The notes beneath the pieces were generated by a model, which had not been told where the DNA came from, searched no databases, and saw only the letters and a program-made list of their open reading frames with translations. From positions 1 through 64,000 of the forward strand of contig CACEBC010000011.1 in assembly GCA_902557735.1 (NCBI GenBank): DNA of 64,000 nucleotides, read 5' to 3'. Both the position numbers and the translations under genes were made by a program. The DNA comes from Porticoccaceae bacterium (GTDB lineage: Bacteria > Pseudomonadota > Gammaproteobacteria > Pseudomonadales > Porticoccaceae). Position 1 is the first letter of the stretch. Each line of letters begins with the position of its first letter. Shown piece after piece: positions 1 to 64,000 of the stretch.

Positions 1-972
1 CTTCTTGGAGTCGGAATTGATGGAGGCTTTGACGGTGTTATTAAAAACCTTCGCTTGCAGGATGTAAATTTAGCGGCAACCTTCAACACGAATTCAACTC
101 TTTTTAGTTCCGGTTGGTCTATTTTTGTCATTGTTTTTGCGCATATCCCGTTGGGTTTGCTCCCCCATCTGGGCAACAAACTATGGGCGCTCAAATCTGA
201 TAATGATCGAAGAAACTTTATTTGGATTGCTGCCATTTTCGGTTTGATGTTAGGAATGATGGGGTTGGGTGGGCTGCTTGCTCGTGCGCACTTTGGCAGT
301 AGTCTTTATGATGAAGGAATGAATCCAAATCAAGCACTACCGTTGCTTTTTATTGAATTATTCCCAGTTTGGTTAGCTGCTTTGATCGGCGTAGGTATTT
401 TATCCGCAGTTATGAGTACAGCTGATGGATTAGTTATATCGTCATCTCAAATCGTCGCCAATGATCTTTACAGGCGGACATTGGTCCCCCGAATGTCGAT
501 TGATTACTCGCCAGAAGAAGTCGACCGACGCGTTCTTCTAATCTCGAGAATCGCTACAGTTTTTATTCTGCTTGGATGCATTTTCATGGCAAGATCACTG
601 ATGGATAAGAATGTAGCTATGATAGTATGGATTGGTATAGGGGGTATGATGGCAGCTTTTTCTGGTCCCCTTATTGTAGGCGCAGTATGGAAAGGCGTCA
701 CTAAGAAAGGAGCCTATGCTGGCTTACTGACTGGCATGGCAACCTTCATTCTGTTGCATGCAAGCTTGATTGACCCAACTTGGTTTGCATCATACCAGAG
801 GCTTTTCCAAATTTGTGTCTGGCTAAGCAACCAGGCGCCAAACCCGTTTGCGTGTGCTTTTTTGGGTGAAGTTGTTTCGGTTGGGATGACTATTTTAGTT
901 TCTGCCAAAACCGAAAAACTTCCGGATGCACACCTCGACAATATTTTTCACGGCCACCGAATAACCGAGTAG
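1..972 (+). CDS. Sodium:solute symporter family permease (5'-truncated)
   Basis: The reading frame is open from base 1, so this is the C-terminal 323 residues of a longer membrane protein whose start lies outside the window. It has repeated 18-22 residue hydrophobic segments, and the stretch around residues 135-155 (AVMSTADGLVISSSQIVAND) is the conserved small-residue helix of the SSS family (proline/pantothenate/acetate symporters), which couple solute import to sodium. A Gly-rich helix followed by VGAVWKGVTKKGAYAGLL near residue 230 is also typical. The substrate cannot be named. The next gene, a small monooxygenase, starts about 80 bp downstream in the same direction. Family assignment is firm, specificity is not. 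Confidence 0.88.
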   Translation, partial: LLGVGIDGGFDGVIKNLRLQDVNLAATFNTNSTLFSSGWSIFVIVFAHIPLGLLPHLGNKLWALKSDNDRRNFIWIAAIFGLMLGMMGLGGLLARAHFGSSLYDEGMNPNQALPLLFIELFPVWLAALIGVGILSAVMSTADGLVISSSQIVANDLYRRTLVPRMSIDYSPEEVDRRVLLISRIATVFILLGCIFMARSLMDKNVAMIVWIGIGGMMAAFSGPLIVGAVWKGVTKKGAYAGLLTGMATFILLHASLIDPTWFASYQRLFQICVWLSNQAPNPFACAFLGEVVSVGMTILVSAKTEKLPDAHLDNIFHGHRITE

Positions 973-1050
973 ATTGAATAACCTATTAGTCATGCAACTA
1001 AGATCAAGGGATCAAAGTTAGAGTCCAAATCTATTTCTATGGGAGTTAAT

Positions 1051-1341
1051 ATGATTGCGGTCATTGCTAAAATGAATGTAAAACAAGGAAGCGAGCCAAA
1101 ATTCGAAAAAAGCATGTTGGCGTTAGTGTCGAAAGTGAATAAAAACGAGCCTGGAGTGATTTTCTATGGATTATGCCGAGATAGCGGTGGAAATTACTTG
1201 GTTATGGAACTTTATGAGGATGAAGCTGCGGTGCAACATCACGTGAACTCAGATCATCTCAAAGCGGCAGGACCAAGCTTCAAAGGAATTATGGCCGGTC
1301 CGCCAGAGATTCAGCGTTATGAGGTGTTAGAACAGAAATGA
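1051..1341 (+). CDS. ABM-family (putative quinol monooxygenase) small protein
   Basis: This 96-residue protein has the ferredoxin-like fold pattern of antibiotic biosynthesis monooxygenase (ABM) domains: an N-terminal beta strand (MIAVIAKMNV), a helix rich in Lys/Glu, then GVIFYGLCRD and YLVMELYEDEAAVQHH, where the E..YED..A..H pattern is characteristic. ABM dimers oxidise quinols or polyketide-like aromatics without cofactor, or degrade reactive metabolites. I chose ATG 1051 because GGGAG lies at 1041-1045 with good spacing; ATG 1039 would place that ribosome site inside the gene. A second ABM gene lies at 60556-60900. The substrate is unknown. Confidence 0.8.
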   Translation: MIAVIAKMNVKQGSEPKFEKSMLALVSKVNKNEPGVIFYGLCRDSGGNYLVMELYEDEAAVQHHVNSDHLKAAGPSFKGIMAGPPEIQRYEVLEQK

Positions 1342-1396
1342 TTTCGCAGAGCGGGCTTCGAGGGAGCTAATGTCGGGGGGCGATAAAAAATGCGAG

Positions 1397-2479
1397 TCAC
1401 AGAGCCGCAAGCCGCTTGAATATATACTCCAGTGGCCCGATCCTAAAATAATTAAGCCAAATTACGCTGAAAGAGACTGCGGCAACAAAGAAAGCTATCG
1501 CTGCCGATAGCGTAAAATCGATTGTTTGATTCTCTAATAAGCCCAAAAATTGGAGCATGCCCAGCCCCAAAATTACATGGCTTATATACAAAGTGAGTGT
1601 CAATCGACCTGTTTGGGAAAGCCATCGTTTGAGCCGCGAGTCGGAGAATCGATCACAAAAATACAAAGAACCAATAATCACAATTACTGAAGAGCTGCCT
1701 GCAGAAATTATATATTGCGGGAGGGGAGGGATTGCGGATGTTGAAAATAAAAATATGGTGTTCTCGATCGAACTATCATCGGACAAATGACTCAGATACA
1801 TGATTTTTAGGAGATAACACCCCAACTCGGTCCCTGAAAAAAGGAGTAAAGAGTAGATGAGTAGCGTCTTTCGAATTTTTGTATCGGCTAAATTTTGGCG
1901 GGCGAGCCACATACCAAAAATCATAAATCCAGTCCAGGGTAACACAGGATGAAAGCCATTAAAAAATATGCGTCTGACTAACCCGTCTGCAGACCAAAGA
2001 TCTGTATAAGTCAAGGTTGACCAATCCCAATTTTTCTCATAATCGAAAAGCATTAAAAATAAGGGAAAAAGAAGCACCAAAACGATGCAGACGACTAACA
2101 AAGAACGGTTGTTTTTCGTAAACAAACTAGCTGCAAACAAAAAATAGAATCCATAAAAAACAAGTATGTCTCCTTCCCAAATGAGAGTGAAAAGGAGTCC
2201 GACACCAATCAGCAAAAGTGCTCTACGGACTAATTTTGACCGGACCCTGACTATCATCAACTTATTGTTTGAAAATCGTGCTTTGTTGCTGATTAGCGTT
2301 ACTCCGATTCCTGCAATGATAATGAAAAGTGCAGAGGCTCGGCCCTGCAAAAGTGGTGCTAACGATAATAAGAGATTGCTGCCGGTTTTGGGGTCCATCA
2401 CTACCGTGAAATTCACGATGATCATACCTAGCAGCGCCAGGGATCGCGCAAAATCAAAACCAGTTATTCTTTCCTGCAT
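1397..2479 (-). CDS. DUF418/DUF1624-type polytopic membrane protein
   Basis: The protein has about 360 residues and roughly ten hydrophobic segments. It opens with RITGFDFARSLALLGMIIVNF, the usual N-terminus of DUF418 proteins and heparan-alpha-glucosaminide acetyltransferase-like (DUF1624) proteins, and carries HPVLPWTGFMIFGMWLAR mid-protein, where DUF1624 members have their second conserved helix. Relatives are thought to move acyl groups across the membrane, but most, including this one, have no demonstrated substrate. ATG 2479 is preferred to the GTG at 2506 because homologues begin just before the RI..xD..R motif and a GAGG lies 11 bases upstream. It is convergent with the ABM gene, 55 bp away. 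Confidence 0.78.
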   Translation of the reverse strand: MQERITGFDFARSLALLGMIIVNFTVVMDPKTGSNLLLSLAPLLQGRASALFIIIAGIGVTLISNKARFSNNKLMIVRVRSKLVRRALLLIGVGLLFTLIWEGDILVFYGFYFLFAASLFTKNNRSLLVVCIVLVLLFPLFLMLFDYEKNWDWSTLTYTDLWSADGLVRRIFFNGFHPVLPWTGFMIFGMWLARQNLADTKIRKTLLIYSLLLFSGTELGCYLLKIMYLSHLSDDSSIENTIFLFSTSAIPPLPQYIISAGSSSVIVIIGSLYFCDRFSDSRLKRWLSQTGRLTLTLYISHVILGLGMLQFLGLLENQTIDFTLSAAIAFFVAAVSFSVIWLNYFRIGPLEYIFKRLAAL

Positions 2480-2896
2480 TTGTGACAGGACCTCTAAAGG
2501 TTGCACGCGGTGCCAGCGATTGTGACACTCAAAATGGTGGACTCACTAATATTTTGACCAACGGTCCTGCTGCATATCCGAAAAAGAATCTGTCTAAGCC
2601 TCATTTTTAAGTTAACTAATCAGATTTAGATGCCTTGAAACCATATAAATATGATGGTTGAGGAACCTTTAATAATATAAAAATAGATACCTGACAAAAG
2701 AAATCTCGCAATTCACCAGTGTATCAACCAAATCGTTTAAAAACCAAGCATTTAGATTACACGATACCTTTTATCGAAGACAATAAAGATGCCAAAAGGT
2801 TGTAATCCTTTTTAAAATTTGATGCTGAAAATAAGGTATTTAAAATTTTGCAAAAAAAAGCATAACTGACTTCTACAAATAGGGTGCGAGGAAATC
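2480..2896. other. AT-rich intergenic stretch, no gene seen
   Basis: The 417 bp between the DUF418 gene (leftward) and the broken FAD oxidase (rightward) should hold divergent promoters. It is AT-rich with several A and T runs. No convincing ORF with a ribosome site, strong hairpin or RNA gene was found. Confidence 0.5.
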
Positions 2897-4368
2897 ATGA
2901 GAAAACTGAAATTCTGGGGGTGAGGTTTTGAGGATCAAATCTTGACTCCAGCAGAGGATGAAGCGGTCGCCAGTAGGATTTTGCGACATCTTGGTGCAAC
3001 GGCGGTTTTAACTATCCCTGAGGCCGATCATATTGCTTTGGTTGAGCCCCGGATATCCCCTCTGCCAGCTTTGGAGTCAATCGTTACCGATGATCATTTG
3101 GAATGTTTGAATCATTCATATGGGAAATCGTTTCCCGATCTGGCACGAGCCATGTTGGGGCAATTCCGCAATCCTCTAGACCTTATAGCATATCCGGAGA
3201 GGGGGGCACACGTATCTCGAATTTTGGATTGGGCCAATGTTAACTCGATAGCTGTCACACCCTACGGAGATGTCCAGCTTTTGTGGAGGCGTCGAGACGG
3301 ACGTGGGTGACGGTTATGCAGGCGTCCTTTCAATGGATATGAAGCGGATGGACAAATTTATTGAGATAGATTTAAAAAGCAGAGCGGCGCATATTCAGGC
3401 GGGTATTCTGGGTCCAGACCTTGAGAATCAATTACTGACAAAAAATCTGACATTGAGACATTTTCCATAAAGCGTTGAGCATTCCACGCTTGGGGGATGG
3501 ATTGCGACAAGGTCAGGTGGGCGTTATCAAGGATGCTTGGGTTAGGTTGCAGAATAGGCCTATATTCAGATCGTTTCGAACGGTTGAGTTTTCGGACTAC
3601 TCGTGCGCGCTTGTCGCTACAAGGTTAATCAGTCAATCAGCACTCTTCCCAGCTAAATGCAGATTGTTGGACGCCAGTGAGGCTATCTTTAATAGGGTGG
3701 GCGATGGTAGCAAGCACCTTCTCATATTGAATTTCGAATCTGCAGACCATGATATGTCCCCTTGGTTGGAGAGGGCCCTAGAGTTGGCGTCCGATGCAGA
3801 AGGATACTGTGAACCTCAAGATATACAAAAGGACAATGCGCACAGGGAGGGTTCATCAGGTAATCGGCGGAGCACCTTTTTGCGCATGCCTTACTTTAGA
3901 GATGCTCTAATAAGGCGAGGTGTTGTTCAATACGCTTTCAAAACAGTCATAACATGGGATAAAAGTTTTGACTTCATTCATGCTGTTAAAAAAAGAACTG
4001 CAGTTGCCATAAAGGGGTTATCTAATCGGGAATCATTTATCAATTGCTGGCTTACTCACATATATCCAGATGGTTTGGCGCCCTACTTCACTTATACTGC
4101 TCCAGCTCCTCCTGAGACTATGATCGACAACTGGATACAAATAAAGATAGAAACTAACGAAATATGCATTTCGGAGCATGGATCTGTTACGCATCATCAT
4201 GCTGTCGGTCGGGATCATCGGATTCGCGGTTATGATCATCAAAGACCCGACCTATTTAAAGAGGTTCTTTCCTCAGCGAAACAAAAGATTGATCCGAATT
4301 CGATTTTAAACCCAGGTGTACTTTTCGATCCTGTAGGCTACTCACATGACCATTGGATGACATTGTAG
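2897..4368 (+). pseudogene. Decayed FAD-linked oxidase (alkyl-DHAP synthase/GlcD type)
   Basis: Stitched across three frames, this reads as an FAD_binding_4 plus C-terminal FAD-linked oxidase protein. ATG 2897 gives MRKLKFWG, then TGA at 2921 where relatives have Trp, then GFEDQILTPAEDEAVASRIL. The FAD loop PYG..SSFCGGVETDVG is broken at 3269-3272, where the spacing to SS is 4 nt instead of the expected 6. LRHFP is followed by TAA at 3468 where Gln (CAA) is expected, then SVEHSTLGGWIATRSGG. Between about 3516 and 3523 the frame changes again and the text jumps to GVIKDAWVRLQ, losing roughly 55-65 codons of the FAD domain. The C-terminus (THHHAVGRDH, DPNSILNPGVLFDP) is intact. A product is very unlikely. 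The substrate class of the ancestor (long-chain ether lipid precursor or hydroxyacid) is not determinable. Confidence 0.88.
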
Positions 4369-4552
4369 GTTAGATGTGGTCAAAAAAAATTGCCCAATGG
4401 ATTGTAGAGCGTCCTCTATCAGTTCTATGCGAGGGACCCAGTTTTCTGTCAGCGGTTCCCATAAATTGAGTGCAACGCTTCGCCAAACCATGTCGGATTT
4501 GCATGCGTATTAAAAACTGTTCGTTTTACGACAGACCACCTTTTTTTTTGGT

Positions 4553-4568
4553 CTTGACTAAGGTCAAG
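4553..4568 (+). promoter_or_regulatory. Perfect 6-bp inverted repeat upstream of a short ORF
   Basis: CTTGAC-TAAG-GTCAAG forms a 6-bp stem with a 4-base loop just after a run of nine T. It ends 5 bases before the GGAGG that serves the small ORF at 4586. It could be an operator half-site pair, a leader hairpin near the ribosome site, or chance. Because the T run precedes rather than follows the stem, it is not a normal terminator for the + strand. Confidence 0.35.
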
Positions 4569-4585
4569 TCTCTGGAGGCAAATTT

Positions 4586-4690
4586 ATGAGTTTCATGTAC
4601 GGAATGTTAGGGTTATATGCGCTTTTGGCGTCGGCCGTCGCTGTCGAAAGGGTTATATGGTCTCGGCCGCTGCCGACTGAGGACTTGTGA
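4586..4690 (+). CDS. Small hydrophobic ORF, 34 aa
   Basis: ATG 4586 is preceded by GGAGG (4574-4578) at 7-base spacing, a near-ideal ribosome site. The predicted peptide starts MSFMYGMLGLYALLASAVAV, one membrane-length helix of about 20 residues, and finishes with a short polar tail ERVIWSRPLPTEDL. That is the shape of bacterial single-pass small membrane proteins that modulate transporters or enzymes. I recognise no family. It stands alone between the dead FAD oxidase and the convergent bkdB gene. Real coding status rests on the ribosome site and composition only. Confidence 0.45.
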   Translation: MSFMYGMLGLYALLASAVAVERVIWSRPLPTEDL

Positions 4691-4756
4691 GCTTTATATT
4701 TTTTCCCTCGAATCCCAATCGAGATAACTTAGCGGTTATAGCTATAATAGGATTGG

Positions 4757-6061
4757 TTATCCTAAATCTGCTGGGCGCATAAGGTCTGCAGGGCTCTCTA
4801 GCACAAGTTTGAGCCTTTGGATAAACTTAGCAGCCTCGTGTCCGTCGACAATCCTGTGGTCAAACGATGCGGAAATATTCATCATTTTTCTAATTTCGAT
4901 CTGACCGTTAATCACCATAGGACGCTCCCTAAGCCTATTCGGGCTGATGATAGCCACTTCTGGATGATTGATAATAGGAGAGCTGGAAACGCCTCCGAGA
5001 AGTCCTAAACTCGAGATTGTTATGGTTGACCCCTTGATCTGATGTAGTTGAATTTTACCTGTTCGTGTAGCCTCAGTGATTGAACTTAGCTCAAGCGCAC
5101 ATTGCCATATATCAATCGATTGCACATCTCGCACTACCGGAACGACTAGACCAGAGTTGGTGTTGGTTGCTATGCCAATATGAATTCGATTGAACGAGTA
5201 CAAGATCTCTTTCTCATCATCATAACGCGAGTTGATCATAGGGTATTCCTGGTAAAGCGAAGCCATCGCACGCATAACGAATGGCAGCAAAGTTAATTTG
5301 ATTTGATCAGGGCTTCGCTGCATGTTTGCTTCATTTCGTATTATTTCTAACTCTGTAAGGTCGCATTCTTCCGTGTAAGAAAAGTGCGGGATCCGTGATT
5401 TTGCTTTGTGCATTTGAGCGGCTATTTTGCGTCTCAGGCCAGTTATGCTTATTTCTGTTACCCCCTCAACATTTTGATCAGAGGCATCAGTCGCCGATTC
5501 GATATTATTATCCGCGGCATGCTTCTCCACATCTTGAACCGAAATTCGCCTGGCTGGCCCAGATCCTTGCACGTCCTCCAATTTCAACCCGAGTTCCATT
5601 GCCCGACGACGCGCTGCAGGAGCTGCTAAAATTGGACGCGGAGATGCCTGATCTATTGAGTTTTTTTCATCAAGCGATTCTTGACTCTCAGTCTCTTCCT
5701 GATATCTTTCGTTACTATGTTGTGCATCCAATGGCATATTTCCGTCTTTCCGATTTCTCATTGATTTGGCGTTATCTGTGAGACTTGCATTTTCGGTTGG
5801 GGAAGGCATGGTGGAGCCGGGGGTAATTATGGACAGCAGCAAGCCGCCGACAGGTATAGTATCACCCGTATTTACGAATATTTGGAAAATCTCGCCGGAT
5901 ATGGGCGATGGAATTTCAAGAGTTATTTTCTCTGTCATGATCTCCATCAATGGTTGGTCTTGCTGTATCAGGCTTCCAATCTCGACAAAAAGATCGGTCA
6001 CCTCTGCCTCAACGATACCCTCGCCCACATCAGTCAATTTCAGCTCGAAAGGGGTCGACAT
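4757..6061 (-). CDS. bkdB: Branched-chain 2-oxoacid dehydrogenase E2 (dihydrolipoyl acyltransferase)
   Basis: E2 core of the branched-chain 2-oxoacid dehydrogenase complex, which moves the acyl group from E1 to CoA. The 434-residue protein has one lipoyl domain (residues about 4-80) with the lipoylated Lys in EIMTEKITLEI, a charged linker, a peripheral-subunit-binding domain (AAPAARRRAMELGLKLEDVQ, about 150-185) and a catalytic domain ending with SFDHRIVDG, the HxxxDG acyltransferase signature. ATG 6061 is chosen because MSTPFELKLTDVGEG is the standard lipoyl-domain start; upstream in-frame codons overlap the E1 beta gene and look non-native. It follows the E1 beta stop by 1 bp, so translation is probably coupled. 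Confidence 0.93.
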   Translation of the reverse strand: MSTPFELKLTDVGEGIVEAEVTDLFVEIGSLIQQDQPLMEIMTEKITLEIPSPISGEIFQIFVNTGDTIPVGGLLLSIITPGSTMPSPTENASLTDNAKSMRNRKDGNMPLDAQHSNERYQEETESQESLDEKNSIDQASPRPILAAPAARRRAMELGLKLEDVQGSGPARRISVQDVEKHAADNNIESATDASDQNVEGVTEISITGLRRKIAAQMHKAKSRIPHFSYTEECDLTELEIIRNEANMQRSPDQIKLTLLPFVMRAMASLYQEYPMINSRYDDEKEILYSFNRIHIGIATNTNSGLVVPVVRDVQSIDIWQCALELSSITEATRTGKIQLHQIKGSTITISSLGLLGGVSSSPIINHPEVAIISPNRLRERPMVINGQIEIRKMMNISASFDHRIVDGHEAAKFIQRLKLVLESPADLMRPADLG

Positions 6062-6062
6062 T

Positions 6063-7073
6063 TCAGTTCTCCAACAATTTTTTAAGGGATTTAGCGACCC
6101 TTTTAGGGCTTGGAAAGTAATCCCATTCAAAAGCATGGGGGTATGGAACGTCCCAACCTGCCAACCTGATTGTTGGTGCAGAAAGGTAGTAGAAGCACCT
6201 TTCGGTGACCAATGCGGACAACTCCGCACCGAAGCCGGAAAATTTTGATGCTTCATGAACTATTAGACATCTGCCGGTTTTTTTTACTGATTCTTCAATG
6301 GTATCGACGTCCAAAGGCACTATGGATCTCAAATCTATTAGCTCTGCATCTACACCACTCTCTAAAATACCTGCAAGAGCCACATGAACCATGGTTCCAT
6401 AAGCAAGGACTGTGGCTTCACTTCCTGCTCTTTTGACTTTGGCCTTTCCTAAAGGAATCGAATAGTAGCCCTCGGGCACATTGCTATCGGTTTCACCAGC
6501 CCAAGGCTTCAAAGGCCGATCGTGATATCCCTCGAATGGACCGTTATAAAGTCGCTTTGGTTCTAGAAAAATGATGGGATCATCGCACTCTATGGACGCT
6601 ATCAGAAGCCCTTTTGCATCGTAGGGGTTAGATGGAATTACAGTTTTCAGACCGGTGACGTGGGCGAAAATTGCCTCTGGCGACTGACTGTGTGTTTGTC
6701 CTCCGAAAATCCCCCCTCCATATGGAGCTCTGACCGTAATAGGCGCTTGGAAATCACCGTTCGATCTGTATCTCAAGCGGGCAGCCTCTGATACCAGTTG
6801 ATCATATGCCGGTAAAATATAGTCCGCGAATTGAATTTCCATGACTGGTCGCAGGCCTTCAGCAGCCATACCTATTCCTGTCGCTATGATGCCTCCTTCT
6901 GATATGGGGGTATCAAAACAGCGATGATGACCATACTTCTTCTGTAATTTATCGGTTACCCTAAATACACCGCCGAAGTACCCGACATCCTCTCCAAAGA
7001 CTAGTACCTCCGAGTTGTTTGCCAGCATTACGTCGAGAGCACTATTCAACGCTTGAACAATATTCATAATCAT
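6063..7073 (-). CDS. bkdA2: Branched-chain 2-oxoacid dehydrogenase E1 beta
   Basis: This 336-residue protein is the beta half of thiamine-diphosphate-dependent E1, which decarboxylates 2-oxoacids from Val, Leu and Ile. Markers are the TPP-contact region VLVFGEDVGYFGG, the CFDTPISEGGIIATGIGMA segment with the conserved Glu, RAPYGGGIFGGQTHSQSPE, and the C-terminal transketolase domain. Sequence features fit the branched-chain rather than the pyruvate type. The start ATG lies 3 bp past the E1 alpha TGA, with a second ATG two codons later. Its place between E1 alpha and E2 is the classic bkd order. Confidence 0.93.
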   Translation of the reverse strand: MIMNIVQALNSALDVMLANNSEVLVFGEDVGYFGGVFRVTDKLQKKYGHHRCFDTPISEGGIIATGIGMAAEGLRPVMEIQFADYILPAYDQLVSEAARLRYRSNGDFQAPITVRAPYGGGIFGGQTHSQSPEAIFAHVTGLKTVIPSNPYDAKGLLIASIECDDPIIFLEPKRLYNGPFEGYHDRPLKPWAGETDSNVPEGYYSIPLGKAKVKRAGSEATVLAYGTMVHVALAGILESGVDAELIDLRSIVPLDVDTIEESVKKTGRCLIVHEASKFSGFGAELSALVTERCFYYLSAPTIRLAGWDVPYPHAFEWDYFPSPKRVAKSLKKLLEN

Positions 7074-7076
7074 TAC

Positions 7077-8321
7077 TCATAAACCTAATTCTTTAAGTTG
7101 CTCCACAGCTCGCCAGTCTTGCTCTTTGAATACGCCCTCAAACATTTCCCGAACATCTGGTTTTGATTCGCCCAGCACCCCAATCCGTTCTGCCTCTTTT
7201 AAGGACTCGGTGATCTGTTTATCAAGCATTTTATGAAGTTGGCCATCCTTCTCTTCAGACCACGCTTTACTTGTCAAAAGGTGCTGCCTCAGGCGTTCGA
7301 TAGGGTCACCTAGGGGCCATAATAAAGCTTCCTCTTTTGGACGATACCTCTCGGGATCGTCGCTAGTTGAGTGAGCACCTGAACGATAGGTAAAAAATTC
7401 GATTAATGTGGCTCCATGACCATGTCTTGCTCTATCCGCAGCCCATTCGAGCACGGAATAGACGGCCAACGCGTCATTTCCATCAACTCTGAGCCCAGGG
7501 ATGCCGTAAGACAGCGCTTTGGAAGCAAACGTGGTGTCTTTGTTTGTTGCTAAACCCGTGAACGTGGAGATAGCCCATTGGTTATTTGTAATCCCTAGAA
7601 TGACTGGGGCCTTGTAAACGCTTGCAAAAGTCAAGGCCTCATGAAAACTGCCCTCTGCGGTTGTGCCATCTCCAATAAACCCAATGGCTATATCATCTGA
7701 GTTCCTGTATGCCTTTGCCATTGCCCATCCGACGGCATGACCGAACCTCGTGCCGACATTGCCAGATAGTGAATAGAAGCCGAAGTCTCGAGCTGAGTAT
7801 AAGACTGGGAGTTGTTTGCCTTTTAGTGGATCATCACTGTTGTTGAATATTTGGTTAATTAGTTTCACAAGAGGATAGCCTCGGGCAAGCAGCCATCCAA
7901 CTTGCCGATAGGTTGGAAAGCACATATCATTTGCTCTCAAAGCAATCGAGGGCACCACGCCTAGAGCTTCTTCTCCTCGGCTCGCTAGAAAAAAACTGGT
8001 TTTGCCCTGTCGTTGTACCCTGAACATTTTGGTGTCAAAAATGCGAGTTAGACGCATATACTCGTAGATCTTACGTACGACTGCGATAGTGATTTCTGGT
8101 TGCCATTCTCCCTCTGGAATTCCGTCTTCGTTGAGTGTTCTAATTAACTTAAACGGTAAATCTCTCAATGTCTCAGGAGATGCACTAGTCTGGGGGCGAG
8201 CCACTGAGCCTACCGGAGAGATAGGTAGTTGAGAAAAGTCGGGTGTGTCTCCAGGCCGTGCGTTTGGCTCCGGTATGAAGAACCGCTGGTGTTTTCCCTT
8301 ATCTGAATCTGATTCAGGCAT
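7077..8321 (-). CDS. bkdA1: Branched-chain 2-oxoacid dehydrogenase E1 alpha
   Basis: The alpha subunit of E1, which binds thiamine diphosphate. IGDGTTAEGSFHEALTFASV contains the GDG...N-type TPP motif, followed by NNQWAIST, and GAHSTSDDPERYRP is the conserved phosphorylation-loop region of this family. The first 60 residues (FFIPEPNARPGDTPDFSQL) match the N-terminal extension of Pseudomonas-type BkdA1. ATG 8321 was chosen over one ten codons upstream because family members start just before this extension. First gene of the bkdA1-A2-B operon, facing an Lrp-type regulator across an AT-rich 143-bp gap. No lipoamide dehydrogenase (E3) gene is present in the window. Confidence 0.93.
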   Translation of the reverse strand: MPESDSDKGKHQRFFIPEPNARPGDTPDFSQLPISPVGSVARPQTSASPETLRDLPFKLIRTLNEDGIPEGEWQPEITIAVVRKIYEYMRLTRIFDTKMFRVQRQGKTSFFLASRGEEALGVVPSIALRANDMCFPTYRQVGWLLARGYPLVKLINQIFNNSDDPLKGKQLPVLYSARDFGFYSLSGNVGTRFGHAVGWAMAKAYRNSDDIAIGFIGDGTTAEGSFHEALTFASVYKAPVILGITNNQWAISTFTGLATNKDTTFASKALSYGIPGLRVDGNDALAVYSVLEWAADRARHGHGATLIEFFTYRSGAHSTSDDPERYRPKEEALLWPLGDPIERLRQHLLTSKAWSEEKDGQLHKMLDKQITESLKEAERIGVLGESKPDVREMFEGVFKEQDWRAVEQLKELGL

Positions 8322-8464
8322 TTTATAACGTATAGCTGTAAAATATAACATTGTAGCTTCGAGCGCAAAAATAAGTTTTTTTTATTTCCTCTTTAAGACT
8401 ATTTAATGAAATATTTTTTCTGTTATTATGCCTAATTACAAAAGATATTTATTTTATATTTTGG

Positions 8465-8923
8465 GTGAATAAGCTCGAACAAAAAATTTTAAAGTATTTT
8501 CAAGCGTTTCCGGACTTAGCGCTTTCAGAGATAGCAGAGAAGGTCAGTATGTCTAATTCTGCTTTTTGGAAACGTTTGCGAAAATTAGAGTCGGAAGGCT
8601 TTATAGAAGGTAGAGCAAATATTCTTAGTCAGGAAGCTTTGGGGCTAAAAGTAACGGTGATTGCAGAGGTTAAGCTAACAAAAAATACGACTCAAGCGCT
8701 TAATGAATTTGAAGCCGCTGTCAAGCAACACAAGAAAATATTGTCATGTTATGCCATGAGCGGCGATAGCGATTACTTATTAAAGATTGTGGACAAAGAC
8801 ATTAGGGATTATGAGGAATTCCTGCGAGAGAGTTTAGCAAACTTGCCCTACATATCTTCACTTAAATCAAGCTTTGCATTGAAGCGTGTCAAAAACTCTA
8901 CTCACCTGCCCATACCAGATTAA
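8465..8923 (+). CDS. Lrp/AsnC-family transcriptional regulator (BkdR-like)
   Basis: A 152-residue protein with an N-terminal winged helix-turn-helix (LEQKILKYFQAFPDLALSEI, then VSMSNSAFWKRLRKLESEGFI) and a C-terminal RAM effector domain (ILSCYAMSGDSDYLLKIVDKD), the two-domain plan of Lrp/AsnC regulators. Start is GTG 8465. Divergent position against the bkd operon, as for BkdR of pseudomonads, suggests it controls branched-chain 2-oxoacid degradation in response to an amino acid. The operator should lie in the AT-rich gap 8322-8464, but I could not pick a clear palindrome. The effector is inferred, not seen. Confidence 0.9.
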   Translation: MNKLEQKILKYFQAFPDLALSEIAEKVSMSNSAFWKRLRKLESEGFIEGRANILSQEALGLKVTVIAEVKLTKNTTQALNEFEAAVKQHKKILSCYAMSGDSDYLLKIVDKDIRDYEEFLRESLANLPYISSLKSSFALKRVKNSTHLPIPD

Positions 8924-8969
8924 TATTGGATGATCGCCTCGGCGAAATATAAGAGGAGGTTAGCGGCAG

Positions 8970-9053
8970 ATGGCAGAGTTCTGGATGCTTAACATAACAG
9001 GTCCTTCAGGCTGCGTTTTTAGCTGCTCATGTTTATTATTTGCTCAACCATAA
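8970..9053 (+). CDS. Possible 27-aa ORF with strong ribosome site
   Basis: GAGGAGG (8953-8959) precedes ATG 8970 by 10 bases and a 27-codon frame follows (MAEFWMLNITGPSG...CVFSCSCLLFAQP). It is Cys-rich at its end and resembles nothing I know. It lies directly after the Lrp gene. The ribosome site is the only real evidence; composition is not convincingly protein-like. Confidence 0.22.
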   Translation: MAEFWMLNITGPSGCVFSCSCLLFAQP

Positions 9054-9123
9054 CTGCACTAAATTGCAAATTTATTTTGTGTAAAGTGCGATAAGAGGAG
9101 GCCACTTAGATTAATTTAAAAAA

Positions 9124-9513
9124 TTATTCATTTTGGTCTCTGGCAATGGCAAACCCGACATAAGCAGTGAGAAGCCAAGCTGCAATTATCATCATTCCGC
9201 CGAAGGGCATTAAGCTGGTGAGACCGGGACTTTCAAAAACTACAGAAAGATAAACGCTGAAGCTAAACAGCCCTGTACCAATTATGAAGAGCCAGGCACT
9301 CCAGTTCAGGAGAGACATATTCATTATTTTAGGATTAGCGATTTGGGCGAGGCCAATTGCGCTTATAACTACTGCATTAATTTGATTATATTTGATTGCA
9401 ACTGCAAGAGAGTTTAACGAAGCATCGGACGCGACATCGTTCAAACCATGTGCGGCGAACGCTCCAAAAGCAACTGAAACAAAACCAAAAAGTGCGCCAA
9501 AAAATAAAAACAT
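9124..9513 (-). CDS. DUF423 (YgdD-like) small membrane protein
   Basis: The 129-residue protein has four hydrophobic segments and the DUF423 hallmark near its start: FGALFGFVSVAFGAFAAHGL, with the AFGAHGL-type motif. FIIGTGLFSFSVYL and MPFGGMMIIAAWLL match the later conserved helices. The family is widespread in the inner membrane and has no established function. It is transcribed the same way as the molybdenum hydroxylase genes to its right, 50 bp downstream of them, so it may be co-transcribed. Confidence 0.88.
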   Translation of the reverse strand: MFLFFGALFGFVSVAFGAFAAHGLNDVASDASLNSLAVAIKYNQINAVVISAIGLAQIANPKIMNMSLLNWSAWLFIIGTGLFSFSVYLSVVFESPGLTSLMPFGGMMIIAAWLLTAYVGFAIARDQNE

Positions 9514-9563
9514 GACATCTCTAAAAAGAATTTTTAAACGCGGATCAAAAAAATACCCATCTC

Positions 9564-11765
9564 TTAGACCAGTTTTAGCCCGCTTTTGGCCAATGGAAAA
9601 CGTTTAATTCTTTTGCCACTTGCATTAAATACAGCGTTGACCACTGCTGGAGCAATAGGCGTGGTAGCTTGTTCTCCAACCCCAGTTGGGGGCTGATCGC
9701 TAGACACAATGTATACCTCGATCTCTGGCATCTGAGTAATTCGAAGAACATTGTAGTCGTTGAAGTTGCTCTGTTTTATTTGTCCATCTTGCAGTTCGAT
9801 TTCGCCAAATGCGGCAGCACCGAGACCATAAGCAATACCACCCTCTATTTGGGCCTCTATGCCCAGGGGATTGACTGCAAATCCACAGTCTACAACACAA
9901 ACCACTCGATCAACTGTGAATTCGCCATTATCACTCATCGTTATTTCTGCCACTTGAGCAATTGGTGATACCGAATAAACTCGTGCCGCAACCCCTCTCC
10001 CTCTATTTTTGCCAATTGGTTTCAACCAATTGCTCTTCTCTTTCAGAAGCTTCAGAAGTTTATGCATTCTGGGATTGTCTTTGGTCAGAGCGATTCGCAA
10101 ATCCAAAGGATCTTTCCCGCCAGCAGCCGCCAACTCATCAAGGAAACATTCGTAAGCAATGCCAGTGTGACTATGCCCCACCGATCGCCATTCCATCGGG
10201 ACAACGCCGATTTTGGGCGGATTATGGCACTCTACTCGATGATTCGGAATGTGGTATGAGGTTCCATATGGGAAGAGTCCCAGCGGCTCCTGAAGACAGC
10301 CATCCACGGAATATAGATCCACGCCATTGACCATAAATGCGGGAGCGAATCGAGTGCCCTCCATTATGGATTGACCTACGACCGTTTGATGCCAAGCTAT
10401 TGGCATACCTTCGTCATCAACAGCCCCGCGAAGCTTGTGCACAAAAAGAGGTCTATAGTGGCCTCCTTTTATATCCTCTTCTCTCGACCATATTACCTGA
10501 ACTGGAACTCCCTCCCCGTTGGCAGCTTCGACAGCATTTACAGTGAAATCAGCTGATTTTGCTGCACGTCGGCCGAAGCTTCCGCCCATTAGAGGTCTGT
10601 GAATTATGATTGATTCTTGCGGTCGCCCGAGCAATTTAGCAACCACCTTTTGGTCATTGCTTTGAGATTGTGTTCCAGACCAGATCTCACAACGGTCGTT
10701 AGTGACCAGAGCGGTGCAATTTGGTGGCTCCATCGTTGCATGTGCAAGATAAGGCATTTCATAAACTGATTCTATGACATTGTCACTGAGCTTTATTGAG
10801 GCAATGCTATCACCTATATTCTCTGCAACAATTCCCGGCTTACCGGCCAAATCTCGGTACTCTTGGAAGAACAAGTCGGATGAGAGCGACGAATTAGCCC
10901 CCTCTACCCACTCAATCTTCAGCGCTTTCCTGCCTTTTAGAGCGGCCCAATAGCTGTTGGCCAAAACAACGACACCGGCACTTAACTCTTTTACTTTTAT
11001 CACGCCTGGGATTTTGAGAGTTTCACTTGTATCATAATACTTGGCCGTTCCGCCATATACTGGGCACCTCGCAATGGAACCATACAGCATATCTGGCAAT
11101 TTGATATCGATTCCGAAAACAGCACTTCCATCCACCTTCGATGACCCCTCATGTCGACGAGCTGGTTTGCCAAGAATCTTGAATTTTGACGGGTCTTTAA
11201 GGGCAACTTTTTCAGGAGGGACGATGCCTTCAGCATGAATGGTGTGCAATAAATCACCATAGTTAGCGCTAAGTTGTCCGTTTTCTGAAAATACTCTTCC
11301 ATTGTTGGTATGCAAAGTCTCGGATGGCTGATCCCATTTTTTTGATGCCGCATCGATCAGCATAGCGCGAGCCTTGGCACCAGCAGTTCGAAGGGGTATC
11401 CAACAGCTCCCGGTTGTAACAGATCCAGCAGTAAGATATTCCCGAAAAATCGGGCTGTAATATTCCGGTCTAGTAGGCGCAGGTTCTAAACGAATCTTTT
11501 CATAAGGAACGTCTAATTCTTCTGCGACCATCATCGGCATGATAGTGTAAGCTCCATTCCCAAATTCCGAATGATTCGCAAGCAGTGTGATTGTGTTATC
11601 GTTATCAATGCGAATGAAACTGTTCATTACCGTCTGCTGAAGTGGCATCTTTTTTTGTTCAGAAGAGGCGGGCAAATGAATGCCAACAAGAAGACTTCCC
11701 GCGGCCGTGCTTGCTGCTTTAACAAAGGTGCGCCGAGATATTCCAGATTCAATCCTTTTATTCAA
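9564..11765 (-). CDS. Molybdenum hydroxylase large subunit (IorB type), copy 1
   Basis: Catalytic subunit of a xanthine-dehydrogenase-family enzyme, closest in style to isoquinoline 1-oxidoreductase beta, which hydroxylates N-heterocycles or oxidises aldehydes at a Mo-pterin centre. A Tat signal (SGISRRTFVKAASTAAG) starts near residue 9, implying folded export to the periplasm. [13 protein letters not shown] is the Mo-cofactor loop and PPTGVGEQATTP near the end carries the catalytic Glu. I place the start at TTG 11765, whose TTGA overlaps the small-subunit stop and gives 733 residues, like the paralogue at 16856; the upstream ATG would run 26 codons into the small-subunit gene. The substrate is unknown. 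Confidence 0.87.
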   Translation of the reverse strand: MNKRIESGISRRTFVKAASTAAGSLLVGIHLPASSEQKKMPLQQTVMNSFIRIDNDNTITLLANHSEFGNGAYTIMPMMVAEELDVPYEKIRLEPAPTRPEYYSPIFREYLTAGSVTTGSCWIPLRTAGAKARAMLIDAASKKWDQPSETLHTNNGRVFSENGQLSANYGDLLHTIHAEGIVPPEKVALKDPSKFKILGKPARRHEGSSKVDGSAVFGIDIKLPDMLYGSIARCPVYGGTAKYYDTSETLKIPGVIKVKELSAGVVVLANSYWAALKGRKALKIEWVEGANSSLSSDLFFQEYRDLAGKPGIVAENIGDSIASIKLSDNVIESVYEMPYLAHATMEPPNCTALVTNDRCEIWSGTQSQSNDQKVVAKLLGRPQESIIIHRPLMGGSFGRRAAKSADFTVNAVEAANGEGVPVQVIWSREEDIKGGHYRPLFVHKLRGAVDDEGMPIAWHQTVVGQSIMEGTRFAPAFMVNGVDLYSVDGCLQEPLGLFPYGTSYHIPNHRVECHNPPKIGVVPMEWRSVGHSHTGIAYECFLDELAAAGGKDPLDLRIALTKDNPRMHKLLKLLKEKSNWLKPIGKNRGRGVAARVYSVSPIAQVAEITMSDNGEFTVDRVVCVVDCGFAVNPLGIEAQIEGGIAYGLGAAAFGEIELQDGQIKQSNFNDYNVLRITQMPEIEVYIVSSDQPPTGVGEQATTPIAPAVVNAVFNASGKRIKRFPLAKSGLKLV

Positions 11766-12235
11766 AGATATGCGTCCTGCGTAAGAGCGTTTGAAGCGGC
11801 TCTTATTGCGATGCGCACTCGCTGATAGGTGCCACAACGACAAATATTTCCAGACATAGCTGCCTCTATCTGCTCGTCTGATGGGCTTGGGTTTTTATTT
11901 AAGAGGGCAGTCGCGGACATTATTTGACCTGATTGACAATACCCGCATTGTGCCACGTCATGCTCCAACCATTTTTGTTGAACAAGACTAAGAATCCCAT
12001 TTTTTTGTTTGTGCTCTATGGTCACTATTTTTTTATTTTTAATCACTTCAACCGGCAATGCACATGAACGAACTGGTTCCCCATCCATGTGCACTGTGCA
12101 TGCACCGCACATTGAAATTCCGCAGCCATATTTTGTTCCCGTTAGCGCTAACTCGTCACGCAACACCCAGAGCAAAGGCGTGTCGAGATCGCTATTGATT
12201 GGCCGTTTTTTTCCGTTAATATCCAGTGTTACCAT
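11762..12235 (-). CDS. Molybdenum hydroxylase small [2Fe-2S] subunit (IorA type), copy 1
   Basis: The 157-residue electron-transfer partner of the large subunit. The plant-type [2Fe-2S] site uses Cys38, 43, 46 and 58 (GCGISMCGAC...RSC) and the second cluster uses Cys97, 100, 132 and 134 (CGYC...CRC), the standard order for this family. It has no signal peptide of its own, so it probably rides out with the Tat-exported large subunit. The genes overlap by 4 bp. It is clearly paralogous to the protein at 16381. A 41-codon ORF lies 60 bp upstream on the same strand. Confidence 0.93.
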   Translation of the reverse strand: MVTLDINGKKRPINSDLDTPLLWVLRDELALTGTKYGCGISMCGACTVHMDGEPVRSCALPVEVIKNKKIVTIEHKQKNGILSLVQQKWLEHDVAQCGYCQSGQIMSATALLNKNPSPSDEQIEAAMSGNICRCGTYQRVRIAIRAASNALTQDAYL

Positions 12236-12295
12236 AATGTTTTTCCGCTTTGGAATAATAGCGCGTTAGAGCCTCCTTTTATTCGCATATACCAT

Positions 12296-12421
12296 TCATA
12301 GGAAATCATCGAATACCTTATCTGCGGCCTGAATATGCCCTTTTGTCGAACCAATTATACAGCACTCAATTAATTTCAGTAGGCTATTTTTGTCTGTTAA
12401 TGCAGCACCTGATGTTAACAT
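12296..12421 (-). CDS. Small ORF (41 aa) leading the iorAB-like operon
   Basis: Read leftward, AAAGGAG lies 7 bases before ATG 12421 and a 41-codon frame runs to TGA 12296 (MLTSGAALTDKNSLLKLIEC... ending ADKVFDDFL). The composition is protein-like: amphipathic, Cys pair, no membrane segment. I know no family. It precedes the small-subunit gene by 60 bp, and a second AAAGGAGG sits in that gap without a usable start close behind. It may be a leader peptide or an accessory protein of the hydroxylase. Confidence 0.5.
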   Translation of the reverse strand: MLTSGAALTDKNSLLKLIECCIIGSTKGHIQAADKVFDDFL

Positions 12422-12657
12422 GAATCATCTCCTTTCAAGGGTTATTTTCTCTATGATCCCTTTGGGGTTAGAATCAATTAGAATTTAAGTCAGGCGAAAA
12501 TCTCAAAGTCGGTCTGGTTAGATATCCTCAAATGGAGACTTGAAAAATGTCAAGCAACTGAACCTAGGAGATAATGGCGGGCAATGCGTTGCTCTCAACA
12601 ACGGACTGCTTTGCATTTGCGGTTGAATAAAAAAATAACTGATAGGGTTAATTGCAT

Positions 12658-13887
12658 ATGAAAACCTATAGAGTGGATACTTACAATGATGCTGAGGCCG
12701 CCTTGCGGCAGAATGATCTGAAGCAGGCTTTGTATGATGAGGGTGGTATTTTGATGGATAAAGTCCTTGTAACGCTTCATGGAGAGGAGCATCGAAATCG
12801 GCGGGCTGTGGAAAGTCAGTTATTTAGGCGAAATTTTTTTCGCCACTATGAAAATGATGTGTTTCCTATTCTTTTGGATGAAACCCTTCAGCAGTTTCTT
12901 GATTCATCTACGATTGATCTGAAGACTTTGGGTTATCGAATCATGGTTCACCTGTCCCTCTCGTTTGCGGGTATAGACCGAGTGGATGGTTCTGTTGATG
13001 AAGCCGACGCACAGCACAGGCTCCTGATTCAGTTGGGCCAAGCAGCCACAATCGGACAATATAAGGGTGATAGGAATGCGATTCTTGAAGAGATTTCGGC
13101 CGCAATAAACGAATTTTCAGAGCGCTTTTTCAGCCCATCGCGCGCTCGGCGTGAAGCCTTGATACGAAAATTCAAGTTGGGTGAAGTTAAAGAAGACCAG
13201 TTACCCAGAGACATTTTAACCGTTTTACTCCTGAATGAGGCCAGGTTAAAACTGCCCGATGAGTTGTTGGTTCGAGAGGTGGCATTTTTTTACCTAGCTG
13301 CTTCGCACACCTCAGTGCATACGCTTGTTCATTCGGCTAATGAAATTTTTTCCTGGTACGCGAAAGAATCTGGGACAGCAATAGATTTGGCGGATGATCT
13401 ATTGCTATTACAGCGTTTTGTTCATGAGAGTATGCGCTTGCATCCGTCAAGTCCAGAGGCTTGGCGTCGAGCCATGGCGCCAATTGTGTTGAATGACGGT
13501 ACAGAGGTTGGGGTTGGTGAAAAGGTTGTGATTGACCTGCAAACTGCTAATTGTGATACGAGTGTCTTCGGGCCTGATGCAGAACTATTTAACCCTTTTC
13601 GTAATCGAGTATCGCGAGTCAGTCCAACAGGCTTATCTTTTGGTGGTGGCATGCATGTGTGCATAGGCATGAACCTCGTTGCGGGAAAAATCCTCAAAGA
13701 AGGAGAGATGGTCGATCCTGAAAACCACCTATTTGGCACTATCGCCCTGATTTTGAGGGAACTTCTGCTCCGCGGCATGACACCCGACCCTGATAAGAAA
13801 GCTGAAAAAATAGAAAACTCAGAACGTGATATATGGCGTGTATTCCCGGTTGTTTTCGAGCGTATCAATTATGAGAGTGCCAAGTGA
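12658..13887 (+). CDS. Cytochrome P450, first of tandem pair (atypical I-helix)
   Basis: Soluble bacterial P450 of 409 residues. The K-helix ExxR is ESMRLHP (about residue 256), and the heme loop FGGGMHVCIG supplies Cys335 as axial ligand. In the I-helix, where most P450s have A-G-x-D/E-T, this one has A-A-S-H217-T218, with His replacing the proton-relay acid. P450s insert oxygen into unactivated C-H bonds using electrons from a ferredoxin; a [2Fe-2S] ferredoxin gene is 2 kb downstream, but no reductase is present. ATG 12658 is preferred; a TTG two codons upstream is also possible. The stop overlaps the next P450 gene by 4 bp. The substrate is unknown. Confidence 0.9.
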   Translation: MKTYRVDTYNDAEAALRQNDLKQALYDEGGILMDKVLVTLHGEEHRNRRAVESQLFRRNFFRHYENDVFPILLDETLQQFLDSSTIDLKTLGYRIMVHLSLSFAGIDRVDGSVDEADAQHRLLIQLGQAATIGQYKGDRNAILEEISAAINEFSERFFSPSRARREALIRKFKLGEVKEDQLPRDILTVLLLNEARLKLPDELLVREVAFFYLAASHTSVHTLVHSANEIFSWYAKESGTAIDLADDLLLLQRFVHESMRLHPSSPEAWRRAMAPIVLNDGTEVGVGEKVVIDLQTANCDTSVFGPDAELFNPFRNRVSRVSPTGLSFGGGMHVCIGMNLVAGKILKEGEMVDPENHLFGTIALILRELLLRGMTPDPDKKAEKIENSERDIWRVFPVVFERINYESAK

Positions 13888-15089
13888 CCCAAGTCCATTC
13901 GATACTAGGTTACCATGACGCATTTAAAACGCTTTGCGATAGGCGTCTAATTCAGTCTATGTATAGCGAATGCGATGAACTGATGGAGCGGGTATTGTTA
14001 ACGCTCCATGGACAGGCGCATGCAGAGCGCAGAGCCATTGAGTTAAAGTTATTTCGACGTGATTTTATTCACTACTATGAGCGAAAGATTTATCCAATTA
14101 CTCTTGAAAAGGTTTTAAAGCCCCATTTAAACAAGGGTAGGATGGACCTTTCGCTTTTTGGAAAGCAGGTAAACATTAATCTTAGTGCCGATCTGGCTGG
14201 TATTGATCTTCCAGAGGAATCGTCTGATTTAACGAGCTTACTTATTTCCATTGTGGCAAAGTTTGGTGAGGGAGCAACTTTATTCCACTCAACACGGGAT
14301 AAATCGCAGGTTCGAAAGGAGGTCGGAGAGGCGCTTTTAAAGTTCGATACATACTTTTTCCAACCATCGTTTCTCCGAAGACAGCAACTCCTCAGAGAGA
14401 TCACGTCAGATGATAGATCAGAATTAGATGTGCCCAGAGACATCCTTAGCACATTGATTGCTAAACGCGACTCGCATCAACTTGATGAAGGGATGATTAG
14501 ACGAGAAGTTGCATTCTTCATGCAAGCCGGATCGCATAGCTCTGCCGTTGCGATGGTGCATGCTTTCCACGATATAGAGACGTGGTGCGAGCAAAATCCA
14601 GATGATGCTCTCCGAGTTCGAAAAGATGACCTGTTTTTACAGCGCTGCGTTCATGAAAGTTTGCGTTTGCATCCGGCCAGTCCGGTGGCGTGGCGCAAGG
14701 CCCAATGTCCATTCACTTTGACAAACGGGGAGTTTGTGGAACAAGACGATAGTGTCATGATAAATCTCAAAAACTCTAATCAGGATTATGAGATTTTTGG
14801 GGATGATGCGGAAAAATTTAATCCTTACAGAAAAGTCTCGGGCAGGGCGCCGCCGTATGGCCTGACATTTGGCGTCGGCCTTCACACCTGTTTCGGCCGA
14901 GAATTAGCGGGTGGCAGTTTGCCCGGTAACGTCAAGGACAGTTCCAAACATCATTACCTTGGCACAATCACAAGTCTGTTAAAAAGTTTGTACAAGCATG
15001 GCGCAAAGCGAGATCCTTTCAATGCTCCGGTCGCAGATAAAGATACCGTGAGAAGCAATTGGAGCTCATATCCGGTATATTTTGGATAA
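13884..15089 (+). CDS. Cytochrome P450, second of tandem pair (atypical I-helix)
   Basis: A 401-residue P450 similar to the preceding one throughout (both share LFRR.F..YYE near residue 55 and PRDIL, REVAFF later). ESLRLHP is ExxR and FGVGLHTCFG gives heme ligand Cys336. The I-helix reads A-G-S-H218-S219, so both the acid and the conserved Thr are replaced. Two close paralogues with GTGA-overlapped genes suggest either successive oxidations of one substrate or a heterodimer. The start GTG is inside the stop of the first gene. Family membership is certain; catalytic mode (oxygenase or peroxide-type) is open. Confidence 0.9.
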   Translation: MTQVHSILGYHDAFKTLCDRRLIQSMYSECDELMERVLLTLHGQAHAERRAIELKLFRRDFIHYYERKIYPITLEKVLKPHLNKGRMDLSLFGKQVNINLSADLAGIDLPEESSDLTSLLISIVAKFGEGATLFHSTRDKSQVRKEVGEALLKFDTYFFQPSFLRRQQLLREITSDDRSELDVPRDILSTLIAKRDSHQLDEGMIRREVAFFMQAGSHSSAVAMVHAFHDIETWCEQNPDDALRVRKDDLFLQRCVHESLRLHPASPVAWRKAQCPFTLTNGEFVEQDDSVMINLKNSNQDYEIFGDDAEKFNPYRKVSGRAPPYGLTFGVGLHTCFGRELAGGSLPGNVKDSSKHHYLGTITSLLKSLYKHGAKRDPFNAPVADKDTVRSNWSSYPVYFG

Positions 15090-15175
15090 ACGATCTGAAC
15101 GCTCAAGAAAATTGTCGCTGGCGCTGAAAGAGAGAACATCTGATAATGTCGTCAAATCATTGAGAGACTCTATTT

Positions 15176-15943
15176 GTGCTTGGATTTTCTCTAAAAGACC
15201 TTTCAATTTTAATTACCGGCGGTGGCTCGGGGATTGGACTGGGCGCTGCAAAATATTTTCTCGAGCGAGGTGCAAAGGTTACAATATGTGGTCGACGAGA
15301 GAACAAAATTAATGAAGCTGCAGATGCTCTTGGCTCGAGCATTTTGGGAATGGTGGGAGATATTACGCGTGGGGATGATCGGCAGCGCTTGGTTGAAGGT
15401 GCTGTTCGGCATGGTGGAGGACTAGATGTTCTAGTTAACAACGCTGCAAATATGTATCGGGGAGCAATTACGGAGCTGCAGGAGGATGAGTTAACTGACA
15501 TCTTTAACAGTAATGTCATCGCGGGGATGATGCTCTCTGGTTTGTGTGTCCCGCACCTGGAAAAGAGGGAGGGAAGTATTCTTTTCGTTGGGTCGGTGCA
15601 TAACCGCCGAGCGTTCCCAGGGGCCTCTCCATATGCGGCAACAAAAGCGGCTGTGCAGTCTTTGACCCAAGTTTTAGCAGCGGAGTTAGGGCCAAGAAGA
15701 ATTAGGGTCAATTGTGTTGTGCCCGGCGCGGTCTTCACGGAAATAAATCAACGGGCTGGTCTGTTTGATGATGCAACTGCACGGGCTCGTTTGCAGGGGA
15801 TGGCCGGAATGCATGCGCTAGGGCGAATTGGAACTGAAAGAGAAATAGCAGAAGCCATGTCATACCTGATTAGTGCAAAATGGACGACAGGGGCCATTGT
15901 TGATGTAGATGGTGGGTTGGGGTTAGGATTAACGCATGAATAG
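15176..15943 (+). CDS. SDR-family oxidoreductase
   Basis: Classical short-chain dehydrogenase of 255 residues: TGGGSGIG nucleotide-binding motif at residue about 14, NNAA at about 88, catalytic Tyr and Lys in YAATK at about 151, and the C-terminal DVDGGLGLGL common to this class. It most likely oxidises an alcohol made by the P450s or reduces a ketone, using NAD(P). Start GTG 15176 gives a normal family N-terminus; the ribosome site is weak. It lies 86 bp after the second P450 and 34 bp before the ferredoxin, consistent with one operon. Confidence 0.9.
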   Translation: MLGFSLKDLSILITGGGSGIGLGAAKYFLERGAKVTICGRRENKINEAADALGSSILGMVGDITRGDDRQRLVEGAVRHGGGLDVLVNNAANMYRGAITELQEDELTDIFNSNVIAGMMLSGLCVPHLEKREGSILFVGSVHNRRAFPGASPYAATKAAVQSLTQVLAAELGPRRIRVNCVVPGAVFTEINQRAGLFDDATARARLQGMAGMHALGRIGTEREIAEAMSYLISAKWTTGAIVDVDGGLGLGLTHE

Positions 15944-15977
15944 ATGCAATTTTAAGTTGTTCAAGAGGACATTTTGA

Positions 15978-16313
15978 ATGTCAAGCGAGTCAGGGATTCA
16001 AATCAACGTGACTGATAGAGATGGCGTTGTCACACTAATAACGAGTAATCCCAGTCAAGAGAACTTAATGCAGCTGCTGTACGATAACGATATGGATATT
16101 GAGGCCAGCTGCGGTGGTTGCGCCTCGTGCGCCACATGTCACGTGTTTATAGACTCGGATTGGCATTCTAAGCTTCCAGAGCGCGATTCAATCGAAGACA
16201 CGTTGCTGGAGTTTCAGGAGCACTTTGACCCCGAATCATCTCGATTAAGTTGTCAAGTTCTACTGAACGCGTCCATGGATGGCCTGTCACTAAAAATAGC
16301 ACCCGAGGAATAG
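15978..16313 (+). CDS. Adrenodoxin-type [2Fe-2S] ferredoxin
   Basis: A 111-residue ferredoxin with cluster ligands Cys45, Cys51, Cys54 and Cys92 (C-x5-C-x2-C then LSCQV), the adrenodoxin/putidaredoxin arrangement, plus an extra Cys48 in the loop. These proteins pass single electrons from a flavin reductase to class I P450s. Its position directly after two P450s and an SDR makes them the likely partners. No ferredoxin reductase is encoded in the window, so it must be supplied from elsewhere. ATG 15978 has GAGG about 10 bases upstream. Confidence 0.93.
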   Translation: MSSESGIQINVTDRDGVVTLITSNPSQENLMQLLYDNDMDIEASCGGCASCATCHVFIDSDWHSKLPERDSIEDTLLEFQEHFDPESSRLSCQVLLNASMDGLSLKIAPEE

Positions 16314-16380
16314 ATATTCTAGTTGTGCTTTTTTATTTAGGAAACTTTTTTCGTGACGATGATATCAAAAGGTAACTTAC

Positions 16381-16887
16381 GTGGCATTTGATATTACCAT
16401 AAATGGCAAAGCCCAAAAGGTTGAAGCAAGGCCAGATACGCCCTTACTATGGGTTCTCAGAGACCATATGCAATTAACGGGGACCAAGTTTGGTTGTGGA
16501 ATTGCCCAGTGCGGCGCATGCACCGTGCACCTTGATGGAAAACCCGTAAGATCATGCGTCTTGCCTTTACGCGCAATTGCGGGAAAGGAAGTTGTCACGA
16601 TTGAGGGCCTCCAATCTAAAGAGGGTAGAGCGATTCAGGCTGCTTGGGAGGAGCTATCAGTTGCTCAATGTGGATATTGCCAATCGGGTCAAATTATGGC
16701 GGCAGCAGCACTCCTAGCGGATATTCAGGAGCCAAGTGATAATGATATTGATGCAGCGATGTCGGGTAACATCTGCCGCTGTTGCACCTACCAGAGGGTT
16801 CGTCATGGAATAAAGTCTGCTTCAAAAAAAATGAATTCTAAGGTGGCAAAATCAGATGCAAGTATTGAGGGCGCTCAAGTTGTATAA
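16381..16887 (+). CDS. Molybdenum hydroxylase small [2Fe-2S] subunit (IorA type), copy 2
   Basis: A 168-residue paralogue of the protein at 11762. First cluster ligands are Cys39, 44, 47 and 59; second cluster ligands are Cys97, 100, 132 and 134. Unusually the last motif is C-R-C-C, with an additional Cys135 where copy 1 has Gly. Start is GTG 16381 after an AAGG. The C-terminal tail overlaps the large-subunit gene by 32 bp, so production of the two chains is coupled. It should shuttle electrons from Mo-pterin to an unidentified periplasmic or cytoplasmic acceptor. Confidence 0.92.
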
Positions 16888-19048
16888 ATCTGACCTTTCC
16901 AGAAGGGACTTTATTAAAAAAACCGTTAAACTTGGGGCTGGATTAACTTTGGCAGTTTCGCTCCCCTCGGCCCCCGAAGCATTGCTCAACCCAGCCTTTT
17001 TGGGCGTCTCCTCTGCTGAGAATCCCATCAACGCTTTTGTGAGTATAGGTCTAGATAATAGTGTTAAAGTTATTATCAAGCATATAGATTTTGGTCAGGG
17101 CACTTTCACTGGTTTGGCAACAATTTTAGCAGAGGAAATGGATGCTGCTTGGGATCAAATTGTTTGTGAGTTTGCCCCTTCAGATAAAACGCGATATGCA
17201 AATCTCCTCTCTGGAGCTCAAATGACCGGTGGAAGTACGGCGATTGCCAACTCATATATTCAAATGAGGGAGGCGGGAGCTAGTGCTCGGCAAATGTTGA
17301 TCGATGCCGCGGCGGCAAAATGGGATGTGCCCCGAGAGCAAATTATTGTAAAGCAGGGGATCCTGTCGCATTCAAATGGTTTAAATGCAACGTTCGGGGA
17401 ACTGAGTCAGTTGGCTGCAATGCAACCCCTCCCCGAGAAAGTCAGTCTCAAAGATTCAGGTAATTTCAGCTTGATTGGAAAAGCTGGTTTGTCCAGAAAA
17501 GATCTGGGCAAATCCGACGGGACTGCTATTTTCACGCAGGATTTTAAAATGGACGGCCTAATGACAGCTGTGGTGGCTCATCCGCCTCGTTTTGGAGCGA
17601 CAGTTGCCTCCTTCGATACCAAGCGTGCTCTTGGGTTGCCTGGTGTGATTGAGGTGGTTGAAATACCGAGTGGTGTCGCTGTGCTCGCCGACACGTTCTG
17701 GAGTGCCATAGGTGGGCGTGATGCACTAGATATCGATTGGGACACCAGTTCGGCAATGGAGGATGGTTCTGTTGAACTGATGCGGAGATACAAAGAGGCT
17801 GCTAGAGGAGACGGAGCGATAGCAAAAAAGATTGGGGATAATTTAAGAGGATTTGCAGAGGCTGATATAATAGTAGAGGCGGAATATGAATTCCCTTTCC
17901 TTGCGCATGCAAGCATGGAGCCCATGAATTGCGTTGCACGATTGTCATCCGAAGGTATAGAAATGTGGTATGGGTGTCAGGGGCCTACGATGGACCAGTA
18001 TGCGGTAGCCAGTGCTCTAGATATTCAACCAGATAAGGTTAAGATAAACACTTTGTTCGCAGGTGGAAGTTTTGGACGAAGAGCGAATAAGGATTCGGAT
18101 TTCGCGGTAGAAGCAGCCCTGATAGCAAAGACAGTCAAATCAGATTCACCGATCAAATTGGTCTGGACTCGCGAGGATGATATGCGGTCTGGCTATTTTA
18201 GGCCGATGTATTTCCACAAAATGAGAGCAGGCCTAAATGCACAGGGAAAAATTGTAGCTTGGGAGCATAAAATTATTGGCCAATCAATTACCTCTGGCAC
18301 GGCATTCGAAGCGAAAGCCATTAAAAATGGCGTTGATCGCTCTTCTGTCGAGGGTGCACTAGAACTTCCCTACGACTTTGAAAATGTTTCTGTGCAATTA
18401 AAAACAATGGAAGCACAGGTGCCCGTCTTATGGTGGCGATCGGTCGGGTCCTCTCATACAGCGCATGCGGTCGAGACGTTTATGGATCAATTGTCACATG
18501 CCGCAGGTTTGGATCCGTTACAATTTCGATTGATGCACTTAGGAGACGATCAGAGGTTTGCTGGAGTTCTCGACTTGGTTGCAGATAAAGCTGATTGGAA
18601 TAATGATCGATCGGGTGGGCGTATAAAGGGCATAGCCGTTCATAAGTCCTTCGGCACTTATGTTGCGCAGGTTGCTGATATGGAGGAAACCAAGGCTGGA
18701 AAATATTGCGTTAAAAAAGTGGTATGCGCAGTTGACTGTGGTCTCGTTATAAACCCCGATATTGTCAAGGCCCAAATGGAGGGAGGCATTGGCTTCGGTC
18801 TGTCCCCAACTCTGATGAGCGCTGTGACGATTGAGAAAGGTCGAGTTGTTGAGACCAATTTTGACTCTCATCGCGTGCTTAGGATGAAAGACATGCCAAA
18901 CATTGAAACCCATATTGTTTCGTCATCCGAACCGCCAACAGGTGTTGGTGAGCCTGCCACGCCGGTCATCAGTCCTGCTGTTGCCAACGCGTTGTTCGCA
19001 AAGACACAGGTTGTGCAGAGTCGATTGCCGTTGAATCTGGATGTGTAA
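16856..19048 (+). CDS. Molybdenum hydroxylase large subunit (IorB type), copy 2
   Basis: A 730-residue Mo-binding subunit related to that at 9564. It begins with a Tat signal ([17 protein letters not shown], residues 13-29), pointing to periplasmic action. [13 protein letters not shown] is the Mo-cofactor loop and [17 protein letters not shown] carries the catalytic Glu. The shared MEPMNC/MEPPNC and [18 protein letters not shown] stretches with copy 1 show recent common ancestry but clear divergence, so substrates may differ. The neighbouring XdhC and MocA-like genes would supply and insert the mature cofactor. Likely reaction: hydroxylation of a heteroaromatic or aldehyde; not provable here. 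Confidence 0.9.
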
Positions 19049-19223
19049 TTTTGAATTTCGGCTTGGGGAATAGAGAGGCACATACAAATTTTTCACATCA
19101 AACCAATTATGGGCTACAGCCCTCGCAGATCTGAGACCTCAGCTTACGTTTCTTCTCTTGCGGTTGGTTGATCATTTGGATCAGTTAAATTCTGTCCGAG
19201 AGGTGGTTTAAATTAGCCTTCAA

Positions 19224-20246
19224 TTGCTTGACTTATTAAACGCATGGCTGCCAGAGCGAAATCAAGATCGTTGGGTGCTGGGAACTCTTTATTCGACCAC
19301 TGGTTCCGTATATCGAAAAGCAGGAGCTTTAATGCTTTTTGGCAGCTCTGGTCAGAGGCTTGGAATTTTGAGCGGGGGATGTTTGGAGGCAGATATAGCG
19401 ACAAATGCGCGCAAAGTCTTGGCCTCCGGTCGAGCAAAAAAACTCATGTATGACGGCAGTGACGAAGATGATCTGGCGTTCAGGATGGGCATTGGGTGTG
19501 GGGGATGCATATATCTGTTTTTGCAAGAGATCAATCAAGATAATAACTTCTTGAGTTTGCTAGAACTCCATAAAGTCCTCGAGAACTCAAGAAAAGCTAT
19601 TTTCTGCCAGCTAATCCCGGAGGAAGGGGAACCGACAAAAGCAAAGGTCATTGATCCATCACTCGGGGTCCCTCCAGAATTTAAATCGGTTATCCCAAAG
19701 GCAGGTTCGCATGTCATCATGATTAATGGCTCATGCTGGAGCATCACCGTAGCAAATCCGCCGCCCTACCTTCTAGTTGTGGGCGCAGGAGTTGATGCGC
19801 AACCAGTTGTCGCAATGGCGGCTACTCTTGGATGGAGAGTGCTGGTATGCGACCCGCGTCCAGCTAATTCGCGGCGTGAATTCTTCCCTGATGCGCATAG
19901 TCTTTTGAGATGCAACCCCGGTGAGTTGCTCGAGCACCAGCTAGCTGACAAAATCGATGCAGCAGTCATTATGAGTCATAGCATTAGCCTCGATGCTGAG
20001 GCTATGAATAGTGTTTCGAGGATGCCGCTAAGATATCTTGGATTATTAGGCCCAATCAATCGTCTCGAGCAAGTAATGAAAACCGCCGGTTTGAAGAGAT
20101 CAGATCTGCCAGTAAATCTGAGCGGTCCAGCTGGGTTGTCACTCGGTGGGGATTTACCCGAGAGCATCGCATTGGCAATAGTCGCTGAGTGCCACGCCGC
20201 ATTGCACTCGGCAGATGGCCTCAGCATCAGTGGAGTTCTGAGGTGA
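19224..20246 (+). CDS. XdhC/CoxI-family molybdenum-enzyme maturation factor
   Basis: The 340-residue protein has the two XdhC domains: an N-terminal XdhC/CoxI part (STTGSVYRKAGALM, ILSGGCLEADIA with the conserved GGCLE) and a C-terminal Rossmann domain starting LLVVGAGVDAQPVVAMAATL (about 185) that ends near AIVAECHAALHS. XdhC binds sulfurated Mo cofactor and delivers it to xanthine-dehydrogenase-type apoenzymes. It follows the second large subunit by 175 bp and precedes the cytidylyltransferase-like gene by 16 bp. Start is TTG 19224; an alternative a few codons upstream is not excluded. Confidence 0.9.
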   Translation: MLDLLNAWLPERNQDRWVLGTLYSTTGSVYRKAGALMLFGSSGQRLGILSGGCLEADIATNARKVLASGRAKKLMYDGSDEDDLAFRMGIGCGGCIYLFLQEINQDNNFLSLLELHKVLENSRKAIFCQLIPEEGEPTKAKVIDPSLGVPPEFKSVIPKAGSHVIMINGSCWSITVANPPPYLLVVGAGVDAQPVVAMAATLGWRVLVCDPRPANSRREFFPDAHSLLRCNPGELLEHQLADKIDAAVIMSHSISLDAEAMNSVSRMPLRYLGLLGPINRLEQVMKTAGLKRSDLPVNLSGPAGLSLGGDLPESIALAIVAECHAALHSADGLSISGVLR

Positions 20247-20262
20247 ATAGGCCAAAACAATT

Positions 20263-20826
20263 GTGAGCATTGGGGTTTTGCTTTTGGCAGCAGGACGAAG
20301 TCGTCGGTTTGGGCAAGATAAACGGTTAGCGCTGCTCTCAAATGGGAAGACTATTATTCAAACGACGATTGACCAGATTAAAATTTCCGGCCTACCATTT
20401 AAAATTTGTGTGGCTAGCGATGATGTGCTTGTTTCCGAGAAATTCCAATGCGCTGGGGCGGAAATAATATTTTGTAGCCGTTCTCATCGCGGTATTGGAG
20501 CCACTCTATCTGAGGGCATTGAGGCCGCTGCGCATTGGCAAGCTACGTTGATTGCTCTAGCGGACATGCCGTGGGTAGCATCTTCAACCTATCTCACTCT
20601 ATCAAGAGCTGCTTCCTCCGACTCGATATGTGTTCCAGAATTCCGCGGATCACGCGGGAATCCGGTGGCTCTAGGGTCATCTTTTTATCCCGAATTGCGA
20701 GCATTAGATACCGACATCGGGGCTCGCCAAGTGTTAGAAAAATGGCAAAATGAGCACCTAAGACTGATTCCCGTCAATGATGCTGGGGTGCTGCGAGATG
20801 TTGACACTCCGCAAGATGTTATTTGA
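20263..20826 (+). CDS. MocA-like molybdenum cofactor cytidylyltransferase
   Basis: A 187-residue nucleotidyltransferase of the MobA/MocA family. LLLAAGRSRRFGQDKRLAL (residues 6-24) is the nucleotide and pyrophosphate loop, LADMPWV the metal-binding region, and RGNPVALG the product-binding region. MocA attaches CMP to Mo-molybdopterin to give MCD, the cofactor form used by many xanthine-dehydrogenase-family enzymes, which suits the two IorB-type enzymes here. Start is GTG 20263. Assignment as CTP- rather than GTP-dependent is by context and motif, not proven. Confidence 0.85.
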   Translation: MSIGVLLLAAGRSRRFGQDKRLALLSNGKTIIQTTIDQIKISGLPFKICVASDDVLVSEKFQCAGAEIIFCSRSHRGIGATLSEGIEAAAHWQATLIALADMPWVASSTYLTLSRAASSDSICVPEFRGSRGNPVALGSSFYPELRALDTDIGARQVLEKWQNEHLRLIPVNDAGVLRDVDTPQDVI

Positions 20827-20925
20827 ATAATTTTCAGTAACCCCTCAGGATTCACAGCGCAATATATGGTCCGGCATATGAAGTTCCCTAAAATGTATCA
20901 GCTGATTTGATTTTGTTATATTCTG

Positions 20926-20941
20926 ACGGGAAATCACCCGT
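20926..20941 (+). promoter_or_regulatory. Hairpin just upstream of moaC ribosome site
   Basis: ACGGG-AAATCA-CCCGT is a perfect 5-bp stem with 6-base loop, followed immediately by GAGGAAG, the moaC ribosome site. A TATATT element lies just before it. The layout would allow control of moaC translation. It does not have the complex fold of the known moco riboswitch motif, as far as I can judge by eye. Confidence 0.3.
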
Positions 20942-20953
20942 GAGGAAGTAACC

Positions 20954-21439
20954 ATGTCGCAGTTAACTCATTTAAACGCCGCAGGGGAAGCCCATATGGT
21001 GGATGTTTCTGAGAAGGAAATTACCAGTCGAACTGCAACTGCCCAGTCTGTAGTGCAACTCTCGCCGAGGGTCATTGCTGCGATTTCGAGTGAGACACTT
21101 GCTAAAGGTGATCTGTTCGGTGCTGCCCGAATCGCTGGCATACAAGCCGCGAAAAAATGTAGCGAACTGATTCCGCTGTGTCATGCTTTGCCGCTGACGA
21201 AAATCGCTGTTGACATAGAGATTGTTAACGACTCAATCGTTATTAAAGGTTTATGTAAAACCAATGCGGTAACAGGTGTCGAAATGGAGGCTTTGTCAGC
21301 TGTTTCTGTAGCAGCTTTGACGATTTATGATATGTGCAAGGGTTTGGACAAAGGCATCACAATTCGTGATGTAAGGTTGTTAAGCAAAACGGGCGGTAAG
21401 TCAAGCGATTGGTCTTCGGAGGAAAATAGTTTTGATTAA
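20954..21439 (+). CDS. moaC: Cyclic pyranopterin monophosphate synthase MoaC
   Basis: A 161-residue enzyme that, with MoaA, converts GTP to cyclic pyranopterin monophosphate, the first intermediate in Mo-cofactor synthesis. [17 protein letters not shown] near the start, the active-site [13 protein letters not shown] (about 74-86), [20 protein letters not shown] and [10 protein letters not shown] are all strict family markers. The ATG is preceded by GAGGAAG. moaA is not in the window. The stop overlaps the moaD start by 8 bp. Confidence 0.97.
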
Positions 21440-21671
21440 GCTATTGTTTTTCGGTCGTTTAAGCGACTATTGTAAGAACGTTCCTGAGACGATTGATGCC
21501 TCAACACCTCGTGAGATTCTTGAATTACTTCAACAAGATTTCCCTATTCTGGCGGCAGAACTCAGAGATCCGCATGTTCTTATAGCAGTTAACAAGTCTA
21601 TAGCCGACTGGGATTCAAAATTGACAGATAGTTGCGAGGTGGCATTTTTACCCCCTGTCACCGGCGGTTGA
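21432..21671 (+). CDS. moaD: Molybdopterin synthase small subunit MoaD
   Basis: A 79-residue ubiquitin-like protein ending PPVTGG; the terminal Gly-Gly is adenylated then thiocarboxylated to deliver sulfur to precursor Z. The N-terminus [13 protein letters not shown] is typical. TTG 21432 is preceded by GGAGG inside the end of moaC, so the two are translationally coupled. The partner MoaE is not found next to it, which is unusual since moaD and moaE are commonly adjacent. Confidence 0.93.
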
Positions 21672-21711
21672 TAGTTCCGGATGTGAAATGAGATGTAAGG
21701 AGCTGTAAGTA

Positions 21712-22479
21712 TTGACAACATTGCTAAGTTTTTCATCAGCGCCCAATCACTCATTGCTCCTGCTCGCGGCAATTGCATTAATGGCAGTTTTGTATTCGTC
21801 CGTTGGACATGGCGGGGCTTCAGGTTACCTCGCAGCGATGCTCGTTTGGGGCTTATCTCCAGAGGAGATGAGGCCCGCAGCCCTGCTAATGAATATTTTC
21901 GTCACTCTCTGGCTTGTTGCTCGTCTTAATAGGTACTTCTCACTTAAATATCACTTATTTTGGCCGCTAATCATTGCGTCCACTCCTATGGCATTTGTGG
22001 GGGGAAGTCTTGAGATTGATGCTATTACATATAAATACTTGGTGGCTGCCGTGCTCCTTGTGTCGGCGATTCGGCTGTTGATGACGGTTGACCAAAGAGG
22101 TGAAGTCACTCAACCTTCCTCAAATTCGGTTTTTATTGTTGGCGGAGGACTGGGTTTTCTCGCAGGGATTTCAGGGATTGGGGGCGGTGTGTTTCTAAGC
22201 CCGATTCTAATTATATATGGTTGGTGCAGTATTAGGGAGAGCACATTGATTGCGGCTGGGTTTATACTAATGAATTCCATCGCAGGTCTTGCGGGTTATA
22301 TGCTCAGCCAGCACTCTTTCCCGATGGGGACGAATTGGCTCGTCTTGACAGCTTTTATAGGTAGCGTGTTTGGGGGTGAGATGGCAGCAAAGAGAGCATC
22401 ATCAGCGACGCTAAAGAAAATTTTATCAATTGTGTTACTGGTAGCTTCGCTAAAAATTGCATATCAGCAGCTCGTCTAG
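21712..22479 (+). CDS. TSUP (TauE/SafE-like) membrane permease
   Basis: A 255-residue polytopic protein with about eight hydrophobic segments and both TSUP repeat signatures: SSVGHGGASGYLAAM near residue 30 and GLGFLAGISGIGGGVFLSPI near residue 145. The family exports or imports sulfur-containing anions or organic acids. It starts at TTG 21712 (AGGAG upstream), 40 bp after moaD, so it may belong to the same transcript. A role in sulfur handling for Mo-cofactor synthesis, or in substrate/product transport for the oxidative island, is speculative. Confidence 0.87.
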   Translation: MTTLLSFSSAPNHSLLLLAAIALMAVLYSSVGHGGASGYLAAMLVWGLSPEEMRPAALLMNIFVTLWLVARLNRYFSLKYHLFWPLIIASTPMAFVGGSLEIDAITYKYLVAAVLLVSAIRLLMTVDQRGEVTQPSSNSVFIVGGGLGFLAGISGIGGGVFLSPILIIYGWCSIRESTLIAAGFILMNSIAGLAGYMLSQHSFPMGTNWLVLTAFIGSVFGGEMAAKRASSATLKKILSIVLLVASLKIAYQQLV

Positions 22480-22524
22480 TCAATTTTTTTGCAGTGATGG
22501 AACAGATGATGTTACGCAAAAGGC

Positions 22525-22553
22525 CCCAATCATTATTTTGCAAATGAATTGGG
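22525..22553. promoter_or_regulatory. Imperfect inverted repeat between TSUP and PPIase genes
   Basis: CCCAATCATT and AATGAATTGGG pair over ten base pairs with one bulged A, around an 8-base spacer. No T run follows, so it is a poor intrinsic terminator; it could be an operator for the PPIase-DUF3604 operon beginning 30 bp later. Confidence 0.35.
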
Positions 22554-22583
22554 TAAGACTCACCGAAAACGATCGACAACTCC

Positions 22584-23423
22584 ATGATTATACGGCTAAT
22601 TTTTGCGCTTATCGGACTTGGGATCTCGATTCTTGGGGAAGAATTTCTCTCGCAACTCGTCTTCGATCGGGAGGGCGACCAGGGAAATTTAGTTTGGGTA
22701 AACGAGAAACCGATAACTCTTCCGCAAGCCGAAATTGGCTCAATGTACCTTTTCGGTAAGACCTTTGATAGCATCGATCAGCTTGAACGTGATTCCTTGA
22801 CTCAGGTATTGATAAATGAGGAGTTATTGATACAGAGAGGCGAAACTTTGAAAATTCCGAACCGAGATATAGGTGTTCGAAAGAGCTTGGTGTCGGCCAG
22901 TATTCGGGATATAACGAGCAAATTTGATGCAGTTCCAGTCTCTGAGAGAACGCTAAGGAGTTTTTTTAGTGAGCACCAATCCATCTTTGAAAAGCCGCAA
23001 AGGATGGCGCTTGACGTCATAGTTTTGGCCAAACAAGCGGACTTGAGGCGGGCAAAATCATTGATAGCGGCGGGTCGCGATTTAAGTGAAATCGCCAAGA
23101 TTTTGCGGCTCAATTTTGCCATGCCACGAGGCCTTCAAACGTTACCAATTATTTATCGACAACTTGGTACTAAAATAGCAAGCTTCGCTGAGGTATTGGA
23201 GACAAGACAAATTTCGCCCCCAATCAGAGGTTCGGGAGGAGTTTATTTTTTGCAGCTGACGGCAACCGAAGATGCGCTCCTGCCCTCGTTTGATGACGTT
23301 AGAGACATCGTTAAACAGGAGTACAGGCGGAGGGGAAGAGAATTAGCTTTGCGGGAACAGATCGATCTACTGGCAAGTGAAGCGGATATTAAAACCATGA
23401 TCATGTCGGCAAGTCATAAATGA
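22584..23423 (+). CDS. Parvulin/SurA-like peptidyl-prolyl isomerase
   Basis: A 279-residue protein with an N-terminal hydrophobic anchor (IIRLIFALIGLGISILGEEF), a SurA-N-like helical part (SLTQVLINEELLIQRGE, about 72-88) and a PpiC-like C-terminal domain (about 145-245, including VYFLQLTATE). Such proteins fold or chaperone exported polypeptides on the periplasmic face of the membrane. The parvulin active-site residues are poorly conserved by eye, so it may be chaperone only. ATGA overlap ties it to the next gene. First gene of a four-gene cassette. Confidence 0.78.
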   Translation: MIIRLIFALIGLGISILGEEFLSQLVFDREGDQGNLVWVNEKPITLPQAEIGSMYLFGKTFDSIDQLERDSLTQVLINEELLIQRGETLKIPNRDIGVRKSLVSASIRDITSKFDAVPVSERTLRSFFSEHQSIFEKPQRMALDVIVLAKQADLRRAKSLIAAGRDLSEIAKILRLNFAMPRGLQTLPIIYRQLGTKIASFAEVLETRQISPPIRGSGGVYFLQLTATEDALLPSFDDVRDIVKQEYRRRGRELALREQIDLLASEADIKTMIMSASHK

Positions 23424-23890
23424 ACGCAGAGACGAACACGAACAACTTGAAAGCGGTTGCTTTTCTTGTTTTCACATCAACTATTGGCCTAATACTTGGG
23501 TTAGTTTCATCAGAAACAAAGTTTTTTGTCAAGGGCATTGAAGCGGGCTTAGCTGCAACGATAAATGGTTCAGAAATTTATAAGGTCGACTATGAGCGTG
23601 CTGTCTCATTATTTGAGAAAGGGAGAAGAGACAGAGCATCATTAAAGGACAGACAAATGATTCTTGGCCGCTTGATTGATGAAGAATTGTTGTTTCAATA
23701 TGCAATTGACCGAGATTTGCTGAGGAGCGATATGAATGCTCGTCGGACCATCCTTCAAGCTGTGGTAGGAGGTCTCGAGGTAGGCGAAGAAGCACTGAAT
23801 CAGACTCATAGCAAGTATAAATTGATAATATTTCAAGATTATCTGACTAAACTACGTGAGACGGCTACCATTTATTTGGATGAGAATTGA
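23420..23890 (+). CDS. Membrane-anchored SurA-N-like protein
   Basis: A 156-residue protein with one N-terminal hydrophobic segment (AVAFLVFTSTIGLILGLVSS) and a helical domain resembling the N-terminal part of SurA/PPIases: ATINGSEIYKVDYERAV followed by RQMILGRLIDEELLFQYAI. There is no isomerase domain. The same RLIDEELL/VLINEELL motif occurs in the upstream PPIase, so the two may form a chaperone pair. Overlaps both neighbours by 4 and 1 bp. No named family recognised. Confidence 0.72.
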   Translation: MNAETNTNNLKAVAFLVFTSTIGLILGLVSSETKFFVKGIEAGLAATINGSEIYKVDYERAVSLFEKGRRDRASLKDRQMILGRLIDEELLFQYAIDRDLLRSDMNARRTILQAVVGGLEVGEEALNQTHSKYKLIIFQDYLTKLRETATIYLDEN

Positions 23891-25128
23891 TGAGAGTTTC
23901 GGATAGCGTCAAGCCCATAGTCTTTCTGCTTGCTTTGCTGATAGTGCCGCCTTTGGAGGCTCATAATCGCAGTCAGTCCTTTTCCACCTGGTCGTTTGAA
24001 AACAAAAAGCTTGATTTGGTATTTACTGTTAAATCGAGGGAGGCGACAAGACTACAATCAATTTATGAGCTAAATGTCGAGGACTCCATAACGAGACATA
24101 TCCTAGAAACTGTTAAAGTCGCGCAGGGGTCGGGGGTTTGTCATCTTGATAAAGCCCTCAAGCCTGAGGCCAGGGTTGTAAGTCAGGCAAATATTTCAGT
24201 ATCAGTGACTTTTAACTGTCCTTTAAATTTAAACTCTTCCATGCTAGATATTGAAGTTGGCAGCTTTTTTGGCTTGATCCCCTCTCATACGCACTATGCG
24301 CGAATCTTATTTAATAACTCACTTCCTATGGAACATCTATTCACTGACAGCAATCGGGTTTGGGAGTTTTATCTGCAAAATAATCATAATAATAAGTTGT
24401 CCAGTAGGACTCTTCTAAACTTTATGTCTATTGGTATCAAGCATATCCTCAGTGGTCTTGATCACATCATGTTTTTGCTTGCCCTTTTGCTAATGCTGCC
24501 CAACCTGCGAGGTCTGATTTGTCTGGTGAGTGGATTCACAGTCGGGCACAGCGTGAGCCTCTGTTTGGCTACCTTTGGCTTTGTAGCGCCGGACAGTTTA
24601 AGAATTGAAGCTCTAATTGGGTTCACAATTGCATTGGCGTCTGCAGAGAGTGTTGGGGTCCGACACAATGTAATGAACCAAATCGCCCTTGGGTCAATAG
24701 TTTTTTTGAGCCTGCTGATGGTTATATTAAATTTTTCGGCTCAAGAGATGACGATGTCTACCATAAGTCTTTTCGGCCTCATGATATTTTCTTGGAATTA
24801 TCTTCAGCTTGATGACATTAGCGAGGACCGGTTGTCCTTCAGAACGGCAGTTTGCCTCGTTTTTGGTCTTGTGCACGGTTTTGGATTCGCAACCGGGCTA
24901 AGCGAGCTTGGATTGCAATCGGAGGGGATTTGGATGCCTTTGCTGGGGTTCAATTTGGGTGTCGAAATCGGTCAGCTTTTGATTGTTCTTTTTGCTTGGC
25001 TTTTTTATATTTTGTTGAGGGGGTACAAATTAATTTATCGAGCCAGTATAGAAATATGCTCTGGGGTAGTCTGCGGCGCGGGAGTCTATTGGTTTGTTAT
25101 TCGCAGTCTCACACCGCTAGTTCGTTAG
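23890..25128 (+). CDS. HupE/UreJ-type membrane protein with extracytoplasmic N-domain
   Basis: A 412-residue protein. A signal peptide (residues about 8-26) leads into a ~150-residue beta-rich domain outside the membrane, then six or seven helices of HupE/UreJ type: GIKHILSGLDHIMFLLAL, FTVGHSVSL, and FGLVHGFGFATGL, which hold the family's conserved His/Asp. HupE/UreJ proteins are linked to nickel or cobalt uptake in hydrogenase and urease operons; neither enzyme is present here. ATG 23890 is preferred to TTG 23887. Metal transport for the adjacent DUF3604 protein is an inference. Confidence 0.85.
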   Translation: MRVSDSVKPIVFLLALLIVPPLEAHNRSQSFSTWSFENKKLDLVFTVKSREATRLQSIYELNVEDSITRHILETVKVAQGSGVCHLDKALKPEARVVSQANISVSVTFNCPLNLNSSMLDIEVGSFFGLIPSHTHYARILFNNSLPMEHLFTDSNRVWEFYLQNNHNNKLSSRTLLNFMSIGIKHILSGLDHIMFLLALLLMLPNLRGLICLVSGFTVGHSVSLCLATFGFVAPDSLRIEALIGFTIALASAESVGVRHNVMNQIALGSIVFLSLLMVILNFSAQEMTMSTISLFGLMIFSWNYLQLDDISEDRLSFRTAVCLVFGLVHGFGFATGLSELGLQSEGIWMPLLGFNLGVEIGQLLIVLFAWLFYILLRGYKLIYRASIEICSGVVCGAGVYWFVIRSLTPLVR

Positions 25129-25177
25129 CCAATAAATGGATTATTATACCCGTGACTTCATGGACTAGAGATTCACT

Positions 25178-27460
25178 GTGGTTATGAAACGATCTAGATT
25201 ACTCTTCGTAGTAGGTATTTTTACTGTGACTGTCCTATTTTTTTTCACAGGAGCAGCGCCAGACGGTGTCTACAAAATAATTCCAGGGTATTTTGCTGAT
25301 CCAAATCGGATGTGGACAAAGACGCCGCTTGATGAAGGAAGCGAGAGTAAGCCTTATCTTCCTGAAATTCTGCTGGAGCAAAGAGCGATTCAGCGGGCTC
25401 GTCATGACAAGCAGATCCTATTTGGCGACACGCATGTTCACACCACAAACTCAGCAGATGCTTTTATGTATAGTCTGCCCATGATGCATGGGGCGAGTGG
25501 TGCTTACCCTCCTGCTTATGCCTGCGATTACGCGCGTTTCATTTCGCAGCTTGATTTTTTCTTCTTAACAGATCATGCGGAAAGCTTTGTGCCAAAGCAA
25601 TGGCGGGATTCGATCGAATCAGTTCGTCAATGCAATCGTTTGGCTGGTGATCCGCTAAATCCTGACCTGGTGGCCTTCATCGGATGGGAATGGACTCAGG
25701 TGGGTGGGACTGCCGAAACTCATTTTGGGCATCACAATGTCTTATTCAAAGATGACAATCCAGAATTGCTGCCGACTCGGCCAATTGCTGCGGCTGGCGT
25801 AGGCGTTGCAACAGTGGCTGCTCGATCGTCTTCGGCTCGTCAGTCAGCTTTACTCGGCATTCTAGATCCTCGGCATCGTGATTATTATGCCTCATACAAT
25901 GACTGGATTATGCAGATGGCTTCTGTACCTCCCTGTGAGCTTGGAATTCGTAGCCCAGACCTTCCACCAGATTGTTTTGAAACTGTCGCTACACCGGGGC
26001 AATTATTTGGCAAGCTTGACGAATGGGGATTCGATAACATTGTGGTGCCTCACGGCACAGCTTGGGGTTTTTATAGTCCTCCTAATTCAAATTGGACACA
26101 TCAACTCACAAAAGAGAATCATGATGAACAACGAGTGGGTCTTATCGAAGTTTATTCGGGGCATGGGAATTCTGAACCGTTCAGAGACTTTGCTGCGCGG
26201 GTTAAGGACGAGGAGGGTGACTGGATCTGTCCGGAACCGCAAGAAAACTATTTGCCTAGTTGTTGGCGAGCCGGTGAAATAATTCGTGATCGGTGCTTGC
26301 TAGAGATATCCGCGACTGAGGAGTGCGATGCCAGAGCTATTCGTGCTCGTCAGAACTTTGTGAATGTTGATGGCATCTATGGCCACATGACAGTGCCAGG
26401 CGCGACTGCAGCGGACTGGATCGACTCGGGTCAGGCACGGGATATATTTTTACCGGCCTTTAACTATCGCCCAAAGAAATCAGTGCAGTACGGATTGGCA
26501 ATCAGTAACCTGAAGGATCCCATGAATCCTTTAAGAAATCGTTGGGGATTCGTTGCATCTACTGACACGCACTCTGCGCGTGCTGGACACGGCTTCAAGC
26601 AAATCCATCGACTCCATAACACTGATGCTACAGGCGTGCGCGACCCTTTCTGGGGTAAAGTTTTTTCAAGCACTGCAAAGCTAAGCGGGTATGCCGCTGA
26701 ATCCTTGTCGGCGGATGAGATAGATCCAGGTGCAGCAAAACTCTTTGCATCTGAATTTGAGCGCGCCACATCATTTTTGAGCGTTGGCGGCATTGCTGCG
26801 GTCCATTCGGTTGGACGGGATCGAGAGGCGATCTGGGATGCAATGAAACGACGGGAGGTCTATGGTACCAGCGGTGCTCGAATTTTGTTGTGGTTTGATT
26901 TGATTGACCTAGAAGTGTTGCATCCAATGGGGAGCGTGGTTGCCAGCAAATCCAACCCGACTTTCCAAGTGAAAGCTCTGGGCTCTTATAAACAACTCCC
27001 AGGATGCCCACAATATGTTGTAGAGCAGCTTCGGAGACAGCATCTTGAAAAAATGTCTTTAGGAGAGTGTTATCATCCGTCAAAAGAACGTTATGAGATC
27101 ATCCGTATCGAAGTAGTAAAGATTCTTCCACAAAATTTCCATGGAGAGAAAGTGGCTCCTCTCATTGATGATAAGTGGCGAGTATTTGATTGCATGCCTT
27201 CGATTGATGGATGTGTTGTGACTTTTACTGATTCTGAGTTCGTCGATCAAGGTCGGGATGCCGTGTATTATGTGCGAGCGCTTGAGGAGCCCGTTCCAAC
27301 TATCAACGGTAACAACTTGAGAGTAAATTTTGATTCAAACAGTCAATCCGTGCAGTCCGACGGATGCTTTGGAGATTATCGAATAGATTCCAGTGACGAT
27401 TGTCTTGAAATGGCCAGCCAAAGAGCATGGTCATCTCCAATTTTTGTCGATTTTAAATAA
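25178..27460 (+). CDS. DUF3604 protein, PHP-like metallohydrolase fold predicted
   Basis: A 760-residue protein with an N-terminal anchor or signal (LLFVVGIFTVTVLFFF). FGDTHVHTTNSADA (82-95), FFLTDHAE (128-135), WEWTQVG and DTHSARAGHGF (about 463) are spaced His/Asp clusters similar to PHP-type phosphoesterase metal ligands. DUF3604 proteins are large, mostly exported, and lack an assigned substrate. Many Cys residues (CNRL, PDCFE, CEP, CWRAG, CLLEIS) suggest disulfides in an oxidising compartment. GTG 25178 or ATG 25184 may be the start. It closes the four-gene cassette and is 19 bp before an SDR gene. Confidence 0.85.
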   Translation: MVMKRSRLLFVVGIFTVTVLFFFTGAAPDGVYKIIPGYFADPNRMWTKTPLDEGSESKPYLPEILLEQRAIQRARHDKQILFGDTHVHTTNSADAFMYSLPMMHGASGAYPPAYACDYARFISQLDFFFLTDHAESFVPKQWRDSIESVRQCNRLAGDPLNPDLVAFIGWEWTQVGGTAETHFGHHNVLFKDDNPELLPTRPIAAAGVGVATVAARSSSARQSALLGILDPRHRDYYASYNDWIMQMASVPPCELGIRSPDLPPDCFETVATPGQLFGKLDEWGFDNIVVPHGTAWGFYSPPNSNWTHQLTKENHDEQRVGLIEVYSGHGNSEPFRDFAARVKDEEGDWICPEPQENYLPSCWRAGEIIRDRCLLEISATEECDARAIRARQNFVNVDGIYGHMTVPGATAADWIDSGQARDIFLPAFNYRPKKSVQYGLAISNLKDPMNPLRNRWGFVASTDTHSARAGHGFKQIHRLHNTDATGVRDPFWGKVFSSTAKLSGYAAESLSADEIDPGAAKLFASEFERATSFLSVGGIAAVHSVGRDREAIWDAMKRREVYGTSGARILLWFDLIDLEVLHPMGSVVASKSNPTFQVKALGSYKQLPGCPQYVVEQLRRQHLEKMSLGECYHPSKERYEIIRIEVVKILPQNFHGEKVAPLIDDKWRVFDCMPSIDGCVVTFTDSEFVDQGRDAVYYVRALEEPVPTINGNNLRVNFDSNSQSVQSDGCFGDYRIDSSDDCLEMASQRAWSSPIFVDFK

Positions 27461-27479
27461 GAGGAGGTAGTGATAAATT

Positions 27480-28277
27480 ATGCCAACTGCTCTTGTAACA
27501 GGGGCTTCTGACGGGATAGGTAAGGAATTTTGCAATGTCCTGGCTGAGCGAGGTTATAGCCTCATTTTGGTTGCCAGGCGCAAGAAAAGATTAGAGGATC
27601 TGGCAAATCGATTAATAAAAGGTTTTGGCATCAATTGCAGTACTATCAGCCATGACCTCGCGAAGCCTGAGGCTGCTCGTGAATTATTTGACTCGGTTTC
27701 CGAAATGGGTCTCTCTGTCGATTTTCTAGTTAACAATGCGGGTTTATTACAGAATGGCTTCTTCAAAGACATCGATCTGGCCACACAAGAAAACATGATA
27801 ATGGTAAACATAATGAATTTGACTGCACTTACGCACCTTTATGCGAAAGATATGGCTGAAAGAAGATCCGGTCACATACTCAATGTTGCGTCCCTGGCGG
27901 GAATTATGCCCATTCCAAACCAAAATGTTTATGCAGCATCAAAGGCATTCGTGCTGTCATTCGGTCGCGCACTTCATAATGAGATGCAAGCTCAGAAATG
28001 TGATGTAATTATAACGACCCTTTGTCCCGGTTACACCGCGACGAAGATGATGGATAATCCAGACCAGGGGGCAAAGCTTGCCATTCCTATAGCAATGATG
28101 CAAGCGCCAAGAAAGGTTGCTGAGGAGGGCATAACCGGCTGTCTTGCCGGAAAAGATATGGTCATTCCCGGTATCGTGAACAAAATATACTCGATTTTTG
28201 CAGGTTTGTTGCCAAACAAGTTTTTGATCCCTGCCTTAGGGCGATTTTACAGGGCGAATATGACACCATATCAATGA
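27480..28277 (+). CDS. SDR-family NAD(P)-dependent dehydrogenase (DltE-like)
   Basis: A 265-residue SDR: TGASDGIG at residue 7, VNNAG at about 85, catalytic YAASK at about 150, then the PGYTATKM segment. The layout (TGASDGIGKEF..LAERGYSLILVARRKKRL) is that of the DltE/YqjQ-like subgroup, usually acting on hydrophobic ketones or fatty alcohols. It follows the DUF3604 gene by 19 bp with AGGAGG upstream, and precedes an epimerase-type gene by 18 bp, so a transcript may run through all three. Confidence 0.88.
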   Translation: MPTALVTGASDGIGKEFCNVLAERGYSLILVARRKKRLEDLANRLIKGFGINCSTISHDLAKPEAARELFDSVSEMGLSVDFLVNNAGLLQNGFFKDIDLATQENMIMVNIMNLTALTHLYAKDMAERRSGHILNVASLAGIMPIPNQNVYAASKAFVLSFGRALHNEMQAQKCDVIITTLCPGYTATKMMDNPDQGAKLAIPIAMMQAPRKVAEEGITGCLAGKDMVIPGIVNKIYSIFAGLLPNKFLIPALGRFYRANMTPYQ

Positions 28278-28295
28278 TCTAGAAAGGCAATTGTC

Positions 28296-29273
28296 ATGGC
28301 AGATTCAAAACAGAAGAGAATCCTGATTACCGGTGCAAATGGATTTATTGGCGGTGCTTTGATGCGGCATTTTGAGGCCAATGATATATCACCAATTGGC
28401 ATTGATCTGGTTGGGGCTGGTGAAAATATTCTGGCTGAAGATATCTCCAAACCAGAGACTTTTTCTGCTGCGCTTGACGAATGTGACGTGTTAATTCACT
28501 CGGCTGCACTTGTCTCCAACGCGGCATCTGATCCAGATATGTGGAAAGCCAATGTATTGGCAACCAAACGGCTGGCAGAGGCAGCGGTAAAGTATCGTGT
28601 AAGGCGATTTATCCATATTTCGTCAATTGTTGTTTACGGAAACACAGCTGAGGGCGAGTTAGATGAAACACATCCAGTGCATGGCAATGGTGGCAGTTAT
28701 GTTTTGACCAAGTTAGCAGCCGAGCACGCGGTACTTGCCAGTGCAATAAACAGCTCGATGGAGACAGTCATCATTCGGCCGGGCGATGTTTATGGGCCTG
28801 GAAGTCGACCATGGGTGGTACTTCCAATCGAAGCGATAAAGAAAAGCCAGTTTATTTTGCCAGCCTATGGTCGGGGATATTTTCGACCTATTTATATAGA
28901 TGACCTTGTGACAGGTATTTCACAAGCAGCTTCAAAGGAATCTGCTGCGAATGAAATCTTTAATATGTCTTGCAAGGGCTATATTTCGACTAAGGAATTC
29001 TTTAGTCATCATTTTAAATGGATGGATAAACGAGGTCCTGTTTCAGTTCCAACTCCCATTGCGCTGCTTTGCGCATCGGCAGCCACAAAAATAGCAAAAC
29101 TCTCAGGCGAAGTTAGTGAAGCGTCAAGAGCCACAATGATGCAGTTATGCACGAAGAACTGGTTTAATATTTCAAAGGCTGAACATCTTCTTGGCTGGCG
29201 GCCGGAAATGTCTCTGGATGAGGGCATGAACCTGTCAAGAAGTTGGGCCCTGCAAAAGGGGCTTTTGGACTAA
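28296..29273 (+). CDS. NAD-dependent epimerase/3-beta-HSD-like extended SDR
   Basis: A 325-residue extended SDR. TGANGFIGGALMRHF (residues 11-25) is the NAD loop, IHSAALVSNAA follows, and YVLTKLAAE holds the catalytic Tyr/Lys at about 136-140. RPGDVYGPGSRPW is the substrate-side motif. Such enzymes act on nucleotide sugars, but this style is also found in 3-beta-hydroxysteroid dehydrogenase/isomerase-like proteins. The neighbouring acyl-CoA ligase and TonB receptor favour lipid or steroid-like substrates, not sugars; that is context only. Confidence 0.83.
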   Translation: MADSKQKRILITGANGFIGGALMRHFEANDISPIGIDLVGAGENILAEDISKPETFSAALDECDVLIHSAALVSNAASDPDMWKANVLATKRLAEAAVKYRVRRFIHISSIVVYGNTAEGELDETHPVHGNGGSYVLTKLAAEHAVLASAINSSMETVIIRPGDVYGPGSRPWVVLPIEAIKKSQFILPAYGRGYFRPIYIDDLVTGISQAASKESAANEIFNMSCKGYISTKEFFSHHFKWMDKRGPVSVPTPIALLCASAATKIAKLSGEVSEASRATMMQLCTKNWFNISKAEHLLGWRPEMSLDEGMNLSRSWALQKGLLD

Positions 29274-29348
29274 CGAACGATCAATCCAAAGGCATTGAGT
29301 TGATTTTATTTTAAACCCTCATGGTAAATTCTTATCGCTGAATTTCAA

Positions 29349-31028
29349 ATGGAGCACGTTTTGCAGACAACGCCTAAAGATAAAATCCTATGTTATGAGA
29401 AGCGTGGATGGTGGAGCAATGAGACTCTAATATCTATTCTGAATGCAAATTTAAAGGAAAACCCTGACCAAGAGGCATTGATCGATCCGCCCAACAGAAG
29501 TTGTATGGTAGGAGGGGAGGCCCAGCGATTATCTTTTCGAGAAATCGACAGACTTTCGGACAAGCTGGCGCATATTCTCTTTGACCTAGGTTTGAGACAA
29601 GGTGACAAAGCGGTTGTTCAAATGCCAAATGTGGTGGAGATCGTCCTAACCTATTTTGCTGCCAGTAAATTAGGCCTAGTCCTAAGTCCAGTCGCGATGC
29701 AGTATGGTAAATTCGAATTAACTTACATTGACGAGACTCTTTTGCCCAAAGCCTACATAGCTTTTGAGGACTTCATCAGTGATAACTATGGCAGAGCCAA
29801 TTCCGAGTGTTTTCGAAGAGAGTGCCAAAGCGTCATCTTAGACGGGGGAGACTGGAGTTCTCAGGAAGTAGATAATTGGTCAAGTTTTCAATTCTATTTG
29901 AGGACTCGAAAAGTAGATGCCAATGATATCTTTACAATCTGCTGGACATCTGGCACGACCGGTCGATCAAAGGGAGTTCCCCGGAGTTATAATCATTGGT
30001 TGTCTTCAACCCTTGCAAGTGAGGATGCAATTAGGCTTAGCAAAGGAGCCATAATGTTGAATCCTTTTCCTTTCATCAACATGGCTGCCATTGGTGGATT
30101 CCTGTTTTACTGGCTTAAGTTGGGAGCGAAGATGATTCTTCATCACCCATTTGATTCCGAAATATTGCTTTCACAACTTCAAGAAGAGCAAGTTCAGTAC
30201 ACCGTTTTTCCTCCCGCAGTGCTGACCAGGTTACTTCACGCTAAGGATCAGATAAAGAGCAATTTTGATTTATCTAATCTTAGTATCGTCGGTTCTGGCA
30301 GTGCGCCGCTGGAACCCTCAATGATAGCGGGCTTTAAATTGGAGTTTGGGATCGAGGTGGTAAACATTTTTGGCTCGAATGAAGGCATGAGTTTGTTATC
30401 AGACCCGTTTGATGTGCCTGATTCAGAGGAACGAGCAAGTTTCTTTCCCCGTTTTGGGCGAGCTGAATTCAAATGGGATAATAGGATTTCTGAGCGAATC
30501 AGCACTAAATTAGTTGACATTGAATCCGGGGAAGAAATAACCTATCCAGGTCGGATCGGGGAGTGCTATCTTGCCGGTCCGACCGTATTTGACGGTTACT
30601 ACAACTCGCCAGAAGATGATCAGGAAGCCTTCACCTCGGATGGCTATTTTCGTTCCGGGGACCTCTTTGAGATCGTGGGGCAACGAAATCAATATTATCG
30701 TTTCGTTGGACGACGGAAATCTTTGATCATTCGGGGAGGCATTAACATATCTCCTGAGGAGCTAGATGAGGTATTGAATCGCCACCCATCAATTTTAGAT
30801 GGAGCAGTGGCCAGCTTTCCAGACCCCATTTTGGGGGAGAAGATATGCGCCTTTGTCGTTCCTCATCAAGGGAGGACTATCTCGCTTGATCAGTTGAACG
30901 ATTTTTTGCGCACCTTGGGGATGGCGAAGTATAAGTGGCCTGAGCGGCTTAAAATTATCGAAGCTTTGCCTAGAAACGTCATGAATAAGATTGATAGAAA
31001 AAAACTGCAACAGACTATAGCGATTTGA
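29349..31028 (+). CDS. AMP-binding acyl-CoA ligase
   Basis: A 559-residue adenylate-forming enzyme. TSGTTGRSKGVPRS (about 204-217) is the phosphate loop, FGSNEGMSLL corresponds to the adenine-binding A5 region, and GYFRSGDLFEIVGQ plus GRRKSLIIRGGINISPEEL are the hinge and A8 motifs. The catalytic Lys is in RNVMNKIDRKKL. It should activate a carboxylic acid to its CoA thioester. Length and divergence in the acid-binding part do not allow a substrate call. It follows the epimerase by 75 bp. Confidence 0.88.
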   Translation: MEHVLQTTPKDKILCYEKRGWWSNETLISILNANLKENPDQEALIDPPNRSCMVGGEAQRLSFREIDRLSDKLAHILFDLGLRQGDKAVVQMPNVVEIVLTYFAASKLGLVLSPVAMQYGKFELTYIDETLLPKAYIAFEDFISDNYGRANSECFRRECQSVILDGGDWSSQEVDNWSSFQFYLRTRKVDANDIFTICWTSGTTGRSKGVPRSYNHWLSSTLASEDAIRLSKGAIMLNPFPFINMAAIGGFLFYWLKLGAKMILHHPFDSEILLSQLQEEQVQYTVFPPAVLTRLLHAKDQIKSNFDLSNLSIVGSGSAPLEPSMIAGFKLEFGIEVVNIFGSNEGMSLLSDPFDVPDSEERASFFPRFGRAEFKWDNRISERISTKLVDIESGEEITYPGRIGECYLAGPTVFDGYYNSPEDDQEAFTSDGYFRSGDLFEIVGQRNQYYRFVGRRKSLIIRGGINISPEELDEVLNRHPSILDGAVASFPDPILGEKICAFVVPHQGRTISLDQLNDFLRTLGMAKYKWPERLKIIEALPRNVMNKIDRKKLQQTIAI

Positions 31029-31152
31029 CTGATACACAACATCTGTTTTCAAAATTCTTCACAATTCTATTGTATCAATGCCCCCAGATAGTGCAATATG
31101 CGAGCTGTTGCTCTGGAGAAAATGTGTTCAAAAGTCATGAGGGGGATGAGTG

Positions 31153-33441
31153 ATGACAGTCAGGATTAAAATTTTTATTGCTTTAGTCGGGTTTGCAACT
31201 ATCTGCACAAGCTTTGTATCGGCGCAGTCGTTGGAAGAAATTGTGGTGACCGCGCAGAAACGTGTCGAGTCGTTGAGTGAAGTTCCGATTTCTATTTCCG
31301 CAGTGTCGGGTGAAACATTAGAGAATAGGAGTATCGATAGTCTGGCGACGCTCTCGCAGTCGATGCCGAATGTGAATATTTTTGAGGGAGCAATTGACTC
31401 CACAATTCAAGTGCGAGGTGTGACAACTGGCAATAACAAAGGCTTCGAGCAATCGGTGGCGATGTATTTCGATGGAGTTCCTTACGGAAGAGCCCAACTC
31501 GTTAGAACGCCACTCGTAGATCTCGAGCGAGTTGAAGTACTCCGAGGCCCGCAGCCAACTATCTTCGGGAAAAACGCTATAGCGGGTGCCATCAGCGTAA
31601 TATCTGCAAAACCAACTGATGAATTTGAAGGCAAGATCTCGGTCTCTTACGAGTCCGAGCATGAGGAGTCTCAAGTGCTTGGCGTTGTTTCGGGACCTCT
31701 TTCGGATTCGCTCAGCGGTCGGTTAACAGTTTCCTACAGAGATATGGATGGCTGGGTCAATAATACCCAGATGCAGCGAATGGAACCACAGAGAGAAGAG
31801 AGTTACGTTCGAGCTCAATTAGCATGGGATGATGGCGAGGACCTAAGAATAAATTTCAAGGCAGAAGCCGCGGACTTTGACAGCCTGGGTTACTCAATGG
31901 AAAACTTAAATCCTCAGAGTGGTTTTGGTCTGGTCTTTGCGGGACCGATCGGAGTTGAGCTTGAGGAAGACTGGGTTCGAGCTAGCGGCGATGTTTATTC
32001 GAATAACAAGATGCAGAGTTTCGTGCTTACAGCTGATAATGAATGGAACGGCCTCTCGATAACCTCTGTGTCAGCTTTCGTTGAATATGACAGTAGTGAG
32101 GTCTTGGATGTGGACTATACTAGGAACATCATTCTGGATGGTACTAACCAATCCGAAGACTTCGAGCAGTTTTCACAAGAAATTCGTATCGCGTCTCCAG
32201 GAGATGAACGCTTCGACTATATCGGAGGAATCTTTTATCAGACCGAGGACGTTTATGTAACGGATGGCGTCCCCTTGGGAAGCTTTTTTGTGCTTGCCGG
32301 ACCACCTATCTCCCTCGTAAATGGCACGCGGTGGGCAAGGCAATATGAACAAAGCTCCGACCGATGGTCAGTTTTCGCGCAAGGTGACTATGATATTTCC
32401 GAACAGCTAAATGTCACAGTTGGTGCGCGTTATACGAAAGAAGAAAAAGATGCTATGCGATCGCTTTCCGTGTATGGCCCCGATGGCAACTTGGCTGGGC
32501 TACCAATTCTTGGGCTATGGGCAGCTGTATTAAATGTGTATCCGCATAACATTTCGGGGTCTCGAGAGGAAAGTTCATTTGATCCATTGGTGCGTTTTCA
32601 GTATCGAATGAATGATGACCTCGCGTTTCATGTTTCCTATTCTGAGGGCTCGAAAGGTGGCGGGTTCGATATCCGGAGCAACTCCGCTCCGGGAACGGCT
32701 ACAGTTACAGGTGCGCCAGCGGGGACTTTCGAGTTCCAGAATGAGGACGCAGAAAATATTGAGTTAGGCCTAAAGTATGCCTCTGATCGGGTCCAGTTCA
32801 ATCTAACCTTGTTTAAAACTGAGTATGAGAATCAACAGACGTCAATCTTCGATGGTGTTTTGAGCTTTTTCGTGGGCAATGTTTCTGCCTCGGAGTTAGA
32901 AGGAGTTGAAGTTGACGGACGTTTCCTCATATCAGATGGTCTTGAGCTTTATGCCAGCGCTGCCTCAATTGATTTTAAGTACACCGATTTTAAAACAGGT
33001 CAATGTGGTTTCAGCGAAACACCTGTCGCGGGCTATTGTGACAGGACCGGTTACACTGCCCCTTACTTGCCCGATACGACGGCAAACTTTGGCGTAAACT
33101 ATGAAACGGCCCTTTCCTCTGGAATGCTGTTAGATTTCAATCTAAACGCCAATCATTCGTCTGATTATTTGCTTTCTACTGCGCATGATAGCCTGCATAC
33201 TGAAAGCGGTTTCACCAAGCTTGGCGCGCACATAGGGCTGTCAAGTGCGAGTGGCGCGTGGCGGGTATCTTTGATAGGTGACAACCTGACCGATGAGCGA
33301 GTCAAAGTGGCCGGCGTTGGTTTGCCTCTGGGGAGGACCTTCGTAAGGCTGGCCTCAGGGGGTGCCTTGGACGGAATAGCTTATTATTCTTTTTACCAGC
33401 GCCCAAGGAACATAACATTGAAGCTTGACTATAATTTTTGA
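31153..33441 (+). CDS. TonB-dependent receptor 1
   Basis: A 762-residue outer-membrane receptor with a signal peptide ending around SFVSAQS, a TonB box-like LEEIVVTAQKR, a plug domain (VPISISAVSG ... LERVEVLRGPQPTIFGKNAIAGAI) and a 22-strand barrel ending in the aromatic LDYNF. It imports a large or scarce ligand using TonB energy. The general style is that of receptors found beside catabolic genes in sphingomonads and marine gammaproteobacteria. GGGGGA precedes ATG 31153; a GTG one codon upstream is possible. A strong hairpin follows the gene. Confidence 0.93.
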   Translation: MTVRIKIFIALVGFATICTSFVSAQSLEEIVVTAQKRVESLSEVPISISAVSGETLENRSIDSLATLSQSMPNVNIFEGAIDSTIQVRGVTTGNNKGFEQSVAMYFDGVPYGRAQLVRTPLVDLERVEVLRGPQPTIFGKNAIAGAISVISAKPTDEFEGKISVSYESEHEESQVLGVVSGPLSDSLSGRLTVSYRDMDGWVNNTQMQRMEPQREESYVRAQLAWDDGEDLRINFKAEAADFDSLGYSMENLNPQSGFGLVFAGPIGVELEEDWVRASGDVYSNNKMQSFVLTADNEWNGLSITSVSAFVEYDSSEVLDVDYTRNIILDGTNQSEDFEQFSQEIRIASPGDERFDYIGGIFYQTEDVYVTDGVPLGSFFVLAGPPISLVNGTRWARQYEQSSDRWSVFAQGDYDISEQLNVTVGARYTKEEKDAMRSLSVYGPDGNLAGLPILGLWAAVLNVYPHNISGSREESSFDPLVRFQYRMNDDLAFHVSYSEGSKGGGFDIRSNSAPGTATVTGAPAGTFEFQNEDAENIELGLKYASDRVQFNLTLFKTEYENQQTSIFDGVLSFFVGNVSASELEGVEVDGRFLISDGLELYASAASIDFKYTDFKTGQCGFSETPVAGYCDRTGYTAPYLPDTTANFGVNYETALSSGMLLDFNLNANHSSDYLLSTAHDSLHTESGFTKLGAHIGLSSASGAWRVSLIGDNLTDERVKVAGVGLPLGRTFVRLASGGALDGIAYYSFYQRPRNITLKLDYNF

Positions 33442-33456
33442 TTAGCAGGTCGTCTC

Positions 33457-33486
33457 GGGCAGGTCGCGTAAGTGACCTGCCCTTTG
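33457..33486 (+). terminator. Probable intrinsic terminator after TonB receptor 1
   Basis: GGGCAGGTC (33457-33465) and GACCTGCCC (33474-33482) form a perfect 9-bp GC-rich stem with an 8-base loop, followed by TTTGT. The T tract is short but the position between two convergent genes supports termination of the receptor gene. Confidence 0.65.
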
Positions 33487-33518
33487 TCAAATGCAATGTG
33501 TCTTAACAGGTTTGCTAC

Positions 33519-35030
33519 TCAATCTGAGTCGGAATATGTGGCCAGTTTGGGGTAAGGTCGGAGTTTACCTCTTTTTGTGCTAGAGACTTTGTCTTTGTCG
33601 ACCATGTCACTGTAAACAGCAATTTCATTGGGTGCAGAGCCATTCTCTACCCAATCCTCCAACACTTTTAGCATGTTCATACGATCGGGTAATGGCGCCG
33701 GTAGTTCCCAGCAGTGCCCCATGCTTGGTACCAAAAAGAGGCGGAAGAATTCGTAAGTAGTATTTTGTCCAAGCTTATCGATCACAGCATTGTAATAGGC
33801 AATGCTTTGATCGGGCAAGACCAGAGGATCTGCCTGCCCGTGCCACATAATCATTTTCCCTCCCGTCTCAAAAAAAGCGTTTAGATCTGGGTTCATAGCA
33901 TCAAGAAGCTGGCCTTGGGTCTCGAGTTTTGAAATGTCATTATCCAGATCAAAATCGACGGCTTTGAAGCCATCGGGGTCTTCAGTAAATCCTAGGAAAG
34001 GCAAAAATCCCTCGGCGAGCAGAGTTCCGATAGAGGGATTTTCTTGACTTCCTAGATGCCAGACTGCCCAATATCGTTCGCTACCCGGCGGAATCCCATA
34101 GAAAAGTTTTTCACCTGCAGAATTTACTGGGCCATCGTAAAGCTTTCTGACAACTTTTTTCTCGTCCATTGTCAAGCATGATGTTGTCTCTTCCCCATCG
34201 CAGTCCGGTATTTGATCAAGGTTAATGAAGCAGTCCTGCGGCTTCTGAATTGCGCCATCGATGGTGCCATCGAGCGCATCGCATTGGGCAATTGCATTTT
34301 GCTCTAGAAGGGGCAACTTATCTTCAAATTTTTCGTCGAGTATTATTTCACCAGAGGCATCGAGATTTGCCCGCAGTACCCATGATGCAAAGATGCCGCC
34401 GCTCCCAGATAGATTGAGTACGGGGCAGCCAGAAATAATTCCATTGAAAAGCGAAGGATATTCTTGAGCCGCTTTTGCGGCCAAGCGTCCTCCATTGGAG
34501 CATCCCGAAAAATAGGAGTAGGAAGGTTTTCGTCCGTAAATTTTATCAAGTAATTCAAACGCCGCGGCATGCGTGAGCGGAATGACCTCGCTTGCATAGA
34601 TTTTCTCTACTTCATGGTTCGTAGCCCAACTTGCATCCCCCATGCTTTGGGACTGATGGCCGCCATCGGTGGTGATTGTTGCGTAACCTCGTCGCAATGC
34701 ATGATTGATTGCATTCGAGTGCGTCTCTCGATCAGGTAGGATTTGTCCGCAGTATCCGCCGCATCCCGCTTGGAAGTATTTCCCATTCCAGTCCGTGATG
34801 GGAAACCTTGCTTCGAACCCTATATTCGGTCTTATCTCCCCTTTTATTTGACAAAACTCGGGCAAATCTCTTCGATCTGATACTGATTCACTGGATGAAA
34901 TCTGAACTCTCGGTAACAAATCCACCTCTATTAGGGTTTCGCATTTTGCTTTAATATCTGACGAAATTACGGAAAATAACCCTACGAAAAATATTTTGAT
35001 TTCGAGGAAACCCATGATTACCTTCGCCAT
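33519..35030 (-). CDS. Tannase/feruloyl-esterase-family hydrolase
   Basis: A secreted esterase of about 500 residues. An N-terminal hydrophobic segment is followed by SGCSNGGRLAA, with nucleophile Ser178 and preceding Cys177; HGQADPLV gives the acid and PSMGHCWE the His followed by Cys. The Cys-Ser...His-Cys arrangement, with a disulfide joining the Ser and His neighbours, is the family hallmark. It hydrolyses phenolic or other bulky esters outside the cytoplasm. Start may be ATG 35030 (13-bp overlap with the preceding gene) or ATG 35015, which has a better AAGG spacing. Confidence 0.9.
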   Translation of the reverse strand: MAKVIMGFLEIKIFFVGLFSVISSDIKAKCETLIEVDLLPRVQISSSESVSDRRDLPEFCQIKGEIRPNIGFEARFPITDWNGKYFQAGCGGYCGQILPDRETHSNAINHALRRGYATITTDGGHQSQSMGDASWATNHEVEKIYASEVIPLTHAAAFELLDKIYGRKPSYSYFSGCSNGGRLAAKAAQEYPSLFNGIISGCPVLNLSGSGGIFASWVLRANLDASGEIILDEKFEDKLPLLEQNAIAQCDALDGTIDGAIQKPQDCFINLDQIPDCDGEETTSCLTMDEKKVVRKLYDGPVNSAGEKLFYGIPPGSERYWAVWHLGSQENPSIGTLLAEGFLPFLGFTEDPDGFKAVDFDLDNDISKLETQGQLLDAMNPDLNAFFETGGKMIMWHGQADPLVLPDQSIAYYNAVIDKLGQNTTYEFFRLFLVPSMGHCWELPAPLPDRMNMLKVLEDWVENGSAPNEIAVYSDMVDKDKVSSTKRGKLRPYPKLATYSDSD

Positions 35031-35446
35031 TCTAAATAGTGATGACGGATTGCATCAACATCACTCTTTTCTTGAGCGGAAAGCAGCAAATTGCGATCAT
35101 CCGACATTTCAGCGTGGCGTCTTTGTTCAGTGCCAATAAACGCTGGATTGAGAGAGAACTCGACAGAATGAATGAGATCATGATTTTCGATAACCCATAG
35201 ACCTGAATAGTGGAAATAACTGTCGAAAGCAGCAGCTTTTTGATCTCTCGTTAGTCGTCGGGCACTTTCTTGAGCGAAACCGGGTCGAGCATGCCGCATA
35301 ATCACTGCCGACATTCGGTTGTCATGAGTGTATAGAATCTGGCCGCAGGCGTCGCGGCCGAAGGGGTAGCGAACCCTGCCGTCGTCGTGCTCTATCCGCC
35401 ACTCTGCTAGCTCCCATGCTCCGATAATGTCGTGAGCACTTAGGAT
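35018..35446 (-). CDS. Lipocalin-like domain protein with non-canonical start
   Basis: A short protein with a lipocalin-like beta-barrel pattern: IIGAWELAEWRIEHDDGRVR, then YPFGRDACGQILYTHDNRMS, and later FHYSGLWVIENHDLIHSVEF. Coding homology clearly continues upstream of the first ATG (35314) for about 40 residues, yet that region has no ATG, GTG, TTG or CTG in frame. The best candidate start is ATC at 35446, placed 8 bases after GGGAG and overlapping the TAA of the upstream aldehyde dehydrogenase gene. It would give about 142 residues, the normal length. An alternative is a recent loss of the start codon. Function unknown; ligand binding is plausible. Confidence 0.65.
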   Translation of the reverse strand: MLSAHDIIGAWELAEWRIEHDDGRVRYPFGRDACGQILYTHDNRMSAVIMRHARPGFAQESARRLTRDQKAAAFDSYFHYSGLWVIENHDLIHSVEFSLNPAFIGTEQRRHAEMSDDRNLLLSAQEKSDVDAIRHHYLEWRR

Positions 35447-37110
35447 GACAGTGGCTCCCGAAACTGCACGATTCTGAACCTATCTGCAACAAAAGCCAGA
35501 TCGGAGAGGCAAGCGTTACCTGAAGAGTTAAGACCTGTCACGTGGTAATCGCTATATGCTGCCGCAAAATTCATTGGCATCGGAGCAGTCATGTTACACC
35601 AAAGTGATGCACCAGCATCCGCGAAAGCGTCTTGAGCCCTCGCTTTGTAGGTTTCATTTGAGCTGTAAAGGTATGAAGATATTGCTCCAGATTCTCGGAC
35701 CAACGAGGTCGCATTTGTAAGTGCCGACTCGGCATCCTGTTCTCGAATTAAGAAAGCAACAGGAGCAAAATGCTCTTGGTTGTATAGTTCCTTGTGCTCT
35801 GATTTAACGTCTAGAATCAGCGGAGACGCAGTTCTGGCAAAAGGGAACTCAGGATGTTCGTAAGAAAAACTGTCCAGCGCGATGGACGCCTTTTTTTCGT
35901 TACGCAACCTATCTAGAATTGCGAGTGATTCATCTGCTTGAATAGCGCCACACAGGGCTGCGGCGCGCTTTGGATCAGCGACTCGTTCCTTGACAGCATC
36001 GACAAGTAAGTCTCTAAAGCCGTCAAAAGAGATCTGTCCTTGATTCGTCTCGATACCGTGCTCAGAAATATGAATATTCTGGGGGCTTGTGCACATTTGC
36101 GCGGAAAAACCGCAGAGCCCGTTCGACAAGGCATTGATCAAGCCATCAATATTTTCAGTGGATTCGATAATGACACCATTGCAGCCGGCTGTTTCGGTGA
36201 AGACAAGTTTTTGCGAGCAGTTTTTCTCAATCCATAGTCCAAAACGTTGACTGCCAGTATAGTCTACGATGGGAATATCAGGATGTTGCAATAGTTCGAC
36301 AGTCACCGGTTGCTCCTTAGTGTCGGCACTCATGAGCAGGATATTGGGATCATGACCATTTTCGCTGAGAACTTTTCTCATTGTCCTTACTGCCATTGCT
36401 ACCGGAAGAATCCCATTAGGATGTGGCTTGACAATTGCTGAATTGCCTGTAGCCAGATTGGCAAAAATCGCTGGATAGGCATTCCACATTGGGAAGGTCG
36501 CACAGCAAATCACCGCAGCTATACCTCGCGGTATCAGACGATAAGACTTCGACAATGTAACCGCACCTGCTTTACCAAATGGCTTCGTCCAGGAAGCTGA
36601 ATTGGGAACATCTCTCATAGCTTTGAGTGCATAGGCAAGCGCTTCCACTCCTCGATCTAACGCATTGGGACCACTCCCCGAATAAGCCATCAGGAATGCC
36701 TGACCGGCTGTGTGCATGGTGGCGTAGGCGTTCTCAAAACATTGCTTTTCAAGCGTCAAAGCCATTTCAAGACAGATTCCAGCCCGCTCTTCGGGGGAAA
36801 TCTTGCGCCACCTTTGCCCTGCTTTTTTTGAAGCCGATACGATTGTTTCGGTGTCAGATTTTGGATAATCAATACCAAGCGGTTGCTGAGTGTAAGGAGA
36901 AATCTCGAGGCCCGTTCTCCCGGTTTCGCCAGGTTGATCGAGTTTAAAACTTGTATTTAGTTGAAGCTCGAAGGCTGTTTTCCCCATTTCATGTGCGCCC
37001 TCTGGATGGAGATGGCGACTCGGGGACTCAATGAAAGGGCTCCAGTAGTGGCGTTTTTCGCAGGCGATAATTGCGTCCTCGAGCACGCTCTTGTGTTTTT
37101 GGTAGAACAT
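35440..37110 (-). CDS. paaN: PaaN-like aldehyde dehydrogenase
   Basis: A 556-residue aldehyde dehydrogenase with the long N-terminal extension of PaaN-type proteins (AIIACEKRHYWSPFIESPS). ICCATFPMWNAYPAIFANLA and NSAIVKPHP belong to the NAD-binding region, FTETAGCNGVIIE holds the general-base Glu region, and FSAQMCTSPQNI the catalytic Cys. PaaN is described as a ring-opening product dehydrogenase of phenylacetate catabolism, but no other paa genes are here. ATG 37110 has AAGG upstream; a TTG at 37128 overlaps the thiolase stop. It sits between the lipocalin-like and thiolase genes in one operon. Confidence 0.82.
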   Translation of the reverse strand: MFYQKHKSVLEDAIIACEKRHYWSPFIESPSRHLHPEGAHEMGKTAFELQLNTSFKLDQPGETGRTGLEISPYTQQPLGIDYPKSDTETIVSASKKAGQRWRKISPEERAGICLEMALTLEKQCFENAYATMHTAGQAFLMAYSGSGPNALDRGVEALAYALKAMRDVPNSASWTKPFGKAGAVTLSKSYRLIPRGIAAVICCATFPMWNAYPAIFANLATGNSAIVKPHPNGILPVAMAVRTMRKVLSENGHDPNILLMSADTKEQPVTVELLQHPDIPIVDYTGSQRFGLWIEKNCSQKLVFTETAGCNGVIIESTENIDGLINALSNGLCGFSAQMCTSPQNIHISEHGIETNQGQISFDGFRDLLVDAVKERVADPKRAAALCGAIQADESLAILDRLRNEKKASIALDSFSYEHPEFPFARTASPLILDVKSEHKELYNQEHFAPVAFLIREQDAESALTNATSLVRESGAISSYLYSSNETYKARAQDAFADAGASLWCNMTAPMPMNFAAAYSDYHVTGLNSSGNACLSDLAFVADRFRIVQFREPLSS

Positions 37111-37114
37111 GATC

Positions 37115-38344
37115 TTAAATCCTTTCAATAATCATTGCTGATCCGATACCCCCAGCAGCCTGTGCCACCACTAAGCCAAGAGTGGTGTCACTGCGCTCTA
37201 ACTCATGGGTTAAAGTGGTTAAGAGGATTGCCCCAGTGGCACCCATTGGATGTCCCATCGCTAAGTGGCCGCCATTAGCATTGACTTTATCGATGTCGGG
37301 ATCATAAGTGCGAAAAAATTTCACTAACGGAGACGCGAATGCCTCCATGAATTCAATTCTATCGAAATCATGAATAGAAAAGCCTGTTTGTCTTAATAAG
37401 AGTTCTATTGCGTCAAACCCTGCGGTCAATTGAATGATTGGATCTCCCGCCGTTTCTATAGCTGCAATGATTCTGGCTTTTGCTTCAAGCCCGACCGCAG
37501 CCCCGGCAGCTTTGGATCCAATCACTGTTAAGGCCGCGCCATCGGCCATTCCCGGGCAATTTGCAATTGAATGGATGTGCTGTATGGCATCAAGAGCCGG
37601 ATGCTTGTCCAGCATCATTTTATCAAAGCCTAATTTACCTTGTTCGGCGAAGGCTGGCGGCATGCTGCCAAGTTTTTCTGCTGTCAAACCTTGTCTTATG
37701 AGTTCATCATGGTCTAGTAAAATCTTTCCTTTATTGTCTTTTACCGCTATAACACTATCTTTATAGGAGCCATTTTGCCATGCTATGGCGGCCTTTTTAT
37801 GCGATTTGAGTGTTACCTCGTCGAGCTCTCTTTTTGAATACCCTTCAATCGTAGCTATTAATTCGGCACCCATAACTGGTGGGGCCCAATTAAGCGATGC
37901 ACTCAGTTTTGGATCGGAGTAGTAACTTGCGTTATCACCAAGGAACCCTACGGATGAGAGACTCTCGACCCCACCAGCTATTAAAAAACCATCTTTTCCC
38001 GCCTGAACTGTCGTCGCGGCATCATTGATCGCGGTCAATCCTGAAACACAGTAATTATTCAAAGTCTTCACAGGTGCGTGATTTGGAATGTCTGATGCTA
38101 AACGACAGATTAGGGCGAGGTGCCCGCCCTGAGACTTCACTTGTCCTACACATCCTAAGGTCAAGGATGAAATGTTCTCCAGTAGACCAGAGTTACGTTT
38201 ATCTAGCTCGTCGATCAGCCCCACAACAAGCTCATGAGGTGCGCAGGATGAGAGACTCCCTCCCGGTTTATCATTTTTTGGGGCACGACCAAGCCCTCTT
38301 GGGGTGCGGATTGCATCGAAAATGAATGGTTCGGTGAATTTCAT
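37115..38344 (-). CDS. Thiolase-family acetyl-CoA acyltransferase, lacking the second Cys
   Basis: A 409-residue thiolase. The acyl-accepting Cys is in NNYCVSGL (about residue 92) and GGHLAMGHPMGATGA carries the His loop. In place of the usual C-x-GGG second active-site Cys near the end, it has AQAAGGIGS, so the acid/base Cys is an Ala. Activity may be altered to cleavage of unusual acyl-CoAs or condensation. Overlaps the next thiolase gene by 4 bp (ATGA), implying a matched pair. It is upstream of the PaaN-like gene by 4 bp. Confidence 0.85.
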   Translation of the reverse strand: MKFTEPFIFDAIRTPRGLGRAPKNDKPGGSLSSCAPHELVVGLIDELDKRNSGLLENISSLTLGCVGQVKSQGGHLALICRLASDIPNHAPVKTLNNYCVSGLTAINDAATTVQAGKDGFLIAGGVESLSSVGFLGDNASYYSDPKLSASLNWAPPVMGAELIATIEGYSKRELDEVTLKSHKKAAIAWQNGSYKDSVIAVKDNKGKILLDHDELIRQGLTAEKLGSMPPAFAEQGKLGFDKMMLDKHPALDAIQHIHSIANCPGMADGAALTVIGSKAAGAAVGLEAKARIIAAIETAGDPIIQLTAGFDAIELLLRQTGFSIHDFDRIEFMEAFASPLVKFFRTYDPDIDKVNANGGHLAMGHPMGATGAILLTTLTHELERSDTTLGLVVAQAAGGIGSAMIIERI

Positions 38345-39573
38345 GCTGTAGACACGACAAAAGAAACATTAGTTGTGCCGGAACCACCTACATTAAACGT
38401 GGCGACTGTCTTGGCACCAGCAACCTGCATATCTCCAGCGTTTCCAGTGGTTTGCTTCATACCATCAAGCAACATTCGAACACCGGTTGCCCCGACGGGG
38501 TGACCTTGGCCAATTAGCCCTCCAGAGGGGTTAATTGGAATTACACCGTTCATATTAATTTTTTCTTCTTCAATCGCCTGCCAGGCTTTGCCCGGTTCAG
38601 CAATGCCAAAGTGCTCAATAGCCATGTATTCGGTGATTGAGAAACAATCATGCGTTTCGATTGCATCTAGGTCGTCAGGACCGCTTATGTTGGCTCTTCG
38701 ATATGCGTCAGTAATGGCTTTGCGTGTTAGCGGGAATACATATCCGTTAATTTCACTTTTTTCCATTTTTGAAGCCATTAACATGGGTGCAGTCGTGTGT
38801 CCCCAACCCTTTATATAGGCTAACTCTTGAATAGATAAGCCATGATTTTTGCAGTGTGTCTTTGCTCTGTCAGCTGTCGCTAGAATGACTGTCGCCGCAC
38901 CATCGGTCACCTGCCCACAGTCTTGTTTTCGCATCCATCCTTCAATAATTGGATTTTGCTTGTCATCTTGCGTGAAGCATGCATCGCTGAATTGCCACTT
39001 TCGTGTTTGCGCGTTGGGATTGTTTTTAGCATTGCCAAAGTTAATCTTCGAAATTTCAGCTAGGTGCGCGTAATCCAGTCCAAAACGCTCCTCATAAACA
39101 TCACATAAATCTGAAAACATTGCTGGCCATAGATAACGGGCACCCTCGGCTTCACGACCCACCCAAGCGGCTGCTCCTAGATTTTTTGCCGCAATTTCAC
39201 CACTGACATTACGCATTAATTCTAGGCCTGTTACGCATGCAGTTTCGTAACGCCCACTTTCAAGATCAGCCATCGCAGCCAAGATGGCCAGCGATCCTGA
39301 GGCACAGGCTCCTTCATGCCGAGAACTTGGCATGCCATAGAAGCCATCATCGACGTGTCCGAAGTAGCCGCCAAGCATTCCTTGGCCGGTAAAAAGCTCT
39401 GCCACGAAATTGCCTACGTGACCGACATCAATGTTTTCTGCTTCAATCTTTGCGTCTTCCAGCCCTTCTCTCACGGAGACCTGAAAGAGGTCAAAAAGAT
39501 TTTTGTTCGAACGACTGAAGTTTTGGGCAAAATCTGTTTGTGCACCACCAAGAATGTATATTCTTTCAACCAT
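38341..39573 (-). CDS. SCP-x/thiolase-like acetyl-CoA acetyltransferase
   Basis: A 410-residue thiolase-superfamily protein of the SCP-x (sterol carrier protein x) type: RHEGACASGSLAILAA contains the nucleophile Cys near residue 87, NPSGGLIGQGHPVGATGVR the His loop, and it ends FNVGGSGTTNVSFVV. SCP-x-like enzymes cleave or form bulky branched or steroid side-chain 3-oxoacyl-CoAs. It is the first gene of a leftward run (this gene, thiolase, PaaN, lipocalin-like, tannase), divergent from the nitronate monooxygenase gene. Substrate is inferred from the family only. Confidence 0.87.
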   Translation of the reverse strand: MVERIYILGGAQTDFAQNFSRSNKNLFDLFQVSVREGLEDAKIEAENIDVGHVGNFVAELFTGQGMLGGYFGHVDDGFYGMPSSRHEGACASGSLAILAAMADLESGRYETACVTGLELMRNVSGEIAAKNLGAAAWVGREAEGARYLWPAMFSDLCDVYEERFGLDYAHLAEISKINFGNAKNNPNAQTRKWQFSDACFTQDDKQNPIIEGWMRKQDCGQVTDGAATVILATADRAKTHCKNHGLSIQELAYIKGWGHTTAPMLMASKMEKSEINGYVFPLTRKAITDAYRRANISGPDDLDAIETHDCFSITEYMAIEHFGIAEPGKAWQAIEEEKINMNGVIPINPSGGLIGQGHPVGATGVRMLLDGMKQTTGNAGDMQVAGAKTVATFNVGGSGTTNVSFVVSTA

Positions 39574-39664
39574 TCAATCACCCCTCAGCGTGCATGTTAT
39601 CCATTGCTTAAATAGCATGCAATGATTAGTATGCCTAGATGAGATATTGTTTGCGGGCTTGGCT

Positions 39665-40579
39665 ATGAAGTCTAGACTTTTTAATGACTTGCGGGTGCCG
39701 GTGGTCGTTGCACCTATGTTTCTAGTATCTGGACCCGGGTTAGTTAAAGCAAGCTGTCTCGCTGGAGTGATTGGCTCCTTTCCTTTCCCGAATGCTCGGG
39801 ACATTTCTACATTGGACAGCTGGCTCGATGATATCAGTAGCGAACTTGGCAAAGTCCCTTCCGCGGCCCCATATGCAGTTAACATCACTACGCACCGAAG
39901 TTATGATCGACTCAAAGATGAGCTGGACCTAATAAAGAATCATAAACCTAGGATCGTTATTACAGCCCTTGGAGGACCCGAGCCTGTTATTGAAACAGTT
40001 CAGAGCTATGGCGGCAGCGTGGTTGCTGATGTTAATTCGCTCCAGCATGCGAGAAAAGCGGTTGGACAGGGGGTGGATGGGCTTGCATTAATTTCAGCTG
40101 GTGCAGGAGGTCATACCGGTCATATCGCTGGTTTATCTTTCGTAAGCGAGGTAAGGGAATTCTTTGATGGATTAGTTATATTGGCAGGTGGTATTGGGAC
40201 TGGAGGTGCGGTGCGCGCAGCAGAAGTTGCAGGCGCCGATCTGTGTTATATGGGTACAAGGTTTATTGCGTCGGCCGAGAGTATTGCAAGTGAGGAATAT
40301 AAAAGGACTATTGTGGAGGCCTGCTATGAGGATCTCATTCTCACGGATAAGGTGACAGGTGCAAAGGCTTATTATCTTCGTCAGTCATTAGAAAAGATGG
40401 GTCTTGACGTTCAAAGTATGCATAAGTCAACAGGAATTAATTTATCCAACTCCGAGAGTCAGATTAGAGCATGGAAAGACGTGTGGTCTGCAGGACATGG
40501 GGTTGGTTCGGTAAAAACAATAGAACCTTTAGCTGCAATCATTTCTCAATTACACTACGAGTACGATTTAGCAAGCTAA
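39665..40579 (+). CDS. Nitronate monooxygenase (2-nitropropane dioxygenase family)
   Basis: A 304-residue FMN TIM-barrel protein. VPVVVAPMFLVSGPGLVKA at the start and GLALISAGAGGHTGHIAG with the FMN-binding Gly cluster, then VILAGGIGTGGAVRAA and ADLCYMGTRF for the FMN phosphate, define the family. Members oxidise nitronates or act as enoyl-CoA-type reductases in steroid and lipid catabolism. The position by two thiolases favours the latter. ATG 39665 is chosen; a longer frame starting at TTG 39647 adds six residues without family support. Confidence 0.86.
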   Translation: MKSRLFNDLRVPVVVAPMFLVSGPGLVKASCLAGVIGSFPFPNARDISTLDSWLDDISSELGKVPSAAPYAVNITTHRSYDRLKDELDLIKNHKPRIVITALGGPEPVIETVQSYGGSVVADVNSLQHARKAVGQGVDGLALISAGAGGHTGHIAGLSFVSEVREFFDGLVILAGGIGTGGAVRAAEVAGADLCYMGTRFIASAESIASEEYKRTIVEACYEDLILTDKVTGAKAYYLRQSLEKMGLDVQSMHKSTGINLSNSESQIRAWKDVWSAGHGVGSVKTIEPLAAIISQLHYEYDLAS

Positions 40580-40603
40580 GCAACAAGATTTTTAATAGGG
40601 TTA

Positions 40604-42025
40604 ATGCCAATGTCTGCCAGAAACTCCGATCTAAACGCTCTAAATCCTTATCTCCATGGGCCTTATGCTCCTGTCCGCGAAGAAGTGTCCATAGATCAAC
40701 TCCGGGTGAAAGGCGAAATACCCAAGGATTTTGCTGGCGCCTACTACCGGAATGGTCCGAATCCTAAGAAAACACCATCAGGTATGCATCACTGGTTTGA
40801 TGGTGATGGAATGGTGCATGCCATTTTTTTTGAGGATGGCAAAGCGAGCTACCGAAATCGTTACATCCGCTCAAAGGATTTCCTTGCCGACGAAAAAAAT
40901 CAGCTTAGAAGATCCGGGATATTTAACAAAGCAGTGTCCGATGGCAGCTCGACGGTCTATAAGAACACAGCGAATACTGATCTGATAATGCATGCTGGTG
41001 AATTGATGGCTCTCTGGTATATCAGTGGAAAACCAGTGCGTCTCGATGCGAAAACTCTGGAGACAGTTGGTGAGGATGACTTTCAAGGTGCTTTACCGAA
41101 AAACGTATCTGCGCACTCTAAGGTGGACAGCACCAGCGGGGACCTCCTGTTTTTTGACTATGCTCTTTACGAGCCGTGGTATAGCTTCGGGGTAGTCGAC
41201 AAACATAATCAGTTGCAACACTTTACTCAGATCGAGTTGCCTGGCCCTAGGTTGCCTCACGATATGGCTATTACAGAGAACTATGCTATCTTTATGGACT
41301 TGCCCGTAGTGTTTACTGAGCAGGGGCTAAGGCAAAAAGTTTGGGCCATCCATGAGGATAAGAATTTGCCAACCCGTTTTGGCATATTGCCGCGTTATGC
41401 GAGTGGCAAAAAAATTAGATGGTTCGAATTTTCTGGATGCTATATCTACCATGTGATCAACGCTTGGGAGGAGGGGGATGAAGTTATTTTATACTGCTGC
41501 AAGATGATCGAGAATGGTCTAGACATGCCAATTCAGTATGGTCCATATGCCCCGATGGTTAATGTCTTAGCACTTCGAGCGGTCGTTACCAAGTGGACGA
41601 TGAATATGCGAACCGGTGAGAGCAGGGAGGAACAGATTGACGATGCCATCAGCGAGTTTCCCGTTGTGAACCTCGAGTTTGCAGGAAAGAAATCCCGCTT
41701 CTCATATCACGGGGCTATTTCTAATACCGAAACTCAGCTTTTCGATGGGATCTTGAAATATGATCTAAGTAGTGGGAGCTCTATTCGTCATGGCTTTGGG
41801 AAGAATATCTTTGGTTCTGAGCCAGCATTTGTGCCAAGACTGGGGTCCAGCGAAGAAGACGATGGATATGTAGTGTCTTTTGTTACCAATGCTGAAACAA
41901 ATTGCTCCAGTGTATTGATACTGGATGCCAGAGATCTAGCGAGACCGCCTCTCGCTGAAGTTATATTGCCTAATCGTGTCCCACTGGGGTTCCACGGAAC
42001 ATGGGCAAACCTTAATCAAGCTTAA
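40604..42025 (+). CDS. Carotenoid cleavage/lignostilbene-type oxygenase
   Basis: A 473-residue seven-bladed propeller oxygenase. The four iron-binding His are in SAHSKVD, LPHDMAI, YIYHVINAW and GFHGTWAN, all present, and AYYRNGPNPK with HHWFDGDGMVHAI near the start is the family N-terminal signature. It cleaves a conjugated double bond with oxygen, in carotenoids, stilbenes or isoprenoid-derived aromatics. It follows the nitronate monooxygenase gene by 24 bp. Substrate is not determinable by motif. No carotenoid synthesis genes are present in the window. Confidence 0.93.
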   Translation: MPMSARNSDLNALNPYLHGPYAPVREEVSIDQLRVKGEIPKDFAGAYYRNGPNPKKTPSGMHHWFDGDGMVHAIFFEDGKASYRNRYIRSKDFLADEKNQLRRSGIFNKAVSDGSSTVYKNTANTDLIMHAGELMALWYISGKPVRLDAKTLETVGEDDFQGALPKNVSAHSKVDSTSGDLLFFDYALYEPWYSFGVVDKHNQLQHFTQIELPGPRLPHDMAITENYAIFMDLPVVFTEQGLRQKVWAIHEDKNLPTRFGILPRYASGKKIRWFEFSGCYIYHVINAWEEGDEVILYCCKMIENGLDMPIQYGPYAPMVNVLALRAVVTKWTMNMRTGESREEQIDDAISEFPVVNLEFAGKKSRFSYHGAISNTETQLFDGILKYDLSSGSSIRHGFGKNIFGSEPAFVPRLGSSEEDDGYVVSFVTNAETNCSSVLILDARDLARPPLAEVILPNRVPLGFHGTWANLNQA

Positions 42026-42216
42026 CCTCTAAATCACAGACTCAGCTTTGCGAGCTCCCATCAAGGGCGATGTTCTCTATCAAATCCCAGATGTTTGTGA
42101 CGAATCCCGTTGATGCGAGCAAGCATGGACCTGAGGTCATACTAGAGTTTTTCGCTTACGAGACTGCCTTGGTAGAGGCTAAATTTATGTAAATTTTCAT
42201 AAAAGTATGCTCAATC

Positions 42217-43284
42217 TCAGAGAGCGTCCCGAGTTAGTTTTATTTCTTTTGTCCCAACTGGCATTGAAAACGAGGTGCCGTCATGACCAACTGTAATGTT
42301 GGGGAAAATGGCCTCGGCCCCGTCAAGAAAAATTGAACTTTGGCCAGGAAGAATTAGCGGAGGCACGATATGATAGAGGAGCAGGTGACCTACTCCAGCT
42401 TCTCGAGCTGTCTCAGCTGCCTCCATAGGGCTTGCATGATAATCAAGGATATCCACGGTGATCTTTGCCATCACATGGTTGCCTATTTTTTTTGCAGCCT
42501 TGTTCATTAGACCGACCAAGTTTGGTGCTAATGCGTCGTGTATCAGAAGGTCTGTTCCGGCTGCAAAGCGAACTATATTAGCTGATTTATTGGAGTCACC
42601 AGAGATAAATGCCGATCGATCCTTGTATTTGACCCGATAACCTATGGCTGGCGAAACCACACCATGATCCACCCTTACGGCCTCAATTAGGGTATTGCCG
42701 TCATGAAATATTTCTAAAGCTGTCCCAAGGGGAGGTGAATGAAATGGTTTGGCTACCATTCCTCTGCCACTAAGAGGGGCTACGCCGTCTCCGTGATGTT
42801 CGTTACGGTGGAGTGCGCTTGCTCTATATGCCTCATTAAAACCTGAAACGACATCTTCTACTCCTCTGGGTCCAAATACTTTTAGAGGCCTGGGGTTTGC
42901 CGCGCTCACCCATCTTAAAGTCGCCAATTCGCCGAGTCCATCGATGTGATCTGAGTGAAAGTGGGTTAGAAATAATGCCTCAATTTCACCTAAGGGGTAA
43001 CCCATTCTGGCTATATTTCGAGCGCCGTTTGTGCCGGCATCTATCACAAACTGTTTCTGTCCTGCCACTACAATGACACATGGGCCGGAAGCCTTTGGAG
43101 CAGGCATTGGCCCCCCGGCACCACAGAGTGACACATGTAAACCGTCTTCAAAATCATTCATTCGGTTGTTACTCATTTGGAGTTGTGCACCTTGAAAAAT
43201 TAGCAGGTCATAAATGTCCTCTCTCTGATCTAGAAGAACCAGCGTGATTAGGCACAAAAACACTAGCGTAAAAAGAATTTTCAT
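42217..43284 (-). CDS. Membrane-anchored metallo-beta-lactamase-fold hydrolase
   Basis: A 355-residue protein with an N-terminal membrane anchor (ILFTLVFLCLITLVLL) and a metallo-beta-lactamase domain: LFLTHFHSDHIDGLGEL has the HxHxDH zinc motif, VDHGVVSPAIGYRV and FISGDSN follow, and the late LLYHIVPP carries the last His. The order resembles tRNase Z/arylsulfatase-type members acting on diverse esters. The substrate is unknown. ATG 43284 is preferred over TTG 43317, as homologous anchors begin with a Met-Lys. Divergent from the Nudix gene. Confidence 0.85.
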   Translation of the reverse strand: MKILFTLVFLCLITLVLLDQREDIYDLLIFQGAQLQMSNNRMNDFEDGLHVSLCGAGGPMPAPKASGPCVIVVAGQKQFVIDAGTNGARNIARMGYPLGEIEALFLTHFHSDHIDGLGELATLRWVSAANPRPLKVFGPRGVEDVVSGFNEAYRASALHRNEHHGDGVAPLSGRGMVAKPFHSPPLGTALEIFHDGNTLIEAVRVDHGVVSPAIGYRVKYKDRSAFISGDSNKSANIVRFAAGTDLLIHDALAPNLVGLMNKAAKKIGNHVMAKITVDILDYHASPMEAAETAREAGVGHLLLYHIVPPLILPGQSSIFLDGAEAIFPNITVGHDGTSFSMPVGTKEIKLTRDAL

Positions 43285-43545
43285 AAATAACTGGCGATCC
43301 TTAGTTTTCTCTAGCAATTATTCAATGTTAACAATCATTCCAAACAGTAACATTGCTACAATATCATAATCGCACAACTGGATGGGTGCGTTGGGGCGGT
43401 AGGCTGCCCATAGAGCCACATTGGTTTTTTGAATATCATTATTTGCCGAGGGTCCTGCTGCTGAAGCTCTGCGGCAATCGGAATCAAAACCCCTCAGAGC
43501 ACACAAAAGTTTTCCACGGAACACCCAGATATTGGAGATAAAAAA

Positions 43546-44277
43546 TTGCGAGCAAGTCCTCTAGTTGATAATGATTACATATCCCAAAGTGAGCGACGAG
43601 AGAGCGGAAGAGCAGCTCGTCCAAAGGATTCCGCGACACTTATTCTATTGCGAACGGATGGAAAGGCTCCACGTGTCCTCATGGGTAAGAGATCTGAAAA
43701 CCACATATTTATGCCCAATAAATTTGTGTTTCCCGGTGGCAAAGTCGAGGTCGCTGATGGCCGTGTCAGGGTGCCAAGTGAGCTCCACCCTGCAGTGCTT
43801 AGGAGACTGATGAAAGGTTGCTCCGAGACAAAAGCACGAGCACTCGCTTTGGCAGCTATACGAGAGACTTATGAGGAGACTGGATTGATTCTGGGGAAAA
43901 CTGCTCCCTCAGTTACCAAAAGCCGTTCCGAGTCCTGGGGGAAGTTTTTGCGCCATGGAATGGTGCCCAAACTTGAGGAGCTTCACTATGTGGCGCGCGC
44001 TATAACACCTCCCTATAGAAATCGTAGATTTGATGCACGTTTTTTTATGGTATATGTCGACAACAAAAGTCTACATGATGTCTCATCTCAGGCTTCAGGA
44101 GAGCTGCTTGAGATTCATTGGGTTACACTTAACCAGGCTCGTGGATTGAAGTTGCCCCATATAACTCGGGTAATGCTTGATGAGATTGAACGACGGGTTA
44201 ACATGAAAGCCAGCTATCATCACGAGGGTCCCTTTGTTTATGCAAAGCATGGCCGTTTTGTAAACGGCAAGCAATAA
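43546..44277 (+). CDS. Nudix hydrolase
   Basis: A 243-residue protein. PNKFVFPGGKVEVADG leads to ALAAIRETYEETGLILG, which matches the REx2EExG core of the Nudix box, although the segment between GG and RE is about 40 residues longer than usual because of an insert. This fits the CoA-pyrophosphatase/NUDT7-like or NUDT19-like side of the family, which trims CoA thioesters. That would suit the nearby CoA-dependent genes, but it is inference. Start TTG 43546 has GGAG at 9-base spacing. Confidence 0.83.
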   Translation: MRASPLVDNDYISQSERRESGRAARPKDSATLILLRTDGKAPRVLMGKRSENHIFMPNKFVFPGGKVEVADGRVRVPSELHPAVLRRLMKGCSETKARALALAAIRETYEETGLILGKTAPSVTKSRSESWGKFLRHGMVPKLEELHYVARAITPPYRNRRFDARFFMVYVDNKSLHDVSSQASGELLEIHWVTLNQARGLKLPHITRVMLDEIERRVNMKASYHHEGPFVYAKHGRFVNGKQ

Positions 44278-44291
44278 GTTGTTTTTTTAAT

Positions 44292-45035
44292 TCAGTGCCA
44301 ATAATCGCCAATCCAGCTTGCTGGCTTAAAATAACGGTACCATTTACCGCTTTCTCCTGCCATTGCCTCATGAGGATCTGGTTTCCCGTGGAAAACAATT
44401 ATTCTTGCATCATTGGGCACTTCCGTTTCTCTAGCCATCAGAAAGGAAAACGATTTTACGCAATGTCGCTTGAAACTCCTGCACCATCGATCGGGCCAGT
44501 AAGATAAAACTTTCTTATCTAACAAGGCGGAAGATAAATATTCTTGCTCATTCCTATACATACGCTTTATCGTATCGAATGAATTTTGGAACCGATCCAA
44601 GACATCGGCATGTGAACCCGCCTCGAAGCGGTAAACCGAAGAGTTGCCAGTGCCATCTTTCTTGATCCAGTCCTTTATGATCAAAACATCGCCGGGCTGA
44701 TCAAAAAGCTCATCTAGAGAACCCGTTATGATGAGATCTAGGTCTAAACACAGAACCTTACCCTCAATGTCATATAATGGTTTAGTGAATACAGAAAGTT
44801 TATTCCATCCCCGTTCAGGGCCAGATAAATTTATTGAAAGTTCTGGTATCGGAAAAGTCTCGATTTTTTCATCTAAGCCGTTTGGATCGTCGGTCAGACA
44901 AATAAATCTGAAGGATCTCAGTAGATTTCTATTCACCATTGAATAAAGTGTGTTTACATATTCAGGAGAGTATTTTGTCCCCCATTTCATGCACAGCACA
45001 TTGATTTTATTGTTTGACATCTCTTCCGATTGCAT
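44292..45035 (-). CDS. Glycosyltransferase-like protein (DxD)
   Basis: A 247-residue protein with a short GT-A-like pattern: NVLCMKWGTKYSPEYVNTLY at the N-terminus, FICLTDDPNGL, then VLCLDLDLIITGSLDEL, containing a DxD metal/nucleotide-sugar motif typical of GT8-type enzymes. WPDRWCRSFKRHC and FHGKPDPHEAM follow. It has no membrane segment. Convergent with the Nudix gene. Acceptor and sugar unknown. An ATG five codons in (45020) is an alternative start; neither has a strong ribosome site. Confidence 0.72.
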   Translation of the reverse strand: MQSEEMSNNKINVLCMKWGTKYSPEYVNTLYSMVNRNLLRSFRFICLTDDPNGLDEKIETFPIPELSINLSGPERGWNKLSVFTKPLYDIEGKVLCLDLDLIITGSLDELFDQPGDVLIIKDWIKKDGTGNSSVYRFEAGSHADVLDRFQNSFDTIKRMYRNEQEYLSSALLDKKVLSYWPDRWCRSFKRHCVKSFSFLMARETEVPNDARIIVFHGKPDPHEAMAGESGKWYRYFKPASWIGDYWH

Positions 45036-45420
45036 GGTTGGCTGTAGGGTTTATTTCGAGAAAAGCTTACAGATTTATACTTTATTATATCTTATTTTTA
45101 ATATCATTTTGGTAAATCTCTCAATTATGTCTTCTCTAGCTAGGTGTCGCAGTAAAGCTGTTATCTCTCTAAGTTTTAAAGAAATTTTAATTTTTTTATG
45201 TTAAAACTCTTTCTTAAAAAATAAAGGAAAAAGCTACACGCGGTTTAGAATACACTTTATGCTCCTTATCAAAAATATATCAAATTATAGGTTTTTATAT
45301 CAAGTTATATCGTATGCGAACATAAGTTTCATAGCAAGATTTAAAATGTTGTAATATCCAGTCGTCGACATTAATATCCAACAATGAATAATCATTTTTT
45401 CATCGGTTGACGGGGTATAT
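45036..45420. other. AT-rich intergenic stretch, no gene seen
   Basis: The 385 bp between two divergent genes are markedly AT-rich, with several T and A runs (for example around 45165-45230). They should carry promoters for the glycosyltransferase-like gene and the small HTH gene. No ORF with a ribosome site, RNA gene or strong hairpin was found. Confidence 0.5.
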
Positions 45421-45669
45421 GTGCATAAACCACAACGACTGATAGATAGGTATGGTCCTTACATGACGCTTGAAAATCTAGCGTCGGTTACACATAGTTC
45501 CAAACAGACTATTTATAATAAAATTTATGACGAATCTCTCGGTATTCCATTTTGGAGATTAGGTAAAAAGTATCTTTTTTCTACCGAGCACGTTGAAAAT
45601 TTTATCGATAAGCAGCTTGTTGCCAGCATAAGCAAGACAACGATGCAATCTCCAACTGACAAGACGTGA
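45421..45669 (+). CDS. Small helix-turn-helix protein (excisionase/AlpA-like)
   Basis: An 82-residue protein. The stretch YMTLENLASVTHSSKQTIYNK reads as a helix-turn-helix of the excisionase/AlpA winged type, followed by IPFWRLGKKYLFSTEHVENF, where excisionase-like proteins have the wing and last helix. Such proteins regulate neighbouring genes or recombination. With no integrase nearby, control of the downstream TonB receptor operon is the simpler guess. Start GTG 45421. It could equally be a leftover of a lost element. Confidence 0.62.
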   Translation: MHKPQRLIDRYGPYMTLENLASVTHSSKQTIYNKIYDESLGIPFWRLGKKYLFSTEHVENFIDKQLVASISKTTMQSPTDKT

Positions 45670-45986
45670 GAACGAGGCGTTCGGGGCGTTAGAAAACCAG
45701 AAAGGAATTTGCTTGTTGCTTAAAAAGGTCCCCGTTTCTCTCTGCCCCCCAAGGGTTTTAAGCGGCTCAACATTTCGCCTTCTCCATGGTCAACCGCTTT
45801 GATACCTCAAATTGCTTGTAGTCACCTAAAAATCAAGATCAAGTTGTATTGAATTTGATACAAAAGTATGTAACATTGCTGCCAATGCGTTGGTAAGCCC
45901 TAGATAAGCTCTTTTTTGAGTTCAAATTTGAGGACTGTCAATTCATCGGAATCGCTAAATCACTTAATTAAAAGGGGGGAGATATA
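45670..45986 (+). other. Leader region of TonB receptor 2, no gene seen
   Basis: The 317 bp ahead of the receptor contain a pyrimidine-rich stretch near 45720-45760 and AT-rich DNA close to the gene. No reliable ORF or strong hairpin was found. The receptor ribosome site is the GGGGGGAG near 45975. Confidence 0.5.
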
Positions 45987-48332
45987 GTGACTCGTTTTTT
46001 AGCCAAGATCGGAAATTATCTATTTTTAATCGCAATGGTTCTGCCTTCGCTTTGGACCAGCGCTGCTTTTTCTCAAGAGGTGAGTAAAGCACTAGAAGAG
46101 ATCGTTGTTACAGCTCGCAAGCGAGAGGAGAATCTGCAGGACGTCGGGTTGGCGGTGAGCGCTCTCAGCACAACCGAAATCGATCAGCAGTTTACTCGCG
46201 ATATCAAAGGGCTCGCGGGCGTAGCACCAAATATTATCTTAGCCGATACAAATCAGGGTCCCGGGGGAAGCGCTGCGTTCTACATCAGGGGCATGGGGAT
46301 ACAGGACGTTGAGAAGAATTATGAACCAGCAGTACCGATCATCATTGACGATGTTGCCATAAATGCGCATTCTGGAGCTATTATTCGGAGTATTGATCTC
46401 GAGACTATGACAGTAGCTCGCGGTCCTCAGGGCACGATGTTTGGCAGAAACAGTCTGGGAGGGGCAATTATAGTCACCAGATCGAAGCCCACGGGTGAGG
46501 CTGGTCTCAAGATAAAGGCCGGATTTGAGGAGTATGAAACCTCTTATTTCGAGGCGGTTGGCAATATGGCTTTGTCCGATGAACTGGCGCTTAAATTGAC
46601 CGCGGCAAGCCGTGAACAAGAAGAGGGCTACTACTACAATGTTCACTGGGACAGAGATCAAGGCCGAAATGATTTTAACGCTTATGGTGGAGCACTGCTT
46701 TGGACGCCCTCAGATGAACTAGAGGTTCAACTGAGCTACAACAAAGACGAAATGGATCAAGATACACCTGCGCTTGTGTACACTGCCCAGCCGAGTCCGA
46801 GACCGAGTGGATCGCCGCACATATTGTGTGATGCATTTGGCTATTGCGCTCAGGGACCTGACACGCCGCAAATGGGAAATCGTCAAACTACGGGCGGGGC
46901 GTGTTATGTGCCATCAACATATGAGGATGCTAATGACGCTAACAAATATGGCATAGCCACGCCTGAGTACGATGCTGCCAATGGTCTGGCCCTTCATGGC
47001 ATTGCGATTACACCTATTGGAACTATTCAGGAGATGCCTTGCCTTGCTGATTTCGAATCAGAACTCACATCTCTTAAGGTTTCTTACCAACTGAACGATT
47101 CTCTGACATTGGATTACGTGTATGGATTCTATGAGACAGACGAGAGCATTTTATCAACATGGGATCTGCAAGACACTTTGATGTATGGTACGAGTCGTCC
47201 TGCCACCTACGAGCAAACAAGCCATGAGTTCCGGCTGTCCTACGACGATGGAGATCGATTCAATGTTGTTGCTGGATTGTATATGTTCGAATCAGAGTAT
47301 GAGATTTGGCTTCGCAGCTGGATCGGATTTAACCCGCCCACACTTGCTCTTGATATATATCAGTACACGCATCAGTGGTCGGAATCGGATGCAATCTTCT
47401 TTGAGGCTGATTACGCGATGACCGATAAACTGTCGTTGACCGTAGGCGGCAGGTACACTGAAGACTGGAAGACGTCACATCAGATCGGAGGACAAGCGGA
47501 CACCAGCGGCAATCATCCCGAAAAGGAGTGGAGTAAGTTTACTCCCAAAATTGGCGTGACGTATGACTTCAATGAGGACATGATGCTGTTTGCAACATTT
47601 TCCAGTGGATATCGCGCAGGTGGCTACAATGGAAGGGTTGGCGGCGGTCTAACCGAGGCCACGCTTCCCTATGATCCTGAGACAGTTGATAATTTTGAGG
47701 TAGGTATCAAATCCCAATGGATGGATGGGAGACTAAGATTTAACGCTAGCGCGTTTACAATGGACTTCGAAGACAAACAAGAGGAGACCAAAGAGGCAGA
47801 TCCCTCAAATGCTACTGGTCAGGTCTCTCTTGTGCGAAATGCTGCGCAAGCTACAATTTCGGGATTGGAGTTGGAGATTCAAGCACAGGTTTCCGATGCG
47901 CTTTATATTCGAGCAAACGCTGGCCTTCTCGATGCAGAATATGACGAGTTTGCTTACAACTCAACGGCCGGACCCGTGGATTTTAGCGGTCGTGAGATGA
48001 GAAGAACTCCAGATATTACGGCTAATTTTGATGCCACTTACAGCTGGGATATGTCCGGAGGAGAGGCTTGGCTGCGCGTGGCAGGGAGATACATTGACAG
48101 ACACTTCGTGGACACTGAGAATACTCCCGAACTTGAGAATGATGATGGCACCCTCACTTTGGATGCCTCGGTCAACTTCAGGCGCGACGATATCACTTTG
48201 AGCGTATTCGGTCGAAATTTGACTGACGAGGACGCTTGGACTATGGGTTATGATGTACAACCTCTCTGGTCATACGGTGCAATTCAAGAACCACGAGTAG
48301 TTGGCGTCGAGCTAATGTTTGAGTATAACTAG
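45987..48332 (+). CDS. TonB-dependent receptor 2
   Basis: A 781-residue outer-membrane receptor with signal peptide (ending near SAAFSQE), a LEEIVVTARKREE TonB box, a plug domain (SIDLETMTVARGPQGTMFGRNSLGG) and a barrel ending in VELMFEYN. It is distantly related to receptor 1. It heads a block with a Tat-exported FAD dehydrogenase, a SnoaL-like protein and an APH-like kinase, so its ligand may be their substrate. GTG 45987 follows a GGGGGGAG site. An intrinsic terminator lies 29 bp past the stop. Confidence 0.93.
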   Translation: MTRFLAKIGNYLFLIAMVLPSLWTSAAFSQEVSKALEEIVVTARKREENLQDVGLAVSALSTTEIDQQFTRDIKGLAGVAPNIILADTNQGPGGSAAFYIRGMGIQDVEKNYEPAVPIIIDDVAINAHSGAIIRSIDLETMTVARGPQGTMFGRNSLGGAIIVTRSKPTGEAGLKIKAGFEEYETSYFEAVGNMALSDELALKLTAASREQEEGYYYNVHWDRDQGRNDFNAYGGALLWTPSDELEVQLSYNKDEMDQDTPALVYTAQPSPRPSGSPHILCDAFGYCAQGPDTPQMGNRQTTGGACYVPSTYEDANDANKYGIATPEYDAANGLALHGIAITPIGTIQEMPCLADFESELTSLKVSYQLNDSLTLDYVYGFYETDESILSTWDLQDTLMYGTSRPATYEQTSHEFRLSYDDGDRFNVVAGLYMFESEYEIWLRSWIGFNPPTLALDIYQYTHQWSESDAIFFEADYAMTDKLSLTVGGRYTEDWKTSHQIGGQADTSGNHPEKEWSKFTPKIGVTYDFNEDMMLFATFSSGYRAGGYNGRVGGGLTEATLPYDPETVDNFEVGIKSQWMDGRLRFNASAFTMDFEDKQEETKEADPSNATGQVSLVRNAAQATISGLELEIQAQVSDALYIRANAGLLDAEYDEFAYNSTAGPVDFSGREMRRTPDITANFDATYSWDMSGGEAWLRVAGRYIDRHFVDTENTPELENDDGTLTLDASVNFRRDDITLSVFGRNLTDEDAWTMGYDVQPLWSYGAIQEPRVVGVELMFEYN

Positions 48333-48360
48333 AACGTCAATTCGGAGACTTGAGAGTTAG

Positions 48361-48394
48361 CGGGCGATCCCTAAGTAAAGGTCGCCCGTTTTTT
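48361..48394 (+). terminator. Intrinsic terminator after TonB receptor 2
   Basis: CGGGCGA (48361-48367) and TCGCCCG (48382-48388) form a perfect 7-bp GC-rich stem, extendable by two C-G pairs past one bulged T, and six T follow directly. This is a textbook rho-independent terminator; it separates the receptor from the FAD dehydrogenase unit. Confidence 0.85.
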
Positions 48395-48546
48395 ATGCGT
48401 TCAATCAAGCGACCGCAGCTTTTAATCTCGGTCATAGCCGGGTTGGAGGTAACAAGTGGATATTGAATTTGAACCTCAGTTGTGGCAGTGTCTCAGGATC
48501 ACTTTCTATTCTGTTCCAACAAAACCATTATATGTCAGGGGGAACT

Positions 48547-50301
48547 ATGTCTAAAAAAAATAATGATATTACACGGCGAAAAATTATCGCTGGCGCAGGA
48601 GGTGCAGCAGCCGTTGGCTTGCTGGCTTCTCAAGCTGGGTGCAGTCAGAAACAATCATCTAATGACCCGAGATGGGATCAAGAGACAGATATTATTGTCG
48701 TTGGCACCGGCATCGGTGGCTCCACAGCGGCACTTACAGCAAAAGACAATGGTGATGACGTCGTTATTCTAGACAAGGCAGGCGTTTATGGTGGAACTTC
48801 GATGCAAACTGCTGCCGTCATATGGGTTCCAAATAGTGTTTTTCTCAGGAATCAAGGGATAAGTGATATTAAAGAAGATTGCCTCCAGTACCTCGCGCGT
48901 TATTCTTTTCCTACAAAATATCATCCGGATGCCCCCGACTTGGGGCTTGCACCGTCAGAGTTCGCACTTCTTGAGGCGTTTTATGATAATGCTTATGTCG
49001 CGCTCGATCGCCTCATTGAACTCAAAGCACTCAACGCTGTTGAGTGGACCATGTGGTCAGCTAACCGCCCCACGCCCGACTATCTCGATAACGTTCCTGA
49101 GAATAAAGTCCCCACTGGTCGCGCTGTCGGGGTGGTTAATTCTGCGGGCGAAATAGGGCAGGGTATCGAGATGATGCGTCAGATGGAAACGGCTGTAAAA
49201 AGACTTGGAATCCCGATTCTGCTGCAGCATTCTGCTGAGCGACTGGTAACGGATGAAAATGGCCGTGTAAACGGCCTAATAGCGAACGCAAATGGTAAAG
49301 AGGTGTCTATAAAAGCAAGAAAAGGCGTTATCTTTGCCTCTGGCGGTTACTCTCATAACAAAGGCTATGTAGCTGATTTTCAGCGCACTCCGGTGCATGG
49401 TTCATGTGCGTTGCCGCTGTCGACGGGAGATTTTATGAAAATTGCAACAGATGTTGGTGCCAAGATGGGCAATATGTCTGGGGCGTGGCGCATGCAACTA
49501 CCAGTCGAGCAAGCTATGGTCAGTAGGGCCGTGCCCTATGGGGTCTTTTATGTACCAGGTGACTCTATGATCCAGGTAAATAAATACGGCAAAAGAGTCG
49601 TTAATGAAAAGAAGAACTACAATGATCGTGCTGAAATACATGGGGTTTATGATCCCTCAAAGGCCGAGTTTACCAATCACCTCATGTTCATGGTTTATGA
49701 TCAGAGAAGTGCCGAGGCCTTTGCTGGACGGTGGCCAATTCCCGCGACACCGGGCTCTGATGCATATACTGTTAATGGGAAAGGTATCAATGAGTTGGCA
49801 GCAAACCTTTCGGAGCGTTTATCCTCAATTGCTGAGAATACCGGAGGCGTTGCCTTGGACGCCAACTTTGAAGAGCAGCTATCAGATACTATTCGTGGTT
49901 TTAATCAGGATGCGGAGAAAGGTGAGGATTCGGAATTTGGCCGCGGAGGATCAGACAATGACATCGCTTGGAACCAGGCTTTTAATGCCATGAATGAAGA
50001 TACTGAGTGGCCGAAAAACCCCTATCCAAATCTCGTTCTTCATCCCATTGATGTCAGCGGCAATCTTTATGCCATTATACTGACATCTGGAACGCTGGAT
50101 ACCAACGGCGGGCCTGTAGTCAATCAATACGCACAAATAATGAATGGCAACGACGAGCCCGTGGAGGGTCTTTATGGAGCGGGCAACTGCATCGCATCTC
50201 CTTCTAAGGAGGCTTATTGGGGTGCGGGAGGACCCTTGGGATTATCAATGACCTACGGCTACATCGCGGCTAACAGAGCAAACAGGGCCACAAAAGTTTG
50301 A
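48547..50301 (+). CDS. FAD-dependent dehydrogenase, ketosteroid-dehydrogenase/fumarate-reductase type, Tat-exported
   Basis: A 584-residue flavoprotein. The N-terminus ITRRKIIAGAGGAAAVG is a Tat signal ending near a Cys (SQAGC). DIIVVGTGIGGSTAALTA is the FAD-binding beta-alpha-beta, ILDKAGVYGGTSMQTAAVIW follows, and EAYWGAGGPLGLSMTYGYIAA closes the FAD fold as in 3-ketosteroid-delta1-dehydrogenases. It should remove hydrogens from, or reduce, a C-C bond outside the cytoplasm. ATG 48547 follows a GGGGGA; upstream in-frame codons lie in a noncoding leader. Steroid substrate is plausible but unproven. Confidence 0.86.
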   Translation: MSKKNNDITRRKIIAGAGGAAAVGLLASQAGCSQKQSSNDPRWDQETDIIVVGTGIGGSTAALTAKDNGDDVVILDKAGVYGGTSMQTAAVIWVPNSVFLRNQGISDIKEDCLQYLARYSFPTKYHPDAPDLGLAPSEFALLEAFYDNAYVALDRLIELKALNAVEWTMWSANRPTPDYLDNVPENKVPTGRAVGVVNSAGEIGQGIEMMRQMETAVKRLGIPILLQHSAERLVTDENGRVNGLIANANGKEVSIKARKGVIFASGGYSHNKGYVADFQRTPVHGSCALPLSTGDFMKIATDVGAKMGNMSGAWRMQLPVEQAMVSRAVPYGVFYVPGDSMIQVNKYGKRVVNEKKNYNDRAEIHGVYDPSKAEFTNHLMFMVYDQRSAEAFAGRWPIPATPGSDAYTVNGKGINELAANLSERLSSIAENTGGVALDANFEEQLSDTIRGFNQDAEKGEDSEFGRGGSDNDIAWNQAFNAMNEDTEWPKNPYPNLVLHPIDVSGNLYAIILTSGTLDTNGGPVVNQYAQIMNGNDEPVEGLYGAGNCIASPSKEAYWGAGGPLGLSMTYGYIAANRANRATKV

Positions 50302-50335
50302 TTTTGCAACTAACAATTGATTGAGAGCACAGTTT

Positions 50336-50824
50336 ATGAACGGATCAAATATCAAAGTTAATCAAATCGAGGCTTTGGAGAGGCGAATTGATGAAATCGA
50401 AAGTCGAAACGCCATGAGAGACTTGGTGTCCAACTACTGTCATGGCTTCGACCGGCGAGATTGGGATTGTTTTATTGGCATTTGGCACGAGGACGCTGTT
50501 TGGGACATTGGGCCTCTGTTTGGTGAATTCCATGGACACGAAGGAATCCGGAGGGCCGTCCAAGAAATTCTATATCCTGTTTGGCGTGAGTCGCATCACC
50601 TAACTACGAACTTATGTATTACTTTTGTTGACGATGATCATGCAAAGGGTATCAGTAACGTCGACTGCATGGGGGCCAATCCTGACGATGAGGTGCAAAT
50701 GGTCGGTGCCACTTATCTCGATCAATTTGAAAGGCGCCAAGGGGTCTGGAAAATCGCCCACCGTGCTGTGGAGATTCACTACTTTAACTCCATGCCAGGA
50801 ATGGAAATGAGTAAACCCTGGTAG
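50336..50824 (+). CDS. SnoaL/NTF2-like small protein
   Basis: A 162-residue alpha+beta cone fold: a long helix (EALERRIDEIESRNAMRDLV), then CHGFDRRDWDCFIGIWHEDAVWDI, HGHEGIRRAV and a beta sheet ending VWKIAHRAVEIHYF. SnoaL-like proteins of this length act as isomerases, dehydratases or ring-cleaving enzymes on polycyclic or terpenoid intermediates; steroid delta-isomerase also has this fold. ATG 50336 has GAGAG about 8 bases before it. Located 34 bp after the FAD dehydrogenase, likely same transcript. Confidence 0.83.
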   Translation: MNGSNIKVNQIEALERRIDEIESRNAMRDLVSNYCHGFDRRDWDCFIGIWHEDAVWDIGPLFGEFHGHEGIRRAVQEILYPVWRESHHLTTNLCITFVDDDHAKGISNVDCMGANPDDEVQMVGATYLDQFERRQGVWKIAHRAVEIHYFNSMPGMEMSKPW

Positions 50825-50923
50825 ATTTGCATCATTTAGAGTCTTGTTCAATTAATACTGTGCGGAAGGATGGACGCTCAGCTCTATGCATGGTGTAAAT
50901 TATTTAGATAAAAAGAAGCGAGT

Positions 50924-51961
50924 ATGACCAACGTCAATGTGTTAGATGAAAATAAATTATGTCGGTATCTTGAAGCCAATCAGCCAGACTTCAAAGGTCC
51001 AATAGTTGCAACAAAATTTCCGGGAGGGCAGTCTAACCCCACGTTTAAGATAGAATCATCGGCGGGGCCATTTGTTTTGCGACGGCAGCCTCCAGGCAAG
51101 TTGCTCAAGTCAGCTCATGCCGTTGACCGTGAGTATCGGGTTCTAGAAGCGCTCTCGGAAACAGATGTGCCAGTCGCTGAGGTTTATCACTTGTGCACGG
51201 ATCCAGAGGTCATCGGATCAATGTTCTATATTATGGAATATTGTGATGGGAATATTCATTGGTCATCGGCGTTGGAGGCTCTGGAGTCAAATGAGCAAAG
51301 GAGCAATTGCTATGACGAAATGAATCGAGTTCTTTCAGCCATCCATTCGGTAGACCTAGAAAAAGTCGGATTGCTTAATTACGGTAGACCGGGGAATTAT
51401 TTTCAGCGTCAGTATGACAGATGGTCAGCCCAATACAGATCGTCTGAGCTAAAAGTGATACCTGAAATGAACGAGTTGATCGCTTGGTTAGGCGGAAATG
51501 TCCCCGATGATGATGGAAAGGTATCGCTCGTGCATGGCGATTATCGTTTGGATAATCTCATGTTTACCAGCGACAACTCGCGCATCAGAGCAGTTCTTGA
51601 CTGGGAATTATCAACCTTGGGACATCCTTATGCAGATTTGGCATATCAATGCATGGGAATGCGTTTGCCGGCCAAAAGTGCTGGCGGGGCTTCCTCCTCT
51701 GGGTTGGTTGGCGTGAATATCGAAGCTTTAGGCATACCGTCTGAGGAAGCTTATTTGCAAGCATACTCTGATCGGATGGGGCTTGGAAAAATTGACAACT
51801 GGAATTTCTACATGGCATTTAGTTTTTTTCGACTTGCGGCGATTCTTCAGGGCGTTGCAAAACGCGCTGTTGATGGGAATGCGTCAAGCGAAAAAGCGAG
51901 CAACATGGGCAAGATGGTTCAACCGCTGGCAGCAAACGGCCTCGACATTATAACTAACTGA
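50924..51961 (+). CDS. APH-family phosphotransferase (ACAD10/11-like)
   Basis: A 345-residue kinase-fold protein. KFPGGQSNPTFKIES is the nucleotide loop, PFVLRRQPPGKLLKSAHAV gives the Lys region, LVHGDYRLDNLMF is the catalytic HxDxxxxN loop, and VLDWELSTLGHPYADLAY the metal-binding Asp. Proteins of this subgroup phosphorylate hydroxyacyl-CoAs ahead of elimination in 4-hydroxy-acid degradation; they are also found in lipid and steroid clusters. The position after FAD dehydrogenase and SnoaL-like genes fits a side-chain breakdown role, by context. Confidence 0.86.
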   Translation: MTNVNVLDENKLCRYLEANQPDFKGPIVATKFPGGQSNPTFKIESSAGPFVLRRQPPGKLLKSAHAVDREYRVLEALSETDVPVAEVYHLCTDPEVIGSMFYIMEYCDGNIHWSSALEALESNEQRSNCYDEMNRVLSAIHSVDLEKVGLLNYGRPGNYFQRQYDRWSAQYRSSELKVIPEMNELIAWLGGNVPDDDGKVSLVHGDYRLDNLMFTSDNSRIRAVLDWELSTLGHPYADLAYQCMGMRLPAKSAGGASSSGLVGVNIEALGIPSEEAYLQAYSDRMGLGKIDNWNFYMAFSFFRLAAILQGVAKRAVDGNASSEKASNMGKMVQPLAANGLDIITN

Positions 51962-52191
51962 GTTATCCTGAAATATGTGTCAACTTGCTGGCTTTTGCTG
52001 CTATCGATTCTGATTGGTATTGCAAGTCTGCTAATGAAGATTTTACAAAAGTTTACCAAAAACAGATAGATACTCAAAAACATCGTTCTTCGCGCGATTT
52101 ATGCTGACCGCACCCTTGGGCATGCCTCCTGTAGCAAGTATAATTCGTTTTACTTTTAGTCAAATCTATCAATAGCCAGGGGGATTTTGAA

Positions 52192-53673
52192 ATGGTTGTG
52201 CGCACTCGAATTGCTCCCTCACCCACAGGAGATCCGCATGTAGGAACCGGTTACATAGCGCTCTTTAACATGGTATTTGCTCTCCATAAAGGAGGACAGT
52301 TTATACTGCGAGTGGAGGATACTGATAGAGCGAGGTCCAGTAAAAAATCAGAGGAAAGGATTCTCGAATCCCTTAGGTGGTTGGGCATTAAGTGGAATGA
52401 GGGTCCTGATATTGGGGGAGACAGAGGTCCTTATCGTCAGAGCGAGCGGACGGATATATACCGAGAGCACGTAGAAATTCTAGTAAGGCAAAATCAGGCA
52501 TTTCGTTGTTTTTGCTCCCCCGAAAGACTTGACGAGTTGAGGGCAAAGCAGCTGAGAGAGAACCTACCTTTGGGATATGACGGCCGTTGCTCTACTCTCA
52601 GTAGATCGGAAGTCGAGAAACGGTTAGAAGACAACCAGCGATATGTGGTTCGCATGTTTGTGCCTTCTGAGGGCCCCTGCATATTTGATGATATGCTGCG
52701 AGGACAGATAAGCATAGATTGGGGACAAATTGATATGCAGGTCTTGCTCAAAGAGGACGGCACCCCGACTTATCACCTTGCGAACGTTGTCGATGATCAT
52801 CTTATGGGCATCAGTCATGTCATACGGGGTGAAGAGTGGATTAACTCAACGCCAAAACATATTTTACTGTATCAATATTTTGGTTGGTCAATCCCTATAT
52901 TTTGTCATCTCCCACTGCTTCGGAATCCCGACAAGAGCAAACTTTCTAAACGCAAAAATCCAACCAGCATACTATTTTACAAGCGGATGGGTTATCTTCC
53001 GGAGGCGATGCTGAACTATCTTGGCAGGATGGGATGGTCCATGCCTGACGATAGAGAAAAGTTTCATTTTTCTGATATGGTGGCCGCTTTTGATTTATCG
53101 CGAGTCTCTCTTGGCGGCCCTGTATTCGATTTAGAAAAATTGACGTGGCTCAATGGAGTTTGGATTCGGGAAGAACTCTCGGATGATGAGTTGGGTGATC
53201 GTCTCCAAGAATGGGCCTTAAATCGTGATGCGCTACTGCGTTTTCTGCCTCTCGCTAAACAAAGAATGGAAACTTTCTCCGATATCGCTGCACTGGGGGG
53301 TCACCTTGTTTCAGGTATGCTACCCATCCAAAAATCTGATCTCCTGGGCACCGACAAAAGCAGCGAGGAAATCATTGAAATTCTTCAATATGCTTTGTGG
53401 AGGTTAGAAAAGTTAGAGGAATGGGATCGTGAAAGTATCTTCGACACTCTCAAAGGTCTTTCTGAAGTTATGAAAATGAAATTGAAGGTGTTCTTAGAGC
53501 CTTTATTCATAGCGATAACAGGGAGTAGTGCTTCTATATCGGTTATGGACTCGATGCATATTCTTGGGCCCGACGTGTCATGCGCACGCTTACGATTTGC
53601 TATAGATTTAATTGGTGGTGTGAGTAAAAAAGGTTTGAAGAGACTCGAAAAAACTTATTCAGCACTCGATTAA
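52192..53673 (+). CDS. gltX: Glutamate--tRNA ligase
   Basis: A 493-residue class I aminoacyl-tRNA synthetase. TRIAPSPTGDPHVGTGY near residue 6 is the HIGH-type signature; GEEWINSTPKHILLYQYFGW and KLSKRKNPTSI (residues 250-260) give the KMSKS-type motif. The C-terminal helical anticodon-binding part is complete. It charges tRNA-Glu in the cytoplasm. It starts at ATG 52192 behind a GGGGGA. It stands alone in its orientation from the preceding catabolic gene, 230 bp away, so likely has its own promoter. Confidence 0.95.
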   Translation: MVVRTRIAPSPTGDPHVGTGYIALFNMVFALHKGGQFILRVEDTDRARSSKKSEERILESLRWLGIKWNEGPDIGGDRGPYRQSERTDIYREHVEILVRQNQAFRCFCSPERLDELRAKQLRENLPLGYDGRCSTLSRSEVEKRLEDNQRYVVRMFVPSEGPCIFDDMLRGQISIDWGQIDMQVLLKEDGTPTYHLANVVDDHLMGISHVIRGEEWINSTPKHILLYQYFGWSIPIFCHLPLLRNPDKSKLSKRKNPTSILFYKRMGYLPEAMLNYLGRMGWSMPDDREKFHFSDMVAAFDLSRVSLGGPVFDLEKLTWLNGVWIREELSDDELGDRLQEWALNRDALLRFLPLAKQRMETFSDIAALGGHLVSGMLPIQKSDLLGTDKSSEEIIEILQYALWRLEKLEEWDRESIFDTLKGLSEVMKMKLKVFLEPLFIAITGSSASISVMDSMHILGPDVSCARLRFAIDLIGGVSKKGLKRLEKTYSALD

Positions 53674-53789
53674 ATGGTGTTTTTTCGAGTTTTAATACGA
53701 TCTTCTCAGTCAGATGAAACGTTTGAAAGGCTTAGCATTCTATTTGCATATGGCCATTCCATAACGACTTGTTTTGCTGCTTTTACAAT

Positions 53790-54767
53790 ATGAATGAAAA
53801 ACGACCCAGAGTGATATTAACACGGAAATGGCCTAGTAAAGTGGAAACCAAACTGGGTGAGAAATTTGATGTCAAGCTAAATATCGATGACCATCCGTTC
53901 ACATTTGCGGAGGTCGAGTCGGCGCTCAGTGAGGCGGATGCAATTTGCCCCACCGTGACTGACCGCATAGATGCAAAATTACTCAATTGTGCCAATAATA
54001 CAGTCAAAATATTGGCCAATTATGGCGCTGGCATTGAACACATTGATGTTGACGCGGCTCATCGTAATGGTATAACCGTTACAAACACGCCTGAGATATT
54101 GACCGAGGCAACCGCTGAAATAGCAGTTGCACTGATGCTGATGATTGCCAGGCGAGCTTCTGAAGGAGAGCGATATATCCGTTCAAATAGATGGGATGGC
54201 TGGCGCCCAACGCAGATGCTATCTACTGGAATTACAGGAAAAACGTTGGGACTTGTGGGAATGGGACGCATTGCGATGCGAGTTGCTCAAATAGCTAGTC
54301 ATGGTTTTAAAATGCCAGTCCAATACTTTTCTCGGTCAGAAGTTTCAGTCGAGAAACTCGCGGGTCTTGAGGTGTCACGAGTATCGCTCGAACAACTGCT
54401 TAGTACATCTGATTTTATAAGTATTCATTGTCCCGCCTCTGATCAGACAAATGGCCTCATTGGGTCTGATGCGTTTAAGCTGATGTCCAAGAAATCATTT
54501 TTAATCAACACCGCGCGTGGTTCCATCGTGGACGAAAAGGCCTTGGCTTATGCTTTGAAGAATAAACTTATAGCAGGAGCTGGCCTTGATGTTTACAAGC
54601 ATGAGCCCAAAATTTACTCAGATCTGTTGAAACTAGAGCGCGTTGTATTGTTGCCTCATATAGGAAGTGGAACAGAAGAAACAAGGGAGGCCATGGGATT
54701 TAAGGTGCTCGAGAATTTAACCGCATTTTTTGCAGGGCAATCACCACCAGATTTGATCAGCAATTAA
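53790..54767 (+). CDS. D-2-hydroxyacid dehydrogenase (glyoxylate/hydroxypyruvate reductase type)
   Basis: A 325-residue D-isomer 2-hydroxyacid dehydrogenase. LGLVGMGRIAMRVAQIAS is the NAD(P) Rossmann loop; INTARGSIVDEKAL gives the catalytic Arg, YKHEPKI the Glu and VLLPHIGSGTEETR the His. The N-terminal domain (VILTRKWPSKVE..) is also of this family. It reduces glyoxylate or hydroxypyruvate, or acts on other D-2-hydroxyacids. ATG 53790 is preferred to an upstream alternative at 53769, which adds a Cys/Phe-rich stub. Single-gene unit, convergent with the MFS gene. Confidence 0.9.
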   Translation: MNEKRPRVILTRKWPSKVETKLGEKFDVKLNIDDHPFTFAEVESALSEADAICPTVTDRIDAKLLNCANNTVKILANYGAGIEHIDVDAAHRNGITVTNTPEILTEATAEIAVALMLMIARRASEGERYIRSNRWDGWRPTQMLSTGITGKTLGLVGMGRIAMRVAQIASHGFKMPVQYFSRSEVSVEKLAGLEVSRVSLEQLLSTSDFISIHCPASDQTNGLIGSDAFKLMSKKSFLINTARGSIVDEKALAYALKNKLIAGAGLDVYKHEPKIYSDLLKLERVVLLPHIGSGTEETREAMGFKVLENLTAFFAGQSPPDLISN

Positions 54768-54802
54768 CTCACAGAAAATTTTGATTTAGTTTTTTTATTC
54801 AA

Positions 54803-56155
54803 CTAGGCAGGACGTTTCAGGAGAAAAGCTGACATACAACCTATTAAACCGAATCCTGAAATACCGAGGAAGTAGAGTTGATAACCAAATTTCCCCGGAT
54901 ACTCTTGCAGCAGAGCAGCATTGATAAGTGGTAAGTAGATGTCAGGAAGATAACCAATCACAGACATCAAGCCAATTACAAGACCTTTGGATCGGTCCGG
55001 AATCTCACAATTGTAAAGTGTACTCCAATAAATCCCTCTGACAGCGTAGGTGGCAAAACCGGCAGCCAGAACTATTGCGAGCAGAGTTTCAGTCGCACTC
55101 GATTCTGGCATCAGAGCAATGGCGCATATACAAGACGTGGCAAATAACATTGCAAATCCCAATGTCCGTTCTCTCCCAAACCAATCTCCGATATAGCCCG
55201 TGGCGATCGCCCCTACCGGACGCATCCAGAGTTTCGCGACCGTAATCGATCCGACGGTTACAGCGGTAAGCGAATAATTTTCCTGCAGGTGAGCTGAGAA
55301 GGAATAGGTGGCCCAAAACAATTGATAGCCGCACAATATACAGATAGCTGCAATCCAAACGTCTCGGTGCGAAAAAACTAGCTTTGCTTCAATTAAAAGA
55401 TCTGTCGGTTGTGGCGAGGGCGAGCCGCATTTCGAGTCATCTAACAAAATGTATACAAGTAAAGTGGCTATGGCGATAGCGATAGAATACATATAGATGA
55501 CCCGTGTGAGAGCCAACTCAGAATCACCAGTTTCGTAATTCAGCAGGGAGGCAAAAACCCAAAGTGCCGCAGTAGCTAGAATGGCCTCTACCAACCCTCT
55601 GCCGCCGTCCAATAACCCAAAAAATCGACCTTGATAATTCTCCCCCGCCAGAATTGAGACAACTTTGATATGAGCAGCCCAAAAGGTCAATCCTGTCGAA
55701 ACGCCCCAGCCCGCAAAAATTAACAACAGGTTTTGGTAAGAAGGTATAGATGCCATCCAGATGCCAAGTAAACCGGTGACCACCAATGAGTTAATTATTA
55801 GGAGTTTCGTGCTGAAGCGATCTGCGAGCCAGCCGCTCGGGAGGTAGGTCACCGCAAAAATCAATCCCATTAACGCATAGCAGTTGCTGAGTTGAATTCT
55901 AGTGATATCAAATGATTCTAAGATAGACAGCTCGAAGTTTTGCCTCAGATAAAGCAAAGGAAATATGGCGCCTGCGGCAACGACTACGACAAATAGCTGG
56001 GAATGACGGTTAAGATACGCAGTATGTGACTTGGCCAAAGCAATAACTATCGCTGGGATTGAGGGTAAGTTTATCGAGATATGGGTCCTGCGCCAAGACC
56101 CTGAGACCCAGAAATCAAACGATTTGTCAGAAATATATTCGGTTGACTTGCCCAA
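54803..56155 (-). CDS. MFS transporter
   Basis: A 12-helix permease of the major facilitator superfamily. The signature between helices 2 and 3 is PSGWLADRFSTKLLI, and the matching one in the second half is ATGYIGDWFGRERTL. Helices span nearly the whole length from about residue 55 on. The N-terminal stretch before that is of uncertain status: the first codon available is TTG 56155 and another TTG occurs at 56038, with no clear ribosome site. Substrate unknown. Convergent with the dehydrogenase gene by 35 bp. Confidence 0.85.
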   Translation of the reverse strand: MGKSTEYISDKSFDFWVSGSWRRTHISINLPSIPAIVIALAKSHTAYLNRHSQLFVVVVAAGAIFPLLYLRQNFELSILESFDITRIQLSNCYALMGLIFAVTYLPSGWLADRFSTKLLIINSLVVTGLLGIWMASIPSYQNLLLIFAGWGVSTGLTFWAAHIKVVSILAGENYQGRFFGLLDGGRGLVEAILATAALWVFASLLNYETGDSELALTRVIYMYSIAIAIATLLVYILLDDSKCGSPSPQPTDLLIEAKLVFSHRDVWIAAICILCGYQLFWATYSFSAHLQENYSLTAVTVGSITVAKLWMRPVGAIATGYIGDWFGRERTLGFAMLFATSCICAIALMPESSATETLLAIVLAAGFATYAVRGIYWSTLYNCEIPDRSKGLVIGLMSVIGYLPDIYLPLINAALLQEYPGKFGYQLYFLGISGFGLIGCMSAFLLKRPA

Positions 56156-56187
56156 GCACGCTGAATATTATTCGAGAATGGTAAACA

Positions 56188-56263
56188 GGGGCCTTAGCTC
56201 AGCTGGGAGAGCGCCACAATGGCATTGTGGAGGTCAGCGGTTCGATCCCGCTAGGCTCCACCA
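56188..56263 (+). tRNA. tRNA-Ala (GGC)
   Basis: A 76-base cloverleaf with encoded CCA. Acceptor stem GGGGCCT pairs with AGGCTCC (one G-U), D-stem GCTC/GAGC, anticodon stem CCACA/TGTGG around loop ATGGCAT (anticodon GGC, 56221-56223), T-stem AGCGG/CCGCT around TTCGATC. All features are normal for alanine. Confidence 0.97.
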
Positions 56264-56661
56264 AACCTTTCGATTGACAGAGCCCAGGGAGTAAAGGCTT
56301 CGAATTATTCTTTGTGTGCTGCTTTTGCCAGCGTTTGCGGTGTTGAAGTCGTTTCTAGGCTGCAAAAATGATTTTTCCAAAAAAAGGCACTTCAAGTTAA
56401 GCATTAAACTCTCTGATCCCTCCTTTGATCCGTTTTCATTTTGGGACGGAATCTGCCGTTTGGCGTCGGCTGGATTGCATACTCGTAGGATTGACGGTAA
56501 GAGCATTGCAATGCTACTGGTAGGCTCGATTGATCCCCTGGAAGTAAATCTAATAAATACCAAAATCCAAGAGAAATGATGCTAGGAAGAAAAATTTGTT
56601 AGCCTTCAACTAGGGCAAGCGAGATTTTTAATGGCGTCTACTTAGGAAGCGCTTAACCTTT
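56264..56661. other. Intergenic stretch downstream of tRNA-Ala, no supported gene
   Basis: The 398 bp between the tRNA and the cysteine synthase gene contain open frames on both strands (56316-56579 on +, and one on - that runs into the tRNA) with unlikely composition and no clear ribosome site. Such frames commonly arise near tRNA genes. I saw no integrase, repeat of the tRNA 3' end, or second tRNA. Confidence 0.5.
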
Positions 56662-57657
56662 TTATTGATTTAACCATCGGGGAAATGACAGGCCTTTTAA
56701 TTCAAGGAATTCGGGGTTATAGAGTTTTGAAAGATATCTGGTTCCCGAGTCACACAGTATGGTAACAATACAATGACCTGGCCCCATTTCCTTTGCTAAT
56801 CTGATCGATGCGGCGACGTTGATTCCAGAACTGCTTCCAAGAAACAGGCCATCCTCACGTGTTAGTCGAAACATGACATCAATAGTTTCTTGATCTGGAA
56901 TACGATAGGCCTTGTCAATCTGAGTACCCTTAAGATTGTCAGTTATTCGTCCTTGACCAATTCCTTCAGTGATACTTGATCCCTCTGCTGTTAAGTGTCC
57001 ATTCACAAAGTAGTTGTATAAAGCCGCACCAGGAGGGTCTGCAAGACAAATCGTGATATCTTTCTTTTTTTGTCTCACAAACTGACTCACTCCGGCTATC
57101 GTTCCACCTGTCCCAATAGATGAAACAAAAGCGTCTAACTTGCCTTTAGTTTGATCCCAGATTTCGGGACCCGTGGTTTCGAAGTGACTAAGCCTATTCG
57201 CAGTGTTATCAAACTGATTTGCCCAAACTGCTCCTTGAGGTAATTCCTCGTCGAGTTCTTGTGCTAGCCGTGCGGAAAATTTGATGTAATTATTTTCATC
57301 TCTGTACGGTACCGCCGGAACTTTAATCAATTTCGCACCGCTAGCACGCAGCATCTCCAATTTTTCTTGACTTTGTGTCTCTGGCACCACGATGGTAGTG
57401 TTAAAGCCAAGAGAATTAGCAATAAGTGTCAATCCAATGCCAGTATTGCCTGCGGTCCCCTCTACGACAGTGCCACCAGGTTGAAGTTTTCCGGTCTCGA
57501 TTGCATCCCTGATAATATACCAAGCAGCCCGATCTTTTACTGACCCACCCGGATTGACGAATTCAGCTTTGCCTAGAATTTCGCATCCCGTTTCATTGGA
57601 TGGTCCACCCAGTCGTATAAGAGGCGTCTTACCAATCAACTCCACCAAGTTTTTCAT
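56662..57657 (-). CDS. cysK: Cysteine synthase (O-acetylserine sulfhydrylase family)
   Basis: A 331-residue PLP enzyme. The PLP Lys41 is in NPGGSVKDRAAWYI, the phosphate/substrate loop is EGTAGNTGIGLTLIA, VSSIGTGGTIAGVSQF carries the phosphate-binding Gly cluster, and LGSSSGINVAA is near the end. It makes cysteine from O-acetylserine and sulfide. It is the slightly longer variant common in alpha- and gammaproteobacteria, so true specificity (CysK or a related beta-synthase) is not certain. Divergent from the PQQ dehydrogenase. Confidence 0.88.
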   Translation of the reverse strand: MKNLVELIGKTPLIRLGGPSNETGCEILGKAEFVNPGGSVKDRAAWYIIRDAIETGKLQPGGTVVEGTAGNTGIGLTLIANSLGFNTTIVVPETQSQEKLEMLRASGAKLIKVPAVPYRDENNYIKFSARLAQELDEELPQGAVWANQFDNTANRLSHFETTGPEIWDQTKGKLDAFVSSIGTGGTIAGVSQFVRQKKKDITICLADPPGAALYNYFVNGHLTAEGSSITEGIGQGRITDNLKGTQIDKAYRIPDQETIDVMFRLTREDGLFLGSSSGINVAASIRLAKEMGPGHCIVTILCDSGTRYLSKLYNPEFLELKGLSFPRWLNQ

Positions 57658-57907
57658 AGAAAATAAAACTCTATCAATATAATAATCTGAGCAAAGGCAT
57701 TATAAAACATTCTAATCTTTTTTAGTCGCCGAGAGCTTCAATCCTGCAGATTTCAACCGGAGGTCATTGCGCATAATCTCAATAACCATATTTTATGCAA
57801 TGTTTCGCTGTTTTTATCGAAGGAGTTGTTTTGACGTAGACTGACTTTGGCGGGATAATCGTAAAGAGTGGAGCTTTTTTAATTATTTATTCAAACTTGG
57901 ACCGAAC

Positions 57908-60040
57908 ATGAATCACTTTTTTTTGAGCTTAATAGTAATTGTGTCATTTTTGTGTGTAGGTTGCGCTCAAGACAAGTGCAAAGATGACTGCGAGAACGCG
58001 ATATCGTCCTCAGAAAATGAAGTTAATTGGTCTTCTTATGGTAACGATTTATCAGAGAAACGTTTTTCTCCGATTGCGCAGATCAATACGAACAATGTTA
58101 AATCGCTTGGACTGGATTGGTCGCTCGACCTTAGCGATGCGATTCAATTTGTTAGTACCCCTCTCGCAATCGAGGGTGTTCTTTATTTCTCCGGTGACAG
58201 GTCAATTGTTAGAGCAGTAGATGGCGCAAGTGGAGAACTATTATGGACCTTCGACCCTCAAATTCATTTGCACTCTCCTCGGACCATAGCGCTCGGCTGG
58301 AATGTAAATCGTGGTTTGGCATACCTAGATGGTAAACTTTTCATTGGTGCTACGGATGGACGTTTAATAGCGATAGATAGCGTTCACGGGAAGCAACTTT
58401 GGTCTACTAAAACATTTGAACCAACCGAGAGCAAAGCAATTACTGGTGCTCCTAGAGCATTCAACAATATGGTTGTAATAGGACATGGTGGTGCGGAGTA
58501 TGGAACTCGGGGATATGTCAGTGCCTACGATGCCGATAGTGGTGAACAGCTATGGCGCTTTTATACCGTTCCGGGAAACCCTTCACATGGCTTTGAAAAC
58601 TCAGCTATGGAGATGGCAGCGGCAACGTGGTTCGGTGAATGGTGGAAAACAGGTGGCGGCGGGACCGTCTGGGATGGCATAACATATGATGAAGAACTTG
58701 ATCAACTCTACATCGGTGTGGGAAACGGGGATCCTTGGGACTATGATTTGCGGAGTGATGGAAAAGGAGATAACTTATTTTTGGGCTCTATCGTGGCTCT
58801 GGATCCAAACACAGGTGAATACCTTTGGCATTATCAATCCCTACCAGGCGAAAGGTGGGATTTCAAATCAACGCAGGACATGATCTTGACAGATCTTTTA
58901 ATTGGCGGAAAAAACAGAAAAGTCTTGATGCAGGCCCACATGAACGGGCATTTCTATATTCTTGATCGGAATGACGGCCAACTTCTGAGTGCGGAAAAAT
59001 ATGCCAAATCAACCTGGGCAGATTATATCGATCTGGATACTGGCAGACCTGTTTTGAGCGAAGAGGCTAAGTACAGAAAAGGCGGAGCATCCCGAATTTG
59101 GCCGAGTCCATTTGGGGCGAGAAACTGGCAGTCCTCAAGTTATAACCCCGAAACCGGACTAGTTTATATCGCGGAAACTCAACTGGGTGGCGAATTTTCG
59201 ATTGGTCCCGATCCAGAATTCCGTGATAAGTTCTTGCGAGTAAATATTTTAGTTGATTACAGCGAAGTAACTCAAAATGATGGAACCGGTTCTCTGCTAG
59301 CTTGGGATCCATTATTGGGTGAAATGGCTTGGCAAGTTCGGCATAGTAGTTTCTGGAATGGTGGGACGCTCAGCACGGCTGGTGATTTGGTATTTCAAGG
59401 CAATGGAGAGGGCTACTTTCAAGCTTACCATGCGCATTCTGGAGAGTTACTTTGGGAGATTGATGCGCAACGTGGCATTAATGCGCCGCCAATAAGCTTT
59501 ACCGTCGACGGTGAACAACACATAGCTATTTTGGTTGGATGGGGTGGCCTCTCGTCATTTGGTTTGCCGGTTTTTAGCCGAATGGGATGGAAATACAAGG
59601 CACCTGGGATTAGGTTGTTGAGCTTTAGCCTGTCAGGTAAAGCAGAGTTACCTGCTATCAACAACATGAGACACCAATTTACCCCTGCAGCTACGTCTGA
59701 TACCAAAATAGATATCGACAAGGCCAACGCAGGTAATGCGTTATATCACAACTCCGGATGCGGTGTTTGCCATGGCGGGGGACTTAATAGCGCGGGGTCA
59801 GGTGCACCTGACTTGAGAGAATCATTGGCTAATTCCAACTACTCATATTTCAAGGCCGTTGTGGCTGATGGGGCGCTTTTGCCTAATGGCATGCCGCAGT
59901 TCACAGATCTTGAAGAGAGTGAGGTGTTGGCGATTTATGAATATATGCGCCAACAAACGCGAGCGGCCCTCAATGACAGCCGGCTTATGCTCCCGGAGTA
60001 TGTTGAGATCAAATCTGAGCGAGGTCGCCATGAATATTAA
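57908..60040 (+). CDS. PQQ-dependent quinohemoprotein alcohol dehydrogenase-like protein
   Basis: A 710-residue exported enzyme: N-terminal signal (LIVIVSFLCVGC, possibly lipoprotein), an eight-bladed PQQ propeller (repeats such as GELLWTFDP, GKQLWSTKTF, GEQLWRFYTVPG; GGTVWDGITYD; DNLFLGSIVALDPNTGEYLWHYQ) and a C-terminal cytochrome c with Cys618, Cys621 and His622 (CGVCH). It should oxidise an alcohol in the periplasm and pass electrons through the heme. The vicinal Cys-Cys ring of most alcohol dehydrogenases (CCDVVNRG) is replaced by GWNVNRG. Substrate unknown; no PQQ synthesis genes here. Confidence 0.88.
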   Translation: MNHFFLSLIVIVSFLCVGCAQDKCKDDCENAISSSENEVNWSSYGNDLSEKRFSPIAQINTNNVKSLGLDWSLDLSDAIQFVSTPLAIEGVLYFSGDRSIVRAVDGASGELLWTFDPQIHLHSPRTIALGWNVNRGLAYLDGKLFIGATDGRLIAIDSVHGKQLWSTKTFEPTESKAITGAPRAFNNMVVIGHGGAEYGTRGYVSAYDADSGEQLWRFYTVPGNPSHGFENSAMEMAAATWFGEWWKTGGGGTVWDGITYDEELDQLYIGVGNGDPWDYDLRSDGKGDNLFLGSIVALDPNTGEYLWHYQSLPGERWDFKSTQDMILTDLLIGGKNRKVLMQAHMNGHFYILDRNDGQLLSAEKYAKSTWADYIDLDTGRPVLSEEAKYRKGGASRIWPSPFGARNWQSSSYNPETGLVYIAETQLGGEFSIGPDPEFRDKFLRVNILVDYSEVTQNDGTGSLLAWDPLLGEMAWQVRHSSFWNGGTLSTAGDLVFQGNGEGYFQAYHAHSGELLWEIDAQRGINAPPISFTVDGEQHIAILVGWGGLSSFGLPVFSRMGWKYKAPGIRLLSFSLSGKAELPAINNMRHQFTPAATSDTKIDIDKANAGNALYHNSGCGVCHGGGLNSAGSGAPDLRESLANSNYSYFKAVVADGALLPNGMPQFTDLEESEVLAIYEYMRQQTRAALNDSRLMLPEYVEIKSERGRHEY

Positions 60041-60071
60041 GCAGACTCAAGACTTTTGCATTGTTTAACAA

Positions 60072-60563
60072 ATGCTGATTTCTCGTTCGGGTGCGGAGTT
60101 TTCTGAATGCGGAAGTTATCGGTACGCGCTCTGGCGGTCTTGGGACAACGCATTACCCTCAGTAATGTTTGTATCCTTGAACCCGTCGATTGCGGATGAT
60201 CAACGCGAAGACCCCACGCTTATCCGCTGCATCAACTTCGCTCGTGCTTGGGGCTATGGGGCTATTTTGATTGGTAATCTTTTTGCGGGTATTTCCACTG
60301 ATCCTAAAAATATAAGATACATGGCTGATCCAGTGGGAAAAGACAACGATTCTTGGTTGCAAAAAATGGCTGAAATCGCTGAAATAAAAATTGCGGCTTG
60401 GGGCAATCATGGCCACTACCGTGATCGCGATTCTAAGATCCTTCAAATGATGGCTCCGATGTTTTGCATAAAAGAGAATACATCGGGCCAACCCGCCCAT
60501 CCGCTCTACCTGAGAGGATGCTTGCAACCAAAACCATATAAAAGGTTACCTGACGCTATCTGA
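60072..60563 (+). CDS. DUF1643 protein
   Basis: A 163-residue protein matching DUF1643: FSECGSYRYALWRSWD at the start, VMFVSLNPSIADDQREDPTL (about 31-50), CINFARAWGYGAILIGNLFA and AWGNHGHYRDRD. The family is widespread and has no established function. It starts 31 bp after the PQQ dehydrogenase stop on the same strand. It overlaps the convergent ABM gene by 8 bp at its end. Confidence 0.88.
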   Translation: MLISRSGAEFSECGSYRYALWRSWDNALPSVMFVSLNPSIADDQREDPTLIRCINFARAWGYGAILIGNLFAGISTDPKNIRYMADPVGKDNDSWLQKMAEIAEIKIAAWGNHGHYRDRDSKILQMMAPMFCIKENTSGQPAHPLYLRGCLQPKPYKRLPDAI

Positions 60564-60900
60564 AGAAACTGTCTTTTGGATTTCCGTCGATATCATAGAC
60601 TGGTTCATGTCGATCTATTCGATAAATCTGATTTTCACTAGTGATGATATTACTTTGCATGAACAGCGAGAGCATTTTTCTATAGTTCTCGTGTTTGAAG
60701 TGCTCGACCACTGAAGGTTCATCCTCCCAAAGCTCATATACTTGCATCCTATTCGGGACTACTGGGTCGGCAGCGAAGCAGTAGCTGATGCATCCCAATT
60801 CTTGCTCTCTAGTAGCTTTCTGAATTGGGATGGAAATCTTTACAACTTCATCTCTCTCCTTTTCTGTTTCAAAATCGATAATGGCCGAAATAATAAACAC
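60556..60900 (-). CDS. ABM-family (putative quinol monooxygenase) protein 2
   Basis: A 114-residue ABM-domain protein: MFIISAIIDF strand, a helix rich in Lys/Glu (ISIPIQKATREQE), GCISYCFAADP, and MQVYELWEDEPSVVEHFKHE, which matches the ELWED...H pattern of quinol monooxygenases. Not closely similar to the ABM protein at 1051. Single-gene unit; substrate unknown. ATG 60900 has AGGAGG just upstream in its reading direction. Confidence 0.83.
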   Translation of the reverse strand: MFIISAIIDFETEKERDEVVKISIPIQKATREQELGCISYCFAADPVVPNRMQVYELWEDEPSVVEHFKHENYRKMLSLFMQSNIITSENQIYRIDRHEPVYDIDGNPKDSFFR

Positions 60901-61135
60901 CTGTACCTCCTTAATTATGATCTCGGTATTTTTTTGAGGCTCGCGACAGAACTATTAATTTAGTTCGAGCATACTAGAAACCAACATTAATTGCGCTGAG
61001 TTTTTTTTCGGTTATGTCAGATTTTACAGGGCAAGAATAGATACTATATCCTCCAAATATTTACTATCATCGTATCTTGCGCTTCCATTTGTGCATAATA
61101 AAAGGCATTATCACAAACTGGCTCTGGAGCTCTTG

Positions 61136-61528
61136 ATGCGTTACATTATTTTGATGCTATTGTTGACTATCCCTTCCGTTAATGCTCAGACGGTCAAATT
61201 GGATTGCAAGACCAAAAGAAGCTTTGACGCGGAAGACTATGGCGTGAAAGGTGATCCGAAAACGGATACAAAGCAAGCATTCCAAGTAAATATAGATATG
61301 CGATATTCAAAAGCTGACATGCAGGAAAGAGACTATCGTGATATTGTGCTAGGTCCCACTCTTATAGTAATGGAGCACACGGAAGGACCAGGGAGCGATG
61401 GAAAAACGAGAACCAATACAACAGAAATCAATCGGGAAACATTAGCGGTTAAAACTGCGATGGCAGTTGATAATAGGCCCTTCAAAGAATGGACGGGTAG
61501 TTGTCGGTTGCTCCCAACAAGAGAATGA
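61136..61528 (+). CDS. Small secreted protein of unknown function
   Basis: A 130-residue protein with a clear signal peptide: MRYIILMLLLTIPSVNAQ, cleaved about residue 18. The mature part has two Cys (DCKTK and GSCRLL, near both ends), consistent with one disulfide, and is polar with Thr/Asp/Lys-rich stretches. ATG 61136 has GGAG at 7 bases; longer frames starting at 61091 would put charged residues ahead of the signal. No family recognised. Located between the ABM and SWIM genes with no obvious operon. Confidence 0.72.
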   Translation: MRYIILMLLLTIPSVNAQTVKLDCKTKRSFDAEDYGVKGDPKTDTKQAFQVNIDMRYSKADMQERDYRDIVLGPTLIVMEHTEGPGSDGKTRTNTTEINRETLAVKTAMAVDNRPFKEWTGSCRLLPTRE

Positions 61529-61617
61529 CGATGCATGCTCATTCCCCGGATCCCGCTAGACGCTAATGCATTTTATCAGAGAAAACTCATAGTACTGGCT
61601 TTCTTTGGAAATAATTA

Positions 61618-61986
61618 ATGGGTAGTGAGATCAAAGAAAAGATTTTTCGGGTTAAAGGAACGTCAGTTCAACCATACACTTGCAAATTTGTTCGTGATGG
61701 TGGGTCTTTGCGAATCAAGTGTGACTGCCCGGCAGGTATGTATGGCGAACCTTGTGAGCATTGGATGTCTATTTTCACTGGTGAAGATCAAGAGTACCTT
61801 GATTTGACAAACGACGATATTTCAGAGCTACAAACTTGGCTCGATGAAAGCGACCTCGATGAGGCGCTACAAAATCTCTTGTATTTTGAGGGTCACGAGA
61901 GAAACATGCTGGAAAACCTTGCTAGACAGAAAAAAGCATTGCGTGGCAGAGTGATGGATATTCTGCTCTCTGATCCTCAACCATAG
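61618..61986 (+). CDS. Small SWIM zinc-finger protein
   Basis: A 122-residue protein in which IKCDCPAGMYGEPCEHW (about residues 37-53) is the SWIM zinc-finger pattern C-x-C...C-x-H. The rest is an acidic helical tail (DDISELQTWLDESDLDEAL). SWIM domains bind DNA or protein in larger enzymes such as helicases; a stand-alone small protein is less usual. ATG 61618 has no strong ribosome site. No partner gene is apparent next to it. Confidence 0.78.
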   Translation: MGSEIKEKIFRVKGTSVQPYTCKFVRDGGSLRIKCDCPAGMYGEPCEHWMSIFTGEDQEYLDLTNDDISELQTWLDESDLDEALQNLLYFEGHERNMLENLARQKKALRGRVMDILLSDPQP

Positions 61987-62057
61987 TATGAACTTTGTGA
62001 GACATTAGCCTCCTCATAATTGTGTATTGACGAGGTCCTTTCTTGTCTTCCACCAGA

Positions 62058-62822
62058 TCAGATTACCAGTCCGCCATCAACAACGATACATTCTCCATTG
62101 GTGTAGCTGGAAGCTTCTGAGGCGAGATATAATGCTGTTCCAGCCATCTCTTCAGGCTCGGCGTGGCGGCCCATGGGAATTCTGTTAATTGCTCCTTTAT
62201 ATATTTGGTCATTGGTAAAGAGTGCTCCTGCAAATTTTGTTTTGGTAAGTCCAGGTAGCAAAGCATTTGCTCGGATATTATAGGGGGCGCACTCTTTAGC
62301 GAAGGCCTTCGTCATATTGACTATGGCGGCTTTGGTAATTGAATAGATTGCTTGACCCGGACCGGGCATTAGTGCTCCAGTCGATGCCGTATTAATTATT
62401 ATGCCACCATCATGATCTCTCATGAGCTTGCCCGCCTCCACTGACATAAAGAAGTATCCCCTTATGTTTACATCAATGGTTTTGGTAAAAGCTTTCAGGT
62501 CAGTATCGAGAACATGTCCGAAATAAGGGTTAGCGGCTGCATTATTAACAAGAATGTCAAGTCTGCCATGCCTCGCTTTTATCTGCTCGAAAGCACTATT
62601 AATATCTTCCATCCTCCCCACATTGCACGCTAGAGCCTCTGAAGAAGTATTAGTTTGTCTTATATCCTCCGCTATAGCTTCGCAGTCGTGGATTTTGCGG
62701 CTTGATACAATAACGTGTGCCCCGTGTTGGGCGAATACTCTTGCGATTCCCTCGCCAATGCCGCGGCTCGCTCCGGAAACAAGCGCAATTTTTCCTGTAA
62801 GATCGAAAAGATTGGTAGTCAT
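62058..62822 (-). CDS. SDR-family oxidoreductase
   Basis: A 254-residue classical SDR: SGASRGIG at residue 16, NNAA at about 93, YSITK at about 160 holding Tyr/Lys, and the ending VVDGGLVI. LVDDGG-style ends and ASEASSYTNGECIVVDGG place it among the glucose/gluconate dehydrogenase-like and FabG-like SDRs. Divergent from the haloalkane dehalogenase gene across 263 bp; a role in processing the alcohol product is possible only by context. Confidence 0.9.
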   Translation of the reverse strand: MTTNLFDLTGKIALVSGASRGIGEGIARVFAQHGAHVIVSSRKIHDCEAIAEDIRQTNTSSEALACNVGRMEDINSAFEQIKARHGRLDILVNNAAANPYFGHVLDTDLKAFTKTIDVNIRGYFFMSVEAGKLMRDHDGGIIINTASTGALMPGPGQAIYSITKAAIVNMTKAFAKECAPYNIRANALLPGLTKTKFAGALFTNDQIYKGAINRIPMGRHAEPEEMAGTALYLASEASSYTNGECIVVDGGLVI

Positions 62823-63085
62823 AATGTCGCGCTCTCAAAAAGTATTTTGTGCGCACTATCTAGGATTAGTGTCACCTTTTCAAGGGTGAAAGACAGCGCA
62901 AGGATTTTTGGCCAGCTGAAAAGAGTATTCTCCTGTTGCCGCAATCTCTAAGTACGACGGCGCAGTATTTGGTATAGTGTTTATCGATTAATTCGCATGT
63001 CATCGCCAACTCTACTCAATTACTGCCAACCAAAGTTGGACGGAAACACAGAGGGTATGTATTCTTCATGGTAAGGGGAAAATAA

Positions 63086-63964
63086 TTGGTTTACAAAAAG
63101 AAATTCCAAATGGTCGGGACTAAGAGGATAGCCTATATTAATGAGGGGAAAGGGCCACCCATTTTGCTCCTTCATGGAAACCCTACGTCTTCTTTTTTAT
63201 GGCGGAATGTCATCCCGGAATTGAGCGGTCTTGGAGAGGTAATAGCTCCAGACCTTATAGGTCAGGGCGACTCCGACAAGTTGCCTGTTGAGGAAGGGCC
63301 TCTGCGCTACACTTTCGACGTTGTTTATCGATACTTAGCAGATTTTCTCGATGCGATTGGAGTTCGCGAGTCGGTGACGATTGTTGCTCATGATTGGGGC
63401 ACTGCGTTAGGTTTTTATTGGGCCCAACAAAATCCAGATTCAATACGAGCTATTGCTTACATGGAAGGCATAGTGTGCCCCCTCGATTCTTGGGCGGACT
63501 GGCCGGAGGAAGCGGTTGGGATATTTAAAGGTTTCCGGAGTAAAAAAGGAGAAGATCTTATACTCGAACGGAACCTATTCATTGAGGGTGTTTTACCCAA
63601 TTCTATACTGCGCAGCCTAACCCAAGAGGAAATGGATAATTATCGCAGACCTTTTTTACACCGAGAGGATCGCCAGCCTATGCTCAATTGGCCGCGCCAG
63701 ATTCCAATTGCTGGAGAACCAGGCGAGATGGTCGACCTGGTGTCAGGCTATGCCAAGTGGCTATTAACCACCGATGAGTTGCCTAAGCTGTTTATTAATG
63801 CTGATCCTGGATCGATCTTAGTTGGGAAACAACGGGAGTACTGCAGGTCTTGGCCAAATCAAGTCGAGGTGACAGTATCGGGAACCCATTTCATCCAAGA
63901 GGACTCCCCGGTGGATATCGGCAGAGCAGTCTCCTCATGGTTTAAGACGTTAGAGGCTGATTGA
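63086..63964 (+). CDS. Haloalkane dehalogenase
   Basis: A 292-residue alpha/beta hydrolase that cleaves carbon-halogen bonds through an Asp nucleophile. Nucleophile Asp103 is in VAHDWG, with Trp104 and Asn32 (HGNPTSSFLW) as the halide pair; Glu127 (YMEGIV) and His268 (GTHFIQ) complete the triad in the DhaA/LinB-type (HLD-II) order. All catalytic and halide-binding residues are present, so activity is likely. TTG 63086 follows AGGGG. The last bases of the window carry the ribosome site of another gene. Confidence 0.93.
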   Translation: MVYKKKFQMVGTKRIAYINEGKGPPILLLHGNPTSSFLWRNVIPELSGLGEVIAPDLIGQGDSDKLPVEEGPLRYTFDVVYRYLADFLDAIGVRESVTIVAHDWGTALGFYWAQQNPDSIRAIAYMEGIVCPLDSWADWPEEAVGIFKGFRSKKGEDLILERNLFIEGVLPNSILRSLTQEEMDNYRRPFLHREDRQPMLNWPRQIPIAGEPGEMVDLVSGYAKWLLTTDELPKLFINADPGSILVGKQREYCRSWPNQVEVTVSGTHFIQEDSPVDIGRAVSSWFKTLEAD

Positions 63965-63984
63965 CTTTAAAACTAAATTGAACA

Positions 63985-63992
63985 AAAGGAGA
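63985..63992 (+). promoter_or_regulatory. Ribosome-binding site of a gene beyond the window
   Basis: AAAGGAGA ends eight bases before the window edge, so a further gene in the same direction probably starts just past base 64000, within 40 bp of the dehalogenase stop. Confidence 0.5.
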
Positions 63993-64000
63993 CAAATTAA

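Follow-up and report, generated by a model that had tools for sequence, protein, structure and literature searches.

The locus described here raises the question of why a parvulin-type protein, a SurA_N-like protein, a permease of the HupE/UreJ type and a protein of the DUF3604 family should be encoded side by side. It lies in the window, the 64,000-nucleotide stretch of DNA that was analysed, which comes from a MAG of a marine bacterium of the SAR92 clade (Porticoccaceae). The first-pass annotation, made from the sequence alone, had described four tightly packed genes on one strand, each encoding a product with a signal or membrane anchor. ORF coordinates and overlaps bore out this layout, and a hydrophobic start was recognised by eye in all four products. 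The features of the region are as follows.

22584–23423, + strand: PPI, a membrane-anchored, PpiD/PrsA-like protein with SurA_N and parvulin (Rotamase_2) regions, active-site His replaced by Tyr (PF13145, 43 bits; Tyr in 15/15 SAR92-type sequences)
23420–23890, + strand: SurA_N-like protein, an anchored chaperone domain without a parvulin domain, a paralogue of the N-terminal half of PPI (SurA_N_3, 27.1 bits; profile-profile match; alignment)
23890–25128, + strand: HupE/UreJ_2 permease with an extracytoplasmic, metal-binding-like (anglerase-type) N-terminal domain (PF13795, 134 bits; model; fold matches)
23962–24378, + strand: extracytoplasmic domain of HupE (fold matches to ZrgA, PA4063 and Ang-1)
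24442–24465, + strand: HX5DH motif of the HupE permease (H186 to D192 H193), with H221, H330 and E360 beyond it (invariant in 34/34 aligned HupE proteins)
25178–27460, + strand: DUF3604 protein of a divergent SAR92 type, 760 aa, with an N-terminal anchor and 14 conserved Cys (PF12228, 90.6 bits; alignment; own clade)
25406–26878, + strand: predicted PHP-fold catalytic domain of DUF3604, residues 77–567 (PDB fold matches; 60/60 invariant residues)
26879–27457, + strand: C-terminal Ig-like beta-sandwich domain of DUF3604, residues 568–760 (many Ig-like PDB matches over this range)
27480–28277, + strand: SDR oxidoreductase, directly 3′ of DUF3604 in SAR92 loci (PF00106, 157.7 bits; conserved position)
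28296–29273, + strand: NAD-dependent epimerase/3-beta-HSD-like oxidoreductase, following the SDR gene in SAR92 loci (PF01370, 106.4 bits; conserved position)

The PPI and SurA_N-like genes overlap by 4 bp (ATGA). The HupE gene starts either at ATG 23890, with a 1 bp overlap (TGATG), or at TTG 23887, with a 4 bp overlap, and the DUF3604 gene either at GTG 25178, 49 bp past the HupE stop (25128), or at ATG 25184. The co-directional block extends beyond 27460: the SDR gene begins 19 bp past DUF3604 and the epimerase-like gene 18 bp further, and both are kept in SAR92 loci. Given these two genes, and four DUF3604 genomes that have no HupE_UreJ_2 match, the earlier description of the system as self-contained was too strong. 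CoA-ligase genes are also found near the cassette, along with SDR, epimerase and TonB receptor genes. Scans for promoters and terminators gave counts no higher than in shuffled sequences.

The DUF3604 protein belongs to its Pfam family, with 90.6 bits in four stretches against a cut-off of 20.4. Its structure was predicted, as the first-pass annotation had proposed, and the model showed a PHP fold with invariant ligand-type residues. The best fold matches were 3e38 (Z 17.5), 2anu (Z 16.4) and PsfC 7rty (Z 13.3), with unrelated entries at about 8; EndoQ and Pol III PHP domains were also among the matches. Confidence in the model is middling (pLDDT 72), with low-confidence loops. The His/Asp clusters said to resemble metal ligands held up on alignment, with His and Asp in the GDTHVHT, TDHAE and STDTH motifs identical or nearly so across 60 homologues. 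Nine residues, H86, H88, D94, H133, E171, H185, H292, D463 and H465, are identical in 60/60 homologues, and we take them to be candidate PHP metal ligands, assigned by their order and by knowledge of PHP proteins. With this fold, at pLDDT 72, and an HxH, H, E, H, H, DxH pattern whose ligands are placed by order, DUF3604 is a predicted PHP-fold metal-dependent hydrolase. A PDB sequence search with one main-type DUF3604 protein or with the DUF3604 profile gave nothing significant.

DUF3604 shares its fold and His/Asp/Glu ligand pattern with the PHP-superfamily phosphoesterases 3e38 (BVU_3505), 2anu (TM0559) and PsfC (7rty), but differs from them in its apparent export, in a PHP domain that is large and rich in inserts, and in a C-terminal Ig-like domain. 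The Ig-like fold is common and carries no functional implication. The SAR92 type, which forms a clade of its own in the tree, also bears 14 conserved Cys that are absent from the main DUF3604 type, in keeping with the many Cys remarked on earlier. The CehA/McbA family of carbaryl and oxamyl hydrolases (NF038032) gave weak profile matches of 19.9 and 21.9 bits over parts of the metal-motif region; with 19.9 bits against the curated 80-bit cut-off, DUF3604 is not a member. Among 60 N-termini of DUF3604 proteins, almost all carry Sec- or lipoprotein-like signals. Tat export, which if true would make cytoplasmic metal import useful to DUF3604, was rejected, as just 4 of these 60 gave loose RR matches, from mostly doubtful starts.

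Neither of the two proteins described earlier as chaperone-like looks, in SAR92, like an active PPIase. PPI is a member of Rotamase_2 (43 bits against a cut-off of 27), and its matches to PpiD/PrsA-type NCBIfam profiles are far under cut-off. At the active-site His position of parvulins, in the C-terminal G-x-H motif, Tyr was found in all 15 SAR92-type proteins and His in all 13 from main-type cassettes, so SAR92-type PPI lacks the His of a catalytically active parvulin. Because this His is lost and the parvulin domain is kept, the SAR92 "PPIase" is better read from its sequence as a probable PpiD/SurA-like chaperone. The SurA_N-like protein scored just below the cut-off for SurA_N_3 (PF13624; 27.1 against 27.2 bits) and matched the N-terminal region of PPI in profile-profile comparison (98.3%, E 2.6e-14); BLAST of PPI against it gave no match. 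It is a parvulin-less paralogue of PPI, and its gene occurs in SAR92-type cassettes only. PPI resembles PpiD, PrsA and SurA in its SurA_N region and parvulin domain, with an N-terminal anchor as in PpiD. Unlike them it is short, tied to the cassette and, in SAR92, without its active-site His, and the cassette adds a second anchored paralogue lacking the parvulin domain.

HupE is a member of HupE_UreJ_2 (134.3 bits in two stretches against a cut-off of 24.5), and its structure was modelled with a pLDDT of 82.8; a PDB sequence search with the HupE profile found no significant match. The exported domain of the model matched ZrgA (8f1b, Z 12.2) and PA4063 (7bgo, Z 10.4), and Ang-1 (9gce) at Z 9.6, below ZrgA, with an rmsd of 3.0 over 120 residues and 15% identity. 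Such a domain, joined to a PF13795 permease, gives the two-part layout of the anglerase Ang-1-HupE/UreJ-2 (RbAng-1a, 9GCE), and the predicted mature protein also shares its N-terminal His. With the cleavage site judged by eye, the predicted mature N-terminus is His26 (numbered from TTG 23887), after ..LEA|HNRSQ; this residue is His in 17/17 SAR92-type sequences and elsewhere His in 12/17 or Asp in 5/17, so that some cassette members differ from the anglerase in having Asp for His1. The permease motif reads H186-ILSGL-D192-H193; HX5DH is the motif of HupE/UreJ nickel permeases. The ZrgA/PA4063/Ang-1-like fold strengthens a probable metal-handling role for HupE. ZrgA and PA4063 are zinc-binding, but they are soluble, unfused periplasmic proteins, whereas the HupE domain forms one protein with its permease. 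His-rich loops are described for PA4063 (PMC8561739), and the 9gce domain is a copper-binding "anglerase" domain (PMC12537917).

A genome-neighbourhood survey of DUF3604, also proposed earlier, found the cassette conserved in SAR92 and the DUF3604-parvulin-HupE/UreJ_2 core in six phyla. This survey and the DUF3604 model were the two tests by which the first-pass annotation could have been refuted, and neither went against it. The order PPI, SurA_N, HupE/UreJ_2, DUF3604 was unbroken wherever a SAR92-type locus offered enough sequence (15 of 15). The main-type cassette occurs in the cultivated Microbulbifer and Ruegeria, and an adjoining PPI-HupE pair was present at 18 of 46 distant loci retrieved via DUF3604 alone, again from six phyla. 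Among 58 relatives, 31 HupE loci lay within 6 kb of DUF3604, where about 1 was expected. A parvulin gene stood beside HupE/UreJ_2 at 21/32 HupE loci in genomes with DUF3604 and at 0/35 in genomes without it (p 1e-9). The expectation that HupE/UreJ sits with hydrogenase or urease fails for the HupE/UreJ_2 subfamily, whose usual partner is DUF3604; no hydrogenase or urease genes occur among the annotated neighbours, and a partnership with either was discarded. In the relatives, 83 of 117 DUF3604 genes do not adjoin HupE, and there HupE would therefore have to act in trans; nor is it strictly needed, since HupE_UreJ_2 gave no match in 4 of the 15 genomes of the class sample that carry DUF3604.

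The recurrence of the core across at least six phyla points to a putative shared function. In the open literature searched, we found no description of a cassette of DUF3604, parvulin and HupE/UreJ_2, and DUF3604 named in one paper, in a table, with no function described; the published anglerase neighbours are DUF4198, indigoidine-synthase-like and PfkB genes, with DUF3604 and parvulin genes unmentioned (PMC12537917). The partnership thus seems not to have been described previously. DUF3604 is a widespread family; once it is connected with an anglerase permease, a dedicated chaperone and a PHP fold, three separate annotations merge into one testable module, in which the newly described anglerase permeases would gain a likely partner enzyme. 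Such a module would be a natural system for studying how exported metalloenzymes obtain the right metal.

The reading we favour, and to which we give an even chance, is that the cassette is a periplasmic metallohydrolase module, in which a chaperone-assisted PHP hydrolase is served by a dedicated metal-capture permease. We infer its export route, chaperone role, metal transfer and substrate class as follows. DUF3604 would be synthesised in an unfolded state and leave the cytoplasm through Sec; in SAR92 its N-terminal anchor would tether it to the inner membrane. The anchored PPI and SurA_N-like proteins may take up the disulfide-rich hydrolase as it emerges. The exported domain of HupE/UreJ_2 would capture a divalent transition metal through its N-terminal His and supply what the module requires, whether by passing the metal to the apo-hydrolase on the periplasmic side or by transport across the membrane. 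The PHP domain may hydrolyse an organic ester of the phosphate, sulfate or carbamate type, and the SDR and epimerase-like enzymes could process the product in the cytoplasm. Among the neighbours of distant DUF3604 genes only sulfatases are prominent (6 of 78 proteins), too few to name a substrate.

The direction of metal flow bears on this module and on the earlier suggestion that HupE/UreJ would supply DUF3604 with metal. Characterised HupE is a nickel importer into the cytoplasm. In the anglerase model, too, metal is passed on to the cytoplasm (PMC12537917). Both would deliver metal on the side of the membrane opposite to a Sec-exported enzyme, which counts against the module: because DUF3604 looks Sec- and not Tat-exported, metal imported into the cytoplasm would not reach it directly. 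A stronger version is a widespread, undescribed maturation system, in which exported DUF3604 hydrolases would be folded and supplied with metal by a parvulin-type chaperone together with an anglerase permease, the metal going straight from the permease's exported domain to the enzyme in the periplasm; this version we regard as doubtful.

The same direction agrees with metal scavenging, in which DUF3604 would cleave a metal-bound organic ligand taken up by a TonB-dependent receptor, and HupE would catch and import the freed metal for the cell and not for the enzyme. In nine SAR92-type loci (L011, L013, L019, L020, L025, L030, L031, L032 and L034) such a receptor gene sits immediately upstream of PPI, but in the window, as in L009 and L010, its closest relatives, that place is taken by TauE and molybdenum-enzyme genes. 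Outside SAR92, sulfatases and assorted hydrolases are found nearby, and the top families of the 78-protein neighbour scan contain no metallophore genes; the downstream SDR and epimerase suggest carbon catabolism, and we consider scavenging unlikely. It is quite unlikely, in our view, that metal transport has been lost or altered in the cassette HupE/UreJ_2 and that the protein serves as a membrane platform, or as a carrier for the substrate or product of DUF3604. Such a change would fit the divergent SAR92 HupE sequences, with an insert between the Pfam domain halves (hence the two-piece match), and a partner that is a hydrolase and no known nickel enzyme; against it, HX5DH, H221, H330 and E360 have stayed invariant and the relatives of the exported domain include proteins that bind metal.

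An ordinary catabolic cluster, its members neighbours through co-regulation only and free of physical or metal coupling, would account for the SDR, epimerase, CoA-ligase and TonB receptor genes close by and for the many DUF3604 genes unlinked to HupE. We judge it distinctly improbable, as the DUF3604-PPI-HupE set persists in six phyla despite differing other neighbours, and the partners diverge together. In two trees, SAR92-type DUF3604 and SAR92-type HupE both cluster with those of cassettes L141 and L142, and L140, the second cassette of genome G082, clusters with L135 in the DUF3604 and the HupE tree alike.

Re-examination of the window reproduced the four-gene layout described in the first-pass annotation: coordinates, strand, overlaps of 4 bp (PPI/SurA_N-like) and 1 bp (SurA_N-like/HupE), and a 49-bp gap between HupE and DUF3604. 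Two further genes follow.

22584-23423, + strand: PPI, a SurA_N plus parvulin protein (Pfam Rotamase_2)
23420-23890, + strand: SurA_N-like protein (Pfam SurA_N_3, 0.1 bit below the cut-off)
23890-25128, + strand: HupE permease (Pfam HupE_UreJ_2)
25178-27460, + strand: DUF3604, putative hydrolase (Pfam DUF3604)
27480-28277, + strand: SDR, starting 19 bp past DUF3604
28296-29273, + strand: epimerase/3-beta-HSD-like gene, 18 bp past the SDR gene

The source genome is a MAG of 1.95 Mb (69% complete), and its closest named relatives are the SAR92 clade/Porticoccaceae. Upstream (16856-21439) are genes for a molybdenum hydroxylase subunit (MoCoBD domains), XdhC, a MobA-like protein and MoaC, an oxidoreductase with its own cofactor genes, kept only in L009 and L010 among the loci seen.

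Comparison with 26 related loci (L009-L034) found the order PPI-SurA_N-HupE-DUF3604 unbroken in all 15 SAR92-type (window-like) loci reaching far enough, with SDR and then epimerase downstream of DUF3604 wherever the contig continues. In a variant from a proteobacterial MAG (L026:755-10319), a single cassette without SDR has three DUF3604 genes interspersed among its chaperone genes, in the order DUF3604-PPI-DUF3604-SurA_N-HupE-DUF3604. Past SDR and epimerase, several SAR92 loci, such as L011 (12088-16459) and L013 (12100-16555), carry genes for a divergent AraC-type regulator, a GlcD-like FAD-linked oxidase and a protein resembling glycerol-3-phosphate dehydrogenase, a combination that recalls the metabolism of ether lipids or glycerolipids; the window instead has genes for a CoA ligase and a TonB receptor.

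Among 46 distant loci (L035-L080) picked solely by DUF3604 similarity, PPI was located directly upstream of HupE, near DUF3604, in 18, which belong to Pseudomonadota, Bacteroidota, Thermodesulfobacteriota, Planctomycetota, Cyanobacteriota (one MAG) and Nitrospirota. No SurA_N-like gene turned up in loci outside the SAR92 type. Two distant cassettes that were checked contain a gene for a Phenol_MetA_deg family outer-membrane protein between DUF3604 and PPI (L067:8694-9692; L070:9798-10886).

DUF3604 was present in 33 of 58 relatives, 31 of which also have HupE_UreJ_2 (Fisher p = 1.5e-5), and a parvulin gene adjoins HupE at 21/32 HupE loci in DUF3604 genomes versus 0/35 in genomes without DUF3604 (p = 1e-9; class and relatives samples pooled), these p-values being indicative, because the HupE loci came from search matches, not from a random draw, and genomes that are related do not count as independent. 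In the 58 relatives, 31 HupE loci had a DUF3604 gene no more than 6 kb away, where gene numbers and a single average genome size predict about 1. Three of the 11 unpaired HupE loci in DUF3604 genomes (L134, L146 and L175, the last cut at its upstream end) score like cassette HupEs.

In the DUF3604 tree, built by a quick method, a very long branch separates the SAR92-containing type, which also takes in L086, L087, L141, L142, L147 and L148, from the main type. In the HupE tree, the SAR92 HupEs grouped with L141, L142 and L146; L146 and L147 are from one genome. Of the two cassettes in genome G082, L140 grouped with L135 in both trees, for DUF3604 as for HupE, and L141 went with the SAR92 type, again in both. 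The long branches leave exact placements unsure, but the two trees agree, which speaks for each cassette having been inherited as a block.

An AlphaFold2 model of DUF3604 built with 60 homologues (pLDDT 72, pTM 0.77) matched the PHP proteins 3e38 (Z 17.5), 2anu (Z 16.4) and PsfC (Z 13.3), followed by EndoQ and Pol III PHP domains, with unrelated entries at Z of about 8; residues 568-760 are modelled as an Ig-like sandwich. Across 60 aligned sequences (22-86% identity to the window protein), H86, H88, D94, H133, E171, H185, H292, D463 and H465 were identical in all, in an order that corresponds to the nine ligands of PHP enzymes such as YcdX; E324 and E333 were likewise identical in 60/60. N-termini are Sec-like, lipoprotein-like or anchors, and Tat-like motifs are rare. 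SAR92-type proteins have 14 Cys in common (18/18 at 13 positions, 17/18 at one), at positions where no main-type member has Cys in the alignment. These shared residues suggest as many as seven disulfides and, with them, a periplasmic location for the enzyme.

In the HupE model (pLDDT 82.8), residues 27-164 form an exported domain, and the membrane part is helical. The exported domain matched zinc-bound ZrgA (Z 12.2), PA4063 (Z 10.4) and 9gce (Z 9.6), the Ang-1 domain, with copper bound, of a HupE/UreJ-2 protein. Such proteins with an Ang-1-type domain were named anglerases and proposed to capture metal and take it up, RbAng-1a binding Cu2+ with a Kd of 74 nM and Ni2+ with 220 nM (Franco Cairo et al. 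2025, PMC12537917). DUF3604 and parvulins are not among the published anglerase gene neighbours, and the main text of that paper mentions neither. All 17 SAR92-type HupE sequences have His at the predicted mature N-terminus, and the others have His or Asp; HX5DH, H221, H330 and E360 do not vary across the aligned HupE proteins. Within the Pfam domain the SAR92 type has an additional segment, evident from a Pfam match in two pieces and from an alignment insert.

PPI consists of an anchor, a SurA_N region and a parvulin domain, and the SurA_N-like protein is paralogous to the N-terminal half of PPI (profile comparison 98.3%, E 2.6e-14). The parvulin His of the C-terminal motif is His in 13/13 main-type cassettes versus Tyr in 15/15 of the SAR92 type; the N-terminal one is absent in the SAR92 type and mostly Gln elsewhere. 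Because these residues are missing, the SAR92 PPI is probably no active isomerase and works as a holdase, resembling PpiD, which is believed to act as a holdase without isomerase activity.

The gene combination is best fitted by a periplasmic PHP hydrolase (DUF3604) that would have export chaperones of its own and a permease for capturing metal (HupE). The first-pass annotation had proposed a self-contained envelope system in which HupE supplies metal and two chaperone-like proteins fold an exported metallohydrolase, which is partly supported and partly corrected here. Were HupE an importer alone, it could not directly metallate an enzyme that is exported by Sec. The exported domain of HupE could pass metal to the hydrolase within the periplasm; alternatively, in a metal-scavenging module, DUF3604 would cleave a metal-bound ligand and HupE would recover the metal so freed. 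Sulfatases make up 6 of the 78 neighbour proteins examined around distant DUF3604 genes. Together with the SDR, the epimerase, the CoA ligase and the TonB receptors nearby, they suggest organic ester catabolism in general rather than a particular substrate. In the module, known families are combined in a new way; no description was found in the open papers searched, a set outside which most subscription journals fall, and it appears undescribed.

A 333-aa frame at L144 (G069:C2:46141-46476) matches the DUF3604 N-terminus over a short stretch (profile 3-54) next to a partial HupE_UreJ_2 match, which could reflect a fusion, a remnant or chance. In the window's own genome, a main-type DUF3604 gene (L005/L006, G000:C8:6460-8194) is broken by one TGA into open pieces of 505 and 186 aa; the other main-type copies there are whole or ended by contig ends.
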